Assembly (NCBI GenBank): GCA_028687755.1
Contig: JAQTZL010000004.1
Location: forward strand, 124,001 to 188,000
Length of the DNA stretch: 64,000 bases
Direction of reading: 5' to 3'
Source of the DNA: Candidatus Nanopelagicales bacterium
Lineage (GTDB): Bacteria > Actinomycetota > Actinomycetes > S36-B12
Under the pieces are notes generated by a model, which was not told where the DNA came from, made no database searches, and saw only the letters and a list, made by a program, of their open reading frames with translations. Shown piece by piece: positions 1-64,000 of the stretch; within the stretch, counting starts at the first letter, position 1; each line of letters opens with the position of its first letter. The position numbers and the translations under genes were made by a program.

Positions 1-791
1 AACTGGTTCACGTCAAGAATTTCATCAGAGTGATAGGCGGCGAGTGGAACTTCACTGGTGCCCACGAGATACATGTCATCTTCTTCAAGGCGATAGACAT
101 TTTCGGCAGCCTGACCAAGGAAGCCGGTGCCTTTCATTGCGGACGGCAACACGATTGCTGGCGTAATCATCGGAATAAAGCCGTTGGCGCTTGCTTGCTG
201 CATTGCAAGGTTCAGCAGCGCGATCTCGAGCTGCGCACCGATGCCCTTGAGATAGAAAAAGCGTGAGCCTGAAACCTTTGCGCCGCGCACTGTGTCAATC
301 GCGTCGAGGATTTCACCGATCTCAATGTGATCGCGTGCTTCAAAACCTTCGGCGGAAAAATCGCGAGGCGTGCCAACTTCTTCAACGAGTTTGAAATCTT
401 CTTCGCCACCCACTGGTGAATCAAGATTCACCAGGTTGCTGATTTGCAGCCACAACTGATCAGCCTTTTCGCTGATTTCATTTGCTCGTGCGTCTGCTGC
501 CTTCACATCATCAGCAAGCTTGCTGGCCTGAGCCATGAGCGCATCGACTTCGCCTTGAGCCTTGGCCTTCTCGGCCTCATCAGTGGCCTTCTTCAACGCA
601 CCTTGCAACGGGCCAATCTGCTTGCCAAGCACCTTTTGCTGGTTACGCAGTTCATCAAATTCCTGCATCGCTGCGCGCTTGGCAACATCGGCCTCAATGA
701 GTTGATCAACCACTTCAACACTCTCGCCACGACGACGCTGGGATTCGCGAATGCGGTCAGGGTCAGTGCGCAAAATATTGGGATCAATCAC
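1..791 (-). CDS. serS: Seryl-tRNA synthetase, C-terminus cut by window edge
   Basis: This enzyme charges tRNA-Ser with serine in the cytoplasm. The visible 263 codons run off the left edge; the family is usually about 420 residues, so the last motifs are missing. The N-terminus [17 protein letters not shown] and the long charged helical arm (about residues 27-105) are typical of the tRNA-binding coiled coil. The serine-binding TSE loop lies near residue 248. The start is GTG at 791, with an AAGG about 8 nt upstream. It sits 30 nt after the isomerase-like gene on the same strand, so the two may be co-transcribed. All four tRNA-Ser species found in this window are its substrates. The family is certain from the sequence. 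Confidence 0.95.
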
Positions 792-821
792 AGCAAAACC
801 TTAGTGCGCCGGGCTCCTTGC

Positions 822-1529
822 TTAAGGAGTCACTCCCTGAGCCAAGAATTCCTCAGCCAAGGCTCGGTCTCCCTCGATTTCCAACTCCGCCAGCGGCTTG
901 CGACCCCACAAGAGCAGCAGGAGATCGGCAGCTTGGCCACGAATGACGATTCTTGGTCCGTCATTTTGAATGTTGGTGGTGAGTTCAAAGGTCGTGGTTT
1001 GGCCGTTGGGAGCCAACACGAGTGTCTGCGGCAACGGCGTGACATTGCCACGCTTGACCCGCATGGGAAAGAAGACCTCAACAATTTCGGCAAGTCCGTC
1101 GAGCGCGAGATCTTCTGGGATCCCATATTCCTGACCTTGGGATGAGTACGCGTCCCAAAGATGAATGGTCACCTCATGGGCCTGGCGTCGCGTCCAAAAT
1201 TGCGCGATGCGCGGCTCTGGGCCAAATGACCAGGTTGGCCGCTGCGGATCAATCGTGCGCGATGCTTCGAGCAATTCATCTGCACCTTCAGTGAAGTAGG
1301 CAAGCAATTCATCGCGTTGCGTTGGTGCTTGTTGAAATTCCCCGCGCTCACCAGTGATCAGTGCGTGAGTGGACCAGCGTTGCGTGCCACACATGTGCCC
1401 AGCAAGTTCGGTCAATGACCAGCCAGGGCAGGAAGGAACAGCAGCATCAAGATCACCTGTTGCGATGAGTTGTGCGAATAGATCGGAATTTGTGCGTAAC
1501 GCAGATTGAAAGGCTTCGAACGTCAGCAT
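822..1529 (-). CDS. Mycothiol-dependent maleylpyruvate isomerase family protein
   Basis: A 235-residue protein of the DinB-like TIGR03083 family, in which a divalent metal is held by His, Glu and His in a four-helix bundle. The ligands are visible as H45 (LAGHMCG) and the E119-x3-H123 pair (AHEVTIHLWDA). A C-terminal alpha/beta region follows, typical of the actinobacterial members. Some relatives use mycothiol as cofactor; the actual substrate here cannot be told. I start at the ATG at 1529 because the reading frame further upstream has only a weak alternative ATG and no better ribosome site. It precedes serS on the same strand, and its stop codon lies in a short hairpin before serS. Family fairly sure, reaction unknown. 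Confidence 0.75.
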   Translation of the reverse strand: MLTFEAFQSALRTNSDLFAQLIATGDLDAAVPSCPGWSLTELAGHMCGTQRWSTHALITGERGEFQQAPTQRDELLAYFTEGADELLEASRTIDPQRPTWSFGPEPRIAQFWTRRQAHEVTIHLWDAYSSQGQEYGIPEDLALDGLAEIVEVFFPMRVKRGNVTPLPQTLVLAPNGQTTTFELTTNIQNDGPRIVIRGQAADLLLLLWGRKPLAELEIEGDRALAEEFLAQGVTP

Positions 1530-1630
1530 GCTTTTATCGTGGCACAGATAAGTCACAGATATGTCACAAACGGGCCACGATCCGGTAACGCATCTAGGTG
1601 AACGAGCGTTTCACTCCTACCTTGATAACC

Positions 1631-3196
1631 ATGAAAAGGTATGACGTATCTTCCCCCGTAGTTTTCACAAGCGCGAGCGCATCAAGCAGCACGCCCCACA
1701 TCCGCTTCACGTTGAAGCGCAGTGTGCTCGTACTCCTTGCGTTAGTCATTGGTGTGGCAACAAGTCTGGTCTCAATTCCCCGGGCACATGCCGCAACCAC
1801 AATTTCCTTCACGGCCCTAAACGGAACAGTCGGCACCGCACAAGCACTCAGGGCAACTGTCACTGAATCAAACAACGCGTTACTTGCCGGATCAATTTCT
1901 TACTACACAACTCCGGGCACCTTGATTGGCGCAGCACCGATCTCAGCTGCTGGTGTTACTGAAGCAGTGAATTGGACCCCACTCAGTGCAGGCACTGTCG
2001 GTGTCTATGCGGTGTACTCATCCGCTGATGCATCACAAACAGCAACCTCATCTTCATCAACCGTCACGATCGGGAAAGTGCCGACAACCACAACACTCAC
2101 GGCGCCACAGAACGTGAAGTTGTCAACAGTTGTTGAGTTTGTTGCAACAGTGAAGAGTTCTGGTACCTACATTCCCAAGGGATCTGTTTCTTTCCTTAAA
2201 GGTGATGGCTCGTTAATTGAAACCAAGGTGCTCAATGCTGCTGGCACAGCAACCTCGAGTATTCAGATGCCGGCTACTGCTCAAAACTTCACGATCAAAG
2301 CAACGTACGTTCCAGATGAGAATGCTGTGGCATCAAGTAGTGAAGTGAAAACAACCGTCGTGAGCGCTACCGGCTCAAATGTGACGCTCACCATGGCGGC
2401 AACGGGAACACCAGGTGTTGCCATTCCAATCAAGGCTGATGTCACGCCAACAACATCAACAGGCACCATGACGCTGTATCTGGGCACGACGGTGCTTGAT
2501 GTGAAAACTCTCGTGAATGGATCGGCGTCGTTTAGTTGGACGCCAACAGCGACCGGCAGTTATGTGATCAAGGTGAACTATTCAGGAAGTTCAACAACAT
2601 TGGCAGACTCTGCATCGCAAACAGTCGTGGTTGCCGCATTAGCTCAGGCCGATCGAATCAGCCTGACTCCAACAACTTCAACGTTGGCGTGGGTACCTAA
2701 TGCTGGTTACGTCCTACGCAATGGATCGTCGGTCACGTTCAATGCAAAATCGAATTCAGGATTAATGGTGTCTCTTGCCTCAACCGGCACCTGTGCCGTG
2801 AGCGGTTACACCATTTCCGCTAAAGCTGGAACCGGTGTGTGCGTGGTTAATGCAGCAACACAAGGAAATGCGAACTACCTTCCGGCAACACAAACCAACA
2901 CGATTGCGCTCGCCGCTGGATATCAAACGGTTGCCCCAAAGGCACCGGTTTCAGGCAGTCGCCTCGTACGCAATCGCTGGTACCGCTTGGCAGATCCTGG
3001 TTTGCTCACCAATGTTGGACGGCCAGTCACGTGGGTCAAAACATACGGAGGGTCGCGTTGCACCCTGAGTGTGAATGCTGCAGGCGCAGTGGTGTTCAAA
3101 ATGCGTCGTGCCGGAACGTGCAAGGTTGCTGCACGCGCAGCGTCACTGCCAGGGATGTGGCTTGCGCTCAATAAGAGCTACACCTATCGCGGATAA
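1631..3196 (+). CDS. Secreted protein with repeated bacterial Ig-like domains
   Basis: A 521-residue exported protein. A long basic n-region leads into a hydrophobic core (VLVLLALVIGVATSLVSI) and an AHA-type cleavage site. The mature part is Ser/Thr/Ala-rich and made of successive Ig-like repeats, each about 85-100 residues, with the repeated theme of 'G.V.F..G...........G.A......P..G...I.A.Y'. Two later modules each carry a Cys pair, suggesting disulfides. There is no LPxTG motif or C-terminal membrane anchor, so it is probably released or loosely wall-bound. The ATG at 1631 follows a possible TACCTT -10 element by 7 nt, which fits a leaderless message; an in-frame GTG at 1598 is the alternative. 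A surface or adhesion role is inference. Confidence 0.7.
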   Translation: MKRYDVSSPVVFTSASASSSTPHIRFTLKRSVLVLLALVIGVATSLVSIPRAHAATTISFTALNGTVGTAQALRATVTESNNALLAGSISYYTTPGTLIGAAPISAAGVTEAVNWTPLSAGTVGVYAVYSSADASQTATSSSSTVTIGKVPTTTTLTAPQNVKLSTVVEFVATVKSSGTYIPKGSVSFLKGDGSLIETKVLNAAGTATSSIQMPATAQNFTIKATYVPDENAVASSSEVKTTVVSATGSNVTLTMAATGTPGVAIPIKADVTPTTSTGTMTLYLGTTVLDVKTLVNGSASFSWTPTATGSYVIKVNYSGSSTTLADSASQTVVVAALAQADRISLTPTTSTLAWVPNAGYVLRNGSSVTFNAKSNSGLMVSLASTGTCAVSGYTISAKAGTGVCVVNAATQGNANYLPATQTNTIALAAGYQTVAPKAPVSGSRLVRNRWYRLADPGLLTNVGRPVTWVKTYGGSRCTLSVNAAGAVVFKMRRAGTCKVAARAASLPGMWLALNKSYTYRG

Positions 3197-3206
3197 CAAC
3201 GGGAGT

Positions 3207-3239
3207 AGCGCTGGTCAGTTACAGGTATTGACCAGCGCT
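3207..3239. terminator. Bidirectional hairpin between Ig-like gene and bpa
   Basis: A perfect 11-bp inverted repeat (AGCGCTGGTCA and TGACCAGCGCT) with an 11-nt loop lies between two convergent genes. One arm and the loop overlap the last codons and the stop of bpa, so the DNA encoding the GQYL tail doubles as terminator. The T-run is short on both sides. Confidence 0.6.
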
Positions 3240-3764
3240 TGGTCCGCCTTGACCAGCAGGGCCTGGCGGCAACTGTCCTTGCATCATCGCTTGGCGGCGC
3301 ATCTCTTCGAATTGCGCCTTGGCCGTCATTTGCTGCGCATAAAGAGCAGCCTGAATGCCATGGAACAGACCTTCAAGCCACCCCACTAACTGTGCTTGCG
3401 CGATGCGAAGTTCAGCCTCACTTGGTGCAGGGCCTTCAAAAGGCGCATTCAAGCGATTGAGTTCTTCAATCAGTTCAGGAGCAAGCGCGCCTTCAAGTTC
3501 TTCAATCGACTGGCGATGAATTTCACTTAAGCGAACACGCGCTGCTTCATCAAGCGGAGCGCTTTTCACTTCATCAAGAAGTTGCTTGACCATCGAACCA
3601 ATGCGCATCACCTTGGCAGGGGAGGCGACCATCTCGACAACTTCGTCGGACTCCTCGCGCTCAGTTGGCTCGACTTCACCAATGGGCGCACCGTCGGGGC
3701 CCACGATCGTGACTTTGTGGGGGGCGTTCTCGGTGCCTTCGAGATCCTGGGGTGAAGAAGTCAT
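3219..3764 (-). CDS. bpa: Bacterial proteasome activator Bpa (PafE family)
   Basis: A 181-residue member of the DUF2587/Bpa family, close to the 174 residues of the mycobacterial protein. In the family a ring of Bpa docks on the 20S proteasome and feeds in unfolded proteins without ATP. The central helical region (about residues 60-155) holds the expected amphipathic helices, followed by a Pro/Gly-rich tail ending in the proteasome-docking motif GQYL. The ATG at 3764 is chosen because the family homology begins shortly after it; the longer frame upstream has no support and would cross the operator of the next genes. The proteasome core genes are not in the window. The GQYL end makes the call strong. 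Confidence 0.9.
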   Translation of the reverse strand: MTSSPQDLEGTENAPHKVTIVGPDGAPIGEVEPTEREESDEVVEMVASPAKVMRIGSMVKQLLDEVKSAPLDEAARVRLSEIHRQSIEELEGALAPELIEELNRLNAPFEGPAPSEAELRIAQAQLVGWLEGLFHGIQAALYAQQMTAKAQFEEMRRQAMMQGQLPPGPAGQGGPSAGQYL

Positions 3765-3857
3765 GGGGCCATGGTTGCACTGGTCGTACGCACACGAACA
3801 ACCAGGGACGGCTTTTTCAACCACGAGTTTGTGCCATAAACAGTCAGCGCGCCTCAC

Positions 3858-3885
3858 ATTTATGTCAAATATATTTGACATAAAT
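3858..3885. promoter_or_regulatory. Perfect 28-bp palindrome, likely operator of the HTH/AbiEii-like pair
   Basis: Fourteen bases on each side of the centre (between 3871 and 3872) are exact complements; the half-site reads TATGTCAAAT toward the centre. The right half contains the TTGACA -35 box of the HTH gene, so a bound repressor would block RNA polymerase. The left half carries the mirror TTGACA facing bpa. Autoregulation by the adjacent HTH protein is the natural inference. Confidence 0.8.
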
Positions 3886-3904
3886 TGGGGTGTTGGCGTA
3901 ATTT
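3875..3904 (+). promoter_or_regulatory. Promoter of the HTH gene, leaderless
   Basis: TTGACA at 3875-3880, an 18-bp spacer, and TAATTT at 3899-3904. The expected transcription start falls on or beside the ATG at 3911, so the mRNA would be leaderless. Confidence 0.65.
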
Positions 3905-3910
3905 TGCTTC

Positions 3911-4414
3911 ATGAATTTGGTGGAAATTGGCAATGGCCTACGTGAGGCCCGCCTTTCTGCTGGACTCTCGCAAGCCGATATTGCATCGATGGCTGGGGTA
4001 TCCAGAGCGACGCTGAACGCACTAGAAAACGGTCGCGGAGACATCAGTTCATTGACGTTACTCAAGGTTGCTGACCTCTTGTCGGTTTCCATCTCGCTCA
4101 CTCCACAGAAACCAACAGTTCGATCCTGGGCTACCTCTGCAATTGAAATGGCAGCGGCCTCTGCTTCGGTGAGTTATGCATCAGTACTTCCAAGTAAGCA
4201 GTTGGCGACCGCATTACTCACGGGAACTATCGACAATCAGTGGATGCCACATATCGCGCACTTTGTCGATGAGCAGTCGAACCAGATGATTATTCGAGTA
4301 GTACGTGACGTTGCTGCTTCAGCAAACATAGAACCCAAAAAGGTTTGGCGAAATGCCCGCAAACTTGCAGATGGAGTTGAGTCAGCAAATCCGCGATGGA
4401 AAAAGTCAGCATGA
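3911..4414 (+). CDS. XRE-family HTH protein, putative antitoxin
   Basis: A 167-residue protein with an N-terminal Cro/C1-type helix-turn-helix (about residues 8-58; LSQADIASMAGVSRATL, then ENGRGD). The remaining C-terminal part shows no motif I recognise and is mainly helical. It overlaps the nucleotidyltransferase gene by 4 nt (ATGA), indicating translational coupling, and it sits directly behind a palindromic operator that covers its own -35 box. In AbiE-like systems the HTH partner both represses the operon and neutralises the toxin; I infer the same here. The gene and its partner are visibly more A+T-rich than the flanks, which suggests acquisition by transfer. Confidence 0.75.
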   Translation: MNLVEIGNGLREARLSAGLSQADIASMAGVSRATLNALENGRGDISSLTLLKVADLLSVSISLTPQKPTVRSWATSAIEMAAASASVSYASVLPSKQLATALLTGTIDNQWMPHIAHFVDEQSNQMIIRVVRDVAASANIEPKKVWRNARKLADGVESANPRWKKSA

Positions 4415-5064
4415 AAACCTCTCTGGCAGTCGAACCTTGGGAGAAACTTTTCGATCTCGCCGTAAGTCTTATTGATCAGGTGAGTCTTAATGCGAAGTTT
4501 GAGTGGTCATTCGGGGGCGGAACTGTATTGATGTTCAAACTGAACCATCGACGAAGCAAAGACATTGACATTTTCATTGCCGATCAACAACTTCTTGGCA
4601 TGTTTTCCCCACGATTACACGACTATGCGCAAGCTCTCACCTCCTCGTACTCAGAGGACGCGCAAGCGATAAAACTTCAATTCCCCATGGGCGAAATTGA
4701 TTTCATCGTCGCGGAACCACTTGTGCAAACTCCATTTGAAAAATCCGAAGTACGCGGCAGGCTTGTGCTGCTGGAGACTCCTGCTGAAATCATTGCTAAG
4801 AAGTTATGGCATAGAGGACACATCGCTACTGGCCGAGACTTGTTTGACCTCGCTGCAGTTGCAACCCACAATCCTGGGTTACTCGAAGATGCCAAAATTT
4901 CAATGCGGAAGAATGCAGACACGTTCTTACATCAATGTCGTGTACGTGAGCGAGTGATTCGAGCACAGTACGAAGCCATTGACACTCTCGATTTCCATTT
5001 GACTTATAACGAGAGCATGGAGATCGCCGATTCCGTTCTTACCCCACTAATTTCTAGTCAGTAG
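4411..5064 (+). CDS. AbiEii/AbiGii-type nucleotidyltransferase, putative toxin
   Basis: A 217-residue protein of the AbiEii/DUF1814 nucleotidyltransferase family. The catalytic pattern is visible as GGGT at residues 35-38 and the acidic pair D51-I-D53 (KDIDIF), with a third Asp in GEIDFIV. The family's later block is present as KKLWHRG and GRDLFDLA. Such enzymes act as toxins by transferring nucleotides to targets such as tRNA or to proteins, often as phage defence. The ATG at 4411 is favoured because it overlaps the HTH stop as ATGA; an in-frame ATG at 4396 also exists. The last 11 bp overlap the convergent GH88 gene. Pairing strongly supports a toxin-antitoxin module; activity is untested. 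Confidence 0.8.
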   Translation: MKTSLAVEPWEKLFDLAVSLIDQVSLNAKFEWSFGGGTVLMFKLNHRRSKDIDIFIADQQLLGMFSPRLHDYAQALTSSYSEDAQAIKLQFPMGEIDFIVAEPLVQTPFEKSEVRGRLVLLETPAEIIAKKLWHRGHIATGRDLFDLAAVATHNPGLLEDAKISMRKNADTFLHQCRVRERVIRAQYEAIDTLDFHLTYNESMEIADSVLTPLISSQ

Positions 5065-6535
5065 GGCTTGGCTTTGGCGTTGCTGAACTAGGTGGGGTAG
5101 CCGTTGAGGCCGGTGTTTGGGCAGGTATTTGAGTCGCCGTCGCGCTTGGTGTTGGAGTTGGCAGGCTCGTTGCAATCTGCGCGAGGGCCTGGAGCAGGTA
5201 GAAGTCGCCCCACACGTAACTGCCATCGCGAGCAAGGGCTGGAACATTCAAACTCTGCTGCAACAGGATGCCTGGGTTACGGGTGTTGGTGTTGAGCCAA
5301 CCAGGGGTAGCCAGCGTTCCTAAGGTCAGGCGCGCATACGTGTTGTAGGTCTTTGCCGCATCAGCACTTGGTTCATTTCGTGCAAGGGTGAGTAAGCCAC
5401 TTGCTGCGATTGCTGCAGCACTTGAATCACGTGGCGCTTTGTTGTTACTGACATCGAGATCCCATGCTGGAATGCAGCCGGGTGGCACGCGAGACATCCA
5501 GTAGTTCGCTGTTGCTTCCGCAGCTTTTAAGAATGCTGGATTCTTGGTGAGTTCATAGGCTTGCGCAAAACCATTGATCGCCCACGCCTGCCCGCGCGAC
5601 CACGTGCTTGAGGTTCCTTCAAGACCTTGACCTGCAATCGGCCCGATCAGCATGCCGTTCTTTGGATTGAATGCCATGCGATGAAACGTCGAACCATTAG
5701 GGCGAATGAAATTATTGGCCAGCGTGAGCATGTGTTGCTCACCTTCATTGGCAAGGTAATTACCTTCCGCACCGAGCCACTGGCCAACTTGAATCATCAT
5801 GGGGGCGTTCATTGCTGAATCGATAATCACGCCCCACTTGCCGTTGTAGTTCGCGGACTTAATTGCGTGCACCACATTGCTATAGCGGCGAGCAAGTGAT
5901 TTTGCTGCAGTGATTTCAGCATTTAGGTATTCGCGCTTGAGTGCACTCGTTGGTTCAAGTTCATGCGCAAGGCCCATCGGCAAACCGATCATGAATCCGA
6001 GATCGTGCGTGCCTTTGTCGTTAGCGACTTTGATCAGAGCCTTGCTGTATTGATTAGCCCGTTTAAGCCAGCGATCGTCTTTGGTCTGCTGATACATCAA
6101 CCACAACTCACCTGGATAAAAACCAGAAGTCCATGCTGATGGTCCGGTCTTTACGTAAGTGACTTGATTGGCGAGCGCACCAAAGGGGTAGCGCTTTTTA
6201 CTGCCCCTTGCCGCTGCGGCAAGTTTGGTTGAAGCGACTTGGTAGACCGCATCAGCTTGAGGCTTGGTGATTTCACTCGTGACTGCTGGGCAGACAACGC
6301 TGGTGCCTGTGGTTGGCGCTGAGGTTGCCACTGTTGGAGTGGCGGTTGCGCTCGCCGTTGCTATGGGTGTTGCCGTGGAACTTGGTGTTGCCGAACTAGT
6401 GGCCGTTGGTGTCGCAACTGGATCTGCGCCATCAGCCGCTTTGGCTGTCGCCGCAATGAATCCTGTTGTTGCAAGAGTGAAGGAAACAGCAGTGATGGCA
6501 GCAAGCTTGCGCTTATTGCGTTTCGTATTCCTCAT
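5054..6535 (-). CDS. Secreted GH88-type unsaturated glucuronyl hydrolase
   Basis: A 493-residue exported enzyme. Residues 1-33 form a signal peptide (basic start, then hydrophobic core, AKA site), followed by an Ala/Thr/Pro/Ser-rich linker to about residue 80 and a GH88 (alpha/alpha)6 domain. The two catalytic Asp residues are D178 (THDLGF) and D239 (IIDSAMN), 61 residues apart as in the Bacillus enzyme. WTSGFYPGELWL, RGQAWAINGF and APRDSSAAA are family blocks. A second Thr/Pro-rich tail of about 35 residues ends the protein. GH88 enzymes remove the unsaturated uronic acid left by polysaccharide lyases. The GTG at 6541 overlaps the stop of the upstream reductase by one base; the ATG at 6535 is the alternative used here. 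Confidence 0.85.
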   Translation of the reverse strand: MRNTKRNKRKLAAITAVSFTLATTGFIAATAKAADGADPVATPTATSSATPSSTATPIATASATATPTVATSAPTTGTSVVCPAVTSEITKPQADAVYQVASTKLAAAARGSKKRYPFGALANQVTYVKTGPSAWTSGFYPGELWLMYQQTKDDRWLKRANQYSKALIKVANDKGTHDLGFMIGLPMGLAHELEPTSALKREYLNAEITAAKSLARRYSNVVHAIKSANYNGKWGVIIDSAMNAPMMIQVGQWLGAEGNYLANEGEQHMLTLANNFIRPNGSTFHRMAFNPKNGMLIGPIAGQGLEGTSSTWSRGQAWAINGFAQAYELTKNPAFLKAAEATANYWMSRVPPGCIPAWDLDVSNNKAPRDSSAAAIAASGLLTLARNEPSADAAKTYNTYARLTLGTLATPGWLNTNTRNPGILLQQSLNVPALARDGSYVWGDFYLLQALAQIATSLPTPTPSATATQIPAQTPASTATPPSSATPKPSPTD

Positions 6536-6540
6536 GCTCA

Positions 6541-7530
6541 CTACTTGATCTCGCCATTCACTATGAGCACAACCTTGCCGGTGATTTCTCCGGCTTCAAT
6601 CATGCGATGAGCCTCACCTGCTTGTTGAATTGGCAATTCCAGGTCAATAGATGGCTGCACTAATCCGGCTTCGATCCATGGCCAGATCGTGCGCTCGACG
6701 GCACGACAAATCAGATCCTTTTCGCTCACCGGGCGACTACGAAGGGCCATTGCGTGAATCGTGCCGTTCTTTTGGAGCAGTGCTTGCAAGTTGATCTCAC
6801 CTTTGATGCCACCGAGCATGCCGATGATCGCGATGCGACCGTTGCGATTGAGAGCGTCAATATTCTTTTCGAGGTATTTGGCGCCGACCATGTCAAGAAT
6901 GACATCGACTCCACCGATTTCATTTTTGATTACCTCTACAAAATCTTGAGTGTTGTAGTTGATAAGTAATTCAGCACCGAGTGCAGCACAAGCGTCAAGC
7001 TTCTTTTGACTGCCTGCGGTTACTGCAATGCGCACACCAGCGGCTTTGGCTAGCTGAATGGCATGCGTGCCAATACCTGAGCCACCACCGTGAATGAGCA
7101 GCCATTCGCCTTGCTTCAAGTTCGCAGTCATGAAGACGTTGCTCCACACTGTGCACGCAACCTCGGGCAATGCTGCAGCTTCGATCAAGCTGAGATTTCC
7201 GGGAACTGGCATCACCTGTTCAACCGGAACCGCAACCTTTTCGGCATATCCGCCGCCAGCGAGCAGCGCACACACCCGATCGCCGATCTGAAAGCGGGTG
7301 ACGCCAACGCCAACTTCACTGATGAGCCCCGCGCACTCCAAGCCGATGATCTCGGTGGATCCAGCAGGCGGATTGTATTTTCCAATGCGCTGTAAGGTGT
7401 CAGCACGATTGACTGCTGTCGCGGCAATGGTGATGACGACTTCACCTGGTGCTGCTACTGGATCGGGAGCCTTGCTCCACACGAGAGTCTCGTAGCTACC
7501 AAAGCCATGTGGTTGAGTGATTGCGTGCAC
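6541..7530 (-). CDS. NAD(P)H:quinone oxidoreductase, PIG3-like MDR family
   Basis: A 329-residue zinc-free medium-chain reductase of the quinone-oxidoreductase/PIG3 type. The N-terminal GroES-like domain includes AVNRADTLQRIGKYNPP, characteristic of this group, and the Rossmann domain carries the nucleotide-binding GGGSGIGTHAIQLA. The structural and catalytic zinc cysteines of alcohol dehydrogenases are absent. It would reduce quinones or other electrophiles with NADPH in the cytoplasm. Its stop shares one base with the alternative GTG start of the GH88 gene, and it lies 7 nt after the TauE gene, so the three form a likely operon. The physiological substrate cannot be read from sequence. Confidence 0.85.
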   Translation of the reverse strand: MHAITQPHGFGSYETLVWSKAPDPVAAPGEVVITIAATAVNRADTLQRIGKYNPPAGSTEIIGLECAGLISEVGVGVTRFQIGDRVCALLAGGGYAEKVAVPVEQVMPVPGNLSLIEAAALPEVACTVWSNVFMTANLKQGEWLLIHGGGSGIGTHAIQLAKAAGVRIAVTAGSQKKLDACAALGAELLINYNTQDFVEVIKNEIGGVDVILDMVGAKYLEKNIDALNRNGRIAIIGMLGGIKGEINLQALLQKNGTIHAMALRSRPVSEKDLICRAVERTIWPWIEAGLVQPSIDLELPIQQAGEAHRMIEAGEITGKVVLIVNGEIK

Positions 7531-7537
7531 GAAGTGA

Positions 7538-8461
7538 CTATGCCACTTGGGAAGGCTCTTGCCCCTCGTTGGTCTCGTCTTTCGCGCGAAGTTCTTTCAG
7601 CATCAAGCCACCAACAATCACCACACCAGCGATTGCAATGATGCCGGCTATCAAACTGCTGACAATGCCAAGCAACTTCAATGCTGTTGCGGCCAGAATC
7701 ACCATCAGTAAATAACGCAAGAGGTGACCGTCGTACTTGGTGGAAAGTTTTGCGCCCATGATCACGCCGGGAATCTGGCCGATCAACAATGACACCACAA
7801 CTGCGATGTCAATGACACCAAATCCTGCGTGCGCAATCGCACCAGCAATCAACATCGGAACTGCTTGCACCAAGTCGGTTCCCACAAGAACACTCGGGCG
7901 AAGCAGTGGGTAGAGCAGAAGCAACACAGTGACGATCAACGAACCTGAACCAACGCTGGTCATACCAACGATTAAGCCAACGGATGCGCCAAGAATGACG
8001 GTCGGAATGGGCTTCACTGGCATTTTGGTGCCGAGTAGTTCTTGTTGACCGTGCTTGGCTTTCAACCGCTTGGAGATATACGCCTTAGCAACCATGGCTG
8101 CCAGGGCGACAAGGAGCACTGCACCGATCCACACCTTGATGGTGTTCGCGGCATCTTCGCTTTGCAGTACGGAATTAAAGATCCAGGTGCCGATCAGTAC
8201 CCCGGGAATCGAACCAAGGGAGAGCCAGCGCACCAAACCCCAGTGCACAGTCTTATTTCGAATGTGTACCCAGGAACCAAACGGTTTCATGATCGCGGCG
8301 GCCACTACGTCACTTGAAACTGCGGTTGCCGGATTAATACCGAAGATGAGGACGAGCATCGGGGTCACCAGAGCTGCGCCGCCCATACCGGTCAACCCCA
8401 CGACGATGCCAGCAATCAGGCCACCCAGGGTCAGGGCAAAGTCAATGTCAGTCAGGCTCAC
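7538..8461 (-). CDS. TauE/SafE-family membrane transporter
   Basis: A 307-residue polytopic membrane protein of the sulfite exporter TauE/SafE (DUF81) family. About eight to nine hydrophobic segments are visible, arranged as two similar halves (GGLIAGIVVGLTGMGGA near the start and ASVGLIVGMTSVGSGSL in the middle) as in the family. A short cytosolic charged tail (KELRAKDETNEGQ) ends it. Members export small organic or sulfur-containing anions. The start is GTG at 8461, only about 8 nt after a TATTGT -10 element on the minus strand, so the message is probably leaderless. It is divergent from the NuoF-like gene and shares a 19-bp inverted repeat with it. Confidence 0.8.
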   Translation of the reverse strand: MSLTDIDFALTLGGLIAGIVVGLTGMGGAALVTPMLVLIFGINPATAVSSDVVAAAIMKPFGSWVHIRNKTVHWGLVRWLSLGSIPGVLIGTWIFNSVLQSEDAANTIKVWIGAVLLVALAAMVAKAYISKRLKAKHGQQELLGTKMPVKPIPTVILGASVGLIVGMTSVGSGSLIVTVLLLLYPLLRPSVLVGTDLVQAVPMLIAGAIAHAGFGVIDIAVVVSLLIGQIPGVIMGAKLSTKYDGHLLRYLLMVILAATALKLLGIVSSLIAGIIAIAGVVIVGGLMLKELRAKDETNEGQEPSQVA

Positions 8462-8468
8462 GGCCCAA

Positions 8469-8493
8469 ACAATACCAAGTGAATTGGTATAGA
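8469..8493. promoter_or_regulatory. Divergent promoter with 19-bp inverted repeat
   Basis: ATACCAA at 8472-8478 and TTGGTAT at 8484-8490 form a perfect inverted repeat with a 5-nt centre. The left arm overlaps a minus-strand -10 element (TATTGT, 8474 down to 8469) for the TauE gene. The right arm overlaps an extended -10 (TGG then TATAGA at 8488-8493) facing the NuoF-like gene. One regulator could control both directions. Confidence 0.55.
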
Positions 8494-8592
8494 ATGAAAT
8501 CGGACCTGATACCTGCTCAGTGGGCCCGTCTTTTTACCCAGCCTTTGCCTGTTGCGGACGGGATCCACAAGTCAGATGGCCAGAATTCACCT

Positions 8593-9936
8593 ATGAGCAC
8601 GCCACCTGTCGGAAATGCCCGACTCCTGCCCGTTGGCCCCTCAGGGCAAGCACTGGATCTGCGCTCACTGGCAGCCCATGAGGCCCACTTTGGTCGACTT
8701 CCCTTGGTCCAAGGACCTCGCATTGGTAAGCCTGGGCCGTTGGTCCACGAAATAGAAACCTCAGGCTTACGAGGCCGTGGCGGTGGCTGGTTTCCCACGG
8801 CCCGAAAGATCCATGCGGTGGTGGAAAGCGCAGGAGCTCGCCGAGCTTGGTCATCTGGCCGCAAGCCTGTTGTCGTGGCCAACGCAATGGAAGGTGAACC
8901 CGCATCCAGCAAAGACGCAGTTCTCCTTCGGCATTGCCCTCATCTAGTTCTTGATGGCGTGAGTGCACTGGCGGCAACCATCGGTGCAACATCGGCATAT
9001 ATCGCTGTGCACCGCGGTTCCGCAGTTGTTGACGTCGTTTTGCGTGCACTTGCCGAACGCAATGATGCAGTGACCATCGAACTGGTTACCCCACCAGCTC
9101 GCTATGTCTCCAGCGAAGAAAGTGCACTCGCACACTGGATCGGTGAAGGCATGGGTACGCCTGTTTATGGAAAACGAACCTTTCAACGCGGAGTGAACGA
9201 TCGACCTACCGAAGTGCAGAACGCAGAAACGATGGCGCACATTGGCTTGATTGCACGATATGGCGGCCAATGGTTCGCATCTGTTGGCGAGACTTCTGCA
9301 CCTGGCACGTGCTTAGTTTCGGTGGGTGGAGCAGTGAACTCACCGGGAGTTATTGAAGTAACAGTTGGCACCCCAGTTGCTGAAATTATTAAGCGCTGCA
9401 ATGGTTTTTCCGCTGAAGTCTCCGGCTTCCTTACCGGTGGCTATGGCGGTGGTTGGGCTGGTTATGACGCACTGATGAACGCATCGTGGTCACCTGATTC
9501 TGTTGCGGCTGCGGGCGGCGTCATTGGTGCGGGCATTCTTTGGGCCTTTGATGCACATGACTGCCCTGTTACCGCAATGGCTCGTGTAGCTCGATGGATG
9601 GCTGGCGAAAGTGCTGGCCAATGCGGTCCATGTCGTTTCGGTTTGCCTTCCCTTGCTGATGATCTAGATGTACTTTCCGCGCGCTCAGCATCGTCTGCGG
9701 ATCTCCATCGGTTGACTTCACGGCTTCCACTGGTGCAACAGCGCGGTGGATGTAAGCACCCAGATGGAGTTGCGCGATTTATTACTTCGGGCTTGCAGGT
9801 CTTTCAAACAGAAGTTGCACATCACATTCACGGGCGATGCAGCGCTGATACCCATCACTCATCAGTGGTGACACCATTGCCGATTGTTGATCAACGAATC
9901 ACACCCGTGGGCTTCCCCGGAAAGGATTTCAAATGA
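8593..9936 (+). CDS. NuoF-like flavin/iron-sulfur NAD(P)H dehydrogenase subunit
   Basis: A 447-residue relative of the complex I 51-kDa subunit. GLRGRGGGWFPTARK is the FMN/NADH-binding loop, followed by the Rossmann-like part and the SLBB-type region (GTPVAEII near residue 275). The N3 Fe-S motif reads ESAGQCGPCRFG: the first of the usual Cys residues is Ala (A341), leaving C344, C347 and, 40 residues on, C387. It is therefore not a subunit of respiratory complex I; no other nuo gene is nearby. It overlaps the ferredoxin gene by 4 nt (ATGA). The start is uncertain: 8593 fits the homology, while 8494 and 8479 are in-frame starts that would lie before the predicted transcription start. Confidence 0.85.
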   Translation: MSTPPVGNARLLPVGPSGQALDLRSLAAHEAHFGRLPLVQGPRIGKPGPLVHEIETSGLRGRGGGWFPTARKIHAVVESAGARRAWSSGRKPVVVANAMEGEPASSKDAVLLRHCPHLVLDGVSALAATIGATSAYIAVHRGSAVVDVVLRALAERNDAVTIELVTPPARYVSSEESALAHWIGEGMGTPVYGKRTFQRGVNDRPTEVQNAETMAHIGLIARYGGQWFASVGETSAPGTCLVSVGGAVNSPGVIEVTVGTPVAEIIKRCNGFSAEVSGFLTGGYGGGWAGYDALMNASWSPDSVAAAGGVIGAGILWAFDAHDCPVTAMARVARWMAGESAGQCGPCRFGLPSLADDLDVLSARSASSADLHRLTSRLPLVQQRGGCKHPDGVARFITSGLQVFQTEVAHHIHGRCSADTHHSSVVTPLPIVDQRITPVGFPGKDFK

Positions 9937-10157
9937 GCGAACTTCATGAAATCCGCCTGGATCCAACGTTGTGCGATGCGCATGGGTTTTGCGTGGAGCT
10001 ACTTCCGGAACTGTTCACCCTCGATGAGTGGGGGTATCCGCTCCTGAACTCAGGCACCCTGACGACCGCGGTGCCCCATCAGCTCTTAGGGGCAGCCAAG
10101 AAAGCCGTTGTCGCCTGCCCCGTTGCCGCGTTACGACTCGAACGCCTACAACAGTAA
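9933..10157 (+). CDS. Small ferredoxin with Cys-x2-His-x2-Cys motif
   Basis: A 74-residue ferredoxin of the type often paired with cytochromes P450. Cluster ligands are C14, C20 and C62-P, with H17 at the position normally filled by the extra Cys of four-Cys ferredoxins (C-x2-H-x2-C-xn-C-P). Such proteins hold a [3Fe-4S] or a His-ligated [4Fe-4S] cluster. No P450 gene is present; overlap with the NuoF-like gene points to that flavoprotein as its reductase, so it would pass electrons on from NAD(P)H. Acidic residues dominate the surface, as expected for an electron shuttle. Family clear; electron acceptor inferred only. Confidence 0.88.
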   Translation: MSELHEIRLDPTLCDAHGFCVELLPELFTLDEWGYPLLNSGTLTTAVPHQLLGAAKKAVVACPVAALRLERLQQ

Positions 10158-10248
10158 TTCGCAGCTTCTTTACCGGCACTTAACCATTACTGAATCGTCC
10201 CTTGTTTGGCCATTGCCTACCTTGAGAAGACGAACAAGGGAGAAGGCA

Positions 10249-10818
10249 ATGAGCACCAAGGTCTACGGTAAGCGATACACGAGCGCTGGGCAAAAGGCAT
10301 TGGCCTTTGGGATGGCTTCAGCAACTTGCTTGGGCGTTGTTGGGTTGATCGCGGTTCGCAATGCTCAGGAGGCCACCGCCGCTGAAGGAACAGAGCAGGT
10401 AGTTCTCGCTGCGGCCACGACATCCACGGGTGTCACTCAAGGGCAACTCGATCAATACGCCTCGCAATTAATTGCTGAGCAGCAACGTCTGGAGGCCTAC
10501 CGAGTGCAACTCATCGCCACGGCGAATGCTCTTGCAGCACAATCGCGTACCGGTGCCAGCGTTGCAGCGAAAATTTCGGTTCCGAAATCACCTACATCCA
10601 CAACAAAGAATTCGAACAGTTCATCAACTGCCAACAGTGCCGCTACCTCTGCTACTCAACAGGAATCTGCACCAGCTGCACAGACACCAGCTGCGCAGGC
10701 ACCGCCAGCTCGCAAGTTTGTGCCGGCCCCTGCTCAGCAGAGTGCATCGAATAACAATGGCGCAGCCAGCGCACCTGCACCAGCTGCACAAAGCACCACG
10801 AAAGCCAGTAAGGGCTAA
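10249..10818 (+). CDS. Membrane-anchored low-complexity protein upstream of apbE
   Basis: A 189-residue protein with one hydrophobic segment (about residues 18-35) after a basic N-terminus, a Gln/Leu-rich stretch that looks like a short coiled coil (about residues 62-100), and a long Ala/Ser/Thr/Pro/Gln-rich tail to the end. No domain is recognisable. A strong ribosome site (AGGGAGAAGG, 10237-10245) sets the start. In similar clusters this position is often held by an FMN-binding protein that ApbE flavinylates; here I see no clear D/S-G-A-T flavinylation motif, though Thr-rich runs such as NSAATSAT exist. It would face the outside of the membrane. Function unknown. Confidence 0.7.
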   Translation: MSTKVYGKRYTSAGQKALAFGMASATCLGVVGLIAVRNAQEATAAEGTEQVVLAAATTSTGVTQGQLDQYASQLIAEQQRLEAYRVQLIATANALAAQSRTGASVAAKISVPKSPTSTTKNSNSSSTANSAATSATQQESAPAAQTPAAQAPPARKFVPAPAQQSASNNNGAASAPAPAAQSTTKASKG

Positions 10819-10823
10819 TCGCC

Positions 10824-11819
10824 GTGAATGAAGTCAGAGAGTTTCGGGCAATGGGTGCCGCGTGCATGATTTCGGTCTACGCGCCTGCCCATGCAGAAAA
10901 ATTGACCGAGTTAGGTCGCATGCGTGTTGAAATCCTTGAACAATCATGGTCGCGTTTCCGCGAAAGCAGTGAACTCAATCGCGTGAATGCGTGCGCGGGC
11001 AGCGGACCAATGGTGGTGAGCGCGGACATGCTCACACTCGTGTGGCACATGAAGCACGCATGGGAAATTACTGGTGGCTTATTTGATCCAACAATGTTGA
11101 GTGAAATTAAAGCCGCTGGATACGACGCAGACTATGCGTCGGTCATCGCACGCGGAGCACTTGCCGGCATTGCTTCGTGGAATCAGGAAGCGGTTTCTGG
11201 TGCAGAAGGAACAAGTGCGATACCTACTACGCGCGTTAGTTTTATGAATGACGTGAACATTGATCTTAAAGCAAGCACCATTTCCTTGCCGGCAGGAGTT
11301 GGGCTAGATCCAGGTGCTATCGGCAAAGGCTTGGGCGCCGACATCGTGGCTCATGAGCTAATGGAAGCCGGTGCCAGTGGCGTGCTCGTTGATCTTGGTG
11401 GCGACATCGTGGTCGCGGGTAAACCTGGTGATGCTGACGCATGGGTGATTGCGATTGAGGATGAGCGAGATCCCAATAACGCAGCGCGTGAACCACAATT
11501 AGTGACATGTAATACCCGGAGTACGAATGACGAGCATGAAACATTTGGCATTGCCACGTCATCGACCCTGTATCGCCGTTGGGCTGGTGGTACACGCCAT
11601 CATGTGATTGATCCGCGCACCGGCCAGATGGCTGATCCTGATTTGATTCAAGCAACGGTGTGGTGCGGTGCGGGATGGTTAGCTGAAGTGACAGCTACAG
11701 CGGCAATGTTGATGAAGCCAGATGCTGCGTGCGCTTGGCTTACAACACATGACGCGGGGTACACCGTGATGACTCCCACGCAAATGTGGTCATCGCTAGA
11801 GAAGGTGCAACATGGGTGA
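10824..11819 (+). CDS. apbE: FAD:protein FMN transferase (ApbE family)
   Basis: A 331-residue ApbE-family protein. Family blocks are GLDPGAIGKGLGADIV (FAD site), LVDLGGDIVV, and the C-terminal HHVIDPRTGQMADPD. These enzymes use FAD to attach FMN covalently to Thr or Ser of partner proteins, usually outside the cytoplasmic membrane. No signal peptide or lipobox is visible with the GTG start at 10824, so either the location differs or the start is further upstream (none suitable seen). It follows the low-complexity protein by 5 nt and overlaps the ferric-reductase-like gene by 8 nt, so all three are one operon with the NuoF-like protein and ferredoxin likely included. Confidence 0.9.
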   Translation: MNEVREFRAMGAACMISVYAPAHAEKLTELGRMRVEILEQSWSRFRESSELNRVNACAGSGPMVVSADMLTLVWHMKHAWEITGGLFDPTMLSEIKAAGYDADYASVIARGALAGIASWNQEAVSGAEGTSAIPTTRVSFMNDVNIDLKASTISLPAGVGLDPGAIGKGLGADIVAHELMEAGASGVLVDLGGDIVVAGKPGDADAWVIAIEDERDPNNAAREPQLVTCNTRSTNDEHETFGIATSSTLYRRWAGGTRHHVIDPRTGQMADPDLIQATVWCGAGWLAEVTATAAMLMKPDAACAWLTTHDAGYTVMTPTQMWSSLEKVQHG

Positions 11820-12390
11820 AACTGCATGGACCTGGTTAGCGATTCGCGCATCTGGGATCACTGCTTGGGGTTTACTGACCGCCGTAGTGGTCTGGGGAAT
11901 CCTGTTGCGCACACGCATTCTGGGTCGGGCTGCTTCACCTACACGGCTACTTGACCTGCACCGCTGGCTTGGCGCGTTAGCTCTAAGTTTTCTCGCGATC
12001 CACATGGTTTTCTTGCTCTTTGACTCATATCTCACGTTCACGGTGGCGCAGATTTTGATTCCTGGGCTTTCATCGTGGAACACCTTTGCGGTGGCGCTGG
12101 GGGTTATCGCATTTTGGTTCATGATTCCGGTGTCAATCGTTGGACGGTTACGTCCTCGCTTGAAAAACTCAGGAGCAAAGCTCTTCCAGCAATCGCACTG
12201 GTTGGCCTATGCGGCTTGGCCAATCGCCACCATGCATTACATCCTGGCTGGTACCGATGCTCTCGCCTCGTGGTCACTCGCGCTACTGATTGCAGGTAGT
12301 GCACTGATTGTGTTGGGGCTGATGGCTCGCGGATTTATTCCATCACCTGGGCCCACGCGTGCTGCTGGTTCAGTGGTTGTTCGTTCGTAA
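11812..12390 (+). CDS. Ferric reductase-like transmembrane haem protein
   Basis: A 192-residue membrane protein of the ferric-reductase-like (cytochrome b561/FRD) type with about five to six hydrophobic helices. Four His residues sit at helix positions suited to bind two haems: LHRWLG, AIHMVF, QQSHWLAY and TMHYILAG. There is no FAD- or NAD-binding domain, so it must get electrons from a partner, most simply the ferredoxin or NuoF-like protein encoded upstream. The gene overlaps apbE by 8 nt and ends 7 nt before the convergent moeA-like gene. Such proteins move electrons across the membrane to an outside flavoprotein or metal; the acceptor here is unknown. Confidence 0.83.
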   Translation: MGETAWTWLAIRASGITAWGLLTAVVVWGILLRTRILGRAASPTRLLDLHRWLGALALSFLAIHMVFLLFDSYLTFTVAQILIPGLSSWNTFAVALGVIAFWFMIPVSIVGRLRPRLKNSGAKLFQQSHWLAYAAWPIATMHYILAGTDALASWSLALLIAGSALIVLGLMARGFIPSPGPTRAAGSVVVRS

Positions 12391-12397
12391 TGCGCAG

Positions 12398-13603
12398 TTA
12401 GAGCGAAATAATTGGAACGGATGTGCCGGCGTTCATCACGTCAGGCGCGATAAATGCGATCCCATCTGCATTCGCCCAGTCACTGATGTCGTTTAATGAT
12501 CCAGATAGTTTTTTGGCAATGAGGTTTGATCCCGATCTACTCAGCGTGACGGGAACCAATCTGGTGTCATCTTGATAATCGCCAATTGGTGGTTCATCAA
12601 CAAGCACTGCGTGGGAGAGCACGGGTGCAGGTGCACCACGCATACCCCGAATGAGGGGCGCAACAATCGTGAGCAAGCCAGCTAATGCTGATGCAGGTTC
12701 ACCTGGTAGCCCCACAACAAAGCGACCATCAGGAAGTTTCGCTAACAACATTTGGGTACCGGGGGTGGAGGCAACGCCATCAATGAGCCAACGCGCACCA
12801 AGATCACTCATGACTTGACGCACATGATTGTCAGGTGTGGGAGCGGTGGAGCCAGTAGTGATCAAGATGTCAACGTTGGCGTCATCGATATGTTCAAGGA
12901 GGAGCTGCGCGGTATCGGGTGCGCGCAGTGGTGGATTGGAACGAGCACCTTGGGACCCCGCAAAATGCGCAACCGCATCGCCGAGGGCATCGCGAATGCG
13001 CCCATCGCGTGGCAGTCCTTGACTGAGCAACGTATGGCCGAGCACAACCGTGCCAACGACAGGCGGGCGGACGATCTCTACAAAATCGTGCCCACTTGAA
13101 GCAGCAAGTGCTAGCACTGCCGCAGTTACTTGGCGTCCTGCCGGCACAAGTTCACTGCCAAGTGTTGCTCTGGAAGCCTGGCGGGCGATGCCACTGCCAA
13201 GTTCTGGTCGCACAGACTCATCAATGACACCGGTGAGGGCATCGAGTGCGATCACAATGATTGAATCGTCATTGGCTTTGCGTGCTTCAACAGCAGCGAC
13301 AGAAATAACCGCATCCGTGTGATCAGGAATAGGTTGCCCGGCATGCAAAAACATGCATTCCCCGGGTTGAAGGCGAGTATCAGCTACCGCAAGCCACGGA
13401 CCTTCACCACAAATTGCATACCCGTCACTTTGGGCGCTGTCTGCTGCGGGCTCGTCGGTTAATCTCAGTAAGGGTTTGCCGAGAATACTTCCGCCTGCTT
13501 CATCAAGTCGGGCGGCAACAGTGGGAAGGGCCCTGCCAGAAGTGGTGGCAACATGAAAGGCCTGTTCCCAAGCAAGCACACCATCAAGCCCGTAAGTACT
13601 CAT
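12398..13603 (-). CDS. MoeA-like molybdopterin molybdotransferase
   Basis: A 401-residue MoeA-family protein, which inserts molybdate into molybdopterin. Blocks seen are the N-terminal SDGYAI, the GECMFLHAGQPIP loop, ITTGSTAPTPDNHV at the position of the usual TGG(V/T)S motif, and GLPGEPASALAGL in place of the standard PGNPVSA. These two departures from consensus (Ser for Gly, Glu for Asn) raise the chance of altered activity. No other molybdenum-cofactor gene and no molybdoenzyme is in the window. It lies convergent to the ferric-reductase-like gene and separated by about 68 nt from the acidic PepSY-like gene. Family sure, full activity less so. Confidence 0.82.
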   Translation of the reverse strand: MSTYGLDGVLAWEQAFHVATTSGRALPTVAARLDEAGGSILGKPLLRLTDEPAADSAQSDGYAICGEGPWLAVADTRLQPGECMFLHAGQPIPDHTDAVISVAAVEARKANDDSIIVIALDALTGVIDESVRPELGSGIARQASRATLGSELVPAGRQVTAAVLALAASSGHDFVEIVRPPVVGTVVLGHTLLSQGLPRDGRIRDALGDAVAHFAGSQGARSNPPLRAPDTAQLLLEHIDDANVDILITTGSTAPTPDNHVRQVMSDLGARWLIDGVASTPGTQMLLAKLPDGRFVVGLPGEPASALAGLLTIVAPLIRGMRGAPAPVLSHAVLVDEPPIGDYQDDTRLVPVTLSRSGSNLIAKKLSGSLNDISDWANADGIAFIAPDVMNAGTSVPIISL

Positions 13604-13671
13604 TAATCGAACAATACGACCATGGGTATGAATAGGTAGGTATCGATCAATAAGTGCGGGCGAGTCAGCTG

Positions 13672-14346
13672 TTAGTCGTCGTCATCATCATGGGAAGAGC
13701 TCGGACGCTTCGTGTCTTCTGACTTATGTTCAGACTCGTCATCATCATCATCGTCGTCATCATCTTTTTTCGTCGTGGTAACCGTCGCCGCTGGCGCTTT
13801 TGCGGGAGCCGCCGGCTGGGCAGCTGGTGCACCCACAGCATCCCAATCAAAAATCACACCAGTTGCCTTATGGACGTAGCCGGTGGCAGTGCCACCGTCG
13901 GTCAAGGCAACTTTCACTGCGAAGGCCTCGAAGCCATTGCGTGTTACTTCTGAAATGGACGTTACCGTGCCTTTGACTTCGCTGAGCACTGCAGTGCGTG
14001 CCTGCAAGCTGGTGATTTGAGTAGGTGAAGGAGTGGTGACAGGTGTTGGTGTGGCGGCGACAGGCGAAGTCTTGGAAATTTTTACGGATGGAATCGTGGC
14101 CGCGATTTGCGCACTTGTTTGATCTGGTGTGCGAGCAACACTTTGTTCAAAGGTCACAATCGGCGGCAATTCACCAGGCACAAACATTGGAGCGCCTGCA
14201 GTAGCTGTCTCATTGGCTAACAAGGTGATGGTCTCGGGCGCAGGGGTGGGGCTTGCGGAGTTGACCACCGCGAAACCAGCAACACCGGCTACAGCCACCA
14301 TGCCTAAAGACATTGCTGTCACAGCGACGGTTTTGATTACGGACAT
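13672..14346 (-). CDS. Membrane-anchored PepSY-like protein with poly-Asp tail
   Basis: A 224-residue envelope protein. One N-terminal membrane segment is followed by a Pro/Thr/Ala spacer, then a single PepSY-like unit at about residues 126-180 (pattern A-x-G-x-V-x-S-I ... F-x-V-x-V ... D-G-G-T ... V-x-x-A-T-G) and an Ala/Pro linker. It ends in two acidic tracts: nine consecutive Asp near residue 200 and five at the very C-terminus, encoded by GAT/GAC trinucleotide runs. The tail could bind divalent cations or Fe. It is divergent from an OmpR-type two-component system, the usual arrangement for PepSY sensor accessories. GAGGAG precedes the ATG at 14346, which I prefer to the GTG at 14352. Confidence 0.75.
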   Translation of the reverse strand: MSVIKTVAVTAMSLGMVAVAGVAGFAVVNSASPTPAPETITLLANETATAGAPMFVPGELPPIVTFEQSVARTPDQTSAQIAATIPSVKISKTSPVAATPTPVTTPSPTQITSLQARTAVLSEVKGTVTSISEVTRNGFEAFAVKVALTDGGTATGYVHKATGVIFDWDAVGAPAAQPAAPAKAPAATVTTTKKDDDDDDDDDESEHKSEDTKRPSSSHDDDDD

Positions 14347-14489
14347 GTGCACTCCTCTGGTTTCCCTCTGCGATCACGGTAGGTCAGTGGGCCCTAACTC
14401 AATCCCCAGAATTGGTTAAGTCCAGGTAAGGGATTCGCGTGTGGCTGTGTGCGGTGGGATCCCAATGAGTTTCATGCCACGATGGCGTC

Positions 14490-15152
14490 GTGCGCGTTCT
14501 CGTTGTTGAAGATGACCCGGCTGTGGCCCAGCCATTAATTGAGGGTCTCATTCGCAATGGGTTCGAAGTTGAGCACGTCGGGTATGCAGCGCATGTACTC
14601 CCAGCAATCACGACCATGGCTGGCATCGATGTTGTGCTCTTGGATCTGGGGCTTCCTGATGGCGATGGACTCGATGTATTGCGCGAAATTCGCCGCACGA
14701 GTGACGTCCCGGTGATTATTGCGACAGCTCGAGGAGATGAGACCGATCGCATTGTTGGCCTGGAACTGGGTTCAGATGATTATGTGGTCAAGCCGTTTAG
14801 TGTTCGTGAGTTAGCGGCCCGTATTCGCGCCGTTGCTCGCCGGCGTCGCATTGAACCGACATCTCAGGGTGGTCGAGTCGTGGTGAACCGCTCGCATCGA
14901 ACGGTCATGGTTGATGGAGTTGAAGTTGACTTGACCACGAAAGAGTTTGACTTACTTGCAGTGCTTGCCGAAGAACCAGGCCGCGCAGTTCCTCGACAAG
15001 AACTGTTCTCACGCGTGTGGGATCCGGTGTGGGTGGGTACTGGAAAAACCCTTGATGTGCACATTGCTTCTCTACGAAAAAAATTGCACGATCCTGATTT
15101 GGTCGAGACCGTGCGCGGTGTCGGATATCGACTCGCGGATCACTCAGCGTGA
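14490..15152 (+). CDS. OmpR/PhoB-family response regulator
   Basis: A 220-residue regulator: receiver domain with the acidic pocket E7-D8-D9, phosphoacceptor D52 (LLDLGLPDGDG) and K near 103, then a winged-helix DNA-binding domain ending GVGYRLADHSA. The start is GTG at 14490; a possible -10 ending in GAT lies about 7 nt upstream, so the message may be leaderless. The stop overlaps the histidine kinase start (GTGA). It is divergent from the PepSY-like gene across a 143-bp gap, in which GGTTAAG and GGTAAGG lie 11 bp apart (14414 and 14425) and could be its binding site. Likely targets are the PepSY gene and perhaps the redox genes nearby. Confidence 0.9.
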   Translation: MRVLVVEDDPAVAQPLIEGLIRNGFEVEHVGYAAHVLPAITTMAGIDVVLLDLGLPDGDGLDVLREIRRTSDVPVIIATARGDETDRIVGLELGSDDYVVKPFSVRELAARIRAVARRRRIEPTSQGGRVVVNRSHRTVMVDGVEVDLTTKEFDLLAVLAEEPGRAVPRQELFSRVWDPVWVGTGKTLDVHIASLRKKLHDPDLVETVRGVGYRLADHSA

Positions 15153-16492
15153 CGCGGCGCTTAGTACTTGTCATGACCCTGCTCGCTGCAGGCGTCGCTG
15201 TGGCATTAGCCGTGCCCTTGGGTTTCGTCATTTCTAATGACCGGCATGCATCGTTTATGAATGAATTGCAACGGGAAACTCTTGCAACATCAATCGCTCT
15301 ATCGGCCCAACCGGTGAAAACCTGGCCAGCAACTGTGAAAGCAGTTTCCAAGGCCACGGGTGCTCGAGTCGTGATCGTGAACAGCAAATACTCACTCGTT
15401 GCGGACAGTCAAGAAAGTGCAGTTGACCGAGTCTTTGAACGTCCAGAAATTGCCACAGCATTAGCTGGAGTTTTGGCTTCAGGTGATCGACCGTCTGACA
15501 CCTTGGGCACTGACTTGCATTATGTGTCCGCTCCGGTGATCAAGAACGAAAAAGCTGTTGCGGCAGTGAGGCTTTCACTTGTCGACTCAGATGTGGTTGC
15601 CGTGGTGCGCCAAGTACAAATCGTGCTGGCAATATTTGTGTTGGTTGTGATGGCATTTGCAGCGCTCATCGCGTGGCTGATTGCTCGTTCAATTGCTGCG
15701 CCACTTTCACGCGTTGCAACGATTGCTGAGCAATTGCCTGACGATCTTTCCTTGCGAGCGCAGGAGCATCAGGGGCCCGCGGAGGTTCAAGCGGTTGCCA
15801 TTGCACTGAACACCACTGCTCAACGTCTCACTGGAATCTTGGAACGCACGCAGGCGGTTGCTGCGGATGCCTCGCATCACTTAAAAACTCCGTTAACGGG
15901 AGTGCGGTTGCGCCTTGAAGCGATCGAGGATATTTCTGAGCAAGAAGACGTGCGAGTTGAAGCACAAAAAGCCACTGCAGAAGTTGATCGGCTCACTCGG
16001 CGTATCGATCAGGTCCTCGCGCTTGCGCGAAGCGATGCCGGGGATACGTTGCGTGGGCGTTGTGATGCATCAGGTGTGATTGCTGAACGCATTGATCAGG
16101 CTTCGGTGACTGCCCAAGAATGTGATCTGCAGTTGGTTCAAGATCTTGCACCGCACATCATTGCGGCAGTGACCGCGCCGCCACTTGCTCGAGTGATCGA
16201 CGAACTCTTAGGTAATGCTTTCGAATATGCCCGTACACAGGTACGGATAACTTTGGTGGAGCGAGACGGTTTCGCGGTGCTGACTGTCGAAGATGACGGC
16301 CTGGGTTTACCGACCATTGAACAAGAAGTGGTCTTCAACAGATTTGTTCGCGGCGCAACTGCTGTTGCTGGTGGGTCTGGACTTGGGCTTGCGCTTGTGC
16401 GCGAAACGGCTCGTGCTTGTGGCGGCGATGCAGTTACGTTCACTTCGGCTTTAGGTGGCTTGGCAGTGCGCACCACTTGGCCATTGGCCTAA
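15149..16492 (+). CDS. Sensor histidine kinase
   Basis: A 447-residue membrane kinase: membrane segment at about residues 5-29, an extracytoplasmic sensor of about 125 residues, a second membrane segment at about 156-180, HAMP, HisKA, then an HATPase_c domain (NELLGNAFEYA-like N box, EDDGLGLP, GSGLGLALVRETA). The phospho-accepting His is H243; the usual Glu after it is a second His (ASHHLKTPL), an uncommon substitution that may alter phosphatase activity. The GTG start overlaps the response-regulator stop by 4 nt, so the pair is translated together. The small outside domain has no recognised ligand motif. Partner and envelope location are clear; signal unknown. Confidence 0.9.
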   Translation: MTRRLVLVMTLLAAGVAVALAVPLGFVISNDRHASFMNELQRETLATSIALSAQPVKTWPATVKAVSKATGARVVIVNSKYSLVADSQESAVDRVFERPEIATALAGVLASGDRPSDTLGTDLHYVSAPVIKNEKAVAAVRLSLVDSDVVAVVRQVQIVLAIFVLVVMAFAALIAWLIARSIAAPLSRVATIAEQLPDDLSLRAQEHQGPAEVQAVAIALNTTAQRLTGILERTQAVAADASHHLKTPLTGVRLRLEAIEDISEQEDVRVEAQKATAEVDRLTRRIDQVLALARSDAGDTLRGRCDASGVIAERIDQASVTAQECDLQLVQDLAPHIIAAVTAPPLARVIDELLGNAFEYARTQVRITLVERDGFAVLTVEDDGLGLPTIEQEVVFNRFVRGATAVAGGSGLGLALVRETARACGGDAVTFTSALGGLAVRTTWPLA

Positions 16493-16495
16493 GGG

Positions 16496-17362
16496 TTATT
16501 GACCAGCGGCGCTGGCGTTGCCCATGTTGTGAGCAATATTGAGTGCTGGTCGAACAGTGATGCCCGTATGTAAATCAATTTCCACATCGCGGGTTAGCGC
16601 AGCGCGCATCACCTGGATCGCCTGTTCGTGTAACTCGGCAAGTGGGCGGTTGCGGTGGGTGCGGACTCCGAGGTCGGATTGTGCAATTGATTCAACGCCG
16701 TAGGTGCGAGCGACATCGATGAGTAGGCCCATCTCTACGCCGTAATCAATTTCAAACGGAAGCGCTTTGGCAACGTCGCGACGAATAGCGTATTCACCCC
16801 CAAGTGGCTGACGAATATGCGCGAGTTCTGGGTAGAGCAACTTCAAGATTGGCCGAGCAGTGAGTTCTGTAACGCGACCGCCTTCATCACCTTCACCATG
16901 CAAGGTGCGCTGATAGTTCGCGCGTACTAATGCAATGGATTCGTCATTGAGCATTGGTTCAACTAGTGCGGTCACGTATTGGGCAGTGAAGGATGCAAGG
17001 TCAGCATCAAGCCATACCACAATCTCGCCGGTGGAAGCTTCAACCGAGCGCCACAACACGTCGCCCTTACCCAGTGCTGGGCCAAATTGCGCAAGAACAT
17101 CATTTGCGGGAATAACGCTCGCGCCACATTCGCGAGCAACCTCAGCTGTTTGATCTGTTGATTCGTGATCCATCACGATGAGCTGATCGACAAGTGGATG
17201 CGCATCCATGAGTTCGCGTTTGATGCGCAACAAGATGGGCGCGATGGTCGCGGCTTCGTTGCGCGCCGGAATACACACGCTGATTGTGCGACCTTGCTTC
17301 TTGGCAACAAGGGCTTCGACGGAGAGTTCAGAGGTGAGGCGAAGTGGGCGAACGTGTGCCAT
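16496..17362 (-). CDS. gpgS: Glucosyl-3-phosphoglycerate synthase
   Basis: A 288-residue GT81-family glycosyltransferase that joins glucose from a nucleotide-sugar to 3-phosphoglycerate, the first step toward glucosylglycerate and, in mycobacteria, methylglucose lipopolysaccharide. Visible features are the N-terminal SVCIPARNEAATI, the metal-binding D-A-D of VWLDADLASF, the GGEYAIRRD acceptor loop and the later YGVEMGLLIDVA. An AGGAGG ribosome site precedes the ATG at 17362. It ends 4 nt from the convergent kinase gene. No phosphatase partner (gpgP) is next to it. Glucosylglycerate is a compatible solute under nitrogen or salt stress, so a stress role is likely. Confidence 0.9.
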   Translation of the reverse strand: MAHVRPLRLTSELSVEALVAKKQGRTISVCIPARNEAATIAPILLRIKRELMDAHPLVDQLIVMDHESTDQTAEVARECGASVIPANDVLAQFGPALGKGDVLWRSVEASTGEIVVWLDADLASFTAQYVTALVEPMLNDESIALVRANYQRTLHGEGDEGGRVTELTARPILKLLYPELAHIRQPLGGEYAIRRDVAKALPFEIDYGVEMGLLIDVARTYGVESIAQSDLGVRTHRNRPLAELHEQAIQVMRAALTRDVEIDLHTGITVRPALNIAHNMGNASAAGQ

Positions 17363-17506
17363 CTGCTTCCTCCTCGTGGTTGATCAGGCGAATGCCTTGA
17401 GCAATAAGCGTCTCATATGGGGAAGAGGGCAGAAAACCGCGGGATGAACTGCCAATGAACGTTCATGCGCGAACGTTTGCCCCGGTGACGAGCTGCGAGT
17501 AGTTAC

Positions 17507-18109
17507 TTACGCAGCAGGAATGATGCGGCCGTAACCAGAGATGTGATCGCCGTACCAAGGTCCGTTAATTGCTGCAGCTTGCACGCGCTGGCCTGGCTTT
17601 GGTGAGTGGACCATTTTGCCGGAACCGATGTAGACGCCCACGTGATGTGCGCCGCGCTTGAAGTAGAAGACAAGATCGCCCGGGCGAAGGCTCTTCCTCG
17701 TGATCCGCTTTGAAGCGCGGTACTGAGTAAAGGATGAGCGGGTGATGTCTTTACCCGCGGCAACCTTAAAGACGTAGCTGGTGAGGCCGGAGCAATCGAA
17801 TGCATTGGGGCCGTCTTGGCCCGAAACGTAGCGGTCGCCGATTTGCTGACGGGCAACCTTGACGATCTTGCTGCGCAGGATCATTTCGCGGGCTCGAGCC
17901 AACATTTTTGGTGAGGATTTAGGGGCGAGCTTGCCGGAGCGAAGTGACATCTTCAGGGTGGTGACGCCATTGACTGCATTGGCAGCATTTGGAGCTGGAT
18001 CGCCATTGGCAGCAAAAGCATCTGAACCAAAGCCCATGGTGGTGATCAGGAGAGTGCCGGTGACGGCGCCAGTGATCAGGCGTTGCGGGCGGCTAAAAGT
18101 CGTACGCAC
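17507..18109 (-). CDS. Secreted NlpC/P60 peptidoglycan hydrolase
   Basis: A 200-residue cell-wall hydrolase. From the GTG at 18109 it begins with a signal peptide (basic start, LITGAVTGTLLITTMG core, AFA site). The C-terminal NlpC/P60 domain (about residues 95-200) has the catalytic Cys in DCSGLTSYV, the His in HHVGVYIG and the third polar position in MVHSPKPG. There is no LysM, SH3 or Ig module, so wall targeting is unclear. The frame stays open upstream to a TTG at 18187 but that extension is His/Arg-rich and would sit before the signal peptide, so I reject it. AAAGGGG lies about 9 nt before the GTG. A strong hairpin lies in its leader. Confidence 0.87.
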   Translation of the reverse strand: MRTTFSRPQRLITGAVTGTLLITTMGFGSDAFAANGDPAPNAANAVNGVTTLKMSLRSGKLAPKSSPKMLARAREMILRSKIVKVARQQIGDRYVSGQDGPNAFDCSGLTSYVFKVAAGKDITRSSFTQYRASKRITRKSLRPGDLVFYFKRGAHHVGVYIGSGKMVHSPKPGQRVQAAAINGPWYGDHISGYGRIIPAA

Positions 18110-18168
18110 GGAAGTAGTACCCCTTTGGTCGGCAGGCCTTGCGGCCTTGTTCCTTCGGTGGTGGTGCT

Positions 18169-18194
18169 CCTTGGTTTGCGGGGGCAAACCAAGG
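18169..18194 (-). promoter_or_regulatory. Strong hairpin in the 5' leader of the NlpC/P60 gene
   Basis: CCTTGGTTTGC and GCAAACCAAGG form a perfect 11-bp stem with a 4-nt loop, 60 nt upstream of the GTG start. No T-run follows in the direction of the gene, so it is not a simple terminator. The leader does not match the ydaO (c-di-AMP) consensus often found before such genes. Confidence 0.55.
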
Positions 18195-18437
18195 TCTTAC
18201 TTTCCCCAGAGCCCATGACGTTACGCAGCGGAACTGACATTCCGCCTCCCAAGAACCCGATTTTCGGACGCCTCTTGGGCGGCCAGGTGATGTGGATCAC
18301 GGACTTTGGGCCTAAAAGTGGCAGATTTTCACCCCATGAGTCACATCCGTCACTTTGGTATGGGTTCACTTCCAAAGTCGTGAGGGTTTGCGTACCCTCA
18401 GCCCACGCCATGGTGGCGCCCTGAGGTGGAGGTAGGA
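18195..18437. other. Divergent intergenic region, NlpC/P60 and TrpB2
   Basis: About 240 bp without a gene. It must hold the divergent promoters. TGAGGGT (18381-18387) and ACCCTCA (18394-18400) form a 7-bp stem with a 6-nt loop in the leader of the TrpB2 gene; TATGGGT at 18359 is a possible -10. I see no known riboswitch or tandem Trp leader peptide. Confidence 0.4.
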
Positions 18438-19814
18438 ATGGACGACGTCGTCCGTCAACACAAGTACTTGCTGAGCGAAGACCAGATGCCAACGACTTGG
18501 TACAACATCATGGCTGACCTCCCAACCCCGCCACCGCCGCCACTGCACCCAGGCACCATGCAGCCAGTTGGCCCAGAGGATCTGGCTCCGTTGTTCCCAA
18601 TGGAACTGATCATGCAAGAGGTCTCCCAGGAGCGTTACATCGAAATCCCTGGCGGAGTGCTCGATGTGTACCGCCAGTGGCGACCATCCCCACTTTTCCG
18701 TGCGCACAATCTTGAAAAGGCGCTCGGCACACCTGCACGTATTTATTACAAGTACGAAGGCGTCTCACCTGCTGGCTCACATAAGACCAACACCTCAGTG
18801 CCGCAGGCGTACTACAACAAGAAGGAAGGCACGACCCGCCTGACCACCGAAACTGGTGCAGGTCAGTGGGGTACAGCCCTTTCCTTCGCATGTGCGTTGT
18901 ACGACATGGAGTGCGAGGTGTGGCAGGTCGGCGCATCCTTCGACTCAAAGCCATACCGCAAGCTCATGATTGAAACCTTCGGTGCAAAAGTGCACCGTTC
19001 GCCATCAGAGCTCACCGATGTTGGTCGCGAATTCCTCAAGGATCCAAAGAACTACTCAGGTTCACTTGGTATAGCAATTTCGGAAGCAGTTGAAGTTGCT
19101 GCGAAGGATCCAAATACCCGTTACGCACTGGGCTCAGTGTTGAACCACGTGTTGTTGCACCAGACCATCATTGGTGAAGAAGCAATTCTTCAGCTGGAAA
19201 TGGCTGGCGATACGCCAACACACATTGTTGGTTGCACCGGCGGCGGTTCAAACTTCGCTGGGCTCTCATTCCCATTCCTGCGCGAGAAGCTCGCGGGCAA
19301 GATTTCGCCACGCATCATCGCTGCTGAACCTGCTTCATGCCCATCGTTGACCAAGGGCACCTATGCCTACGACTTCGGTGACACCGCAGGTATGACGCCA
19401 CTGATGAAGATGCACACCTTGGGTCACGACTTCATTCCTGACCCAATCCACGCAGGTGGCTTGCGCTATCACGGCATGGCTCCACTCATCTCTCATATCT
19501 ATGAAGAGGGAATGATGGAAGCTGTCGCTGTTCCTCAGACCGAGTGCTTCCAGGCTGCAGTGTTGTTCGCTCGCACCGAAGGCATCGTGCCCGCACCAGA
19601 GCCAACTCACGCACTTGCACTTGCAATCCGTGAAGCACTCAAGGCAAAGGAAACTGGCGAAGAAACCGTCATTCTCACCGCACTGTGCGGCCACGGTCAC
19701 TTCGACCTTGCTGCGTACGACTCATACCTTCGCGGTGCGATGGTTGATGAGAACTTCGACGAAGCTCGTTTGCAGGCGGCCCTTTCCACCATTCCGGTGG
19801 TTGCAGGTCAGTAA
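18438..19814 (+). CDS. Tryptophan synthase beta-like protein, TrpB2 type
   Basis: A 458-residue PLP enzyme of the TrpB2 group (longer than the roughly 400-residue TrpB1). The PLP Lys is in GSHKTN, the substrate loop is [10 protein letters not shown], and the phosphate-binding loop is [10 protein letters not shown]. The long N-terminal extension with PPPPPLHPG and the family's extra loops distinguish it from TrpB1. TrpB2 can make tryptophan from indole and serine; some act without TrpA. No trp genes adjoin it. GGAGGTAGG (18428-18436) sets the ATG at 18438. A hairpin in its leader may regulate it. A clear terminator follows, so it is transcribed alone. Confidence 0.92.
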
Positions 19815-19831
19815 TACGTCATGTGAATGTT

Positions 19832-19855
19832 GGGCCTCACCTAGCGGTGGGGCCC
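19832..19855 (+). terminator. Rho-independent terminator after TrpB2 gene
   Basis: GGGCCTCACC and GGTGGGGCCC pair over 10 bp (one G-T wobble) around a TAGC loop; TTCATTCATT follows. Confidence 0.8.
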
Positions 19856-19898
19856 TTCATTCATTCGGTAGGAGTACTTGAACCATTAGGGTCGTTAT

Positions 19899-21131
19899 GT
19901 GACTGAACCGCGCTCGGCGCTTGCCAAAGGCCTGATTTTCGTAGGCGTGGCAACGCTCGTGGGCAATGGCACTGCATATGCACTGTCGATGTTCGCAGCG
20001 CGAGTTCTTGACCCATCAGATTTTGGTGCCTTTGGTGCCTTGATGGGTGTGTTGATCATTGTCTCGACACTGTCCATCGCCTTGCAGACCATGACTGCTC
20101 GCCGTGTTGCGGTAGCGGGCGCTGATCGCATTGAAGTCGAGGGTCAGGCAGTTCGTCTTGCTACGTATCTCGCAGCAGCAATTGCCGTGATCGGCGCAAT
20201 TGCCGCTTGGCCGCTCGGTGAAATTCTTGCGATCCCATACCTAGCACTGCTGTTTGGCATGTTGTCGCTGTCATTTGTGGTGCTTGGCACTGCATCCCTT
20301 GGCATCGGCCAAGGCCGCGAAGAACACATGCGCTTCAGTGCGGGCTTCATCGCCAACGGCATGGGCCGTGCGGTCGTCGGCATCATCTTCTTGGTTGCCT
20401 TTCAAACCATTGAAGCTGCAGCCCTTGGCATCTTGATTGGTTGCGCAGTTGGCGCATTCGTGAGTTACCGGATCATTTGCCCAGGAGCCTGGGCGAAGTC
20501 ACTTTCGATCGGCACCTACCCAGAATTTGGTCACGTTGCGCACGCGCTCGTGGTGTTATTCACCTTGACGAACATCGATGTGCTTCTGGCTCGCGTGTTC
20601 TTATCAGAAGCTGACTCTGGTGAGTACTCCGTTGGAGTACTGCTGGCAAAGATCGCCTTCTTCTTACCAAACGCCATCATCATCGTGCTGTTCCCAAAGA
20701 TGACCTCAGGCGACAATCGCCGCGCAGTGTTCATTGCAACAGGCCTGACTGCACTCATGGGCCTTGGAATCACGCTCTTCAGCTTGATCTTCGGTTCGCT
20801 CGTCATTCGCGTACTTGGCGGCGCGCAATACATTGATTTGGGTCTTGCTGATAGTGCTTGGCGCTTTGCGCTTGAAGGCTCCGCTTTCGCTTTAGTACAA
20901 GTGTTGCTCTACGCCCGACTTGCTGCGCAAGATCGCCGCGCAGTGGTGTTGGTGTGGGCAGGGTTAATTGCACTTGTGATTGCTGTGTCGGTTTGGTTCC
21001 ACGAAACTGTGGAGCAAATTGTTACGACCGTCGTCGTTATCTCACTTGTACTGACATTGATTGGTTTGCTCCTTGATCGTCGTTCTTCAATCACCGGAAC
21101 TGTGATCGAGCCAATCGAAATCGCTGAGTAG
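19899..21131 (+). CDS. MATE/Wzx-like polysaccharide flippase
   Basis: A 410-residue protein with about 12 hydrophobic helices, of the MOP superfamily (polysaccharide transporter/oligosaccharide flippase). The first part (LVGNGTAYALSMFAARVLDPSDFGAFGALM, seen across residues 21-50) is the typical Wzx start, with a second half that repeats the topology. It would move lipid-linked glycan units across the membrane. No glycosyltransferase or polymerase gene is next to it, so the substrate is unknown. The GTG start at 19899 lies about 10 nt after TAGGGT, allowing a very short leader. It is followed by a convergent nucleosidase gene. Confidence 0.78.
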   Translation: MTEPRSALAKGLIFVGVATLVGNGTAYALSMFAARVLDPSDFGAFGALMGVLIIVSTLSIALQTMTARRVAVAGADRIEVEGQAVRLATYLAAAIAVIGAIAAWPLGEILAIPYLALLFGMLSLSFVVLGTASLGIGQGREEHMRFSAGFIANGMGRAVVGIIFLVAFQTIEAAALGILIGCAVGAFVSYRIICPGAWAKSLSIGTYPEFGHVAHALVVLFTLTNIDVLLARVFLSEADSGEYSVGVLLAKIAFFLPNAIIIVLFPKMTSGDNRRAVFIATGLTALMGLGITLFSLIFGSLVIRVLGGAQYIDLGLADSAWRFALEGSAFALVQVLLYARLAAQDRRAVVLVWAGLIALVIAVSVWFHETVEQIVTTVVVISLVLTLIGLLLDRRSSITGTVIEPIEIAE

Positions 21132-21166
21132 TTCGCGACTTTTCGTTTTTCACACCTTGGTCTTTG

Positions 21167-21739
21167 CTACAGCAAAAACTCTTTCACCCACAGCCCAAGC
21201 TGCTCTGAGCAGTAATCAACGGATTGCTTCCACGACATACTCGCGGGTTCATTAGCCGAGTCACTCACGCGTTTAACCAAGCGCACAGGTACTTGAGCAG
21301 CCATTGCAGCCTTGGCGACGGCATAGCCCTCCATGTCGACCAGATGTGCATGCTCTGCGAGCTGTGCGCGCTTCACGGGATCAGAAATAAATTGATCACC
21401 AGTGGTGAGCGTTAATCCGGCTCCGCCAAGATTGATGGGCTCTCCAAAGTGCAGACCGACCAGTTCAAAAATGGCGACGTCATCAAGATCATGTTGGGTC
21501 ACGGTGCTGATCACATGCGTGCCGACAAAGTCATCATGCAGAGCACCTGCGGTGCCCAGGTTCACAATTTCCTTGGGGGAGTGCTCGCCCAGAATCGTCG
21601 CTACGGCTACAGCGGCATTCACCTTTCCCACGCCCGTCACCAGGATCGGGAGCTCGCTGACGTGCAGATGCACGGCCTCTTCTTCGAGGGCAACCACGAG
21701 GAGGGGCAGGTCAGGGGAAATGGTCCGATGCAAGCGCAT
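21167..21739 (-). CDS. Nucleoside phosphorylase/MTA-SAH nucleosidase-like protein
   Basis: A 190-residue member of the PNP/UDP family, smaller than typical MTA/SAH nucleosidase (about 230). The purine-site VDMEGYAVAKAA and the catalytic Asp in KRVSDSANE are present, as are the early VTGVGKVNAAVA and NLGTAGAL. It could hydrolyse 5'-methylthioadenosine, S-adenosylhomocysteine or futalosine; the sequence alone does not separate these. The ATG at 21739 lies 7 nt after a TAGAGT element, suggesting a leaderless message; a GTG 9 nt upstream is the other start. Its promoter region is shared with the divergent membrane-anchored gene. Confidence 0.75.
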   Translation of the reverse strand: MRLHRTISPDLPLLVVALEEEAVHLHVSELPILVTGVGKVNAAVAVATILGEHSPKEIVNLGTAGALHDDFVGTHVISTVTQHDLDDVAIFELVGLHFGEPINLGGAGLTLTTGDQFISDPVKRAQLAEHAHLVDMEGYAVAKAAMAAQVPVRLVKRVSDSANEPASMSWKQSVDYCSEQLGLWVKEFLL

Positions 21740-21782
21740 GGCCGACACTCTAAAGTGAAGCCTTCACCACCTAAGGAGCACC

Positions 21783-22874
21783 ATGCGATTGCCTGAACTG
21801 AGGATGACCTCAGCCACGCGCACCGTATTCGGCTTGCTCGGTGGCGTATTGATTCTGATCGCACTGGCGGTACTGGTGAGCAGCCTGCGATCCACACAAC
21901 CAGATTCCCTTCCTGTTGGCGGTGCGGTTACACCAACGCCGACACCATCTGCATCTGCATCAGCGCCAACTGCACTAGATCCTGGGGTATCGGCAATTCA
22001 ACAAGGTGATGTGCGATCACAAACCTTTGTTGCAGCATCGAATCTTTCGAATACAAAAACGACCGCGGTGGGTTATCGGGTTTTCTCCGGTGACGTGAAG
22101 CCTGCAGCGTTTGCATCAGTCGTTGCACAAACCTTTGGTGTTGCAGGCACTCCTGCTAAAGGAGATAACAATTCATATGTTGTGAGCAATGGTGCGAATA
22201 CACCTGAAGTTACGGTCTATTCAGATCCGCTCGTTCGCTGGCATTACAGCGATCAACGTTTAATCGCGGGCAAACCTGTTGACGAAGATCAAGCCAAAAA
22301 AATCGCAAAGACCTTGCTCGCTCCGCTTGGTGTTCCTGTTGAGTCAGCTGAATGGGAATTTGGCCAAGATCAAAATCGTGTCGTTGTGCGCGCTTGGTTA
22401 ATTCTCAAAGGACTTCGCACTGAACTTGGTTGGACGGTCGTGATCGCGCCTGACGGAGAAGTGGTGTGGGCCGATGGTTTCGCGGCATCCCTAGTGCCTG
22501 TTCCTGGATACCCGGTACTAGGTGCGGCCGATTCACTTAAGCGCGCATTGAAGCCAGGCTGGGAATTCGCTGGCCCAACAGCCTGGACTGGTTCGGGTTC
22601 AACAGCGGAGCTGGCAGTTCCAGGGCCAGTTCCAACAGTTGCGGGCCGCCCAGTGCTCGTTGCCGGTGTGCAAAAGCTTGTGGTGGGTAAAGCCGAACTA
22701 GGTTTGGCTCAGTTCTGGCAGCCAGATGGCAGTTTGTTGATCCTGCCTTCGTACATCGTGACCACCGAGGATGACCAAAAATGGAGTGTTTTAGGCGTCG
22801 GTAACGCTTATGTCAGCACCCGCGACCTCGTGCCTGCCGCAGATCAGGCCGGCCGCGCGACCACCCTTAGCTAA
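21783..22874 (+). CDS. Membrane-anchored protein of unknown function
   Basis: A 363-residue protein: one N-terminal membrane helix (about residues 16-37), a Pro/Thr/Ser/Ala-rich spacer (to about residue 62), then a roughly 300-residue outside domain with no motif I recognise. The outside part is beta-rich in appearance, with repeated 'P.G.VVWADGF' and 'L.PSYIVTTEDDQKW' turns like those in actinobacterial conserved hypothetical proteins. AAGGAG at 21773-21778 sets the ATG at 21783. It stands alone between a divergent nucleosidase gene and tRNA-Ser(UGA). An envelope role is inference from the topology. Confidence 0.65.
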   Translation: MRLPELRMTSATRTVFGLLGGVLILIALAVLVSSLRSTQPDSLPVGGAVTPTPTPSASASAPTALDPGVSAIQQGDVRSQTFVAASNLSNTKTTAVGYRVFSGDVKPAAFASVVAQTFGVAGTPAKGDNNSYVVSNGANTPEVTVYSDPLVRWHYSDQRLIAGKPVDEDQAKKIAKTLLAPLGVPVESAEWEFGQDQNRVVVRAWLILKGLRTELGWTVVIAPDGEVVWADGFAASLVPVPGYPVLGAADSLKRALKPGWEFAGPTAWTGSGSTAELAVPGPVPTVAGRPVLVAGVQKLVVGKAELGLAQFWQPDGSLLILPSYIVTTEDDQKWSVLGVGNAYVSTRDLVPAADQAGRATTLS

Positions 22875-22913
22875 GAGCCGGTAACCTTCTCTACGCGTTC
22901 GAAATGAATGCAA

Positions 22914-22998
22914 GGCGAGGTGGCGGAGCGGCCGATCGCAGCCGCCTTGAAAGCGGCCGTGGGGAAACTCACCGGGGGTTCAAATCCCTCCCTCGCCG
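22914..22998 (+). tRNA. tRNA-Ser(UGA)
   Basis: An 85-nt class II tRNA. Acceptor GGCGAGG pairs with CCTCGCC and G is the discriminator. The anticodon arm GCCGC-CTTGAAA-GCGGC gives anticodon TGA. A long variable arm (GTGGGGAAACTCAC) and T-arm GGGGGTTCAAATCCCTC follow. CCA is not encoded. Confidence 0.95.
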
Positions 22999-23016
22999 CA
23001 GTGAGCGGAGATGGCG

Positions 23017-23490
23017 ATGAGCGACATGTTGTGGCTCATCGCCATCAATGTTTTGGTGATCGTTCTACTCTCGGTTCTTATAGGTGCCGCTGCGCCTCGA
23101 TGGCCAAGCTTGTGGTTGGCATCAGATCGTTTCCCACTAACTGTTCTGCCTTTTGAGAAGCACCATCACTATCGAAAATTTCGTGTAGCAACCTTGCGTG
23201 AACGGCTTCCTGAACTTGGTCACATTTTTGGAGGTGAATCAAAAAGCGCGCTTACTGGAACAGATCTCGAAAGTATCAATCGCTATCTCATTGAAGTACG
23301 TCGGGCTGAATGGGTGCACATACTTTCGTGCCTTACCCCAGTGCCATTGTTTTTCTATAACCCTCGGTGGCTGGCGCTGGCGTTTTTACTCGCCGTGTTG
23401 TTCGTCAATGGATTGTTCCTCATTGTGTTACGCCACAATCGTTTACGACTTCTGCAGGTGGTAAAGATTCGCCAGCGCAAAAAACGTTAG
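23017..23490 (+). CDS. CrtO-like glycosyl-carotenoate acyltransferase family protein
   Basis: A 157-residue membrane protein resembling the glycosyl-4,4'-diaponeurosporenoate acyltransferase (CrtO) family. It has an N-terminal helix, a cytosolic part with LPFEKHHHYRKFRVATLRER, the RRAEWVHI segment, and two C-terminal helices ending in the family-like RHNRLRLLQ. In staphylococci CrtO adds the fatty acid to staphyloxanthin. No carotenoid gene is in the window, so the acceptor may be another glycolipid. GGAG at 23007-23010 is 6 nt from the ATG at 23017, which I prefer to the ATG at 23011. It follows the tRNA closely and opens the A+T-richer stretch. Family assignment is moderate. Confidence 0.6.
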   Translation: MSDMLWLIAINVLVIVLLSVLIGAAAPRWPSLWLASDRFPLTVLPFEKHHHYRKFRVATLRERLPELGHIFGGESKSALTGTDLESINRYLIEVRRAEWVHILSCLTPVPLFFYNPRWLALAFLLAVLFVNGLFLIVLRHNRLRLLQVVKIRQRKKR

Positions 23491-23526
23491 CAACGAGAAG
23501 AAAACATGAAAATTCGGAATGTTGAA

Positions 23527-23958
23527 TTATGGAGTTCGCTTGAGCAAGCGTTGGTGAATAATATTTTGCAAATCTTGAGCAAGGTAGTTGAAAAGATTGA
23601 GACGATGAACAACAAATTTGACTTCCTCTTGAATGACTTTCACATCATCGCGATTACCCAGTGACTCACGTACGCGGCTTCGTACGCGTACAATTTCAAG
23701 CTCCGCGACAACAGCACGCTCAGGAATTTGATCGGCTAGCTCTGCAAGTTCTGGCGCGACAGAAGCGAACCTTCTACTAAAGTCGCGCACGTTGCAAAAA
23801 ATCAATTCCTCACGCACAGCATCTAAACATTTAGCAAGTTGAGTCCACCAACCTGCTGAGCCAACATAGTCCTTAGGGCCCTTGGTGAGATCCTCCAACG
23901 GAGTGACATCCACGACTGGATAATCAATTACATGAGCCCTTTGATCATTTCTATGCAC
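23527..23958 (-). CDS. Hypothetical protein
   Basis: A 143-residue soluble, mostly helical protein with no recognised domain. It is rich in Leu, Val, Arg and Glu in the second half (RVRSRVRESLGNRDDVKVIQ), which could form a coiled coil. A good ribosome site (GGAGG, 5 nt spacing) precedes the GTG at 23958, so a start at the ATG 12 nt upstream is unlikely. It lies convergent to the CrtO-like gene and divergent from the MtrA-like regulator, in an A+T-rich segment. Its real-gene status rests on the ribosome site and open frame; function unknown. Confidence 0.6.
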   Translation of the reverse strand: MHRNDQRAHVIDYPVVDVTPLEDLTKGPKDYVGSAGWWTQLAKCLDAVREELIFCNVRDFSRRFASVAPELAELADQIPERAVVAELEIVRVRSRVRESLGNRDDVKVIQEEVKFVVHRLNLFNYLAQDLQNIIHQRLLKRTP

Positions 23959-24045
23959 GAGATCCTCCATTTTTTGGGGAAGTAACTTTCAATGAAACAG
24001 TGCCACATAAGTTGAAACCACAAGAAACCAAAAGGGCGAAATCGA

Positions 24046-24063
24046 TGTCACAATCATGTCGCA
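24046..24063 (+). promoter_or_regulatory. MtrA-type direct repeat before the MtrA-like gene
   Basis: TGTCACA (24046-24052) and TGTCGCA (24057-24063) repeat with an 11-bp period, one helical turn, matching the GTCACA-type half-sites known for MtrA. They lie about 60-75 bp before the likely leaderless start at 24123. Autoregulation is inferred. Confidence 0.5.
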
Positions 24064-24122
24064 ATTGCCGTTGAAGGCTTTGTGAGCCATTTCTCTAAGA
24101 GGAAATGCACTTTAATTGTCTT

Positions 24123-24827
24123 GTGGCTCACATAGTGATGGTTATTGAAGATGATGATGATATTCGCTTCATCTTGTGCGCGAATTTACTGAATGCTGGC
24201 TATGAGGTATTGGAATTTGATACTGCGGAAAAAGCACTAGCCAAGTTTCAAGACGTTCAGCCGGATGTGATGCTCGTAGACATTCGACTGCCAGGAATAT
24301 CTGGACTAGACCTCATACGAAGTGTTCGAGGCACGAGCCAAGTCCCGATTATTGCCGTTACCGCGCAGACAGATAGCGCAGATATTATTGCTGGGCTAGA
24401 AGCTGGAGCCGATGACTACGTAACAAAGCCTTTTGTAGCCAGCGAACTTATAGCTCGAATAAAAACGCAAATAAGGCGAATTGAAAAAATCCCTAGCTCA
24501 ATAGATCCAAAAGTACTTCGATGTGGAGATCTCGTACTTAGGGAGGATTCAGCATCACTTTATCGCGCAAACATTCCTGTGAGCATTTCTCGTATTGAGT
24601 ATTTTGTTTTGCGTGAACTTTTGCTAGCCAAAGGATCAGTTCTTAGCCGTGAGTATTTATTACGCAATGTTTGGGGATACAAAAACGCGGGCGACGGAAG
24701 AATTGTAGATAATCTAATTTATCGGCTGCGAAGTAAGATTGAGAAAGATTCAAGTAATCCTGAACTTTTAACCACTGTTCGCGGTTTCGGATATCGAATG
24801 CAGGAGCCGTATGCAGAGGCTGAGTAG
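24123..24827 (+). CDS. MtrA-like OmpR-family response regulator
   Basis: A 234-residue regulator with a receiver domain (E9-D10-D11 pocket, phosphoacceptor D53, TAQTDSADIIAGLEAGADDYVTKPF) and a winged-helix domain ending TVRGFGYRM. The order regulator, kinase, LpqB-like lipoprotein is that of mtrA-mtrB-lpqB, whose mycobacterial version links cell division and wall hydrolase control. A TTTAAT element 7 nt before the GTG at 24123 suggests a leaderless message; the in-frame ATG at 24105 would lie before it. The DNA is more A+T-rich than the flanks, with rarer codons such as AGA and ATA, so this is probably an acquired paralog and not the core MtrA. Confidence 0.85.
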   Translation: MAHIVMVIEDDDDIRFILCANLLNAGYEVLEFDTAEKALAKFQDVQPDVMLVDIRLPGISGLDLIRSVRGTSQVPIIAVTAQTDSADIIAGLEAGADDYVTKPFVASELIARIKTQIRRIEKIPSSIDPKVLRCGDLVLREDSASLYRANIPVSISRIEYFVLRELLLAKGSVLSREYLLRNVWGYKNAGDGRIVDNLIYRLRSKIEKDSSNPELLTTVRGFGYRMQEPYAEAE

Positions 24828-24835
24828 ATAATCTT

Positions 24836-26164
24836 ATGAAGATTGGATTGCGCACGCGCGTTGCGATAGCGATAGCTACGCTCTCTTTTGTTTTGGCGTC
24901 CGTCGTTGCTGGCAGTACGTATGCATTTGCTCGCTGGTATTTATTGGAACAACGCCAGTCAGTTGCCTTGACACGGGCGGTACTAGATGCGCGAGCCGTT
25001 GATGCAGCGCTCATAAGTGAAGTGGCTGTCGATCAAGTGTTGGCTCAAGTTCCTTCAGTAGGAACTTCTCAACCCATGCTTAACATTGGGAATTCTTGGT
25101 ACACAAGTTCGATAACCATCTCCCCAGATGAACTTCCAGATGAGTTACTTGTGGTTGCTGGACAGCAGGGTGCGCAACAGCGCCTGGAAATTTCAGGTGA
25201 CCCTTATTACGTTGCAGCTGTTCCTGTAAGCGGAGGCATATTTGTTGAGGTCTTCCCATTGAAAGAGCTTGATCAAACTTTCACATATGGGGGATGGGCA
25301 CTATCGATACTCACAATTATCGTCACTGGACTTGGTGCCATTGTTGGGGTTTCGGCGGCCAAGCGAGTTCTGGTGCCGCTACAGAATCTTGGTCACATTG
25401 CGCAACGGATCACAGATGGCGAACTTTCGGCTCGCATCCCTCTGGAAAATGATCCAGACCTTGACCCCCTCGCGCGGTCATTTAACAAAATGGCGGATGC
25501 GGTGCAGCTGAGAATTGCGCGAGAGCGAAGATTCGCGGCAAATGTCAGCCATGAACTGAGATCACCATTGACTTCAATATTAGGAACGACAGAACTTCTT
25601 GATTCGAATAAAAGTGAATTAAGTGAACAAGATAAAAACCTCACAAGGATATTGCGTCAACAAGTACAGAGACTTTCACGCATGTTGGTAGATCTACTCG
25701 AAATCAGCAAAATGGCATCTGATGATGCAGTTCAATGGGAAAATGCGAATCTACAAACGTTATGTAGAGACATCGTGGTAAGCAGAGGGATGGCCGAACA
25801 GGTTGTTGTGGGTGATGCTCCTGCGTTTTCAACAGATTTGCGCAGATTCGAAAGAATCGTTGGAAACCTTGTTGAAAATGCGGTGTTGCATGGAGGAGGG
25901 TTAGACCGAATTTTGATCGTCAGTGAACCTGCCTATGTACGCATATTTGTTGAAAATATGGCTGGTGGCATACCGGAGGAATCTCGGGAGCGGATCTTTG
26001 AGCCTTTTGTCCGCGGGCATGGCGAAGGGACTCGGAGTAGTGGGGCAGGTCTTGGTCTAGCGATTGCTCATGAACAATCTGCGGTGTTGGGTGGACAGTT
26101 AGAAATATCCGAAACCGATGACGGTCGCGGGCGATTCATCTTGACGCTCCCGAGGGTGATGTAG
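24836..26164 (+). CDS. MtrB-like sensor histidine kinase
   Basis: A 442-residue kinase: membrane segment near residues 10-33, an outside sensor of about 115 residues, a second membrane segment (about 153-175), HAMP, then HisKA with H239 in ANVSHELRSPLTS and HATPase_c (VGNLVENAVLHGG, GAGLGLAIAHEQ). Its sensor is shorter than the mycobacterial MtrB sensor. It follows the response regulator by 8 nt and precedes the lipoprotein gene by 2 nt, so the three are one operon. The sensor likely meets the lipoprotein outside the membrane, as LpqB does with MtrB. Signal unknown. Confidence 0.88.
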   Translation: MKIGLRTRVAIAIATLSFVLASVVAGSTYAFARWYLLEQRQSVALTRAVLDARAVDAALISEVAVDQVLAQVPSVGTSQPMLNIGNSWYTSSITISPDELPDELLVVAGQQGAQQRLEISGDPYYVAAVPVSGGIFVEVFPLKELDQTFTYGGWALSILTIIVTGLGAIVGVSAAKRVLVPLQNLGHIAQRITDGELSARIPLENDPDLDPLARSFNKMADAVQLRIARERRFAANVSHELRSPLTSILGTTELLDSNKSELSEQDKNLTRILRQQVQRLSRMLVDLLEISKMASDDAVQWENANLQTLCRDIVVSRGMAEQVVVGDAPAFSTDLRRFERIVGNLVENAVLHGGGLDRILIVSEPAYVRIFVENMAGGIPEESRERIFEPFVRGHGEGTRSSGAGLGLAIAHEQSAVLGGQLEISETDDGRGRFILTLPRVM

Positions 26165-26166
26165 AA

Positions 26167-26778
26167 ATGACGAAACACCTACTAGGAAAGGAACGTTTCG
26201 TATTGATTGGTGCTCTGATAGTCGCGTCAGCCTTTGTGACGAGCTGCGGCGTTCCGGTGGAAACATTGGCTCGACCAATTCCTGACGGTGCAATCACACC
26301 TCATCCGACTTTTCAAAGTTCTTCGCCCAAACCAGCAAAACAATCATTGTGGTTCGTCAAGGATGATGGTTTAGTAAAAGTGCAGACGGATTTTCAGGGC
26401 CCAGTATCACCGGATGCGCTTCTGAATATCTTGGTTGCAGGACCAGCACCCGGCAGTGGGCTACGAACAGTTGCAGCAGACCCTATTTCGGGAGCTGCCA
26501 TGCTCAGTTACGCGCCCCCGGCAGCAACGACAGAAAAAAATGGCACGCCCTTGAGCGATGTGATAGTCATCAAAGCCTCTCCAGCGTTCAGTGTGTTACC
26601 CCCAACCGAACAGATCCTGTTGTTGGGGCAAGTGGTGCTCACGCTGACATCAGCTGGATGGCAGGCGGTTGCTATCACCGACGAGGCTGGATCAGCGGTT
26701 GCTGTCCCACTTCCAAACGGGCGGTTACTTGATCGCCCCGCAGTTGCAGGTGATTACTTGAGCCTCGAACGTAAATAG
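26167..26778 (+). CDS. LpqB-like lipoprotein with GerMN-type domain only
   Basis: A 203-residue lipoprotein: hydrophobic signal and lipobox V-T-S-C with the modified Cys at residue 27, then a single domain of about 150 residues resembling GerMN (PVSPDALLNILVAGPAP, then VIVIKASPAFSVLPPTEQILLLGQVVLTLTS... in segments). The mycobacterial LpqB is nearly 600 residues and adds a beta-propeller, which is absent here. Placement 2 nt after the kinase gene is what identifies it as the LpqB counterpart. It would be anchored on the outer face of the membrane and could tune the kinase. The gene is intact, not truncated by a frameshift visible to me. Confidence 0.75.
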   Translation: MTKHLLGKERFVLIGALIVASAFVTSCGVPVETLARPIPDGAITPHPTFQSSSPKPAKQSLWFVKDDGLVKVQTDFQGPVSPDALLNILVAGPAPGSGLRTVAADPISGAAMLSYAPPAATTEKNGTPLSDVIVIKASPAFSVLPPTEQILLLGQVVLTLTSAGWQAVAITDEAGSAVAVPLPNGRLLDRPAVAGDYLSLERK

Positions 26779-26860
26779 GCATCCTCCTGTCGCCTGTTGT
26801 GGCTCCAGCGATCGCCCAGCCGCCACTGCTGAGTGAGGTCGAGGGTGATACTAACAATGC

Positions 26861-27907
26861 CTACTTGTTGAGTGATGCAATATCAATCACGAAGCGGAAC
26901 TTCACATCACTTGCAACCACGCGATCCCAAGCTTCGTTCACATCTTGAATGTCGATGATTTCAATGTCAGCACCCAGGTTGTGCTTGGCGCAAAAGTCCA
27001 GCATCTCTTGGGTTTCAGTGATGCTGCCGATGCTTGAGCCGGTCAGGCTCTTTTGGCTGGCCACCAAGGAACCGGTTTGCACTGACAGTGGGTCAGATGG
27101 AATACCGACCATGCACATCACTCCGCGCATACCGAGCAGGCTCATGTATCGATCAACATTGATATTGACGGAAACAGTGTTGAGAATGAAGTCGAAGCTG
27201 TAGCGGGCTGCCTTCCACGCATCTTTGTCAGTGGAGAGCAAGAAGTGGTCAGCACCAAGGCGCTTTGCGTCCTCTTCTTTATGTGGTGAGTGACTGATGA
27301 GCGTCACTTCAGCGCCCATGGCCTTAGCAATTTTCAAGCCCATGTGGCCAAGTCCGCCAAGACCAACAATGGCAACTTTCTTACCTGGGCCTACGTTCCA
27401 TTGGCTGAGCGGTGAGTACGTGGTGATGCCAGCGCACAGCAGTGGTGCTGCTTGCGCAAGATCAAGACCTGCAGGAATGTGCAGTGCATAGTTTTCATCC
27501 ATCACGATGTGTGAGGAGTAACCACCGTATGTCGGAGTGGACTTGTCTTTTTCAACACCGTTGTACGTCACCACACTGTGACCAAGGCAGTAGTTGTTAT
27601 CGCCAGCTTTGCAGTTCACGCATTCGCGACAGGTATCAACGAAGCAGCCCACGCCTGCATGATCGCCAACCTTGAACTTGGTGACGTTTGCGCCAACTTC
27701 AGTGACTACTCCAGCAATTTCGTGGCCAGGCACCATTGGAAAGATTCCTTGGCCCCATTCCTCACGGCCTTGGTGAATGTCTGAGTGACAGATGCCTGCG
27801 TATTTGATTTCAATGAGGATGTCATCGGGGCCAAGATCGCGACGCTGGATGGTGGTGAGTTCGAGTGGTGCGCTTGGTGCTGGCGCCGCGTAGGCCTTGA
27901 CGTCCAT
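26861..27907 (-). CDS. Zinc NADP-dependent alcohol dehydrogenase, YahK/CAD type
   Basis: A 348-residue medium-chain dehydrogenase with catalytic zinc ligands in GICHSDIH and GHEIAGVV, and the structural zinc Cys quartet in DTCRECVNCKAGDNNYC. The nucleotide loop is VGLGGLGHMGLKIA. This pattern belongs to the cinnamyl-alcohol/YahK aldehyde reductase group, which reduces aldehydes broadly with NADPH. The ATG at 27907 is preceded by a GAGG-containing ribosome site. It lies 56 nt after ppgK on the same strand but with its own likely promoter. The in vivo substrate is unknown. Confidence 0.9.
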   Translation of the reverse strand: MDVKAYAAPAPSAPLELTTIQRRDLGPDDILIEIKYAGICHSDIHQGREEWGQGIFPMVPGHEIAGVVTEVGANVTKFKVGDHAGVGCFVDTCRECVNCKAGDNNYCLGHSVVTYNGVEKDKSTPTYGGYSSHIVMDENYALHIPAGLDLAQAAPLLCAGITTYSPLSQWNVGPGKKVAIVGLGGLGHMGLKIAKAMGAEVTLISHSPHKEEDAKRLGADHFLLSTDKDAWKAARYSFDFILNTVSVNINVDRYMSLLGMRGVMCMVGIPSDPLSVQTGSLVASQKSLTGSSIGSITETQEMLDFCAKHNLGADIEIIDIQDVNEAWDRVVASDVKFRFVIDIASLNK

Positions 27908-27963
27908 GTGGATTCCTCACGAAGTTGGGGTAAGTGCACCCTAACCAACTTCAGCCCTACGCA

Positions 27964-28716
27964 TTACCGAGATTCCAAAAGCCAAATACGTGAGCCGCCG
28001 ATAAGTGCTGCGCCGTTAGGAACAATCACTGTTTCATCACCAAGTCGTGCAACAGATGTTGGCGTGAGGTGCCTTGAGTTGCCGCCGCCAACATAGAGAC
28101 GATCCCAAAGAAACACCGGGCGAAAACTGTCAACGAGACGAACCACGCGTCGAGACCACAATGCATCACCAAGGCGACGCCGTTCTGGTTCACCGATGTA
28201 GTTGTCGAAGACCACGTCGGGCTTTACGGGAATTTGCGAGAGTTCAAGATGTGGCGCCAAGTGACCACCGTCAAATAATGCGAAACCAAGACCCGTACCA
28301 AGGGTGAGAACCACTTCAAGACCTTGACCAGTGATCACGCCAGCAGCGTGCACTTCCGCATCGTTGAGAACCTTGCATGGGATGCCGAGTGCTTCGGTGA
28401 GTGCAGCGCGAGCATCGAAGCCTTCCCAGGCCTCAACAAGTTCGGGCAGCACCTTGCTGCGCGGGCCCGACTTGGTGATGTAGTGCGGGGTCTTGATGAC
28501 CACGCCGTGGCGGATCATCCCGGGCAGGCCAATCGTGGCTCGGTCGGCCTTTGGGAGCTGCTTGGCCAGAGCGACCAGTGTCTCCACAAACAAGGCAGGG
28601 GAAAGCGGGTAGGGGGTTGGCACGCGCACGGGTTGGGCCCGCATAGTGCCGGTGTCATCAAGGACGCTGCCCTTGATTCCGCCGCCTCCGCAGTCAATTG
28701 CCAATGTGGTGGTCAT
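27964..28716 (-). CDS. ppgK: Polyphosphate glucokinase (ROK family)
   Basis: A 250-residue ROK-type kinase that phosphorylates glucose using polyphosphate or ATP, a typical actinobacterial enzyme. The N-terminal phosphate loop AIDCGGGGIKG, the active-site NDAEVHAAG and the second loop LTLGTGLGFALF are visible. The size fits the family. The glucose entering here could feed glycolysis or, through the GT81 enzyme encoded at 16496, glucosylglycerate. It is transcribed toward the alcohol dehydrogenase and away from tRNA-Ser(GCU). Distinguishing it from an ATP-only glucokinase by sequence is reasonable but not certain. Confidence 0.83.
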   Translation of the reverse strand: MTTTLAIDCGGGGIKGSVLDDTGTMRAQPVRVPTPYPLSPALFVETLVALAKQLPKADRATIGLPGMIRHGVVIKTPHYITKSGPRSKVLPELVEAWEGFDARAALTEALGIPCKVLNDAEVHAAGVITGQGLEVVLTLGTGLGFALFDGGHLAPHLELSQIPVKPDVVFDNYIGEPERRRLGDALWSRRVVRLVDSFRPVFLWDRLYVGGGNSRHLTPTSVARLGDETVIVPNGAALIGGSRIWLLESR

Positions 28717-28757
28717 AGCACCAAGTGTGCCCGATAAGATTCATGCGCTCGTACGTT

Positions 28758-28846
28758 GGAGACGTCGCATAGCCCGGTCGAGTGCGCCTCACTGCTAATG
28801 AGGTAAGGAGTCAAATCCTTCGGAGGTTCAAATCCTCTCGTCTCCG
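28758..28846 (+). tRNA. tRNA-Ser(GCU)
   Basis: An 89-nt class II tRNA. Acceptor GGAGACG pairs with CGTCTCC and G is the discriminator. The anticodon arm CCTCA-CTGCTAA-TGAGG gives anticodon GCT. It has a long variable arm and T-arm GGAGGTTCAAATCCTCT. A terminator follows at once. Confidence 0.95.
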
Positions 28847-28884
28847 CGAAAAGACCCCAATTTCGGTTGGGGTCTTCGCTTTTC
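28846..28884 (+). terminator. Terminator after tRNA-Ser(GCU)
   Basis: AAGACCCCAA (28851-28860) and TTGGGGTCTT (28867-28876) form a perfect 10-bp stem, extended by GCG/CGC, followed by TTTT. Confidence 0.9.
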
Positions 28885-28953
28885 CCGAGACAAATTGACC
28901 CAAGTTTGAGCATTGCCCTCGGCAGGCTAGACTTTGCCCTCGTTATAAAGCAG

Positions 28954-29026
28954 GCGCCCGTAGCTCAACGGATAGAGCATTTGACTACGGATCAAAAGGT
29001 TGCACGTTCGAATCGTGCCGGGCGCA
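28954..29026 (+). tRNA. tRNA-Arg(ACG)
   Basis: A 73-nt tRNA. Acceptor GCGCCCG pairs with CGGGCGC and A is the discriminator. The anticodon arm TTTGA-CTACGGA-TCAAA gives anticodon ACG, whose first A is normally edited to inosine by TadA, encoded at 44805. Confidence 0.95.
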
Positions 29027-29048
29027 CGAGAGTGTTGAGACTCTGCGC

Positions 29049-29079
29049 AAAGACCCCTAGATATTTCTGGGGGTCTTTT
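29049..29079. terminator. Terminator after tRNA-Arg, overlapping the HNH gene end
   Basis: AAAGACCCC (29049-29057) and GGGGTCTTTT pair around an A+T-rich loop. It works in both directions and overlaps the last codons and stop of the convergent HNH gene. Confidence 0.85.
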
Positions 29080-29539
29080 CATTTCTCTTCCTTGAGCTGA
29101 TGTCGGTTTCAGTTCCTCGCCACCAGCTACGTTGTTCGCGGGTGCGAATTAGGTGGCAGTTTGCGCATCTCACATCACATTTACTGACCTCCCTTTGAAC
29201 CGCATCCAGGGAGTAACCAGTGGTCACCAGCACTGACACGTGTGCCGTCTTATCAAGGCGATCTCGATGATCGAATTCAAGTACTCGAATATCGCAATTC
29301 CCGCAGTCAACACAGGGGTGATTTTTCAAGTATTCCAAGATCCAGTCTTTGACTGCCAGGGATGTTTTACGATTGCGAACGCGAGCCTTTGCCAGGTAAT
29401 ACTCGCGATTATTCGCGTAATGCTGCCGCCCTCGAGCTCGTCTGCACTCCAGGCACAGGTGTTCTTTGCCCGGAAAAATTGTGTCAGCCGACGATGCTGC
29501 GCAGGCACGACACGTTCGAATCGGTATTAATTCATCCAC
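29057..29539 (-). CDS. HNH-type protein with zinc finger Cys pairs
   Basis: A 160-residue protein of the HNH nuclease type. An N-terminal zinc ribbon is given by CRACAAS and CLECRRARGR, then a basic helix (QHYANNREYYLAKARVRN), then the HNH core: HPCVDCG, LEFDHRDR and CDVRCANCHLIRT, where the D-H and N-C-H positions are the usual metal and catalytic residues. Proteins like this are common as free-standing or phage-derived endonucleases in actinobacteria. The start is GTG at 29539, and a 20-bp inverted repeat lies 1 nt upstream, suggesting self-repression. It sits beside a tRNA in an A+T-richer stretch. Nuclease activity is likely but untested. Confidence 0.8.
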   Translation of the reverse strand: MDELIPIRTCRACAASSADTIFPGKEHLCLECRRARGRQHYANNREYYLAKARVRNRKTSLAVKDWILEYLKNHPCVDCGNCDIRVLEFDHRDRLDKTAHVSVLVTTGYSLDAVQREVSKCDVRCANCHLIRTREQRSWWRGTETDISSRKRNEKTPRNI

Positions 29540-29540
29540 C

Positions 29541-29560
29541 CGTCAATGTTCTTATTGACG
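29541..29560. promoter_or_regulatory. Inverted repeat before the HNH gene
   Basis: CGTCAAT (29541-29547) and ATTGACG (29554-29560) are perfect complements around a 6-nt centre. Placement 1 nt upstream of the GTG suggests an operator or a translation-blocking hairpin. Confidence 0.5.
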
Positions 29561-29635
29561 TCTGACAATCAAGAGTGTCTATGCACAAGGTGAATCTTTG
29601 GATTGCTAACAAGATCATTCAGAGTACAAACCTCG

Positions 29636-29959
29636 TCAAGACATGGGAACAAATGAGAGCCTGCCTAATTGATTGCTCCCTAGGCCTTGCGTGGTGGCAA
29701 GAGGAAAGCCCGCACGCTGAACTGCTTGGCGGATTGATGCGATGCTTTTGAGCACGCACATCTCAAGATTCTCTCCTGTGGCATTAATAGAAATCTCAAT
29801 GCAGCGTTTTCTGAGGTCTATACCTACAGCACAGTCATGAACATCTGGGTCATTTTCTTCGACAAATAGAAGCGCATCCATGACACCTGAAATTTCTGAT
29901 GATTCAAATGCTGCGATGCAAGGATCAATAGGCAAGACCCATTCACAGTGTGTGCGCAC
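29636..29959 (-). CDS. Conserved-looking hypothetical protein
   Basis: A 107-residue soluble protein, not recognised. It is acidic in its middle part (FVEENDPDVHDCAVGIDL) with a mixed alpha/beta pattern. A good ribosome site (AAAGGAG, 7 nt spacing) precedes the GTG start at 29959, which supports a real gene. It follows the small basic protein gene in the opposite direction and shares the A+T-richer region with the HNH gene about 97 nt downstream. It might be co-transcribed with the HNH gene and its operator. Function unknown. Confidence 0.6.
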   Translation of the reverse strand: MRTHCEWVLPIDPCIAAFESSEISGVMDALLFVEENDPDVHDCAVGIDLRKRCIEISINATGENLEMCVLKSIASIRQAVQRAGFPLATTQGLGSNQLGRLSFVPMS

Positions 29960-30087
29960 GCTCGGTCTCCTTTGATTTCAAAACCTTCCAATCCAAGCAG
30001 GGTAAAGCGAGTTGCGGGAATTGGCTAGGAATAGGCGTATGGTCGAAGTATCGCCGTCGTTCAGACCGCGCAAAGAAGGGAAACGCC

Positions 30088-30207
30088 ATGGGCGAGAAGA
30101 CCTCAAAGAAGAACGTGAAGAAGCCATCGAAATCGATCAAGGAAAAGCGCGCCGAAAAGCGCGGAGCAGCAGCAGCCGCTGATTCGATTGTGATCCCAAA
30201 GAAGTAA
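30088..30207 (+). CDS. Small basic Lys-rich protein
   Basis: A 39-residue protein, very rich in Lys, with Arg, Ser and Ala (KKNVKKPSKSIKEKRAEKRG), ending DSIVIPKK. GAAGGG lies 7 nt before the ATG and a strong terminator follows the stop, so it is a real single-gene transcript. It resembles short actinobacterial proteins of unknown function that may bind nucleic acids. No hydrophobic segment is present. The function is not known to me. Confidence 0.65.
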   Translation: MGEKTSKKNVKKPSKSIKEKRAEKRGAAAAADSIVIPKK

Positions 30208-30219
30208 CGCTCTTCCCAG

Positions 30220-30247
30220 CCGGCCCTGAGTGATCGGGGCCGGTTTT
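30220..30247 (+). terminator. Terminator after the small basic protein gene
   Basis: CCGGCCC (30220-30226) and GGGCCGG pair around a 10-nt loop, followed by TTTT. Confidence 0.85.
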
Positions 30248-30262
30248 CCATTTCCGTGCGTT

Positions 30263-31495
30263 CTATTTCGCTGCGATCGGAACGGTCACGATTATTGCAA
30301 GGCCACCAAGGGCACTTGGCTTGAGTTCAATCGCTCCGCCTGATGCATCAACGATGCCGCGCATGATGCTCATGCCCAGACCTGAACCCCCTGATTCACG
30401 TGAACGTGATTGATCAAAACGTTGAAAGAATTGGATTCCTGATGAGTAAGCCTCATGAGGTAAACCAGGGCCGCCGTCTTCAATCACTAATACTGCATTG
30501 GATTTAGCGGTGGTGAGCGAAACATTGATAGGTGCATCGATTGGGGTGTGATGTCGAATATTTGAAAAAATGTTGGCGAGTAATCGCACCATCAGATCGG
30601 GTGCGCAAGTAATGGAAACATCCGCCTCGATGGTGTGAGTGACTGGACGTTGTGATTCCAACTGTTCTAAGTCAGTTATTTGGTGCTGCACGGCAGTGGA
30701 AAGATTGAAAGATTCCTGAATGCGTAAGTGATGTTCCGATAATTCAGCAATCAGGAGTAAATCTCGGATAAGCGATTCCATTCGGTCAATTTCGGTGCCC
30801 ATGCGCGCGTAATAGCGTTCAAGCTGCGCTGGATCCGAAACGTTATTCGTTGAAAGTAGTTCGACATAACCCTTGATCACAGTGAGAGGTGTGCGGAGTT
30901 CATGCGAGGCATCCCCGAGAAACTCCTGCATGTGTTTTTGGCGCTGTTCGAGCGCGGTGACAAGATTCGCTAATTGGCGATCGCCACGGAAGAACACAAA
31001 CGTCACTAAGAATCCGACAACCATCATGGCGAGTGTAAAAAGTGAAAGCAGCCTGATTTGGTCAGCACGATTTGAGATCACTGGGTCAAGAGATGTTGAT
31101 ACCAATAGGTAATCATCATCGCCAAGTTCCGCAGCACTCATGCGAACCGGATTAGGTGCATCCAAGGAAATGGGGCGGGTGAGCGATTCTGACAGCTGTT
31201 CTGACGATGGAACTTCCTGTAAGCCATGAGTACTGTCAGAAAGTTGAATGACATCGCCATCGGGGGTGAGGTAAGTCATCGTGATGGGAAACGGGCTGTC
31301 TTCGACTAAGAACTGAGAAAGCATCAGTGGATCATCTTGCGTAGTTGCGAGCTGCGTTGAGTAGTCAACGAGCACGCTGTCAATGCGATTCAATTCCACG
31401 GATTCAGAACGCAGGATTGCAAACCCGCCGATTGCGATGGCAATAAAAGCGATGATGAGCGTCACCGTGATGGTGAGTCGGGTTTGGAGCTTCAT
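30263..31495 (-). CDS. Sensor histidine kinase of the second OmpR-type system
   Basis: A 410-residue kinase: membrane segment at about residues 9-28, an outside domain of about 115 residues, a second segment at about 149-169, then HisKA with H198 (GDASHELRTPLTV) and HATPase_c (LANIFSNIRHHT, GGPGLP, GSGLGMSIMRG). A HAMP domain is not obvious; a short linker takes its place. Start ATG overlaps the regulator stop by one base (TAATG), so the two are coupled. The sensor has no known ligand motif. The kinase follows its regulator on the minus strand. Likely partner target is the divergent Ala-rich secreted protein. Confidence 0.88.
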   Translation of the reverse strand: MKLQTRLTITVTLIIAFIAIAIGGFAILRSESVELNRIDSVLVDYSTQLATTQDDPLMLSQFLVEDSPFPITMTYLTPDGDVIQLSDSTHGLQEVPSSEQLSESLTRPISLDAPNPVRMSAAELGDDDYLLVSTSLDPVISNRADQIRLLSLFTLAMMVVGFLVTFVFFRGDRQLANLVTALEQRQKHMQEFLGDASHELRTPLTVIKGYVELLSTNNVSDPAQLERYYARMGTEIDRMESLIRDLLLIAELSEHHLRIQESFNLSTAVQHQITDLEQLESQRPVTHTIEADVSITCAPDLMVRLLANIFSNIRHHTPIDAPINVSLTTAKSNAVLVIEDGGPGLPHEAYSSGIQFFQRFDQSRSRESGGSGLGMSIMRGIVDASGGAIELKPSALGGLAIIVTVPIAAK

Positions 31496-32178
31496 TACTT
31501 GGCCATGAGTTGGAATCCTGCGCCACGAATCGTACGAATACCTTCGTAGTCATCTTTATGCAGTTTCTTGCGTAAGTAGGAAATGTAGGTATCAACGACG
31601 CTGGTATTACTTTCAAAATCAATATCCCACACAGCTCGCAGCAGTGCTTCTTTGCTGACAACAAAGCCAGCCCGCAGCATGAGCTCTTCAAGGAGTCGGA
31701 ATTCCGTTTGGGTGAGGTCGATGGTTTCTGATTCGTACTTCACTAAGTGCCGGCTTTGGTCAAGAGTGATCGGTCCGCACTGCAACACCGCATCAACTTG
31801 TTGCGCTGGCATCGTGCGCCTCAATACTGCGGCCACCCGTAAAACAAGTTCTTCCAATCCAAATGGTTTGGTGACGTAATCATCCGCACCGATTTTGAGA
31901 CCGGTGGTGATGTCATTGCGATCGCCACGTGCGCTCAACATGATTGCTGGCGTTTGGTGGCCGTCTTTGCGGTGACGCTCAAGAAGTTCAAAGCCATCCA
32001 TTTTGGGCATATTGATGTCGATCAACATGAGGTCCACGGGTTGCTTCAACAAAATATTGAGGGCTTCGACCCCATCTGGAGCGCTCAAGGTGCGATAGCC
32101 AGACATCCCCAGGGCATCGCTGAGAAGTTCGCGCACGCCTGGCTCGTCGTCAACGATGAGAATCGTTGCTTGAGTCAT
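31495..32178 (-). CDS. OmpR-family response regulator, second system
   Basis: A 227-residue regulator: acidic pair D10-D11, phosphoacceptor D54 (MLIDINMPKMDGF), conserved K near 104, and a winged-helix domain (DLTQTEFRLLEELM, then RTIRGAGFQLM). AGGAGG stands before the ATG at 32178; the upstream in-frame extension to 32367 overlaps the divergent promoter and is rejected. Two TCACAG half-sites spaced by 11 bp at 32271 are plausible binding sites for it. It is divergent from the small secreted protein gene and just upstream of the kinase. The signal is unknown. Confidence 0.9.
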   Translation of the reverse strand: MTQATILIVDDEPGVRELLSDALGMSGYRTLSAPDGVEALNILLKQPVDLMLIDINMPKMDGFELLERHRKDGHQTPAIMLSARGDRNDITTGLKIGADDYVTKPFGLEELVLRVAAVLRRTMPAQQVDAVLQCGPITLDQSRHLVKYESETIDLTQTEFRLLEELMLRAGFVVSKEALLRAVWDIDFESNTSVVDTYISYLRKKLHKDDYEGIRTIRGAGFQLMAK

Positions 32179-32270
32179 GGGCCAACCTCCTGCGGGAAAT
32201 CTATCTGGAGTGCGCGACGGTACGTCCATGACTGGTCCGAACTGCCAGATTTGGGGGTTTGGCAAGGAAC

Positions 32271-32287
32271 TCACAGGAATTTCACAG
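32271..32287 (+). promoter_or_regulatory. Direct repeat in the divergent promoter region
   Basis: TCACAG at 32271-32276 and again at 32282-32287, an 11-bp period as used by OmpR/PhoP-type regulators. A possible -10, TATTAG, lies at 32314. Target and binding are inferred. Confidence 0.45.
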
Positions 32288-32339
32288 AAACGGGGTGGAT
32301 GCTTCTGGTGGGTTATTAGACGTAAAAGGAGGGTCGACG

Positions 32340-32762
32340 ATGAATCGGAGCGCGGCTCTGGCTGCATCGGTTTTAGCAGGAGTAATCCTGTTCACCAGTG
32401 CACCTGCGGCTTTCGCAGATTCGCGTCCAACCCCGACTCCGCGTCAACAAGGGGCTATGCCAGCCCGGCCACTTCCTGCGGGGGCAGTGCGGCCGGTTGC
32501 TGATGTGCGGGTAGCCCCTCGCGATGCTCAGGCAGCGGCACGCCGTGTTGTTAATGATGCATTCAAGGCAGCCATTGAGGCGGCCACCGCGAAGTTTGAC
32601 GTTGCGATGGCTGCAGCAACAACAGCTGCTGCAAAAGCTGCAGCACACGCCGCACGTCGATTGGATGTCGCGGCTGCAATCGCTACACGCCAGAGCGCAT
32701 TGGCGGCAATTCCAAAACCGGCGCCTAAGGCACCAAAGCCAAAGCCCAGGTTTTCGCCATGA
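32340..32762 (+). CDS. Secreted Ala-rich small protein
   Basis: A 140-residue exported protein. A signal peptide cleaves after AFA at about residue 26. The mature protein is dominated by Ala with Arg, Pro and Lys; about residues 62-125 look helical (DAQAAARRVVNDAFKAAIEAA). It ends in a Lys/Pro-rich tail (PKAPKPKPRFSP). No domain is recognised. GGAGG precedes the ATG at 32340. It is divergent from the response regulator gene and shares the direct repeats, so it is the prime target of that system. A role at the cell surface is inferred. Confidence 0.7.
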   Translation: MNRSAALAASVLAGVILFTSAPAAFADSRPTPTPRQQGAMPARPLPAGAVRPVADVRVAPRDAQAAARRVVNDAFKAAIEAATAKFDVAMAAATTAAAKAAAHAARRLDVAAAIATRQSALAAIPKPAPKAPKPKPRFSP

Positions 32763-32839
32763 CTTTCCAAGCTATTGATATGCCTGTGTCAATAGTGATT
32801 CCTCCGCGGAGACTAAACGCCTGAGTCTCCACATGATGG

Positions 32840-32880
32840 TGAAAGTCCCCCTGACCAACCTGAGGCCAGGGGGACTTTCA
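32840..32880. terminator. Strong terminator next to glnB
   Basis: TGAAAGTCCCCCTG (32840-32853) and CAGGGGGACTTTCA (32867-32880) make a perfect 14-bp stem around a 13-nt loop. It lies 12 nt after the glnB stop and serves glnB, and perhaps the convergent Ala-rich gene. Confidence 0.8.
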
Positions 32881-32892
32881 TGTGTCTAGGTT

Positions 32893-34433
<1,541 letters not shown>

Positions 34434-34545
34434 GAAGGGCTCCTTCGACGCGGGTTAGACCAGTCCAGACCGCGGCGGAGTCTTACCCAGTTGTGATACA
34501 GACAGATTTCGTAAACGGGCGCTGACGAGTGGATTCGTGAGGCGA

Positions 34546-35598
34546 TCAACGCTGGCGAATCACAATTGGGTCGGCATCGCGGAAGCGCGAGTTGGCGTAG
34601 AGCTGGTTGCCATCTTGGGTAGTGAAGCCAGTGAGGCTTGGTTTGACCCCATCAAAGACCGCGGTGCACGGCGATTCCATCAGCAGTGCCCATTCCCGTT
34701 TCAACAGGTTCTCTTGCAGCATGCCTTCGACATATCGGTTGTGAGTGCCCACAGCAAGGAAGCGAACTTTTTGAGCGATGAGTTCCAAATTCGGCAGAAT
34801 CACATCCAGTTCGCGCCCTTGTAAGTCGATATGGAGCAAGTCAGTTGGTTCATCACCAGCGAGCAAGGTTTCCAAGGTCACTGTTGGAACAGCTATGTGA
34901 TCAAAAAAGGCACCGCGGTAATCCATGTGTGCGTTGTCGTCAGTACTGACAGCGCCGCCCATGTCATCGTCAGTTAATTTGGGAAATTGCAACGTGGTTT
35001 CCTCGAACCAGCACGCTGCCTGCACCACGGTCATATCCGTTGGATGAATGCTGAGTTGTTCGCGAATTGATTGACTGTCTCCGGCTACGCGGCGTACTTC
35101 AATGTTGTTGTCCTGTGCATGCTGAACTGCCCACCCTGCACGCATTTCATCGGCTTCTACTGCAATACCGGTGACACTCTTGCCTTCGCGCCTGGCGATT
35201 GCTGCACCCATCACAACCCAAGGTGCCCAACCGGCGCCTACTTCAACAATGCGATACGAATCGCGATCGTTCATGAGCGAAAGTCCAAGGCCGACATACT
35301 CTTCGGCCTCTGAACGGTATCCGTCTGTTGGCACCGGCAATCGGTCTGTTGAGGTTCCGGCAAGTTCTTGCGGCGCCCACGGCAGCATGCCGATGCGAGT
35401 ACGAATACCTGCCCAATCAACACGGAAATGTGACTCGGCGTCAGGTGTTATCTGAGCGCGCAACCGCTGCAGGATGGGAACGATCGCGTGAGGCAAAACG
35501 GGAACATGAAGCCCATTGCCGTACATCGCCACGACAGTTGAGTCCCCCAACTCAGGTGCCGTGGCCTCTTTAACCCCCCTGGAAAGGGGCCAACGCAT
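34546..35598 (-). CDS. FkbM-like methyltransferase family protein
   Basis: A 350-residue protein with an SAM-binding fold: YRIVEVGAGWAPWVVMGAA (motif I), then IAVEADEMRAGWAV. The end part is TLETLLAGDEPTDLLHIDLQ and VGTHNRYVEG in separate segments, the pattern of FkbM-type methyltransferases. The N-terminal 120 residues are not recognised and may bind the acceptor. Start: ATG at 35598 is preferred over an ATG 48 nt upstream, which lies very close to the divergent ABC-F gene. FkbM proteins methylate sugars or lipids; the substrate here is unknown. Confidence 0.7.
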   Translation of the reverse strand: MRWPLSRGVKEATAPELGDSTVVAMYGNGLHVPVLPHAIVPILQRLRAQITPDAESHFRVDWAGIRTRIGMLPWAPQELAGTSTDRLPVPTDGYRSEAEEYVGLGLSLMNDRDSYRIVEVGAGWAPWVVMGAAIARREGKSVTGIAVEADEMRAGWAVQHAQDNNIEVRRVAGDSQSIREQLSIHPTDMTVVQAACWFEETTLQFPKLTDDDMGGAVSTDDNAHMDYRGAFFDHIAVPTVTLETLLAGDEPTDLLHIDLQGRELDVILPNLELIAQKVRFLAVGTHNRYVEGMLQENLLKREWALLMESPCTAVFDGVKPSLTGFTTQDGNQLYANSRFRDADPIVIRQR

Positions 35599-35663
35599 CC
35601 GCGGAATGTAGCCGATCAATGTGCGCCGTGTCGCACATTTGAGCACTTTGCGAGGATGGCGTC

Positions 35664-37466
35664 GTGGCCCCCAAGAATCTCGTCAATATTGAAGCTGTCT
35701 CAAAGTCCTTCGGCAAGCGCCCACTCCTTGAGGGAGTTTCCCTAGGGGTGAGCGCTGGTGAGCGGATCGCTGTGGTGGGTCGTAATGGCGCCGGCAAGAG
35801 CACTTTGCTCAAGGTTTTCACAGGAGCAGAGAGCGTTGATTCTGGTCGAGTGACCGTGGGTTCTGATGTGCACGTTGAAATGGTTTCCCAGGTGGACAGC
35901 CCCGATGCTGATGCCACCGTGGCCAGCGTGGTCGTTCCCGGACGCCCCATTCATGAATGGGCCGGCGATGCCCGGGTCCGCGATGTACTCACCGGATTAC
36001 TTGGAGGGTTCAACGAAGAACTCCTGAATGCTCGCGTTGCGTCGATGTCGGGAGGCGAACGTCGACGGGTGCAGTTAGCAAAAGCGCTTATTAATGACTG
36101 TGACCTGCTGTTGCTCGATGAACCAACGAACCATCTTGATGTTGATGTCATCTCATGGCTCGTTGACCATCTGAAGTCACGCCCGAAATTAGCGATCGTG
36201 GTCGTCACGCACGATCGCTGGTTCTTGGACGCATTATGTGATCGCACCTGGGAAGTAGTGCTCGGCCAAGTCGAAGAATATGACGGTGGCTATTCCGCGT
36301 ATGTACTTGCGAAAGCAGAACGAGACCGCCAAGCATCGTCTTCAGAAGCGCGTCGGCAAAACTTGTTACGTAAAGAACTCGCATGGTTGCGCCGCGGAGC
36401 GCCTGCACGCACATCGAAGCCCAAGTTCCGCATTGATGCTGCAAATGAACTCATTGAAAATGAGCCACCACCACGTAACACCACAGAACTTCTTGCGTTT
36501 GCGGGTGCTCGGCTAGGCAAATCGGTATTTGAACTGCAAGACGCTTCGATGGATATCGCCGGACGCCGACTTCTTGATCGAGTCAATTTGAATTTTGGCC
36601 CTGGTGATCGTATTGGCCTGCTTGGTGCAAATGGTGCAGGTAAAACCTCGCTCATCCGCATGCTGCTTGGTGAACTTCCACCAGCGCAAGGAAAGCTCGT
36701 CACAGGTGTGACCGTGAAGCCGGCCTATCTTTCACAGCACCTTGAAGAGCTTGATCCAAAGTGGCGCGTACTTGAAGCAGTTGAAAAAGTCGCATCACGA
36801 GTTGAGTTGGGTAAAGGACGCGAGCTTTCAGCATCACAACTATGTGAACGTCTTGGCTTTAACGCCGACGGTCAGTGGACACCAGTTGGAGATCTCTCTG
36901 GTGGTGAACGTCGACGCTTGCAATTGACCCGACTTCTCATGGGTGGGCCAAATGTTCTTGTACTCGACGAACCAACGAACGACTTCGATGTTGAGACACT
37001 CACAGCACTCGAAGATCTTCTTGACAGCTTCGCTGGCACGTTGATTGTGATTTCTCACGACCGCTATTTCCTTGAGCGGGTATGCGATGACAACTATGCG
37101 CTCTTTGGCGATGGCACGGTCACGCATCTCACCGGTGGAATTGATGAATTCATTGAGCGTCGTCGGTCAATGCGTGGTCACACTGTTGCCTCGTCGCGAA
37201 CGACGACGTCAGATGTGTCAGAGGCAAAGGCTCAAGCACCGGGCCTGAGTGCTGGCGAACGACGCATTATTGAAAAGGATCTGGCGCGCATTGAACGCAC
37301 GTTGGCCAAGTTGGAAGAAGAAGAGGCCACCATTCACGGCAAGATGGCGGAAGCTGCCACTGATCATGAACGCTTGGGCGAAATGAATCGGCGTTTGCAG
37401 GAAATCGGTCAAAAGCGCGACGGTCTAGACGCCGAATGGCTTGTTGTAGCTGAATCCCTCACCTGA
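35664..37466 (+). CDS. ABC-F family ATPase, Uup-like with C-terminal coiled coil
   Basis: A 600-residue soluble protein with two ABC cassettes and no membrane part. Walker A loops are VGRNGAGKST and LGANGAGKTS, signature motifs SGGERRRVQL and SGGERRRLQL, and Walker B regions end LLDEPTNHLD and LDEPTNDFD. The linker between cassettes is moderately long with Arg-rich patches. The C-terminal about 75 residues (LERTLAKLEEEEATIH...) form a coiled coil typical of Uup. Proteins of this class act on the ribosome or nucleic acid. The start is GTG at 35664. No resistance gene is nearby, so a housekeeping role is likely. Confidence 0.93.
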   Translation: MAPKNLVNIEAVSKSFGKRPLLEGVSLGVSAGERIAVVGRNGAGKSTLLKVFTGAESVDSGRVTVGSDVHVEMVSQVDSPDADATVASVVVPGRPIHEWAGDARVRDVLTGLLGGFNEELLNARVASMSGGERRRVQLAKALINDCDLLLLDEPTNHLDVDVISWLVDHLKSRPKLAIVVVTHDRWFLDALCDRTWEVVLGQVEEYDGGYSAYVLAKAERDRQASSSEARRQNLLRKELAWLRRGAPARTSKPKFRIDAANELIENEPPPRNTTELLAFAGARLGKSVFELQDASMDIAGRRLLDRVNLNFGPGDRIGLLGANGAGKTSLIRMLLGELPPAQGKLVTGVTVKPAYLSQHLEELDPKWRVLEAVEKVASRVELGKGRELSASQLCERLGFNADGQWTPVGDLSGGERRRLQLTRLLMGGPNVLVLDEPTNDFDVETLTALEDLLDSFAGTLIVISHDRYFLERVCDDNYALFGDGTVTHLTGGIDEFIERRRSMRGHTVASSRTTTSDVSEAKAQAPGLSAGERRIIEKDLARIERTLAKLEEEEATIHGKMAEAATDHERLGEMNRRLQEIGQKRDGLDAEWLVVAESLT

Positions 37467-37488
37467 TAATCGCCGCTAGACTCTGATA

Positions 37489-38391
37489 ATGACTCTGCCA
37501 CAGCGCCGTATTGGTGATCTTCAGGTTTCTTCCGTTGGTATCGGTTGCATGCCAATGTCATTTCCCGTCAAACTAGAAAACCGCGAAGGCATGATTGCGA
37601 CGATTCATCGCGCACTTGATCTTGGCGTGACCTTCTTTGATACCGCAAATATCTACGCACCATCATCATCAACGATGGGCCACAACGAATTGCTCGTTGC
37701 TGAAGCGATGCGCAGTTACACCGGATCAGCAAACATGGCTGACGTGCTGGTGACCACGAAGGGCGGCATTACCCGTGAATCAGGTGGCGTGTACGGCCAA
37801 GATTCACGCCCAGAAGCATTGCGCGCTGCATGTGAAAAGAGTTTGAAAAATTTGGGAGTCTCACAAATTGAGCTCTACCAGCATCACCGCCCAGATCTCA
37901 CAATTCCTTACATTGATCAGATGAAGGCCCTATTGGCACTCAAGAATGACGGACTCATCAAGCGAGTTGGCATTTCAAATGCCGATGATGTTCAGATCAA
38001 CATTGCCATAGACATTCTTGGTGGCCCAGCTGATGGTGGCTTGGTATCAGTACAGAACCAATACTCACCTAAGTACCGCGCTAACACTGTTGCGCTTCAT
38101 CGTTGCACCGAACTTGGTTTGGCTTACTTGCCATGGTCACCACTTGGTGGAGCATCACAGCACGCAGAAGTGGGATCACGTTATGTGGACTTTGCTGAAG
38201 TTGGCGTTGAAGTGAACGCGACTGCTCAGGAAGTTGCGCTTGCGTGGCTCTCACAGCTTTCGCCGGTCGTGATCAATATTCCAGGTGCGACTCGCCCTGA
38301 GACGGTTGATTCCATCGTTCGTTCGGCAACGGTGAAGTTGTCAGCAGAGCAAATGACTCGGTTGAACAACACAGTTCCTGAAACTGCGTAA
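37489..38391 (+). CDS. Aldo/keto reductase
   Basis: A 300-residue (beta/alpha)8 NADPH-dependent oxidoreductase. The catalytic tetrad is visible in FFDTANIY (Asp and Tyr), VTTKGG (Lys) and YQHHRPD (His). The later AWLSQLSPVVINIPGATRPE block is typical. It reduces aldehydes or sugars; the sequence does not fix the substrate. It follows the ABC-F gene by 22 nt and precedes the NDH-2 gene by 32 nt on the same strand, so the three could be co-transcribed, although the functions do not suggest a pathway. Confidence 0.92.
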   Translation: MTLPQRRIGDLQVSSVGIGCMPMSFPVKLENREGMIATIHRALDLGVTFFDTANIYAPSSSTMGHNELLVAEAMRSYTGSANMADVLVTTKGGITRESGGVYGQDSRPEALRAACEKSLKNLGVSQIELYQHHRPDLTIPYIDQMKALLALKNDGLIKRVGISNADDVQINIAIDILGGPADGGLVSVQNQYSPKYRANTVALHRCTELGLAYLPWSPLGGASQHAEVGSRYVDFAEVGVEVNATAQEVALAWLSQLSPVVINIPGATRPETVDSIVRSATVKLSAEQMTRLNNTVPETA

Positions 38392-38423
38392 GCGATCTGC
38401 ATTATTAACTTTAGGTAGCGGCT

Positions 38424-39653
38424 ATGAATGAAGCTCGTGAAAGCGATCGTAAGGTCTTAATCATCGGCGCGGGATTTGGTGGGCTCCGTGCTGCTCGTGA
38501 AATGAGCAAGACCGATGGAATTCATGTCACGTTGATTGATCGCAACCCGTATCAACTCTTTGCGCCATTGCTTTATCAGGTTGCAACAGGTGGCTTGTCG
38601 GAGGACGACATCGCATATTCAGTGCGGGGAGCTATCCCAGGTGTTGATTTCCGCCGTGGAGATGTTGTACGCATCGATACTGAGCGCAAGAACATCCGCC
38701 TTGAAGACGGCGCAGTACTGCCATTCGACGATTTGGTTCTCGCAACAGGGAGCACGGGGACAACTTTTGGTGTGCCAGGTGTTGCTGAACATGCGTTGCA
38801 AATGAAGACCATGGGGCAAGCGCGGGAGATCCGCAATAGCTTGCTCAACACTTATGAAGAGATTGAAAACGGGCATCGTCCAAAAGAGCATTTGCGCGTG
38901 GTTGTTGTTGGTGGCGGGCCAACGGGGGTTGAAGTAACAGGTGCAGTTGCTGAACTTCAGCGTTCAATGAAGCGTGAATTCCCTGACTTGGCCGAGTTCG
39001 CATCGGTAACTTTGGTTGAGGCTGGCCCGCGTTTGTTGCCGATGTTCAGTGAGAAGTCGAGTGCACATGCAAAGAGTGAACTCGAAGATCTTGGCGCAAG
39101 AGTTTTAGTAGATGCATCCGTTGACCGCATGTATCCAACTGACGTTCATTTGAAGTCAGGCGAAGTGCTGAACGCGGGAACGATTGTCTGGGCCGCTGGT
39201 GTCGCTGCTCATGAACAGTGGGCGACCCTTGGTTTAGCGGACCGTTCCTACCGACTTCGTGTTGATAAGAACTTGGAGCTGACCGACGGCGTGTGGATCA
39301 TTGGTGATGCGGCGTCCTTAGAAGGTCCAGATGGTCGGCCACTTCCCATGATTGCCCCTGTTGCGATGCAAATGGGTATTCACGTTGGCAAGCAGATTAA
39401 GGCCAAGCATCAAGGCAAGACGCTGACCGAATTTGTCTACAAGGACAAAGGCCAAATGGCCACGATTGGGCGCCGTCGTGCAGTCGTTGAGGCCAAGGGC
39501 ATCCGCCTACATGGCACGCCAGCGTGGTTGGCGTGGCTTGGATTGCATGTGTTCTATTTGACTGGTGGCCGTAACCGGGTAAGCGTCGTAGCCAACTGGA
39601 TGTGGAATTACTTGGTCTGGGGAGTGGGCTCGCGCCCCGTTGTCATTGACTAA
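38424..39653 (+). CDS. Type II NADH dehydrogenase (NDH-2)
   Basis: A 409-residue flavoprotein with FAD-binding IIGAGFGGLRAA at the N-terminus and NADH-binding VVVGGGPTGVEVTGA in the middle. NPYQLFAPLLYQVATGGLS is the family's active-site loop. The C-terminus ends in a hydrophobic helix (AWLAWLGLHVFYL) and NWMWNYLVWG that docks on the membrane. It oxidises NADH and reduces quinone without pumping protons. The ATG at 38424 is preceded by TAGG and AGG-type sequence. It is upstream of the CsoR-type gene, which has its own promoter. Confidence 0.92.
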   Translation: MNEARESDRKVLIIGAGFGGLRAAREMSKTDGIHVTLIDRNPYQLFAPLLYQVATGGLSEDDIAYSVRGAIPGVDFRRGDVVRIDTERKNIRLEDGAVLPFDDLVLATGSTGTTFGVPGVAEHALQMKTMGQAREIRNSLLNTYEEIENGHRPKEHLRVVVVGGGPTGVEVTGAVAELQRSMKREFPDLAEFASVTLVEAGPRLLPMFSEKSSAHAKSELEDLGARVLVDASVDRMYPTDVHLKSGEVLNAGTIVWAAGVAAHEQWATLGLADRSYRLRVDKNLELTDGVWIIGDAASLEGPDGRPLPMIAPVAMQMGIHVGKQIKAKHQGKTLTEFVYKDKGQMATIGRRRAVVEAKGIRLHGTPAWLAWLGLHVFYLTGGRNRVSVVANWMWNYLVWGVGSRPVVID

Positions 39654-39677
39654 CTGATCCATTGCCAAGATGCCAGA

Positions 39678-39692
39678 TACCCCCAGTGGGTA
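39678..39692. promoter_or_regulatory. CsoR-type operator
   Basis: TACCC (39678-39682) and GGGTA (39688-39692) form an inverted repeat with a C-rich centre, the classical CsoR-family form. It lies in the spacer between a possible -35 (TGCCAG, 39671) and -10 (TAGACT, 39694) of the regulator gene. Self-repression is inferred. Confidence 0.7.
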
Positions 39693-39717
39693 CTAGACTG
39701 TCGTTTTGGAGGTAGCC

Positions 39718-39999
39718 ATGTCAGAGGTTTCAGCGAGCAACGCCGCAGTTCTCGTGCGCTTGCGCCGCATTGAAGGTCAAATCCGTGGGTTGCATCGGAT
39801 GGTTGAAGAAGACACGCAATGCATGGATGTACTGACTCAAGTGTCAGCCGTAACAAAGGCGCTGCAGTCAGTGGCAATCCTCATGCTTGAAGGTCACTTG
39901 GCTGAATGTGTCACCAACGCAATGAACGATGACACTGTTGACATGGACGAAAAATTGACTGAAGTCACCGCTGCAATTGCACGTTTGGTGCGTAGTTAG
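39718..39999 (+). CDS. CsoR-family metal-sensing repressor
   Basis: A 93-residue all-helical repressor with RIEGQIRGLHRMVEED and the metal-binding residues C35, H60 and C64, the same C-H-C pattern as copper-sensing CsoR. It would leave DNA when Cu(I) binds. GGAGGTAGCC gives the ATG at 39718. Its own promoter contains a matching operator. No copper ATPase or chaperone gene adjoins it, so either it regulates genes elsewhere or the system is reduced to self-control. Copper is the best guess; other members sense Ni, persulfide or formaldehyde, but these have different ligands. Confidence 0.88.
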   Translation: MSEVSASNAAVLVRLRRIEGQIRGLHRMVEEDTQCMDVLTQVSAVTKALQSVAILMLEGHLAECVTNAMNDDTVDMDEKLTEVTAAIARLVRS

Positions 40000-40030
40000 T
40001 TACAGCGAGTTTCACCTTTGCTATTCCTAC

Positions 40031-40918
40031 CTAAATTGTGCTGGCAATCTGCGTGATTTCCACGGTTACACCCAAGCTGCCGCTCTTCCCTCCGGCGTAA
40101 ATACCTTTAAGTGGCGGCACATCGCCGTAGTCGCGCCCCCGCGCGACCACGACGTGCGCCGCACCAACCGCACGATTATTTGTTGGATCAATTGCGTGCC
40201 AACCGTGATCCCAGTACTCCACCCAGGCGTGTGATTCACCAGTCACGGTCATCCCCATCGCCTCTTCTTCACAATGCAGATAACCACTGACGTATCGCGA
40301 TGGAATGCGCAATGCGCGCAGGATCGACAACATCGCATGAGTGAAGTCTTGGCATACACCAACGCCACTTGCCCATGCTTGACCCGCGGTTGTCGAGACA
40401 TTGGTTGCGCCAGGTGTGTAGGTAATTTGATTGCGCACTGCTTCCATCGCTGCGTGCACGGCGATCGCAGGGCTGCCGGTATGTCGCAAGTCGCGTACGA
40501 CGGACATGCGTGAGACATCTGTATCGGGCGCATCAACGTATGAGGTGCTTGTGAGAAATTCCACCCAGCGATCTTGGGTTTCATCACTATGCACGCTATG
40601 CCAAGAGCCACCGAGTGCTTCAGCTTTCATCGGCGGAATATCGACGGTGCTGACAGAGGTAACTTCAAGCACTCGATGCGGAGTATGTACATCGAAGGAT
40701 TCAACGAGTGCGCCCCAATAATCTGTATAGCTTTGAATAGCTGCATATGGCTCAATGCGAAGTTCGTGACTCAGTAGCACCTGACCATCGCCATTGAGTG
40801 GACTCATCCGCACTTCATTGAATGAGGCTTCAACAGATGCTGCGTACTGGTAGCCGGTGTGATGTGAAATGCGCAATCGACGGCCGGTATGTATCGCGGT
40901 GCTCATTAGTGGCTCCAA
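40031..40918 (-). CDS. Transglutaminase-like protein of the ATP-grasp/alpha-E trio
   Basis: A 295-residue protein with an N-terminal beta domain (HHTGYQYAASVEASFNEVR) and a transglutaminase core: Cys in GVCQDFTHAM, His in SHAWVEYWD and Asp in WHAIDPTNN. These proteins form a conserved set with an alpha-E protein and a circularly permuted ATP-grasp, thought to build or cut a peptide. All three lie in order here on one strand, overlapping (13 nt with the next gene). Function of the set is still unclear. Its ATG at 40918 is used. Confidence 0.87.
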   Translation of the reverse strand: MEPLMSTAIHTGRRLRISHHTGYQYAASVEASFNEVRMSPLNGDGQVLLSHELRIEPYAAIQSYTDYWGALVESFDVHTPHRVLEVTSVSTVDIPPMKAEALGGSWHSVHSDETQDRWVEFLTSTSYVDAPDTDVSRMSVVRDLRHTGSPAIAVHAAMEAVRNQITYTPGATNVSTTAGQAWASGVGVCQDFTHAMLSILRALRIPSRYVSGYLHCEEEAMGMTVTGESHAWVEYWDHGWHAIDPTNNRAVGAAHVVVARGRDYGDVPPLKGIYAGGKSGSLGVTVEITQIASTI

Positions 40919-41811
40919 ACGATTGTGCCGTGTTGGCGGAAGAAAGCCTTATTTGCTTGATTTGATGCACGGATAGCTGCTTGGCGCGCATCGGCAATCA
41001 AACGATTAATTTCCACCGGATCATCACTTGTGGTGTATTCCAGTGAGGAGCGAAGCATGCCGACTTCACGCAACAACATGCCGCCATCGCCAACACCCAA
41101 ACTCTCTAGGGCACGAACGGCCAACTCAGCATCTGCTGCACACATGCGCATTGAACGTGGGAATGTTTCATCTAGTACAAGGAACTTGCGCACATCTGCA
41201 CCTTGAAAAGGTCCGCTCTTACGCAAGAAGGCTGAGAGCGCACCAGCTGCACGGAGCACTGCAACTGGTCCCGAGTTTGGCCACAACTGCTCATGTCGCA
41301 TGGCGAGCAATCTGCCCATCATGTCGATGCGTTCGATATTGCGACCGAGTTTCATGAAGTAGTACGCCTCATCGCGCGGCATGGTCCAGTCGATTACACC
41401 GTTGACCACAAGCAAGCGTTCCAAGATGCGGTGAAGTCCAACACCGGGGCTTGATGAATGGGTAAGCCCGCGTGAGAGAAACAGGTGAGCCGCGTTCAGT
41501 GCTTCGAACGTGTCAGTGGAAAGTGAATCTCGAACCGCGCGTGCGTTGTCACGCCCAGCGCCAACTGCGCCCGTGATTGTTGCCGGCAATCCAGATTCGC
41601 CAACAACGCTTCGCACCAACAACAAACCATCTTCAACACCAATGTGCGGCAAGGAGAGTGCATCAAGGAGTACCGCGCAAGCCATTGGCTCTGAGATCGA
41701 CTGATCTTCAACGATGAGCTGATAGTGCTCACCCAAGATACGAGTCGTTGCTTCAGCGCGTTCGATATAGCGCCCAAGCCAAAAGAAGGATTCTGCAATG
41801 CGACTCAACAT
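40906..41811 (-). CDS. Alpha-E domain protein
   Basis: A 301-residue all-helical protein of the alpha-E (DUF403) type. The N-terminal RIAESFFWLGRYIERAEATTRI is the recognised family start, with later LARY-like helices (e.g. AYYFMKLGRNIERIDMMGRL). It lies between the transglutaminase-like and the ATP-grasp genes, overlapping both. Its function is unknown in the family; partner of the ATP-grasp enzyme is likely. The order matches that in many bacteria. Start ATG at 41811. Confidence 0.87.
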   Translation of the reverse strand: MLSRIAESFFWLGRYIERAEATTRILGEHYQLIVEDQSISEPMACAVLLDALSLPHIGVEDGLLLVRSVVGESGLPATITGAVGAGRDNARAVRDSLSTDTFEALNAAHLFLSRGLTHSSSPGVGLHRILERLLVVNGVIDWTMPRDEAYYFMKLGRNIERIDMMGRLLAMRHEQLWPNSGPVAVLRAAGALSAFLRKSGPFQGADVRKFLVLDETFPRSMRMCAADAELAVRALESLGVGDGGMLLREVGMLRSSLEYTTSDDPVEINRLIADARQAAIRASNQANKAFFRQHGTIVWSH

Positions 41812-43373
41812 GACATGCCCCCTTGCTGCTGCTGACGTTCCTGTTGCAACATCCGGTCGTCGTGAGCAGATGGCGCATCCAGGCGCTCGGGAACATCCAT
41901 GTCGATCGTGACCGCGCGAGGAACCTCAAGAGGGATCGGTCGCTCGATCGTCATGGAGTCTTCAAGTACCCACGTATCTTTTGAGCCTCCGCCTTGACTT
42001 GAATTCACAACGAGACTGCCTTCTGGCAAAGCCACCCGGCTCAAACCACCGGGAAGCACATAGACGTTCTTGCCGTCGTTAACGGCAAATGGCCGTAAGT
42101 CCACATGGCGCGGACTAATGGATCCGTCATCAACAATTGTGGGGTAGGTAGAAAAACGCACCACTGGCTGAGCGATCCAGCCGCGTGGGTCTTCCTTCAC
42201 CGCCTTAATCGCTCCAAGGATTTCTTTTTCAGTCGCGGTCGGGCCCATGACCAGGCCGTAACCGCCGGAACCATCAGCGGGCTTGACGACCATGCTTTCA
42301 ATATTTGCAATCACATGTTCGCGCTGCTCTGGATCGCTGAGGTCGTAGGTATCAACATTTGGAAGGATTGGTTCTTCACCGAGGTAATAACGAATCAACG
42401 CTGGTACATAGGGATAGACAGCCTTGTCATCGGCAACACCGTTGCCAATGGCGTTAGCGATACCCACATTGCCTGCGCGCGCAACGTTAATGAGCCCTGG
42501 AACTCCCAGCACACTGTCTGCATTGAGGTGCACAGGATCCAGGAAGTCGTCATCAATGCGCCGATAAATCACATCAACGACACGTGGCCCTGAAGTCGTG
42601 CGCATCCAAACACGACCTTCACGGCAATAAAGATCGCGGCCTTCCACGAGCTCTACGCCCATATAGCGCGCAAGAAATGCATGTTCATAGTGGGCAGAGT
42701 TGTGAACACCAGGAGTGAGCACAACAACGTTTGGATCGTTCACAGATTCATTTGCTGATGCGCGCAGAGCTTCCAGTAAGCGTTCTGGATATTCAGTGAT
42801 GGGGCGAACTCGGTGCTTGGCAAAGACTTCAGGAAGAACGTGAGCGAGCGTGCGTCGGTTTTCTAAGACATAAGAGACGCCTGATGGATTGCGCAGGTTG
42901 TCTTCAAGGACGCGAAACACACCCTGTTCATCGCGAATGAGGTCGATCCCGGAAACGTGAATGCGCACATTGTTCGACGGCTTTAATCCCCACGCTTGGC
43001 GATGAAAGTGAGTGGAACTTGTGACTAGTGAGCGAGGAATGATTTGATCGTTGAGAACTTCCATATCGCCATAGACATCGGCAAGGAACATTTCCAGCGC
43101 ATGTAGGCGCTGAATTACTCCTGCTTCTACATCAGACCATTCTGATGGCGTGATGATTCGCGGAACCAGATCCATGGGTAATGGACGCTCACGCTCACCG
43201 AGGGTGAAGGTGATGCCATGTCGGTCAAGGTAGGAGTCGCGCTGACGAGCACGTTCGGCCAGACCTTCTGGACCGAGTTCATCCAGCGTGGCAGCAAGGG
43301 CACGGTGAGTTGAGCGCGGTTCGCCATCTACGAGCATTTCGTCGTATGGACCTGACCTCGTCGCCACTGACAC
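41805..43373 (-). CDS. Circularly permuted type 2 ATP-grasp protein
   Basis: A 522-residue cytosolic ATP-grasp enzyme. Family blocks are EQGVFRVLEDNLRNPSGVSY, VDVIYRRIDDDFLDP, NAIGNGVADDKAVYPYVP and VVKPADGSGGYGLVMG (the ATP-binding Lys and loop). It may ligate a peptide or amino acid using ATP. I choose the GTG at 43373: GGGAGG is 6 nt upstream, and the frame's upstream part to 43499 has no homology look. It overlaps the alpha-E gene by 7 nt, so the trio is an operon. The product is not known. Confidence 0.9.
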   Translation of the reverse strand: MSVATRSGPYDEMLVDGEPRSTHRALAATLDELGPEGLAERARQRDSYLDRHGITFTLGERERPLPMDLVPRIITPSEWSDVEAGVIQRLHALEMFLADVYGDMEVLNDQIIPRSLVTSSTHFHRQAWGLKPSNNVRIHVSGIDLIRDEQGVFRVLEDNLRNPSGVSYVLENRRTLAHVLPEVFAKHRVRPITEYPERLLEALRASANESVNDPNVVVLTPGVHNSAHYEHAFLARYMGVELVEGRDLYCREGRVWMRTTSGPRVVDVIYRRIDDDFLDPVHLNADSVLGVPGLINVARAGNVGIANAIGNGVADDKAVYPYVPALIRYYLGEEPILPNVDTYDLSDPEQREHVIANIESMVVKPADGSGGYGLVMGPTATEKEILGAIKAVKEDPRGWIAQPVVRFSTYPTIVDDGSISPRHVDLRPFAVNDGKNVYVLPGGLSRVALPEGSLVVNSSQGGGSKDTWVLEDSMTIERPIPLEVPRAVTIDMDVPERLDAPSAHDDRMLQQERQQQQGGMSC

Positions 43374-43536
43374 CACGCACCTCCCGAACCACTGGTCTTG
43401 CAAATTGCCGCGGCCCAGAGGTTCTGAGCACAGTTGTGACGGTAGGGCGCCGGTGTTTCCGCGATGTTGTGCCGTAATTCCAAAATGTTTCGGTTTCAAG
43501 GCGGGTATTGCGCCAATGTTTCGTTAGCGTGAACCC

Positions 43537-43689
43537 GTGATGCTTTCGATGTTCGTTCTGTGGATTTTGGTCTTTTTCGGGATATTCAAAAAATGGCGCT
43601 GGACCCCAGGCTTGGCGCTATTAACCCTGATCGTCACGGTGATCCTGCTCAAGGCTCATATGACCGATCCCATCCCATTGAACTTCTAA
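43537..43689 (+). CDS. Small membrane protein upstream of dsbB (DUF5993-like)
   Basis: A 50-residue protein with two hydrophobic helices around a FKKWRW hairpin, ending HMTDPIPLNF. It is too short for most gene callers. It lies 10 nt before dsbB in the same direction, and similar small proteins occur next to dsbB in other bacteria, so a role in disulfide formation is suggested. A TAGCGT element ends 6 nt before the GTG at 43537, consistent with a leaderless start; the ATG at 43540 is equally possible. Naming as DUF5993 is from memory of that arrangement. Confidence 0.65.
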   Translation: MMLSMFVLWILVFFGIFKKWRWTPGLALLTLIVTVILLKAHMTDPIPLNF

Positions 43690-43699
43690 GGCTGGCGTG

Positions 43700-44374
43700 A
43701 TGACAAGACTTTCAGTGGAACGCCAGGTAAGCCTGGCTCGCATCATCAATGTATTGGCGCTCGTTGGGCTGCTCGGTGTGCTTGCCGGGTCACTTCACTT
43801 GCAATTAGGAATTGGTGAACAGCCTTGTCCGCTGTGTCTGGTGCAGCGTTCGGGAATGATCGGCCTTGCTGTTGGGCCGGTGATGAATTTGCTGTGGGGT
43901 ATGAAGGCGCAGCATTACGCGATCAGTATTTTGGCTGCGTGTGCTGGTGCTGCGGGAAGTATTCGACAGATTCTCTTGCATGTAGCAAGCCCAACTGATC
44001 CAGGTTACGGGCCGGAGTTTCTTGGTTGGCATCTCTACACCTGGGCATTCGTCACCTTTGCTGTTGGCGTCATTGGTTGTGCAATCTTGTTGTTCTGGAA
44101 CACGCCATTAATCTGTGACGATCAAGGCATCAGTAAGCAGGCTGGGGTGCTGCGCGCTATTACGTATGCAGTCATCACTGCAGTGTTCTTAGATCTTCTA
44201 GTGATTGCCATCAGTGTGATTCCTGAATGTGGCCTCGGTATGTGCCCAGATGATCCAGCGAATATTTCTGGGCTCGGCGATCTTGGTGGCTGGCTGTTCA
44301 TCGCTGGATTGAGTGTTGTGTCAGTTGCGGTTGGGATTTTATTAAATCGCCGCAAGGCAGCTGTTGAGCATTAA
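43700..44374 (+). CDS. dsbB: Disulfide bond formation protein B
   Basis: A 224-residue membrane protein of the DsbB/VKOR-like type with about five helices. The catalytic pair is in QPCPLCLVQR (Cys-x2-Cys); the second outside pair is CGLGMC near residue 190. It passes electrons from a DsbA-like oxidase to quinone. No dsbA gene is in the window. The ATG at 43700 is used (a GTG at 43697 also exists). The small membrane protein before it and the 136-residue membrane protein after it probably form one operon. Confidence 0.85.
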   Translation: MTRLSVERQVSLARIINVLALVGLLGVLAGSLHLQLGIGEQPCPLCLVQRSGMIGLAVGPVMNLLWGMKAQHYAISILAACAGAAGSIRQILLHVASPTDPGYGPEFLGWHLYTWAFVTFAVGVIGCAILLFWNTPLICDDQGISKQAGVLRAITYAVITAVFLDLLVIAISVIPECGLGMCPDDPANISGLGDLGGWLFIAGLSVVSVAVGILLNRRKAAVEH

Positions 44375-44377
44375 GCA

Positions 44378-44788
44378 ATGAATGCACAACGGGTAGCCGG
44401 AATTGCAGTAGCGATGCTAGGCGTTGTGGTTATCTTTCAACTGCTCGTGATGTTCGGTGCACCTTGGGGCGAGTACACACAAGGTGGTGGCACGAGCGGG
44501 TCCTTAACTACGAGTGGGCGTGCGATTGCAGCATTGTCAGTAGTGGTGCTTTGCGCGATGGCGCTCGGCATACTTGCGCGTGCAGGTCGTGGACCTATGA
44601 GGAATTACAACCCAAGAATCGTCACCGTCATTGCTTGGTTTGCCACGGTCTATTCCGGCTTAGCAATCGTGGTGAACCTAGCAACGCCTTCTCAGGTCGA
44701 ACGCATGATCTGGGCACCATTTTCCATCGTGATGTTTGTGCTGATCGTGATCGTGATGAAGATGACACACAAAGGAAAAAACTCCTAG
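44378..44788 (+). CDS. Hypothetical four-helix membrane protein
   Basis: A 136-residue protein with four hydrophobic helices (about residues 7-27, 47-66, 82-103 and 112-130), a Gly/Ser/Thr-rich outside loop after the first (GGGTSGSLTTSG), and a Lys-rich tail. It resembles Trp-associated (TrpP-type) membrane proteins only in topology. It begins 3 nt after dsbB, so it is in the same operon and may work with DsbB at the membrane. No motif allows a function. The start ATG at 44378 has no strong ribosome site, so coupling to dsbB is likely. Confidence 0.65.
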   Translation: MNAQRVAGIAVAMLGVVVIFQLLVMFGAPWGEYTQGGGTSGSLTTSGRAIAALSVVVLCAMALGILARAGRGPMRNYNPRIVTVIAWFATVYSGLAIVVNLATPSQVERMIWAPFSIVMFVLIVIVMKMTHKGKNS

Positions 44789-44804
44789 GGCCTATCCTCA
44801 AGGA

Positions 44805-45284
44805 GTGGATCACGTGCACAACGCCTACCTCGCAGCTATGCAACAAGCCATTGAAGTGGCACAGGTGGGTCCTATTACGGGCGATTTGCCGATCGCGGCC
44901 CTAGTGCTTGATGAGCAAGGTGTCGTGATTGCAGGTGCCGTCAATCAACGCGAAGCCCTCCAGGATCCAACGGCTCATGCTGAAGTACTCGTGCTTCGTG
45001 AAGCCGCAGCGATTCGAGGGGATTGGCATCTCACTGGATGCACGCTCGTGGTCACGCTTGAGCCTTGCCCCATGTGCGCGGGTGCTGCGGTGCTGTCGCG
45101 AATTGATCGAATTGTGTTTGGTGCATGGAATGAGGAATATGGGGCTTGCGGGTCGCATTGGGATCTGCCACGTGATAAGCGCATGAATCATCGACCTGAA
45201 GTGATCGCTGGGATCCTCGCAGAGGAGTGTGGCAATCTGGTGCGAGATTTCATGGCAGGGCAACGAGCACAGGAGGACTTATGA
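44805..45284 (+). CDS. tadA: tRNA-specific adenosine deaminase
   Basis: A 159-residue cytidine-deaminase fold enzyme with the zinc motif split as TAHAEVLVLREA (His and the proton-shuttling Glu) and PCPMCAGAAVL (two Cys). It converts A34 to inosine in tRNA-Arg(ACG), which is encoded at 28954. The GTG at 44805 lies 6 nt after TATCCT, so it could be leaderless; a GTG 9 nt on has AAGGAG in front. The end overlaps the next gene by 4 nt (ATGA). Distinguishing it from guanine deaminase relies on length and the PCPMC form. Confidence 0.9.
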   Translation: MDHVHNAYLAAMQQAIEVAQVGPITGDLPIAALVLDEQGVVIAGAVNQREALQDPTAHAEVLVLREAAAIRGDWHLTGCTLVVTLEPCPMCAGAAVLSRIDRIVFGAWNEEYGACGSHWDLPRDKRMNHRPEVIAGILAEECGNLVRDFMAGQRAQEDL

Positions 45285-45919
45285 GCGGGATGCGTGAAGG
45301 TGCAGTGCGAATCGCACCGCGTCGCTATCGACGTCGTCGTCCGACATGGCACGTCGTTGTTGCCATTGCAGCAGCAGTTCTTGTCGTTGCTGGATTAATT
45401 TTTGGCATCGTAAAGATGTTCAGTGGTAGCGGCGAACCAGAAGCCGTAACTGCGACACCGAATCCCTCGCCATGTGTCACCGTGATGGTTTCTGCAGCTC
45501 AGTCACTTCCGGCAATTGAACGTGTGCGTGTCAATGTGTACAACGGCACGAAAACACCTGGGCTTGCGGGCACTACTGCGCAAACTTTGCGAGCTCGTGG
45601 TTTCACCATCAAGGATGTTGGCAATGCTGTTGGTAATCGCGACATCACCGGTGTTGGTGAACTTCGTTACGGACCTAAAGGCAAAACTTCTGCGCAACTG
45701 TTGGAGTACTACTTCCCAGGTGCGGTGTTGATTCCTGATGGCCGCAGTAAGCGTGTTGTCGATGTGATCATCGGCAGTGGGTTCACCGCTGTTGTTGATG
45801 ACGCAACCGTTGCAGCGAAGAAGGCGTCACCAACACCGAGCCCGTCGGGCCCTGGTTGCCCAACTCCAGCGGCAACGCTCGGTGCTACGCCAGTTGCTTC
45901 TGTGGTACCGGCCGCTTAG
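45281..45919 (+). CDS. Membrane protein with LytR C-terminal domain
   Basis: A 212-residue protein: basic N-terminal part (RRYRRRRPTWHV), one membrane helix (about residues 26-46), an outside spacer, then a LytR_C domain of about 90 residues (VRVNVYNGTKTPGLAG, AQTLRARGFTI, VIIGSGFTAV) and a Pro/Thr/Ser tail. LytR_C domains occur on cell-wall ligases and alone. It overlaps tadA by 4 nt and the convergent iron permease gene by 35 nt. Binding of wall polymer is inferred from the domain. Confidence 0.8.
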   Translation: MSGMREGAVRIAPRRYRRRRPTWHVVVAIAAAVLVVAGLIFGIVKMFSGSGEPEAVTATPNPSPCVTVMVSAAQSLPAIERVRVNVYNGTKTPGLAGTTAQTLRARGFTIKDVGNAVGNRDITGVGELRYGPKGKTSAQLLEYYFPGAVLIPDGRSKRVVDVIIGSGFTAVVDDATVAAKKASPTPSPSGPGCPTPAATLGATPVASVVPAA

Positions 45920-46709
45920 TTTTCTTCAAGAACAACACCAGTACTGGCACCGCATATGCCCACCACACAACAACTTCTAGCCAGGTGGTTACCGGGCGGA
46001 AGCTAAAGATGCCCTTGAGAAGTGAGCCGTACCAGCTCTCAGGTGGAATGGTTGAGCTGATGTCGAATGCGACGGTATCTTCGCCAGGAAGTAACCCAGC
46101 TTCTTGATACTCATGAACGGCATATGCAAGAAGGCCTGCCGCAACGATGATGAGTGCGAAGCCGGTCCAACGGAAAAGTTTTGCGAGATCCAAACTCACT
46201 GCACCGCGATAAATGATGATGCCGATGATCACCGCAGTGACTAATCCCAGAAGCGCACCAATCACTGGCTCACTGGTGCCTCCGCTCGCGGAAATTCCTG
46301 CATAGAGAAATAGTGCGGTTTCCAATCCCTCGCGGATCACTGCGACGAACGCGATGATCGCCAGTGCCCAGCTACCTTTTTCGAGAGCCTGATCAACTTC
46401 ACCTTGGAGTTGGCCCTTAATGAAGCGTGCTCGCTTGGCCATCCAAAAAATCATCCAAGTAATCAGGGCGACAGCGGCGATGCTGGTAGTTCCGGCAAAA
46501 ATTTGCTCGGCACGCTCTGAGAGTTCATTACTGGTGACGGCAAGCAAGACCGCGAATCCCACGGAAAGTGCGATTGCCAATCCCACGCCAGCCCAAAGAC
46601 GAGGAAGGAGATGTTGCTGACCGAGTTTGACGATGTAGGCCACCAAAATCGACACAATCAGAGCGGCTTCAATGCCTTCGCGCAACCCGATCAGAAAATT
46701 GGCGAACAT
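45885..46709 (-). CDS. efeU: FTR1-family iron permease
   Basis: A 274-residue membrane protein with seven helices and the two iron-binding motifs R-E-G-I-E (residues 10-14) and R-E-G-L-E (126-130). It imports Fe(III), usually with EfeO and EfeB, which are not in the window. AAGGAG gives the ATG at 46709. A long, nearly perfect inverted repeat in front of the gene is a probable iron-regulated operator. The 3' end overlaps the LytR_C gene by 35 nt. Confidence 0.9.
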   Translation of the reverse strand: MFANFLIGLREGIEAALIVSILVAYIVKLGQQHLLPRLWAGVGLAIALSVGFAVLLAVTSNELSERAEQIFAGTTSIAAVALITWMIFWMAKRARFIKGQLQGEVDQALEKGSWALAIIAFVAVIREGLETALFLYAGISASGGTSEPVIGALLGLVTAVIIGIIIYRGAVSLDLAKLFRWTGFALIIVAAGLLAYAVHEYQEAGLLPGEDTVAFDISSTIPPESWYGSLLKGIFSFRPVTTWLEVVVWWAYAVPVLVLFLKKTKRPVPQKQLA

Positions 46710-46720
46710 TCGCACTCCTT

Positions 46721-46774
46721 AACTTAGGTAACCCTTACTTGGATCAATGTGCACAAGTTAGGGTTACCTAAGTT
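46721..46774. promoter_or_regulatory. Long inverted repeat before the iron permease gene
   Basis: Two 20-bp arms (46721-46740 and 46755-46774) are complementary at 19 of 20 positions around a 14-nt centre. Each arm contains a TTAGG/CCTAA-type core (TTAGGGTTACCTAA in the right arm), which recalls half-sites of DtxR/IdeR iron boxes but with different spacing. It covers the likely efeU promoter. An iron repressor site is inferred. Confidence 0.65.
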
Positions 46775-46834
46775 ATATGTCAAGCCGATGCGGTCAATAG
46801 GGACCAAAGTCCTGACTACGAATCATGGATCCGA

Positions 46835-46893
46835 ACATGATTCATGGGCACCCAGAAAATCTGGATACCCATGAATTGGCGGTGGCGGTGGGA
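46835..46893. repeat. Copy 1 of a 59-bp repeat with tRNA 3' end
   Basis: This copy matches 46932-46991 at all but one inserted base. It holds a hairpin (ATTCATGGG and CCCATGAAT with an inner CCAGA/TCTGG) and, at its right end, a partial copy of the 3' end of tRNA-Ser(CGA). Confidence 0.85.
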
Positions 46894-46931
46894 GCCGTCG
46901 CCCTTCGGGCTCCTCCCAAATCCTTGGGCAC

Positions 46932-46991
46932 ACATGATTCATGGGCACCCAGAACAATCTGGATACCCATGAATTGGCGGTGGCGGTGGGA
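46932..46991. repeat. Copy 2 of the repeat, overlapping tRNA-Ser(CGA)
   Basis: The second copy includes the true 3' end of tRNA-Ser(CGA) and the hairpin that follows it on the minus strand, which likely acts as its terminator. The copies start 97 bp apart. Confidence 0.85.
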
Positions 46992-47064
46992 TTTGAACCC
47001 ACGGTGAGGTTGCCCCCACACGCGCTTTCGAGGCGCGCTCCTTTGGCCGCTCGGACACGCCACC
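46978..47064 (-). tRNA. tRNA-Ser(CGA)
   Basis: An 87-nt class II tRNA. Acceptor GGTGGCG pairs with CGCCACC and G is the discriminator. The anticodon arm CGCGC-CTCGAAA-GCGCG gives anticodon CGA. The variable arm is GTGTGGGGGCAACCTCACC-like and long. The 3' end lies in a repeat. Confidence 0.95.
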
Positions 47065-47085
47065 GTGGAAGAGGGTACAAGTAAG

Positions 47086-47115
47086 AAACGAGGGCACCGT
47101 TTGGTGCCCTCGTTT
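47086..47115. terminator. Hairpin between the two tRNA-Ser genes
   Basis: AAACGAGGGCACC (47086-47098) and GGTGCCCTCGTTT (47103-47115) make a perfect 13-bp stem with a GTTT loop. It would terminate transcription of tRNA-Ser(GGA) on the minus strand. Confidence 0.85.
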
Positions 47116-47123
47116 ACTTCACG

Positions 47124-47208
47124 CGGAGGGTAGGGGATTCGAACCCCTGAGGGGTTTCCCCCAACCCGCTTTCCAAGCGAGCGCCATAGGCCACTAGGCG
47201 AATCCTCC
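47124..47208 (-). tRNA. tRNA-Ser(GGA)
   Basis: An 85-nt class II tRNA. Acceptor GGAGGAT pairs with ACCCTCC except for one A-C mismatch (position 6), and G is the discriminator. The anticodon arm CTCGC-TTGGAAA-GCGGG gives anticodon GGA. T-arm AGGGGTTCGAATCCCCT. Confidence 0.93.
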
Positions 47209-47270
47209 GTGGGGGAGCCTACCGTTCGCCCGAGTTGGCCTCAATCTTCCCTGCCCTTACAGTTATCTCG

Positions 47271-47356
47271 ACCCCTCGTGCGGCGTTATCTCGCTGAACC
47301 TCCCCAGGGCCGGAAGGCAGCAAGGACAGGTGAGCTCTAGCGGGTGTGCGAGGGGT
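47271..47356 (+). ncRNA. ffs: Signal recognition particle RNA, small bacterial type
   Basis: About 86 nt. The universal core is seen as CCCAGGGCCGGAAGGCAGCA then AGGACAGG, forming the GGAA tetraloop hairpin that binds Ffh. The ends pair as ACCCCTCG with CGAGGGGT. SRP RNA near dnaX is common in actinobacteria. It ends 24 nt before the secreted hydrolase gene, which is in its usual dnaX-facing gap. Confidence 0.95.
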
Positions 47357-47380
47357 CCCTTATATGTAGAGGATCAGCAC

Positions 47381-49474
47381 ATGGCCAACATTTCGCGCTC
47401 ACATACGTTGATTGCAAAAATCGCTGCAGTTGTATTAGGCGTCGGTTCGATCGTGAGCTTCGTACCGACAAGTGCGCAGGCCGTTGACCTCACGCAAACG
47501 CAAATCGATGCAGGCCTCAAGAGGTTCCAAACCGCATCTGCGCGTGCGAGCTACTTCATGTCGATGGAAGTCGCACCAGAGGTAACCGGTGCTGTTCCAC
47601 TGAAGGCTGGCATGCATCGCCTGTGGGATATGAAGACAGCTTGGAAAGACGTGAACCCTTCAAAGGGTGTTTTTGACTGGTCTGTTTTGGATATGCGCGT
47701 TGCGCAGTCAGAAGCAACAGGTGCGCGGCCAATGCTCGTTCTCGGATTAACGCCAACCTGGGCAGCAAGTGATCCAAATGCTGGAGATGCACGTTGGGGT
47801 CTTGGAACCGCAAGTCCACCAAAAGACATCAACGACTGGAAGAACTACGTCCAAGCCGTCGTGAGTCGCTACGGCAATCGCATTGCTGGGTACGAAGTAT
47901 GGAACGAAGCGAACCTTCAAACATTCTGGACCGGTTCATACGATCAGCTCGCAGAGTTAACAGATACTGCGTTCGACATCATCAAGTCATCGAACTCGGG
48001 TGCGCTTGTGATGATGGCTTCAACGACAACTCGTTTGGTTTCACCAGCGGCGAAGTTCACCACGGGTTATCTGGAAGCACTTGGGCGTTACGGCAATCCA
48101 TTTGATGGATACACCATTCACACCTACCCCGCAGGCGACATTCCATTCGATGGAATTTCGGCGCAGCGCATTGCCGATGTCAAAGCGTGGCAGACCGCGG
48201 TTGTGAAAGCCGTTGGCCCGGATTCCCCACTTTTGGATCGACTGATTTTCGATACCGAAGTGAACTACGGACTCGCCGGCCCAGGCGCGCGACCAGGAAC
48301 AGACTTCACGGACGAGCAGGGTGCAACATTGCTCGAGCAGACCTATCGCGATTCAGCGGCACTGGGCATTGATGCAACGTTCTGGTACCTCTACACGGCA
48401 GCACCGTTTGATTTGCTTGGTGTTCAAATGTGGTCGGGTTCGCCAGTTGTGAATGCGAAATGGAATGCATTGCGGAGTTCAACTCCCGCTGCAAGCACTC
48501 CGACGAATCAGGGATCAACGACCACTACGCCAACCACGGATGCGCCACCTGCGCCAATCAATCTCCAAGCGGGACGTACCGGGACGCAATTGAGATTGAC
48601 GTGGGATATGCCAGTAGAAACCTTTGGCTCAACTAATAAAACGAGTTACAACATTGAAAGTAAAAGTAAGTTCACTAGCGGTTCTTGGGGACCATGGAAT
48701 GGGTTTGCGAACGTTTTAGAAGGTCAGAGCTACACGGAGAAGGCTCCTTGGCTCGATCTTTCCGGAAGCATTTTTGATTTCCGGGTGCAAGCGATGGTCA
48801 ACGGTAAGACTTCCGATTGGTCCACACCTGCCAGAATGGTCGTAACGAAAAACGTCACACCCCCAAATAACGTCAATGCGATTATCAACAGCTCAGCGGT
48901 AGTCGTGACATGGCAGGGCAGTTCACTTGATACTGATTTATTAGAGGGCTATCGCATTGAAGGTCGCAACGTTTCGAAGAAAACTCTTTGGAAAGTTTTG
49001 GCAACCACAAGCAACACGGTCCCGTCAAAGCGTCTAACGCGCGAGCAGGTTGGTGCCGATGAGTTCGATACCGTGGAATTTCGAGTGTCCACGCTTTCAA
49101 CAAGCGGCAAGCGATCCAGGCCATCGCCTGAATCACCGCGGCGCCAGTTCACCAATGAACTACCCGCTCCAGTGAACGTCAATGCTACGTACGACTCATC
49201 GCTTGGTTGGATGACCATCACTTGGGCCGCCCCGGATACCGCAGTGCCTGGCGGCCGCAACGTGATGGGCTACGAGTTCTCGTATCAGTGGCCAGGGTCT
49301 ACGAGTTGGACAACCTTCGGCGATCCTGTTGGCTCCAAGGTGGGTAGCACAAGTGCTGTTTTCGATTTGGTCAATGTCCCAAAGGGCGTGCTGAACGTGA
49401 GAATTCGCTCCGTGGGTTGGCCTGGTCAGATCTACTCGGCCTATTCCTCGCCAATTGGCGTCGTGAAGAGGTAG
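47381..49474 (+). CDS. Secreted GH39-like glycoside hydrolase with FN3-like domains
   Basis: A 697-residue exported enzyme. Signal peptide to about residue 34 (AQA site). The catalytic (beta/alpha)8 domain (about 50-390) has the acid/base Glu E176 in YEVWNEANLQTFW and the nucleophile Glu E293 in FDTEVNYG, as in clan GH-A families such as GH39 and GH5. A Ser/Thr/Pro linker follows (about 392-415), then about three FN3-type modules of roughly 95 residues (PAPINLQA, PPNNVNAI, PAPVNVNA at their starts). The start ATG at 47381 is after the SRP RNA. It may attack xylan-like or beta-linked glycans. The family number is a best guess. Confidence 0.8.
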   Translation: MANISRSHTLIAKIAAVVLGVGSIVSFVPTSAQAVDLTQTQIDAGLKRFQTASARASYFMSMEVAPEVTGAVPLKAGMHRLWDMKTAWKDVNPSKGVFDWSVLDMRVAQSEATGARPMLVLGLTPTWAASDPNAGDARWGLGTASPPKDINDWKNYVQAVVSRYGNRIAGYEVWNEANLQTFWTGSYDQLAELTDTAFDIIKSSNSGALVMMASTTTRLVSPAAKFTTGYLEALGRYGNPFDGYTIHTYPAGDIPFDGISAQRIADVKAWQTAVVKAVGPDSPLLDRLIFDTEVNYGLAGPGARPGTDFTDEQGATLLEQTYRDSAALGIDATFWYLYTAAPFDLLGVQMWSGSPVVNAKWNALRSSTPAASTPTNQGSTTTTPTTDAPPAPINLQAGRTGTQLRLTWDMPVETFGSTNKTSYNIESKSKFTSGSWGPWNGFANVLEGQSYTEKAPWLDLSGSIFDFRVQAMVNGKTSDWSTPARMVVTKNVTPPNNVNAIINSSAVVVTWQGSSLDTDLLEGYRIEGRNVSKKTLWKVLATTSNTVPSKRLTREQVGADEFDTVEFRVSTLSTSGKRSRPSPESPRRQFTNELPAPVNVNATYDSSLGWMTITWAAPDTAVPGGRNVMGYEFSYQWPGSTSWTTFGDPVGSKVGSTSAVFDLVNVPKGVLNVRIRSVGWPGQIYSAYSSPIGVVKR

Positions 49475-49525
49475 TGAAACTGATCGCGACGAAGAGTGTC
49501 GGTACGAGCCAATAAGGTGGCACCC

Positions 49526-51370
49526 GTGTCCATGGCCCTGTATCGCACTTATCGCCCTGCTTCCCTTGCGGAAGTGGTCGGTCAGGAGCACGTCACTGGT
49601 CCACTGACCCGCGCACTGCAAAACGACCGCACGCATCACGCGTACCTCTTTGCTGGACCTCGTGGTTGTGGCAAAACCTCAACCGCACGCATCATGGCTC
49701 GGTCGCTGAACTGCGAACAGGGTCCAACTCCAACCCCTTGTGGTGTGTGCCAAAGCTGCATGGATCTTGCACCCAATGGAGCAGGTTCCATCGACGTTAT
49801 TGAGCTTGATGCCGCAAGCCACGGCGGTGTTGATGACACTCGCGACCTTCGCGAACGAGCAATGTTTGCTCCTGCATCCTCGCGTTACAAGATTTACATC
49901 ATCGATGAAGCCCACATGGTGACCTCCGCAGGCTTTAACGCACTGTTAAAACTTGTTGAAGAGCCACCACCGCATGTGCGCTTTATCTTTGCGACTACTG
50001 AAGTCGACAAGGTGCTGCCAACAATTCGCTCGCGTACGCACAACTACACCTTCCGCTTAGTGTCGACGCGTGAATTGCAAATTCACCTTGCATCCATTTG
50101 CGATCAAGAGGGCGTAGCTGCTGATGCGGCAGCCCTCGCGTTGATTGCACGCGCAGGTGCCGGCAGTGTTCGTGACTCGCTTTCAATTCTTGGCCAAGTG
50201 ATTGCCGGAGCTGGCAGTGAAGGTGTCACGTACGCCGACACAGTGATGCAGCTTGGTATGACTGACATGACCTTGCTGGATGAAACCGTTGATGCACTGA
50301 TTGCCCGTGATGGCGCGGCTCTGTTTGGCACCATTGAAAAGGTCATGGATGCAGGCCACGAGCCCCGCCGCTTCGTTAGTGATCTCGTTGAACGTTTGCG
50401 TGACCTGATTGTGCTGCAGCATGTGCCAGGCGCGGCAGCGATGTCATTGATCGACGGGCCAGATGAGTTGATTGCCCGTGAGCTCGAACAAGCACAACTT
50501 ATTGGTGCCGCTGAACTTTCACGCGCAGCCGATGTCGTAAGCGAAGCATTGAGTGAGCTCAAAGGCGCAACAGCTCCACGGCTGCAACTTGAATTGATGT
50601 GCGCCCGTTTGTTGTTGCCGGCGATTGATGCTGATGAACGCGGGCTTCGCGCTCGTCTTGACCAAATTGAACGTCGTTTGGCTTCTGCTCCCGTTGATGC
50701 AGTTGTGGCATCAAAGGCAAGTGCTGCACCTGCTGCACCTGCTCCACCTGCCGTGCCAGCAAGCCCACCAAAGCTTTCTGCTGTTGCGCCTTCAACAGCG
50801 GCGAAAGCAACACCAGAAACTCAATCTCCTGTTGCACCTGCGGCTGGAGCGAAACCACCAGCTGCGCCAAAGATTCCTAAGGCTGGACCACCGGCAAAGG
50901 CTGTTGTTGAAGAGACTGTTGCTGTAGTTGCACCTGTTTCGGGAGCAATCGGAGATACGCCTGCGCTTTCAGACTTCGTCACAATGTGGCCAGCGATCAT
51001 GGATGCAACCAAGGCGTATTCACGCGTTGCGTGGATGTTGTTCAACGCTTCGCAGCCGCTTTCTATTGCTGACGGAACCTTGGCAGTTGGTGTACCCAAT
51101 GCTGGTCAGGTCAACAACGCGCGCACCAGTGGTCACGATGAACGTCTGCGTCAAGCAATTCTTGACGTGATGCGTGCTGATGTGCGTATTGATGTGGTGC
51201 TTGCACCAAACGCAGTTGCCCCAAATGGTTCATTAGCGAATGAATCAATTGCGGTGATTGCTGAAGTGGATACGCCAAGCGTTGACGACGATGACGTAGA
51301 TGACGAGTCAGGTATTGATCTGGCCATTCGCGCGCTGGGTGCCACCCAAATCGGCGAGATTGAACACTGA
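49526..51370 (+). CDS. dnaX: DNA polymerase III subunit gamma/tau
   Basis: A 614-residue clamp-loader ATPase. Features: [18 protein letters not shown] start, Walker [10 protein letters not shown], four zinc Cys (C near 60, then CGVCQSC), Walker B IDEAHM and sensor [11 protein letters not shown]. The C-terminal half has an Ala/Pro-rich linker and the tau-type region that contacts the polymerase. No slippery frameshift site was identified. The GTG at 49526 has AAGGTGG upstream; the ATG at 49532 is the alternative. Its stop overlaps the recR start. The gene order ffs, dnaX, recR is conserved, here interrupted by the hydrolase. Confidence 0.95.
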
Positions 51371-51963
51371 TGTACGAAGGCATTGTTCAAGATCTCATTG
51401 ATGAGCTCGGTCGGCTTCCCGGCGTGGGCCCAAAAAGCGCGCAGCGCATTGCATTTCATATTCTTTCTGCCGATCCAACTGACGTCATGCGCTTGGCAGA
51501 TGCTTTACGCGAAGTGAAAGAAAAGGTTCGCTTCTGCGCGGTGTGTGGCAACGTTGCTGAAGAAGAGGAATGTCGCATCTGCCGCGATCCTCGTCGCGAT
51601 CAAACAATCCTGTGCGTGGTCGAAGAATCAAAAGACGTAGTAGCCATTGAAAAGACTCGTGAATTCAAGGGTCGCTATCACGTGCTCGGTGGGGCAATCA
51701 GCCCAATCGAAGGTATCGGCCCCGATGATTTGCGCATTCGTGAGCTAATGGCGCGGCTATCCGATGCCACCATCGTTGAAATCATTCTTGCCACAGATCC
51801 CAACCTTGAAGGTGAAGCGACTGCTACTTACCTTGCGCGCATGATTGCTCCCCTTGGCATCGCGGTGTCGCGTTTAGCGAGTGGATTGCCCGTTGGCGGC
51901 GACCTTGAATATGCCGATGAGGTCACGCTGGGCCGTGCCTTTGAAGGCCGCCGACGCGTGTAA
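51370..51963 (+). CDS. recR: Recombination protein RecR
   Basis: A 197-residue protein that works with RecF and RecO in gap repair. It has an N-terminal helix-hairpin-helix ([17 protein letters not shown]), a zinc finger ([16 protein letters not shown]), a Toprim part ([15 protein letters not shown]) and the C-terminal Walker-like [17 protein letters not shown]. The ATG overlaps the dnaX stop by one base. No ebfC gene lies between dnaX and recR, unlike in many bacteria. A 423-bp gap with RNA-like hairpins follows before lysC. Confidence 0.97.
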
Positions 51964-52089
51964 TTGCAAGGCTTTCTAGCTCTGCTGATCTTGAACTCTG
52001 AGTACTTTCGTTTTATATTTGGGGGGCGACAGGGGTTGAAAGGTCCCCTTGCCGCCCCGAAAGGTCACCCGGTGCCCTTGAGGGTCCGG

Positions 52090-52170
52090 ATGAGTTCCGC
52101 GAGGGCTCTGATGATGCAAGCCATGGCTATCAACTTCTGGCTGTTCATCAGGGCCTTTCGCTTTCCCTGA
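52090..52170 (+). CDS. Possible 26-residue peptide, Phe-rich
   Basis: The frame encodes a 26-residue peptide with four Phe and one Trp near its end (NFWLFIRAFRFP), preceded by GAGGG. It overlaps a hairpin, as leader peptides do, but Phe would not be the expected signal for lysC. It may be a chance ORF. Confidence 0.25.
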   Translation: MSSARALMMQAMAINFWLFIRAFRFP

Positions 52171-52372
52171 TCGAATTTCCGATCCACCTTTCACCTCCTC
52201 CCTTCAGCAAAGGTGCGCCCGTGATTGCGCACCCATGCCGAAAGGGGAGATCCGGTGAAGGTAAGTCGGTTGAAATCGCTGCGTCCATGGCGAATCTAGA
52301 ACTGTGGACAGGACCCATGTAGGCGTGCGATTGTGGATAAACCCTTGAGGAAAACGCTTACGTTTTGCCGGG

Positions 52373-52378
52373 TAGACT
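52373..52378 (+). promoter_or_regulatory. -10 element of lysC, leaderless
   Basis: TAGACT at 52373-52378 ends 8 nt before the GTG start at 52387, so transcription should begin at or very near the start codon. No good -35 was seen (TTGAGG at 52345 is too far). Confidence 0.55.
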
Positions 52379-52386
52379 TCTCTCTC

Positions 52387-54713
<2,327 letters not shown>

Positions 54714-55406
54714 TTACTTCGCAGTAGCTCGATCAATGCCACGCTGGCCTTCTCGCCGAGCAACGCTTGAGATTCCAGGATTGCGATCAATGAAAGCCTG
54801 AACATCGGCTGGCCAATAAGCGGAAGCATCTCGAAGTGCCCACCCGATTGCTTTAGCGATCCAAAAGTTCTTCTCGGTGATGTGTTGTTCGCACATAGCA
54901 AAGAGCAAATTAAGATCGGTGTTATCGCGATTGCCGCGTTGATGCTGAATGGCTGTGCGAACTAACCAAATGTTGTCGGCCTCTATCCATTCCCACATGG
55001 TGTCTACCAGTTCAGGGTGTTGACGGATAAGTGGGTTGACCGCATTTGAGTTCAGGGCGTCGATGGTGTCCCACCAGGATTTCTCAATAACGAGATCCTT
55101 AAGGGGATGAATCAGGAAGTCCGCGCTGCGCTGCTGCTTATTCCAGGCCAGCAGGTCGCAAGCTGCGTATTGATATTCACGCTCGGGTAACTTCCACATG
55201 GCCGAACAAAACTTTGCAAGGTTGATTTCATCAAGTGGCTGCAAAGGTTTCCACACGGCTTTGAGTGCTGCTCGCCGAGGCACAGTTGAGATACCAATGA
55301 ACGGTGCAATATTTTTCATGTAGTTCGCTGCACCCTCAGCGGTGTTGGGATCACCAAGAGGAGCGAACGCTTCCTTGGTGGCCTTAACCCAAACGCGGTA
55401 AGTCAT
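54714..55406 (-). CDS. AlkD-like DNA alkylation repair protein
   Basis: A 230-residue protein made of helical HEAT-like repeats, of the AlkD family, which excises alkylated bases without flipping them. The residues corresponding to the active site are seen as W-x-x-x-D in EKSWWDTIDALN and the Trp in AKAIGWALRDAS. The start ATG at 55406 overlaps the sulfotransferase gene by 23 nt; the longer frame to 55478 would overlap by 95 nt. The genes run on the same strand, so they may be co-transcribed. Activity is inferred from the Trp/Asp pair. Confidence 0.83.
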   Translation of the reverse strand: MTYRVWVKATKEAFAPLGDPNTAEGAANYMKNIAPFIGISTVPRRAALKAVWKPLQPLDEINLAKFCSAMWKLPEREYQYAACDLLAWNKQQRSADFLIHPLKDLVIEKSWWDTIDALNSNAVNPLIRQHPELVDTMWEWIEADNIWLVRTAIQHQRGNRDNTDLNLLFAMCEQHITEKNFWIAKAIGWALRDASAYWPADVQAFIDRNPGISSVARREGQRGIDRATAK

Positions 55407-56163
55407 AACCAAAGGCCTTGTAGTCAGAGGCGTATGCGTCAGCAACCTTGGCAAGTAATTCAGGGGTGTAGTGCTCATTCATATGTGACCCAGCGTGCGT
55501 GGCCTTCTTGCAGAAGAAGTCTTCCTTCAGTCCGGGCGCTCCAGTGAGCTTGCCAAGTAGATCCCATGAATTTTCAAGTTCTTCGAGGTGGATCAACGCA
55601 TTGAACTTAAAGAGATCAAATCCGATGTGATCTGTTTGGCGGCGCCAATGTGGATCTTGCTGACGCGAAGGAAGTGCACACACCACATCGATGAAGTCTG
55701 CGAAGGAAATGTCTTTTGGTTCTTCAGGTGCGCGACCTTGTTCCTTCAAGATCTCAAAGATTGGTTCGGCCTGTTGCAAACCCTGCGTTATTTTTTCTAG
55801 CCAACCTGAAAGTAAACGTGACGCGGGTTCACGCACTACTGCAAACCGAGTGAATTTGCGGCTGGTGAGCACATCTTCAAGTTCATCGTTAGGTAGTTGA
55901 TAGGGCTTAATGAAGGGTGTCGCATTTTTGCGCTGATGTGGGTTGTCTTGCACAAGTTCCACAAGTGATTCATTGAAGCGTGCTGCTTCAAGGCCACCAA
56001 GGGTTGACTTCATGGTTCCGCAACCAGCTTTTGGAACCTCGAAGTAGATGTATTTGTTCACGAGCGAAATATTCACGTGGTTATTGACCGAGCGCCAACC
56101 CATTGATTGCACATATTTACCAGTGGTTTTACCGAGGTCGCGAACAGCGGGACGGCGGTCCAT
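55384..56163 (-). CDS. Sulfotransferase family 2-like protein
   Basis: A 259-residue protein with the PAPS-binding motifs of sulfotransferases: the phosphosulfate loop in FEVPKAGCGT (residues 42-50) and the 3'-phosphate site in AVVREPASRLLSG (R111, S115). The form resembles the carbohydrate sulfotransferase group (Sulfotransfer_2). It would add sulfate to a glycan or lipid. No PAPS-making genes are nearby. GGAG precedes the ATG at 56163. It overlaps the AlkD-like gene. Substrate unknown; surface-glycan decoration is a guess. Confidence 0.75.
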   Translation of the reverse strand: MDRRPAVRDLGKTTGKYVQSMGWRSVNNHVNISLVNKYIYFEVPKAGCGTMKSTLGGLEAARFNESLVELVQDNPHQRKNATPFIKPYQLPNDELEDVLTSRKFTRFAVVREPASRLLSGWLEKITQGLQQAEPIFEILKEQGRAPEEPKDISFADFIDVVCALPSRQQDPHWRRQTDHIGFDLFKFNALIHLEELENSWDLLGKLTGAPGLKEDFFCKKATHAGSHMNEHYTPELLAKVADAYASDYKAFGYDLPRLG

Positions 56164-56199
56164 ACCTGTTACTCCTTAAGGCTCGGTGGAAGGTGAAGG

Positions 56200-57123
56200 T
56201 TAACGAAGATTTGCAGAGACTGGAGAGGTAAGCGTCAGCAGTGTTGCTTCTGGTCGGCAAGCAAAACGAAATGGTGCATAAGGGGACGTGCCGCACCCAG
56301 CAGATACATGCAGCGGAGCAACGTGCCAGCTGCCATCAGCGCTGAGCACGTCGTATTCACTCAATCCGCGTGCCTGTGATCGATCAAGATCGCAGTTGGT
56401 GACCAATGCACCGACTCCGGGAACGCGTAATTGACCCCCGTGCGTGTGACCAGCAAGTACGAGATCAGCACCATCACCAATAAAGCCATCAAGTACACGG
56501 CGGTAAGGCGCATGCACCACCCCGAGGGCTAAGTCAGCGGAAGTATCGAAAGCTCCTGCGACTTGGTCATAGCGATCGCGGCTGATGTGCGGATCATCAA
56601 CGCCGCGGACATCAAGGGTTCGACCGTCTGCAGTGACCATCGCGGAAGTGTTGGAAAGATCGAGCCAGCCGTTGTCTTGTAGACCATCAACAAGATCGTG
56701 CCATGGAAGCATTGGCCGGGTTGGTTCAAGCTGTGAAGGCCCCTGGAAGTATTTCGCTGGGTTAATAGGCCGTGGCGCGAAGTAGTCGTTGCTACCAAGG
56801 ACAAAGACACCAGGGATGTCGAAGAGTGGATCAAGACTGTCGAGTATGTGTGGGATGGCATCGAGGTGCGCCAAGAAATCACCAGTGACGACAACGAGAT
56901 CTGGATTGGTATCGCGAAGTGAGTGCAGCCATTCATGCTTTTTTGTTTGACCTGGGATGAAGTGCAAATCGGATAGATGCAGGATTCGCAGATCAGATTG
57001 ACCAAGTGGAAGCACCGTGACTTCTTTGTGACGCAACGTGAACTGCTGGGCTTCCCAGTAGGCATAGGCCAAGCCGGCCGCACCAATTGCCGCAGTGCCC
57101 ACCAACTTCTTGCCAAGTCCCAT
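56200..57123 (-). CDS. Membrane-anchored metallophosphoesterase
   Basis: A 307-residue calcineurin-like phosphoesterase with an N-terminal helix (AAIGAAGLAYAYW) and metal motifs HLSDLHF, VVTGDFLAH, GSNDYF and LAGHTHGGQL. The GSND replaces the usual GNHD, as I recall from actinobacterial relatives such as Rv3683. I start at the ATG at 57123; the open frame continues 126 codons further but lies antisense to yqeY and is rejected. It is the first gene of the block syntenic with mycobacterial Rv3674c-Rv3683. The substrate is unknown. Confidence 0.88.
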   Translation of the reverse strand: MGLGKKLVGTAAIGAAGLAYAYWEAQQFTLRHKEVTVLPLGQSDLRILHLSDLHFIPGQTKKHEWLHSLRDTNPDLVVVTGDFLAHLDAIPHILDSLDPLFDIPGVFVLGSNDYFAPRPINPAKYFQGPSQLEPTRPMLPWHDLVDGLQDNGWLDLSNTSAMVTADGRTLDVRGVDDPHISRDRYDQVAGAFDTSADLALGVVHAPYRRVLDGFIGDGADLVLAGHTHGGQLRVPGVGALVTNCDLDRSQARGLSEYDVLSADGSWHVAPLHVSAGCGTSPYAPFRFACRPEATLLTLTSPVSANLR

Positions 57124-57184
57124 ACCTTGATCGTCCCATCCCAAAGCGGTTCCCACCAATTGGGTTCTAGGCCACAATGGATCC

Positions 57185-57652
57185 ATGACTTCCCTGAAGG
57201 AACAGCTCCACGCAGACCTGACCGCATCGATCAAGGCTCGAGACGCCTTGACCTCATCCACCCTGCGGATGGCTCTCACCGCTGTGTCCAATGAAGAGGT
57301 CTCGGGCAAGGAAGCCCGCGTGCTCAGCGACGATGACGTATTGACCGTGCTTGGCCGTGAGGCAAAGAAGCGCAAGGAAGCCGCCCAGGCGTATGACGAT
57401 GCCCAACGTCCAGAACTTGCCGATAAGGAGCGCGAAGAGCTCGGTGTGCTGGAGAAGTACCTGCCTGCCTCATTGAGTGACACAGATATCCGGGCGATCA
57501 TCGCTGCCGCAGTCGCTGAAGTTCAAGCCGGCCCAGCCACTGGTGGAGCTGCCCTTGGCGCAGTGATGAAGCTGGTCCAGCCGCAGGTCAAGGGTCGTGC
57601 CGACGGTGGCTTCGTGGCCGCCGAGGTGAAATCCGCCCTCGGAATGGGATAA
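57185..57652 (+). CDS. GatB/YqeY domain protein
   Basis: A 155-residue protein of the YqeY family, related to the C-terminal domain of the amidotransferase subunit GatB. SLKEQLHADLTASIKARD and LSDTDIRAIIAAAVAEV followed by KGRADGGFVAAEVK are the recognised parts. It may bind tRNA; the role is unsettled. It lies where the ponA2 gene stands in mycobacteria, between the metallophosphoesterase and WhiB4. It is divergent from the phosphoesterase gene. Confidence 0.9.
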   Translation: MTSLKEQLHADLTASIKARDALTSSTLRMALTAVSNEEVSGKEARVLSDDDVLTVLGREAKKRKEAAQAYDDAQRPELADKEREELGVLEKYLPASLSDTDIRAIIAAAVAEVQAGPATGGAALGAVMKLVQPQVKGRADGGFVAAEVKSALGMG

Positions 57653-57680
57653 ATTCTTTCACCGCTTATAGTCATAACGA

Positions 57681-57696
57681 ACTATTACTAAATAGT
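57681..57696. promoter_or_regulatory. Inverted repeat before whiB4
   Basis: ACTATT (57681-57686) and AATAGT (57691-57696) form a perfect inverted repeat with a 4-nt centre. A possible -10, TATTGT, follows at 57709. It could be a regulator site for the WhiB gene. Confidence 0.4.
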
Positions 57697-57779
57697 CCTT
57701 ACGAACCTATTGTGCTGGGTCGCACCTGCGTAAGTTCTCGTACACAGATGAACAGCAGTTCACCCGAAAAGGTGAGCTC

Positions 57780-58109
57780 ATGCGCAAAAGGGGAATTTCG
57801 CAGATGACTTTTGACACTGACTGGGCCGCAAACGCCGCTTGTAAAACTGCAGATCCCGACATGCTCTTTGTTCAGGGCGCAGCCCAAAACCGTGTCAAGC
57901 AAATCTGTGCTGGTTGCGTTGTTCGCACTGAGTGCCTTGCTGATGCTCTCGACAACCGCGTTGAGTTCGGTGTGTGGGGTGGAATGACCGAGCGCGAGCG
58001 GCGTGCGCTCCTTCGCCGTCGTCCAAATGTGTCTTCATGGAGCATGTTGTTGCAGAACGCCAGCGATGACTACACACGCGGGTCTCAGGTTGTTGCACGC
58101 GTTTCCTAA
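57780..58109 (+). CDS. whiB4: WhiB-family iron-sulfur regulator, WhiB4/WblA type
   Basis: A 109-residue Wbl protein. Four cluster Cys are C21, C43, C46 and C52, followed by EFGVWGGMTERERRALLRRRP. The DNMRVEFGVWGG form and synteny (ArsA pair, DUF4177, RidA, Nudix, MBL, Crp, Nth) match mycobacterial WhiB4 and streptomycete WblA, which respond to redox or NO and control development and oxidative defence. AAGGTGAG precedes the ATG at 57780; an ATG at 57804 is the other option. It stands convergent to the ArsA genes. Confidence 0.9.
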   Translation: MRKRGISQMTFDTDWAANAACKTADPDMLFVQGAAQNRVKQICAGCVVRTECLADALDNRVEFGVWGGMTERERRALLRRRPNVSSWSMLLQNASDDYTRGSQVVARVS

Positions 58110-59251
58110 TTCGCGAGTAACACACCAATTTCACGCAAGCCATCAAGATCATGCACGTCTTGAGCAAGCGCTCGCACTGAGGTCACTCGAATTCCAGGAT
58201 GAGCTGCGGTGAAGCGGTTCGCAAATTCCGCTTGACGCTCGACTTGTGAGACTCGTTGCGCATGAAGTTCCAAGAGCGATGCAGCCAGCTTGCTTGATGC
58301 ATCCCCTTGCACCAGACCTTGTGCCGCAGCAAGTGCTTGTTCGCGCGTGACTTCAGGCATGGTTACTTCAGTAACTCGATTCAGCACCAGGCCGGCAAGT
58401 GGCATCTGATCAGCATTCAAGCGTTCAACGAAAAACGAAGCTTCTCGAATCGCATCAGCTTCTGGTGCTGCAATGACAATGAATGAAGTGTGGCCATCCT
58501 TCAACAGTGCATACGTTGCATCCGCGCGTTCACGGAAGCCACCGAAGGTACTGTCAATCGCAGCTACGAAAGCGCCCACATCGTTGAGTACTTGTGATCC
58601 GAGAATCTTTGACAGTGCACTCGTGAAAAAGCCAAAGCCAACCGCTGCGAGTTTGCCGATTCCGCGCCCAGCGCCTCGAGCTGGTGCGGCAAGAATGCGA
58701 ATGAACTTGCCATCTAAGAAGGAACCCAATCGCGCGGGTGCATCAAGGAAATCAAGAGCGCTACGCGAAGGGGGAGTATCTACAACAATCAAGTCCCACG
58801 TTCCATCAACTTGAGCCTGGGTATGCAATTGCCCAAGTTTTTCCATGGCCATGTATTCCTGGGTTCCAGCGAATGAAGAAGAAAGTGATTGATAGAAAGG
58901 GTTATTGAGGATCGCTTGAGCACGTGCGGGATCTGAATGCCCTTCAACAACTTCATCAAAGGTGCGTTTCATATCAAGCATCATCGCGTCCAAAGACCCG
59001 GTGCCTTGGATGCCTTCTACAGGGCGTGGAGAGTTATCAAGATGTTCGATGCCCATCGCTTGAGCTAATCGTCGTGCTGGGTCAATCGTGAGCACGCATA
59101 CTTTTCGTCCACGTTCAGCTGCGCGAAGTGCTATCGCGGCAGCTGTGGTGGTTTTACCAACACCACCAGAGCCCGTGCACACGATGATGTGAATATCTGG
59201 ATTGAGCAGTACGTCATCGAGATACAGCTGTGGAGCACTCGCTACTTTCAT
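58106..59251 (-). CDS. ArsA/GET3-family ATPase, second of a pair
   Basis: A 381-residue ATPase with the deviant Walker A TGSGGVGKTTTAAAIA, the DTPPSRSALDFLDAP region and a Walker B-like VVDTPP. It matches the Rv3680-type member of the mycobacterial pair. The proteins form a heterocomplex (Bag) thought to handle stress and a membrane-protein or metabolite role. It overlaps the first ATPase gene by 4 nt and overlaps the whiB4 stop by 4 nt. No arsenic genes occur nearby, so arsenite transport is unlikely. Confidence 0.9.
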   Translation of the reverse strand: MKVASAPQLYLDDVLLNPDIHIIVCTGSGGVGKTTTAAAIALRAAERGRKVCVLTIDPARRLAQAMGIEHLDNSPRPVEGIQGTGSLDAMMLDMKRTFDEVVEGHSDPARAQAILNNPFYQSLSSSFAGTQEYMAMEKLGQLHTQAQVDGTWDLIVVDTPPSRSALDFLDAPARLGSFLDGKFIRILAAPARGAGRGIGKLAAVGFGFFTSALSKILGSQVLNDVGAFVAAIDSTFGGFRERADATYALLKDGHTSFIVIAAPEADAIREASFFVERLNADQMPLAGLVLNRVTEVTMPEVTREQALAAAQGLVQGDASSKLAASLLELHAQRVSQVERQAEFANRFTAAHPGIRVTSVRALAQDVHDLDGLREIGVLLAN

Positions 59252-60231
59252 CGCACACCCTGCTCAAACATGGCATCTGCGAGCAGATACAAACTACCAA
59301 GGTCAATACCACGGGAAATCAAGGGAAGCGAAATTGTCTGAAGTCCGAGAGCCTCGATGCGTGTGCGTTCACGTGTTTCCAGATCTGAGCGATCTACATG
59401 GTCTTGGGCCTCTTGTAACAGGGCAGTAGCGAGAACTTCGGGATCTTGATGGATACCAGCGGAAACAGCGATCTCACTGATTTTCTTCATGCCAAGGGTG
59501 CCTTTGCGAATCTTGGCCATCTGTTTTTCATCAAGAAGTGCATCGCGCACCATGTTGATAAAGATTGCGCCAACGGGGAGTTCGGCTGCGCGCAGTTGCG
59601 CAACGCCATCAATGGTTTCTTGAACCGGCATTTCTTCGAGCAAAGTCACAAGATGGACCGACGTCTGCGGTGATCCAATAACTCCCATCACCATTTCAGC
59701 ATGTCGATGGATGGGGCCCGTTTTCGCCAAAGCAGAAACTTGTGAAGTGACATTGAGAAATTGTTCAATGCGCCCAGTTGGTGGAGCATCAATAACGACA
59801 GCGTCATAGGCATTGTCAGCTCGCTTGGTTTTCCGGCGCACTAATTCGCAGGCTTTGCCGGTCAGCAACACGTCGCGCAGGCCAGGGGCCAAGGTGGTGG
59901 CGAAATCAATAGCGCCCATCTTGCGCAGTGCAGATCCAGCACGACCTAGGTTGTAGAAGGTTGCGAGGTAGTCCACGAGTGCTTCATCGGCATCCACGGC
60001 CAGTGCCCACACTTCTCCATCACCTGGAGCAATAGCGATCCGGCGTTCTTCGTACGGCAGGGGAGCGGTGTCAAAGAGTTGGGCGATGCCTTGGCGGCCT
60101 TCAACTTCCATGAGCAAGGTGCGTTTGCCTTCGCGGGCCAAATTGATCGCCAAAGCCGCAGCGACGGTGGTTTTCCCTGCCCCACCTTTACCGGAAACCA
60201 CGTGCAGCGCAGTGCCCGACCAATTGACCAT
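59248..60231 (-). CDS. ArsA/GET3-family ATPase, first of a pair
   Basis: A 327-residue ATPase with Walker A VSGKGGAGKTTVAAALA and the switch region DAVVIDAPPTGRIEQFL. It corresponds to Rv3679. It is encoded before its partner with a 4-nt overlap, so equal amounts of both are expected. Its start is 60 nt from the divergent DUF4177 gene. No hydrophobic segment is present; it acts in the cytoplasm. Confidence 0.9.
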   Translation of the reverse strand: MVNWSGTALHVVSGKGGAGKTTVAAALAINLAREGKRTLLMEVEGRQGIAQLFDTAPLPYEERRIAIAPGDGEVWALAVDADEALVDYLATFYNLGRAGSALRKMGAIDFATTLAPGLRDVLLTGKACELVRRKTKRADNAYDAVVIDAPPTGRIEQFLNVTSQVSALAKTGPIHRHAEMVMGVIGSPQTSVHLVTLLEEMPVQETIDGVAQLRAAELPVGAIFINMVRDALLDEKQMAKIRKGTLGMKKISEIAVSAGIHQDPEVLATALLQEAQDHVDRSDLETRERTRIEALGLQTISLPLISRGIDLGSLYLLADAMFEQGVR

Positions 60232-60256
60232 CTCTCCAGCGTAATCTCAACTGCCG

Positions 60257-60285
60257 TTCGAAGCGCAGGTCGCACTCGCTAGGGT
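60257..60285 (+). promoter_or_regulatory. Promoter of the DUF4177 gene, leaderless
   Basis: TTCGAA at 60257-60262, a 17-bp spacer and TAGGGT at 60280-60285. The transcription start should be at or next to the ATG at 60292. Confidence 0.6.
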
Positions 60286-60291
60286 CATTCC

Positions 60292-60450
60292 ATGACCAAA
60301 TGGGAATACGCCACCGCACCGCTCCTCATTCACGCCACCAAGCAGATTCTTGATAACTGGGGTCTGGATGGCTGGGAATTGGTGCAGGTTGTGCCGGGCC
60401 AAAATGCCGAACAACTTGTGGCTTACTTCAAGCGCCCGCTGGCTGGATAA
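60292..60450 (+). CDS. DUF4177-type small protein
   Basis: A 52-residue protein starting MTKWEYATAPLLIHATKQIL and containing WGLDGWELVQVV, the hallmark of DUF4177 proteins. It matches the place and size of Rv3678A. It lies 12 nt before the RidA gene in the same direction, so they form an operon. It was too short for standard ORF lists. Function unknown. Confidence 0.85.
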   Translation: MTKWEYATAPLLIHATKQILDNWGLDGWELVQVVPGQNAEQLVAYFKRPLAG

Positions 60451-60462
60451 GGAGCATTACGC

Positions 60463-60924
60463 ATGTCTGTTGAAAGTCGTTTGGCTGAAATCGGCTTGAC
60501 CCTTCCGGAAATCGCTGTACCGGTGGCGGCATATGTGCCAGCAGTGCGCAGCGGAAATCTGATCTTCCTATCGGGCCAACTACCTATGGTCAATGGCGAA
60601 TTGCCACAGACTGGCAAGGTTGGCGGCACCGTGACTCCTGATGAGGCTCATGAGCTCGCGAAGATTTGTGCACTCAATGGCATTGCTGCGGTTAAGGGTT
60701 TAATCGGCGATCTTGAGAAGGTTGTGCGCATTGTGAAGGTCACCGGTTTCGTTGCCAGTGTTCCTGACTTTGTATCAGCTCCAATCGTGGTCAATGGTGC
60801 AAGCAATGTGTTGTTGCAGGCGTTCGGCGACAAGGGTGTTCATGCCCGATCATCGCTTGGTGTTGCAGCACTTCCACTTGATGCGCCAGTTGAGGTCGAG
60901 CTCATTGTCGAGGTCTCTGAATAG
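60463..60924 (+). CDS. RidA-family deaminase
   Basis: A 153-residue protein of the RidA/YjgF family, which hydrolyses reactive enamines and imines. Blocks: SGNLIFLSGQLPMVNGEL, GAVGGTVT-like region and HARSSLGVAALPLDAPVEVE. Arg in HARSSLG is near the site of the catalytic Arg. It matches Rv3678c. GGAG precedes the ATG at 60463. It overlaps the next gene (Nudix) by one base; the four genes from DUF4177 to MBL form an operon. Confidence 0.88.
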   Translation: MSVESRLAEIGLTLPEIAVPVAAYVPAVRSGNLIFLSGQLPMVNGELPQTGKVGGTVTPDEAHELAKICALNGIAAVKGLIGDLEKVVRIVKVTGFVASVPDFVSAPIVVNGASNVLLQAFGDKGVHARSSLGVAALPLDAPVEVELIVEVSE

Positions 60925-61697
60925 TGACTCGGGATTTTCCCGAGTACGCCCTTGAGCGCGCTCGCGAATTAGCGAACGGCTCTGCTACCTGGGAACCCAT
61001 CACTCCACGCGCCGCATCCACAGTGTTGCTGTTGCGTGAAACAGGCCATGGGCTTGAGACCTACATGATGTGCCGTGCAAGCACCATGGCTTTTGCTGCG
61101 AGTGCCTATGTATTTCCAGGCGGTCGCCTAGACCCAGAGGATTATGAGCGCGGGCAGACTCTGGATGATGAAGTCATCAACTTAGCTTCGCTGTCAGTTC
61201 GCATGAGCGCCGATCCCGCTCAAACCCGTGGCTTGCTTCTGTGTGCGGTGCGTGAGCTTGAAGAAGAAGCTGGCGTCATTGTGGATCCACATGCGTTGGT
61301 GCTACTTGATCATTGGGTGACTCCCGAATGGGAAAAGCTGCGCTACGACGTACGTTTTTTCATCACGCACATGCCAGAGGATCAAATTGCTCAGCCGCAT
61401 GGAACTGAAGCCGTCGAAGCGCGATGGATATCGCCGAGTGCGGCCATTGCCGAAGCAGACGAAGGCAAAATCTTGCTGATGGCGCCTACTCGCGCAGCAC
61501 TCGAGCACCTGCTGGAACACAGCGAGATCGCAACGCTGGTTGCCGCTACTGATGCGCGCGACATTGTGCCGCGCATGGATCGATTGCAAATCGAAGCCGA
61601 TGGCTACGAACACTGGACGATCGTCCACGATCGAACTGGCGAAATTTTGGAACGTGATCGCCCAGTACCACCAGTTGAAGCAACGGGTACGCCATGA
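60924..61697 (+). CDS. Nudix hydrolase
   Basis: A 257-residue protein. The Nudix box is partly interrupted, with VFPGGRLD at its start and CAVRELEEEAGVIV after an insert of about 35 residues, as in the NUDT19-like group. It hydrolyses a nucleoside diphosphate-linked compound, perhaps a CoA derivative. GTG start, overlapping the RidA stop. It is followed by the MBL gene with a 4-nt overlap. Substrate unknown. Confidence 0.85.
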   Translation: MTRDFPEYALERARELANGSATWEPITPRAASTVLLLRETGHGLETYMMCRASTMAFAASAYVFPGGRLDPEDYERGQTLDDEVINLASLSVRMSADPAQTRGLLLCAVRELEEEAGVIVDPHALVLLDHWVTPEWEKLRYDVRFFITHMPEDQIAQPHGTEAVEARWISPSAAIAEADEGKILLMAPTRAALEHLLEHSEIATLVAATDARDIVPRMDRLQIEADGYEHWTIVHDRTGEILERDRPVPPVEATGTP

Positions 61698-62578
61698 GTG
61701 GCCGCCCGCTCCCGTTTATTGGTTCAAAAGATGATTGGGATGGCGGCTCAGTAACTGATAGCGCCGTGTGCGTTCTGGCTCACAACGCTGGTGCTTGGAC
61801 TCTTGATGGAACGAACACCTGGTTACTGCACGTGCCTGGGACCTCGAAATGCATCGTGATTGATCCAGGACCCAACGAAAAGAGTCACTTCAAAGCGATT
61901 ATCGCTGCAGCGGCGTTACGCGACTGTGAAGTCGGTGCTGTCATCCTGACGCATGGTCATTCAGATCACTCTGCTGGAGCAAAGGGTTTAGCGGAACTCA
62001 CAAAGACCACTGTGCGATCTGTTGATCCGCAATTCCGCCTAGGGGATGAAGGGCTCACTACCGGCGATGTGATTGTTGTTGGTGAAACCGAGATGCATGT
62101 GGTGGCAACTCCTGGTCACTCGGCAGACAGCATGAGTTTCTTCTTGCCGCACGATAAGTCCTTGTTAACAGGCGACACGGTTCTTGGACGAGGCACGGCT
62201 GTGATTACCGTTCCCGATGGCGATCTCGGTGCGTACTTCACCAGCCTTGAGCAATTAAAAGAACTCGTGGCCAAATACGAGATTTCCTGGCTCTTGCCCG
62301 GACACGGGCCAGCGCTCACCGGGCCAACAGACATTCTTGATGCCTATGTTGATCATCGCCTTGCACGGTTAGAGGAAGTGCGTGAAGTGGTGAAGAACGG
62401 CGCGAAGAGTTCAACAGATGTATTGGATCTTGTGTATGCAGATACGCCGGAGAAATTGAAAAATGCAGCGCGTCAGTCAGTGAAAGCGCAGTTGTCGTAC
62501 TTGAAGCATCTTGGTGAGTTCACCACAGATGAGGATTTAACGAGCCCGCTTGCCCAAACGCTCGACGTCAAGGATTAA
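61694..62578 (+). CDS. MBL-fold metallohydrolase
   Basis: A 294-residue beta-lactamase-fold enzyme with the metal motif THGHSDHSAGA, then TPGHSADS, TGDTVLGRG and LLPGHGPAL. It resembles LACTB2-type hydrolases, some of which cut RNA, and Rv3677c in position. It overlaps the Nudix gene by 4 nt and runs 42 nt into the end of the convergent crp gene. The substrate is unknown. Confidence 0.88.
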   Translation: MSGRPLPFIGSKDDWDGGSVTDSAVCVLAHNAGAWTLDGTNTWLLHVPGTSKCIVIDPGPNEKSHFKAIIAAAALRDCEVGAVILTHGHSDHSAGAKGLAELTKTTVRSVDPQFRLGDEGLTTGDVIVVGETEMHVVATPGHSADSMSFFLPHDKSLLTGDTVLGRGTAVITVPDGDLGAYFTSLEQLKELVAKYEISWLLPGHGPALTGPTDILDAYVDHRLARLEEVREVVKNGAKSSTDVLDLVYADTPEKLKNAARQSVKAQLSYLKHLGEFTTDEDLTSPLAQTLDVKD

Positions 62579-63211
62579 GACCTGGCGTGATTCCAAGCGA
62601 ATCCATCCACGTTGTGCAAAGTCAGCAAGTGCTTTATTTACAGTTTCGCGTGATGCGCCAACAAGCTGTGCAAGTTCTTCTTGGGTCATGTCGTGCGTGA
62701 CCATCAAGCCATCAGGAGTGATGGTGCCGAACTTTTCACCAAGTTCCATAAGTGCTTTTGCAACACGGCCCGGAACATCTGAGAACACAAGGTCAGCCAT
62801 TGCTTCGTTCGTGCGACGCAAGCGACGCGCAAGGGCCTGAAGTAGTGCGGCGGCAACTTCTGGGCGACCAGCAAGCCATGGGCGAAGTTGATCGTTACCA
62901 AGACCAAGCACGATGGCATCGGTCAGTGCGGTTGCCGTTGAGGTGCGAGTGCCTGGGTCAAAGAGACTGAGTTCGCCAAACATTTCGGCTGGGCCAAGCA
63001 CTGCGAGCAGTGATTCGCGACCATCAACAGAAGTCTGACCGAGTTTGACCTTGCCTTCGACGATCACATACATGCGATCGCCCGGCTCGCCTTCAGCGAA
63101 CAGCACCTCGCCCTTGACCACATTGCGCTCAACTAGAGAAGCGCGAAGAGCAGCGGCACCCTCAACATCGAGGGCAGCGAAGAGCGGGGCATTCATCACG
63201 AGGTCTTCCAC
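62537..63211 (-). CDS. crp: Crp/Fnr-family regulator (cAMP receptor protein)
   Basis: A 224-residue regulator. Cyclic-nucleotide domain has FAEGEPGDRMYVIVEGKVKLG and FGELSLFDPGTRTSTA (the cAMP phosphate loop), and the HTH is in LVGASRETVNKALADFAQRGW. It closely matches mycobacterial CRP (Rv3676) and GlxR. The start GTG at 63211 aligns with the known N-terminus; the frame reaches 63250. A TATAGG -10 lies 13 nt before it. It ends in the MBL gene's 3' end and is divergent from nth, the same layout as in mycobacteria. Confidence 0.95.
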   Translation of the reverse strand: MEDLVMNAPLFAALDVEGAAALRASLVERNVVKGEVLFAEGEPGDRMYVIVEGKVKLGQTSVDGRESLLAVLGPAEMFGELSLFDPGTRTSTATALTDAIVLGLGNDQLRPWLAGRPEVAAALLQALARRLRRTNEAMADLVFSDVPGRVAKALMELGEKFGTITPDGLMVTHDMTQEELAQLVGASRETVNKALADFAQRGWIRLESRQVLILDVERLGKRAR

Positions 63212-63224
63212 AGCCCCATTGTTG

Positions 63225-63230
63225 CCTATA
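63225..63230 (-). promoter_or_regulatory. -10 element of crp
   Basis: TATAGG on the minus strand, 13 nt before the GTG, giving a leader of only about 6 nt. Confidence 0.45.
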
Positions 63231-63284
63231 AATGAAGTGACCCGGTACACACCCTGATTACTACCTGAGACCTACGCTGGGGTA

Positions 63285-63980
63285 ATGGCGGACATGACAG
63301 CGCAAAAGCGACGATTCCGCTCCATCTTTAAGGCATTGGAACTCCAATACCCGGATGTGAAGTGCGAACTGGACTTCCAAAACCCGCTGCAGCTGCTCGT
63401 CGCGACGATCTTGAGCGCTCAAAGCACTGACGTTCGGGTGAACAAGGTGACCCCTGCATTGTTCGCCAGGTATGGGTCAGCAGAGGATTTTGCTGGAGCC
63501 AAGACGGCTGTCATTGAGGAAATCATCCATCCGGTGGGCTTTTATCGGGCCAAAGCTGCCACCTTGCAAAACATGGGCCAACAACTGTGTGACCGGTTTG
63601 GTGGCGAAGTGCCACAAACCCTCGAAGAACTCGTGACTTTGCCTGGGGTCGGTCGCAAAACTGCGAACGTGGTGCTGGGCGAGGCCTTTGGTTTTCCGGG
63701 AATCACTGTTGATACCCACATGCTGCGGTTATGTAAGCGACTTGGCTGGACGACTGAGACAGATCCGGTGAAAGTTGAACGCGATCTGATGGCACTGTGG
63801 CCAAAGAAAGACTGGACAAAGGCATCACAGTTGGTGATTTGGCATGGACGCCGCCGGTGCCATGCACGCAAACCTGCGTGCGGAGCCTGCACGATCGCCA
63901 AATGGTGCCCTTCGTTTGGTGAAGGCCCTACGGATTCAGAAGCTGCGGAGTTACTCGTGAAAACCATGGGTCGAGCGTGA
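63285..63980 (+). CDS. nth: Endonuclease III
   Basis: A 231-residue DNA glycosylase/AP lyase. The helix-hairpin-helix and catalytic Lys are in [14 protein letters not shown], with the catalytic Asp in TVDTHMLRL. Four Cys hold the [4Fe-4S] cluster with C-x6-C-x2-C-x5-C spacing ([11 protein letters not shown] then IAKWC). It removes oxidised pyrimidines. The ATG at 63285 is used; a second in-frame ATG is at 63294. It is divergent from crp. Confidence 0.96.
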
Positions 63981-63987
63981 AGAATCC

Positions 63988-64000
63988 ATGAGTGTTGTTG
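63988..64000 (+). CDS. Start of a further gene, cut by window edge
   Basis: An ATG at 63988 starts a frame 8 nt after nth (MSVV visible). Only four codons are in the window, so nothing can be said about the product. Confidence 0.3.

Follow-up and report, generated by a model that had tools for sequence, protein, structure and literature searches.

The flavin transferase ApbE moves FMN from FAD onto the last Ser or Thr of a D-x-x-[ST]-G-A-[ST] motif, and the account of this reaction given in PMC12052999 describes the seven-residue motif as sufficient, Ser as an accepted residue, the D-to-A change as minor in effect and the G-to-A change as halving flavinylation in a studied case, with flavin tags working best at a terminus. 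In the FMN_red substrates of PMC11334425, the site lies in an extension at the C-terminus, unstructured and adjoining the flavin-binding domain. The systems most like the locus analysed here are the MsrQ-like flavinylation systems of Meheust et al. 2021 (PMC8238504), which share with it an apbE gene beside a PF01794 cytochrome gene in Actinobacteria. As reported there, 31 MsrQ-like clusters include a NuoF-like NADH subunit, and about 4% of the genomes in the flavinylation set hold apbE without a recognised substrate.

The locus lies in a 64,000-nucleotide stretch of a Candidatus Nanopelagicales genome (contig JAQTZL010000004.1, assembly GCA_028687755.1), which we refer to as the window. The genes of the cluster and its surroundings, and two motifs within one of them, are as follows:

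8479..9936, plus strand: NuoF-like protein with Complex1_51K, SLBB and NADH_4Fe-4S domains (Pfam)
9933..10157, plus strand: 74-residue single-cluster ferredoxin (Fer4_15; Pfam, 50.1 bits)
10249..10818, plus strand: 189-residue membrane-anchored, low-complexity protein, called the arm protein below (translation, topology prediction, AlphaFold2)
10540..10560, plus strand: QSRTGAS, an internal near-canonical ApbE motif in the arm protein (residues 98-104)
10789..10809, plus strand: QSTTKAS, the conserved C-terminal tag of the arm protein (residues 181-187), with Ser187 as the proposed FMN acceptor
10824..11819, plus strand: ApbE FMN transferase (PF02424, E 2.3e-46, 158.9 bits)
11812..12390, plus strand: MsrQ/ferric-reductase-like membrane cytochrome (PF01794, 31.6 bits against a cut-off of 28)
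12398-13603, minus strand: MoeA-like gene (Pfam)
13672..14352, minus strand: single-pass PepSY-like protein with an acidic tail (structure model, fold comparison)
14490..15152, plus strand: response regulator (Pfam), conserved beside the cluster
15149..16492, plus strand: sensor histidine kinase (Pfam), with homologues beside the cluster

With a PF01794 protein encoded in its apbE cluster, the locus resembles the MsrQ-like systems, and the Pfam search finds no FMN_bind protein within the cluster. An earlier note on this DNA had read the stretch 10249-12390 as an ApbE and a membrane haem protein next to a low-complexity protein, and the reading stands: the apbE and cytochrome genes, which overlap, give the Pfam matches listed above, the only four His residues of the cytochrome (50, 64, 129 and 142) are invariant in 20/20 aligned homologues, and the 189-residue product has no Pfam match above cut-off. 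The NuoF-like protein, whose gene is present in the loci of 6 of 19 relatives, is likely to be the NADH-oxidising electron donor, and the response regulator probably regulates the locus. The MoeA-like gene adjoins the cluster in 15 of the 19 relatives' loci, and its C-terminal MoeA domain falls below the cut-off (16.6 against 22.1 bits). Elsewhere in the window, a large protein on the minus strand (5054-6541) carries Pro/Thr/Ser/Ala-rich stretches at both ends, and four of the window's five tRNA genes are tRNA-Ser genes, located between 22914 and 47208, with the anticodons tga, gct, cga and gga.

Comparison of sequences makes it likely, in our view, that the neighbouring ApbE takes the arm protein as its substrate: a membrane-anchored, disordered arm that would carry FMN on a C-terminal tag and relay electrons from the cytochrome outward. 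The protein has a basic N-terminus, one transmembrane segment (about residues 18-36), a helix (64-103) and a disordered Pro/Ala/Ser tail, and its AlphaFold2 model (mean pLDDT 60.2) places helices at 13-46 and 64-103 and leaves the tail unstructured. Aligned arm proteins repeat this plan, from a basic N-terminus through a hydrophobic helix, a second helix and a fast-changing Pro/Ala/Ser/Lys linker to a conserved end, and charge-based prediction puts the N-terminus inside in 27/27. The Pfam search returns no FMN_bind (PF04205) match in the arm protein, and no folded flavin pocket is seen in its AlphaFold2 model.

The earlier note had found no obvious acceptor motif in the arm protein or the PepSY-like protein. 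This is correct for the strict form D-x-x-[ST]-G-A-T, which is absent from the arm protein, the ApbE, the cytochrome and the PepSY-like protein, but it overlooks two related motifs in the arm protein itself. The C-terminal one, in a protein that ends QSTTKASKG, departs from D-x-x-[ST]-G-A-[ST] at D and G, and the full consensus is accordingly absent from this conserved site. The internal one, QSRTGAS, misses the consensus only at Asp, and it might be argued that it is the acceptor site, with the tail incidental or with both sites in use. We give this very little weight, and rejected QSRTGAS as a general acceptor site because it is not conserved across relatives: in the three nearest it becomes QSRTGAR, QSRSGAT and QSSTAAN, so that the final Ser is already Arg in the nearest one, and in the next it is absent, whereas the tail persists further out.

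The conserved arm C-terminus that we propose as the acceptor reads Q-x-x-[TS]-[KQR]-[GSA]-S and is in register with the ApbE motif D-x-x-[ST]-G-A-[ST]. We scored 47 arm proteins, all less than 90% identical over their last 60 residues, made up of the window protein, 30 more encoded upstream of apbE, 10 distant proteins of this slot and six paralogues encoded downstream of the cytochrome gene; L175_4385, read in the wrong frame, and L182, which has no stop, were left out, and the distant loci L199 and L206 and likewise L187 are unscored, their slot proteins not being cleanly readable. The pattern [ST]x[GAST]S followed by zero to three residues closes 42 of the 47, against 1.88 expected when the last 70 residues are shuffled, a count that is not a probability because the sequences share ancestry. 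The remaining five, all distant, have Pro at -1 (T-x-P-S), and with Pro allowed the pattern covers 47/47. Positions outside the search pattern are conserved as well (Q at -6 in 31/47, [SAT] at -5 in 45/47), and past the second helix no residue other than Ser187 is invariant when 27 sequences are put through a plain MAFFT alignment. The short tag motif occurs in 17/17 small proteins versus 5/136 other ORFs of the same loci, and with D or Q added at -6 in 12/17 versus 0/136; in the window it is matched by one of 69 ORFs, that of the arm protein.

At the position of the motif Gly, nearly all Nanopelagicales arms have Lys, Arg or Gln. In the window the last codons of the arm gene hold AAGGG directly before apbE, and the need for a Shine-Dalgarno sequence could have forced Ser-Lys-Gly. 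Such an artefact was rejected as the source of the tag on the evidence of downstream paralogues and codon usage. Six loci (L163, L165, L170, L172, L175 and L177) encode a second arm with the same tag after the cytochrome and PepSY genes, where apbE does not follow it, and these paralogues end in QSQSKGS, QTQSKGS, QSNTKTS, QTTTKGS, QSNTKTS and QTTTKTS; the final tag Ser is encoded by AGY in 39/47 arms and by TCN in 8/47. Since paralogues with no apbE after them keep the tag and both types of Ser codon are used, the constraint acts on the protein.

More distant clusters hold canonical versions in the same position. Twenty stretches around other ApbE loci from genomes of the same order, some of the same family, gave 19 readable proteins just upstream of apbE (L315, which lacks its upstream part, was dropped), and [ST]G[AG]S plus at most four residues closes eight of them, against 0.46 expected. 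Two of these, L317 (PADTSTGASG) and L318 (VVDATTGAS), carry the full D-x-x-[ST]-G-A-[ST] consensus at the C-terminus, their presumed kinship to the window protein being based on slot and architecture. L316 has a near-canonical end (AQGSTGASGA), and further [ST]G[AG]S ends are found in L314 (SNTSTGASGAKP), L312 (TTTGGS), L310 (ASGGS), L319 (KSGGS) and L303 (DSNSGGS). The strict tag matches 13 of the 19, against 3.42 expected, with a null above 0.5 for L302 and L309 owing to the high Ser content of their tails. In L300 and L306 the residue at -1 is Gln, and three slot proteins, all of one genus (L305, L307 and L308), have no tag and end in YVLTKI, YVLTQV or YVLTQI. The genomes of L317 (G019) and L318 (G030) are both without FMN_bind, and L318 is also accompanied by ApbE, a NuoF-like protein and a ferredoxin; its 260-residue putative membrane protein has no Pfam match. 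Near a second orphan-type ApbE of another genome (G001, contig C6, L079), two convergent genes encode apparently secreted proteins ending in TSGS and SGGS, a suggestive, unquantified parallel to the tagged arms.

The acceptor might instead be a standard FMN_bind protein from another contig, with the arm in some other role, and the earlier note had allowed for an acceptor encoded elsewhere and called for a whole-genome FMN_bind search. That search finds one Pfam FMN_bind protein in the window's own genome, on contig C1, which contains FDNISGAT and whose gene has that of a ferric-reductase/NAD-type protein (named by eye) on one side and that of a second ApbE on the other. We compared 20 genomes, namely this one and 19 relatives carrying the window-type apbE-cytochrome pair. 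FMN_bind has no match in 14 of the 20, among them genomes that are 95-99% complete (G002, G009, G010, G015, G021, G022, G028 and G033), and each of the 14 has exactly one ApbE (Pfam ApbE search, 19 relatives), that of the window type. The other six have a separate ApbE beside the FMN_bind gene (G001 C196, G012 C24, G013 C66, G016 C25, G025 C27 and, in the window's genome, G000 C1). One counter-case also comes from G001, where no ApbE is listed near a further FMN_bind gene (C191) and where C6 carries the extra ApbE. With FMN_bind lacking in 14 of 20 genomes and paired with its own ApbE in the others, the ApbE of the window counts as an orphan as PMC8238504 uses the term.

A second set of 28 genomes, reached via named loci and with completeness not given, has FMN_bind in 14. 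Among the 20 genomes whose locus holds a strict-motif arm (19 of these arms are among the 47 scored, the twentieth, at L182, being cut by a contig end), 13 lack it, as does the genome of L187, where no arm is readable, and it is present in 7/7 genomes of a distant Acidimicrobiia-like group (L196, L199-L203 and L206). At 52 related loci, with flanks of up to 6 kb, a home-made HMM built from nine sequences finds no FMN_bind match. An acceptor of this type elsewhere in the genome is disfavoured by the pairing of FMN_bind with a dedicated neighbouring ApbE in the window's genome and five relatives, and we regard it as having only a slim chance of being right.

The remaining possibility of this sort, and the least probable reading that we considered, is an acceptor with a canonical motif that is not linked to the cluster. 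It draws on two proteins of the window's own genome, from a set of paralogues almost restricted to the genus, that overlap DUF2889 matches and carry the perfect ApbE consensus (DDLSGAT and DDISGAT; L084 on C2 and L093 on C6), and on relatives' cytochrome b genes that adjoin an MsrP-like gene (named by eye) and carry RTGATFVHDW (L257, L241 and L258-L269; over 12 loci, nine have RTGAT, one has RAGAS and two have no match). We rejected both as acceptors, since DUF2889 occurs only in the genus and in one genome besides (10/59), and 9 of the 20 cluster genomes, the window's own included, lack the cytochrome b. DUF2271 was rejected likewise (0/15). Scans of DNA for the canonical motif show no excess, with 17 matches versus 34 for the reversed pattern in the window's genome and 34 versus 51 in G022, G009 and G028 together (30 of those 34 inspected). 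Within the cluster, no protein family of the aligned loci has a conserved [ST]GA[ST], and for this reason the cytochrome, the PepSY-like and MoeA-like proteins, the regulators, TauE and the NuoF-like protein were also rejected.

Returning to the arm protein, the earlier note had offered a divergent site in its Ala/Ser/Thr-rich tail as one option, and the comparative evidence (the conserved tag, its canonical distant versions and the genomes without FMN_bind) strongly supports such a site as the probable acceptor. The transferase itself has conserved S246 and H260, with Glu288 at the Asp position in 45/46 sequences (matched by eye to the catalytic residues that a review gives as Vc Ser241, His257 and Asp285), whereas the FMN_bind-linked ApbEs inspected show Asp there. 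We dropped the idea that Glu288 is a co-adaptation to the Lys-containing motif: clusters with canonical tags also have Glu, so the residue gives no account of the motif change. No signal peptide or hydrophobic N-terminus is predicted in the window ApbE, and it looks cytosolic. The arm tag is predicted to lie outside the membrane, and the two locations together would need modification before export or an unusual location; the FMN_bind/ApbE pair of the same genome shows the same mismatch.

This topology, the Gly-to-Lys change in the motif, the lack of a flavin pocket in the arm model and the FAD hydrolysis described for some ApbE-like proteins in PMC4767422 would all fit a C-terminal motif that receives no flavin and instead serves in docking or assembly, with the cytochrome, the PepSY protein or ApbE as partner; ApbE would then be an FAD pyrophosphatase or act on another protein. 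We hold this to be unlikely, although less so than the alternatives above, since the tag matches the ApbE motif register at -6, -3, -1 and 0 and the same slot holds fully canonical versions.

If the tag is indeed the acceptor, ApbE would move FMN from FAD onto Ser187, its last residue, and the arm would be a single-pass protein with its N-terminus inside, in which a helix leads into a long, disordered Pro/Ala/Ser linker that has QSTTKAS at its end as a natural flavin tag. Electrons would then pass from NADH through the NuoF-like protein and the ferredoxin to the haems of the MsrQ-like cytochrome, and from there to the FMN at the tip of the flexible arm, which would hand them on beyond the membrane to an acceptor that might be a metal held by the acidic PepSY protein. 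The homologue of that protein adjoins the arm gene in many relatives, in the same operon. The window protein has no Pfam match and scores 14.9 bits against NCBIfam PepSY_MTB (cut-off 60), and its model has one confident domain (115-173), whose structural neighbours include YpmB and further PepSY folds (best E 5.5e-3), with UipA at rank 7 (E 0.45). UipA of Microbacterium is described in PMC8963506 as a metal-binding PepSY protein that adjoins the two-component system UipRS; the window protein is likewise a single-pass PepSY-like protein beside a two-component system and its model has a PepSY fold, but UipA has tandem PepSY domains, the window protein has one, and the structural match is weak. 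Because the metal-binding UipA also adjoins a two-component system, it is a reasonable but weak guess, by analogy, that the locus reduces surface metal or iron.

Beyond this locus, we lean towards a broader proposal, also drawn from comparison of sequences, that Actinobacteria use natural C-terminal flavin tags on disordered, membrane-tethered arms, where a dedicated ApbE subfamily that tolerates Lys, Arg or Gln at the motif Gly attaches FMN to a Ser that is the last residue or one of the last few. Such arms would replace the folded FMN_bind domain between cytochrome and extracytosolic acceptor and would explain some of the remaining genomes with an orphan apbE, predicting for them a class of substrate that profile searches miss because it has no domain and its site is a few terminal residues. 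Searches of open-licence PMC papers turned up no description of a C-terminal flavin-tag arm of this kind. The proposal would make the arm a new kind of ApbE substrate and widen the recognised motif, and it would mean a different way of moving electrons across the cell envelope, since in the ApbE substrates surveyed the FMN sits on a folded domain or next to one.

Set against the described systems, the locus compares as follows. The MsrQ-like systems of PMC8238504 typically, though not obligatorily, encode an FMN_bind protein, whereas the window cluster encodes a disordered, tagged arm, and they also differ from it in that the window ApbE has no signal peptide. With the known substrates FMN_bind, DUF2271, DUF3570, Flavodoxin_4 and FMN_red, as described in PMC8238504 and PMC11334425, the arm shares an [ST]GA[ST]-like site and a gene beside apbE; it differs in having no detected folded or flavin-binding domain, in a tag that ends zero to three residues before the C-terminus and in the replacement of Gly by Lys, Arg or Gln in most arms. 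It may be likened to an FMN_red-type tag on a flexible linker, minus the flavin-binding domain. The engineered flavin tag (Tong et al. 2021, as given in PMC12052999) is likewise a seven-residue ApbE motif that works best at the N- or C-terminus, but it is an artificial label, whereas the arm would carry a natural, conserved terminal tag.
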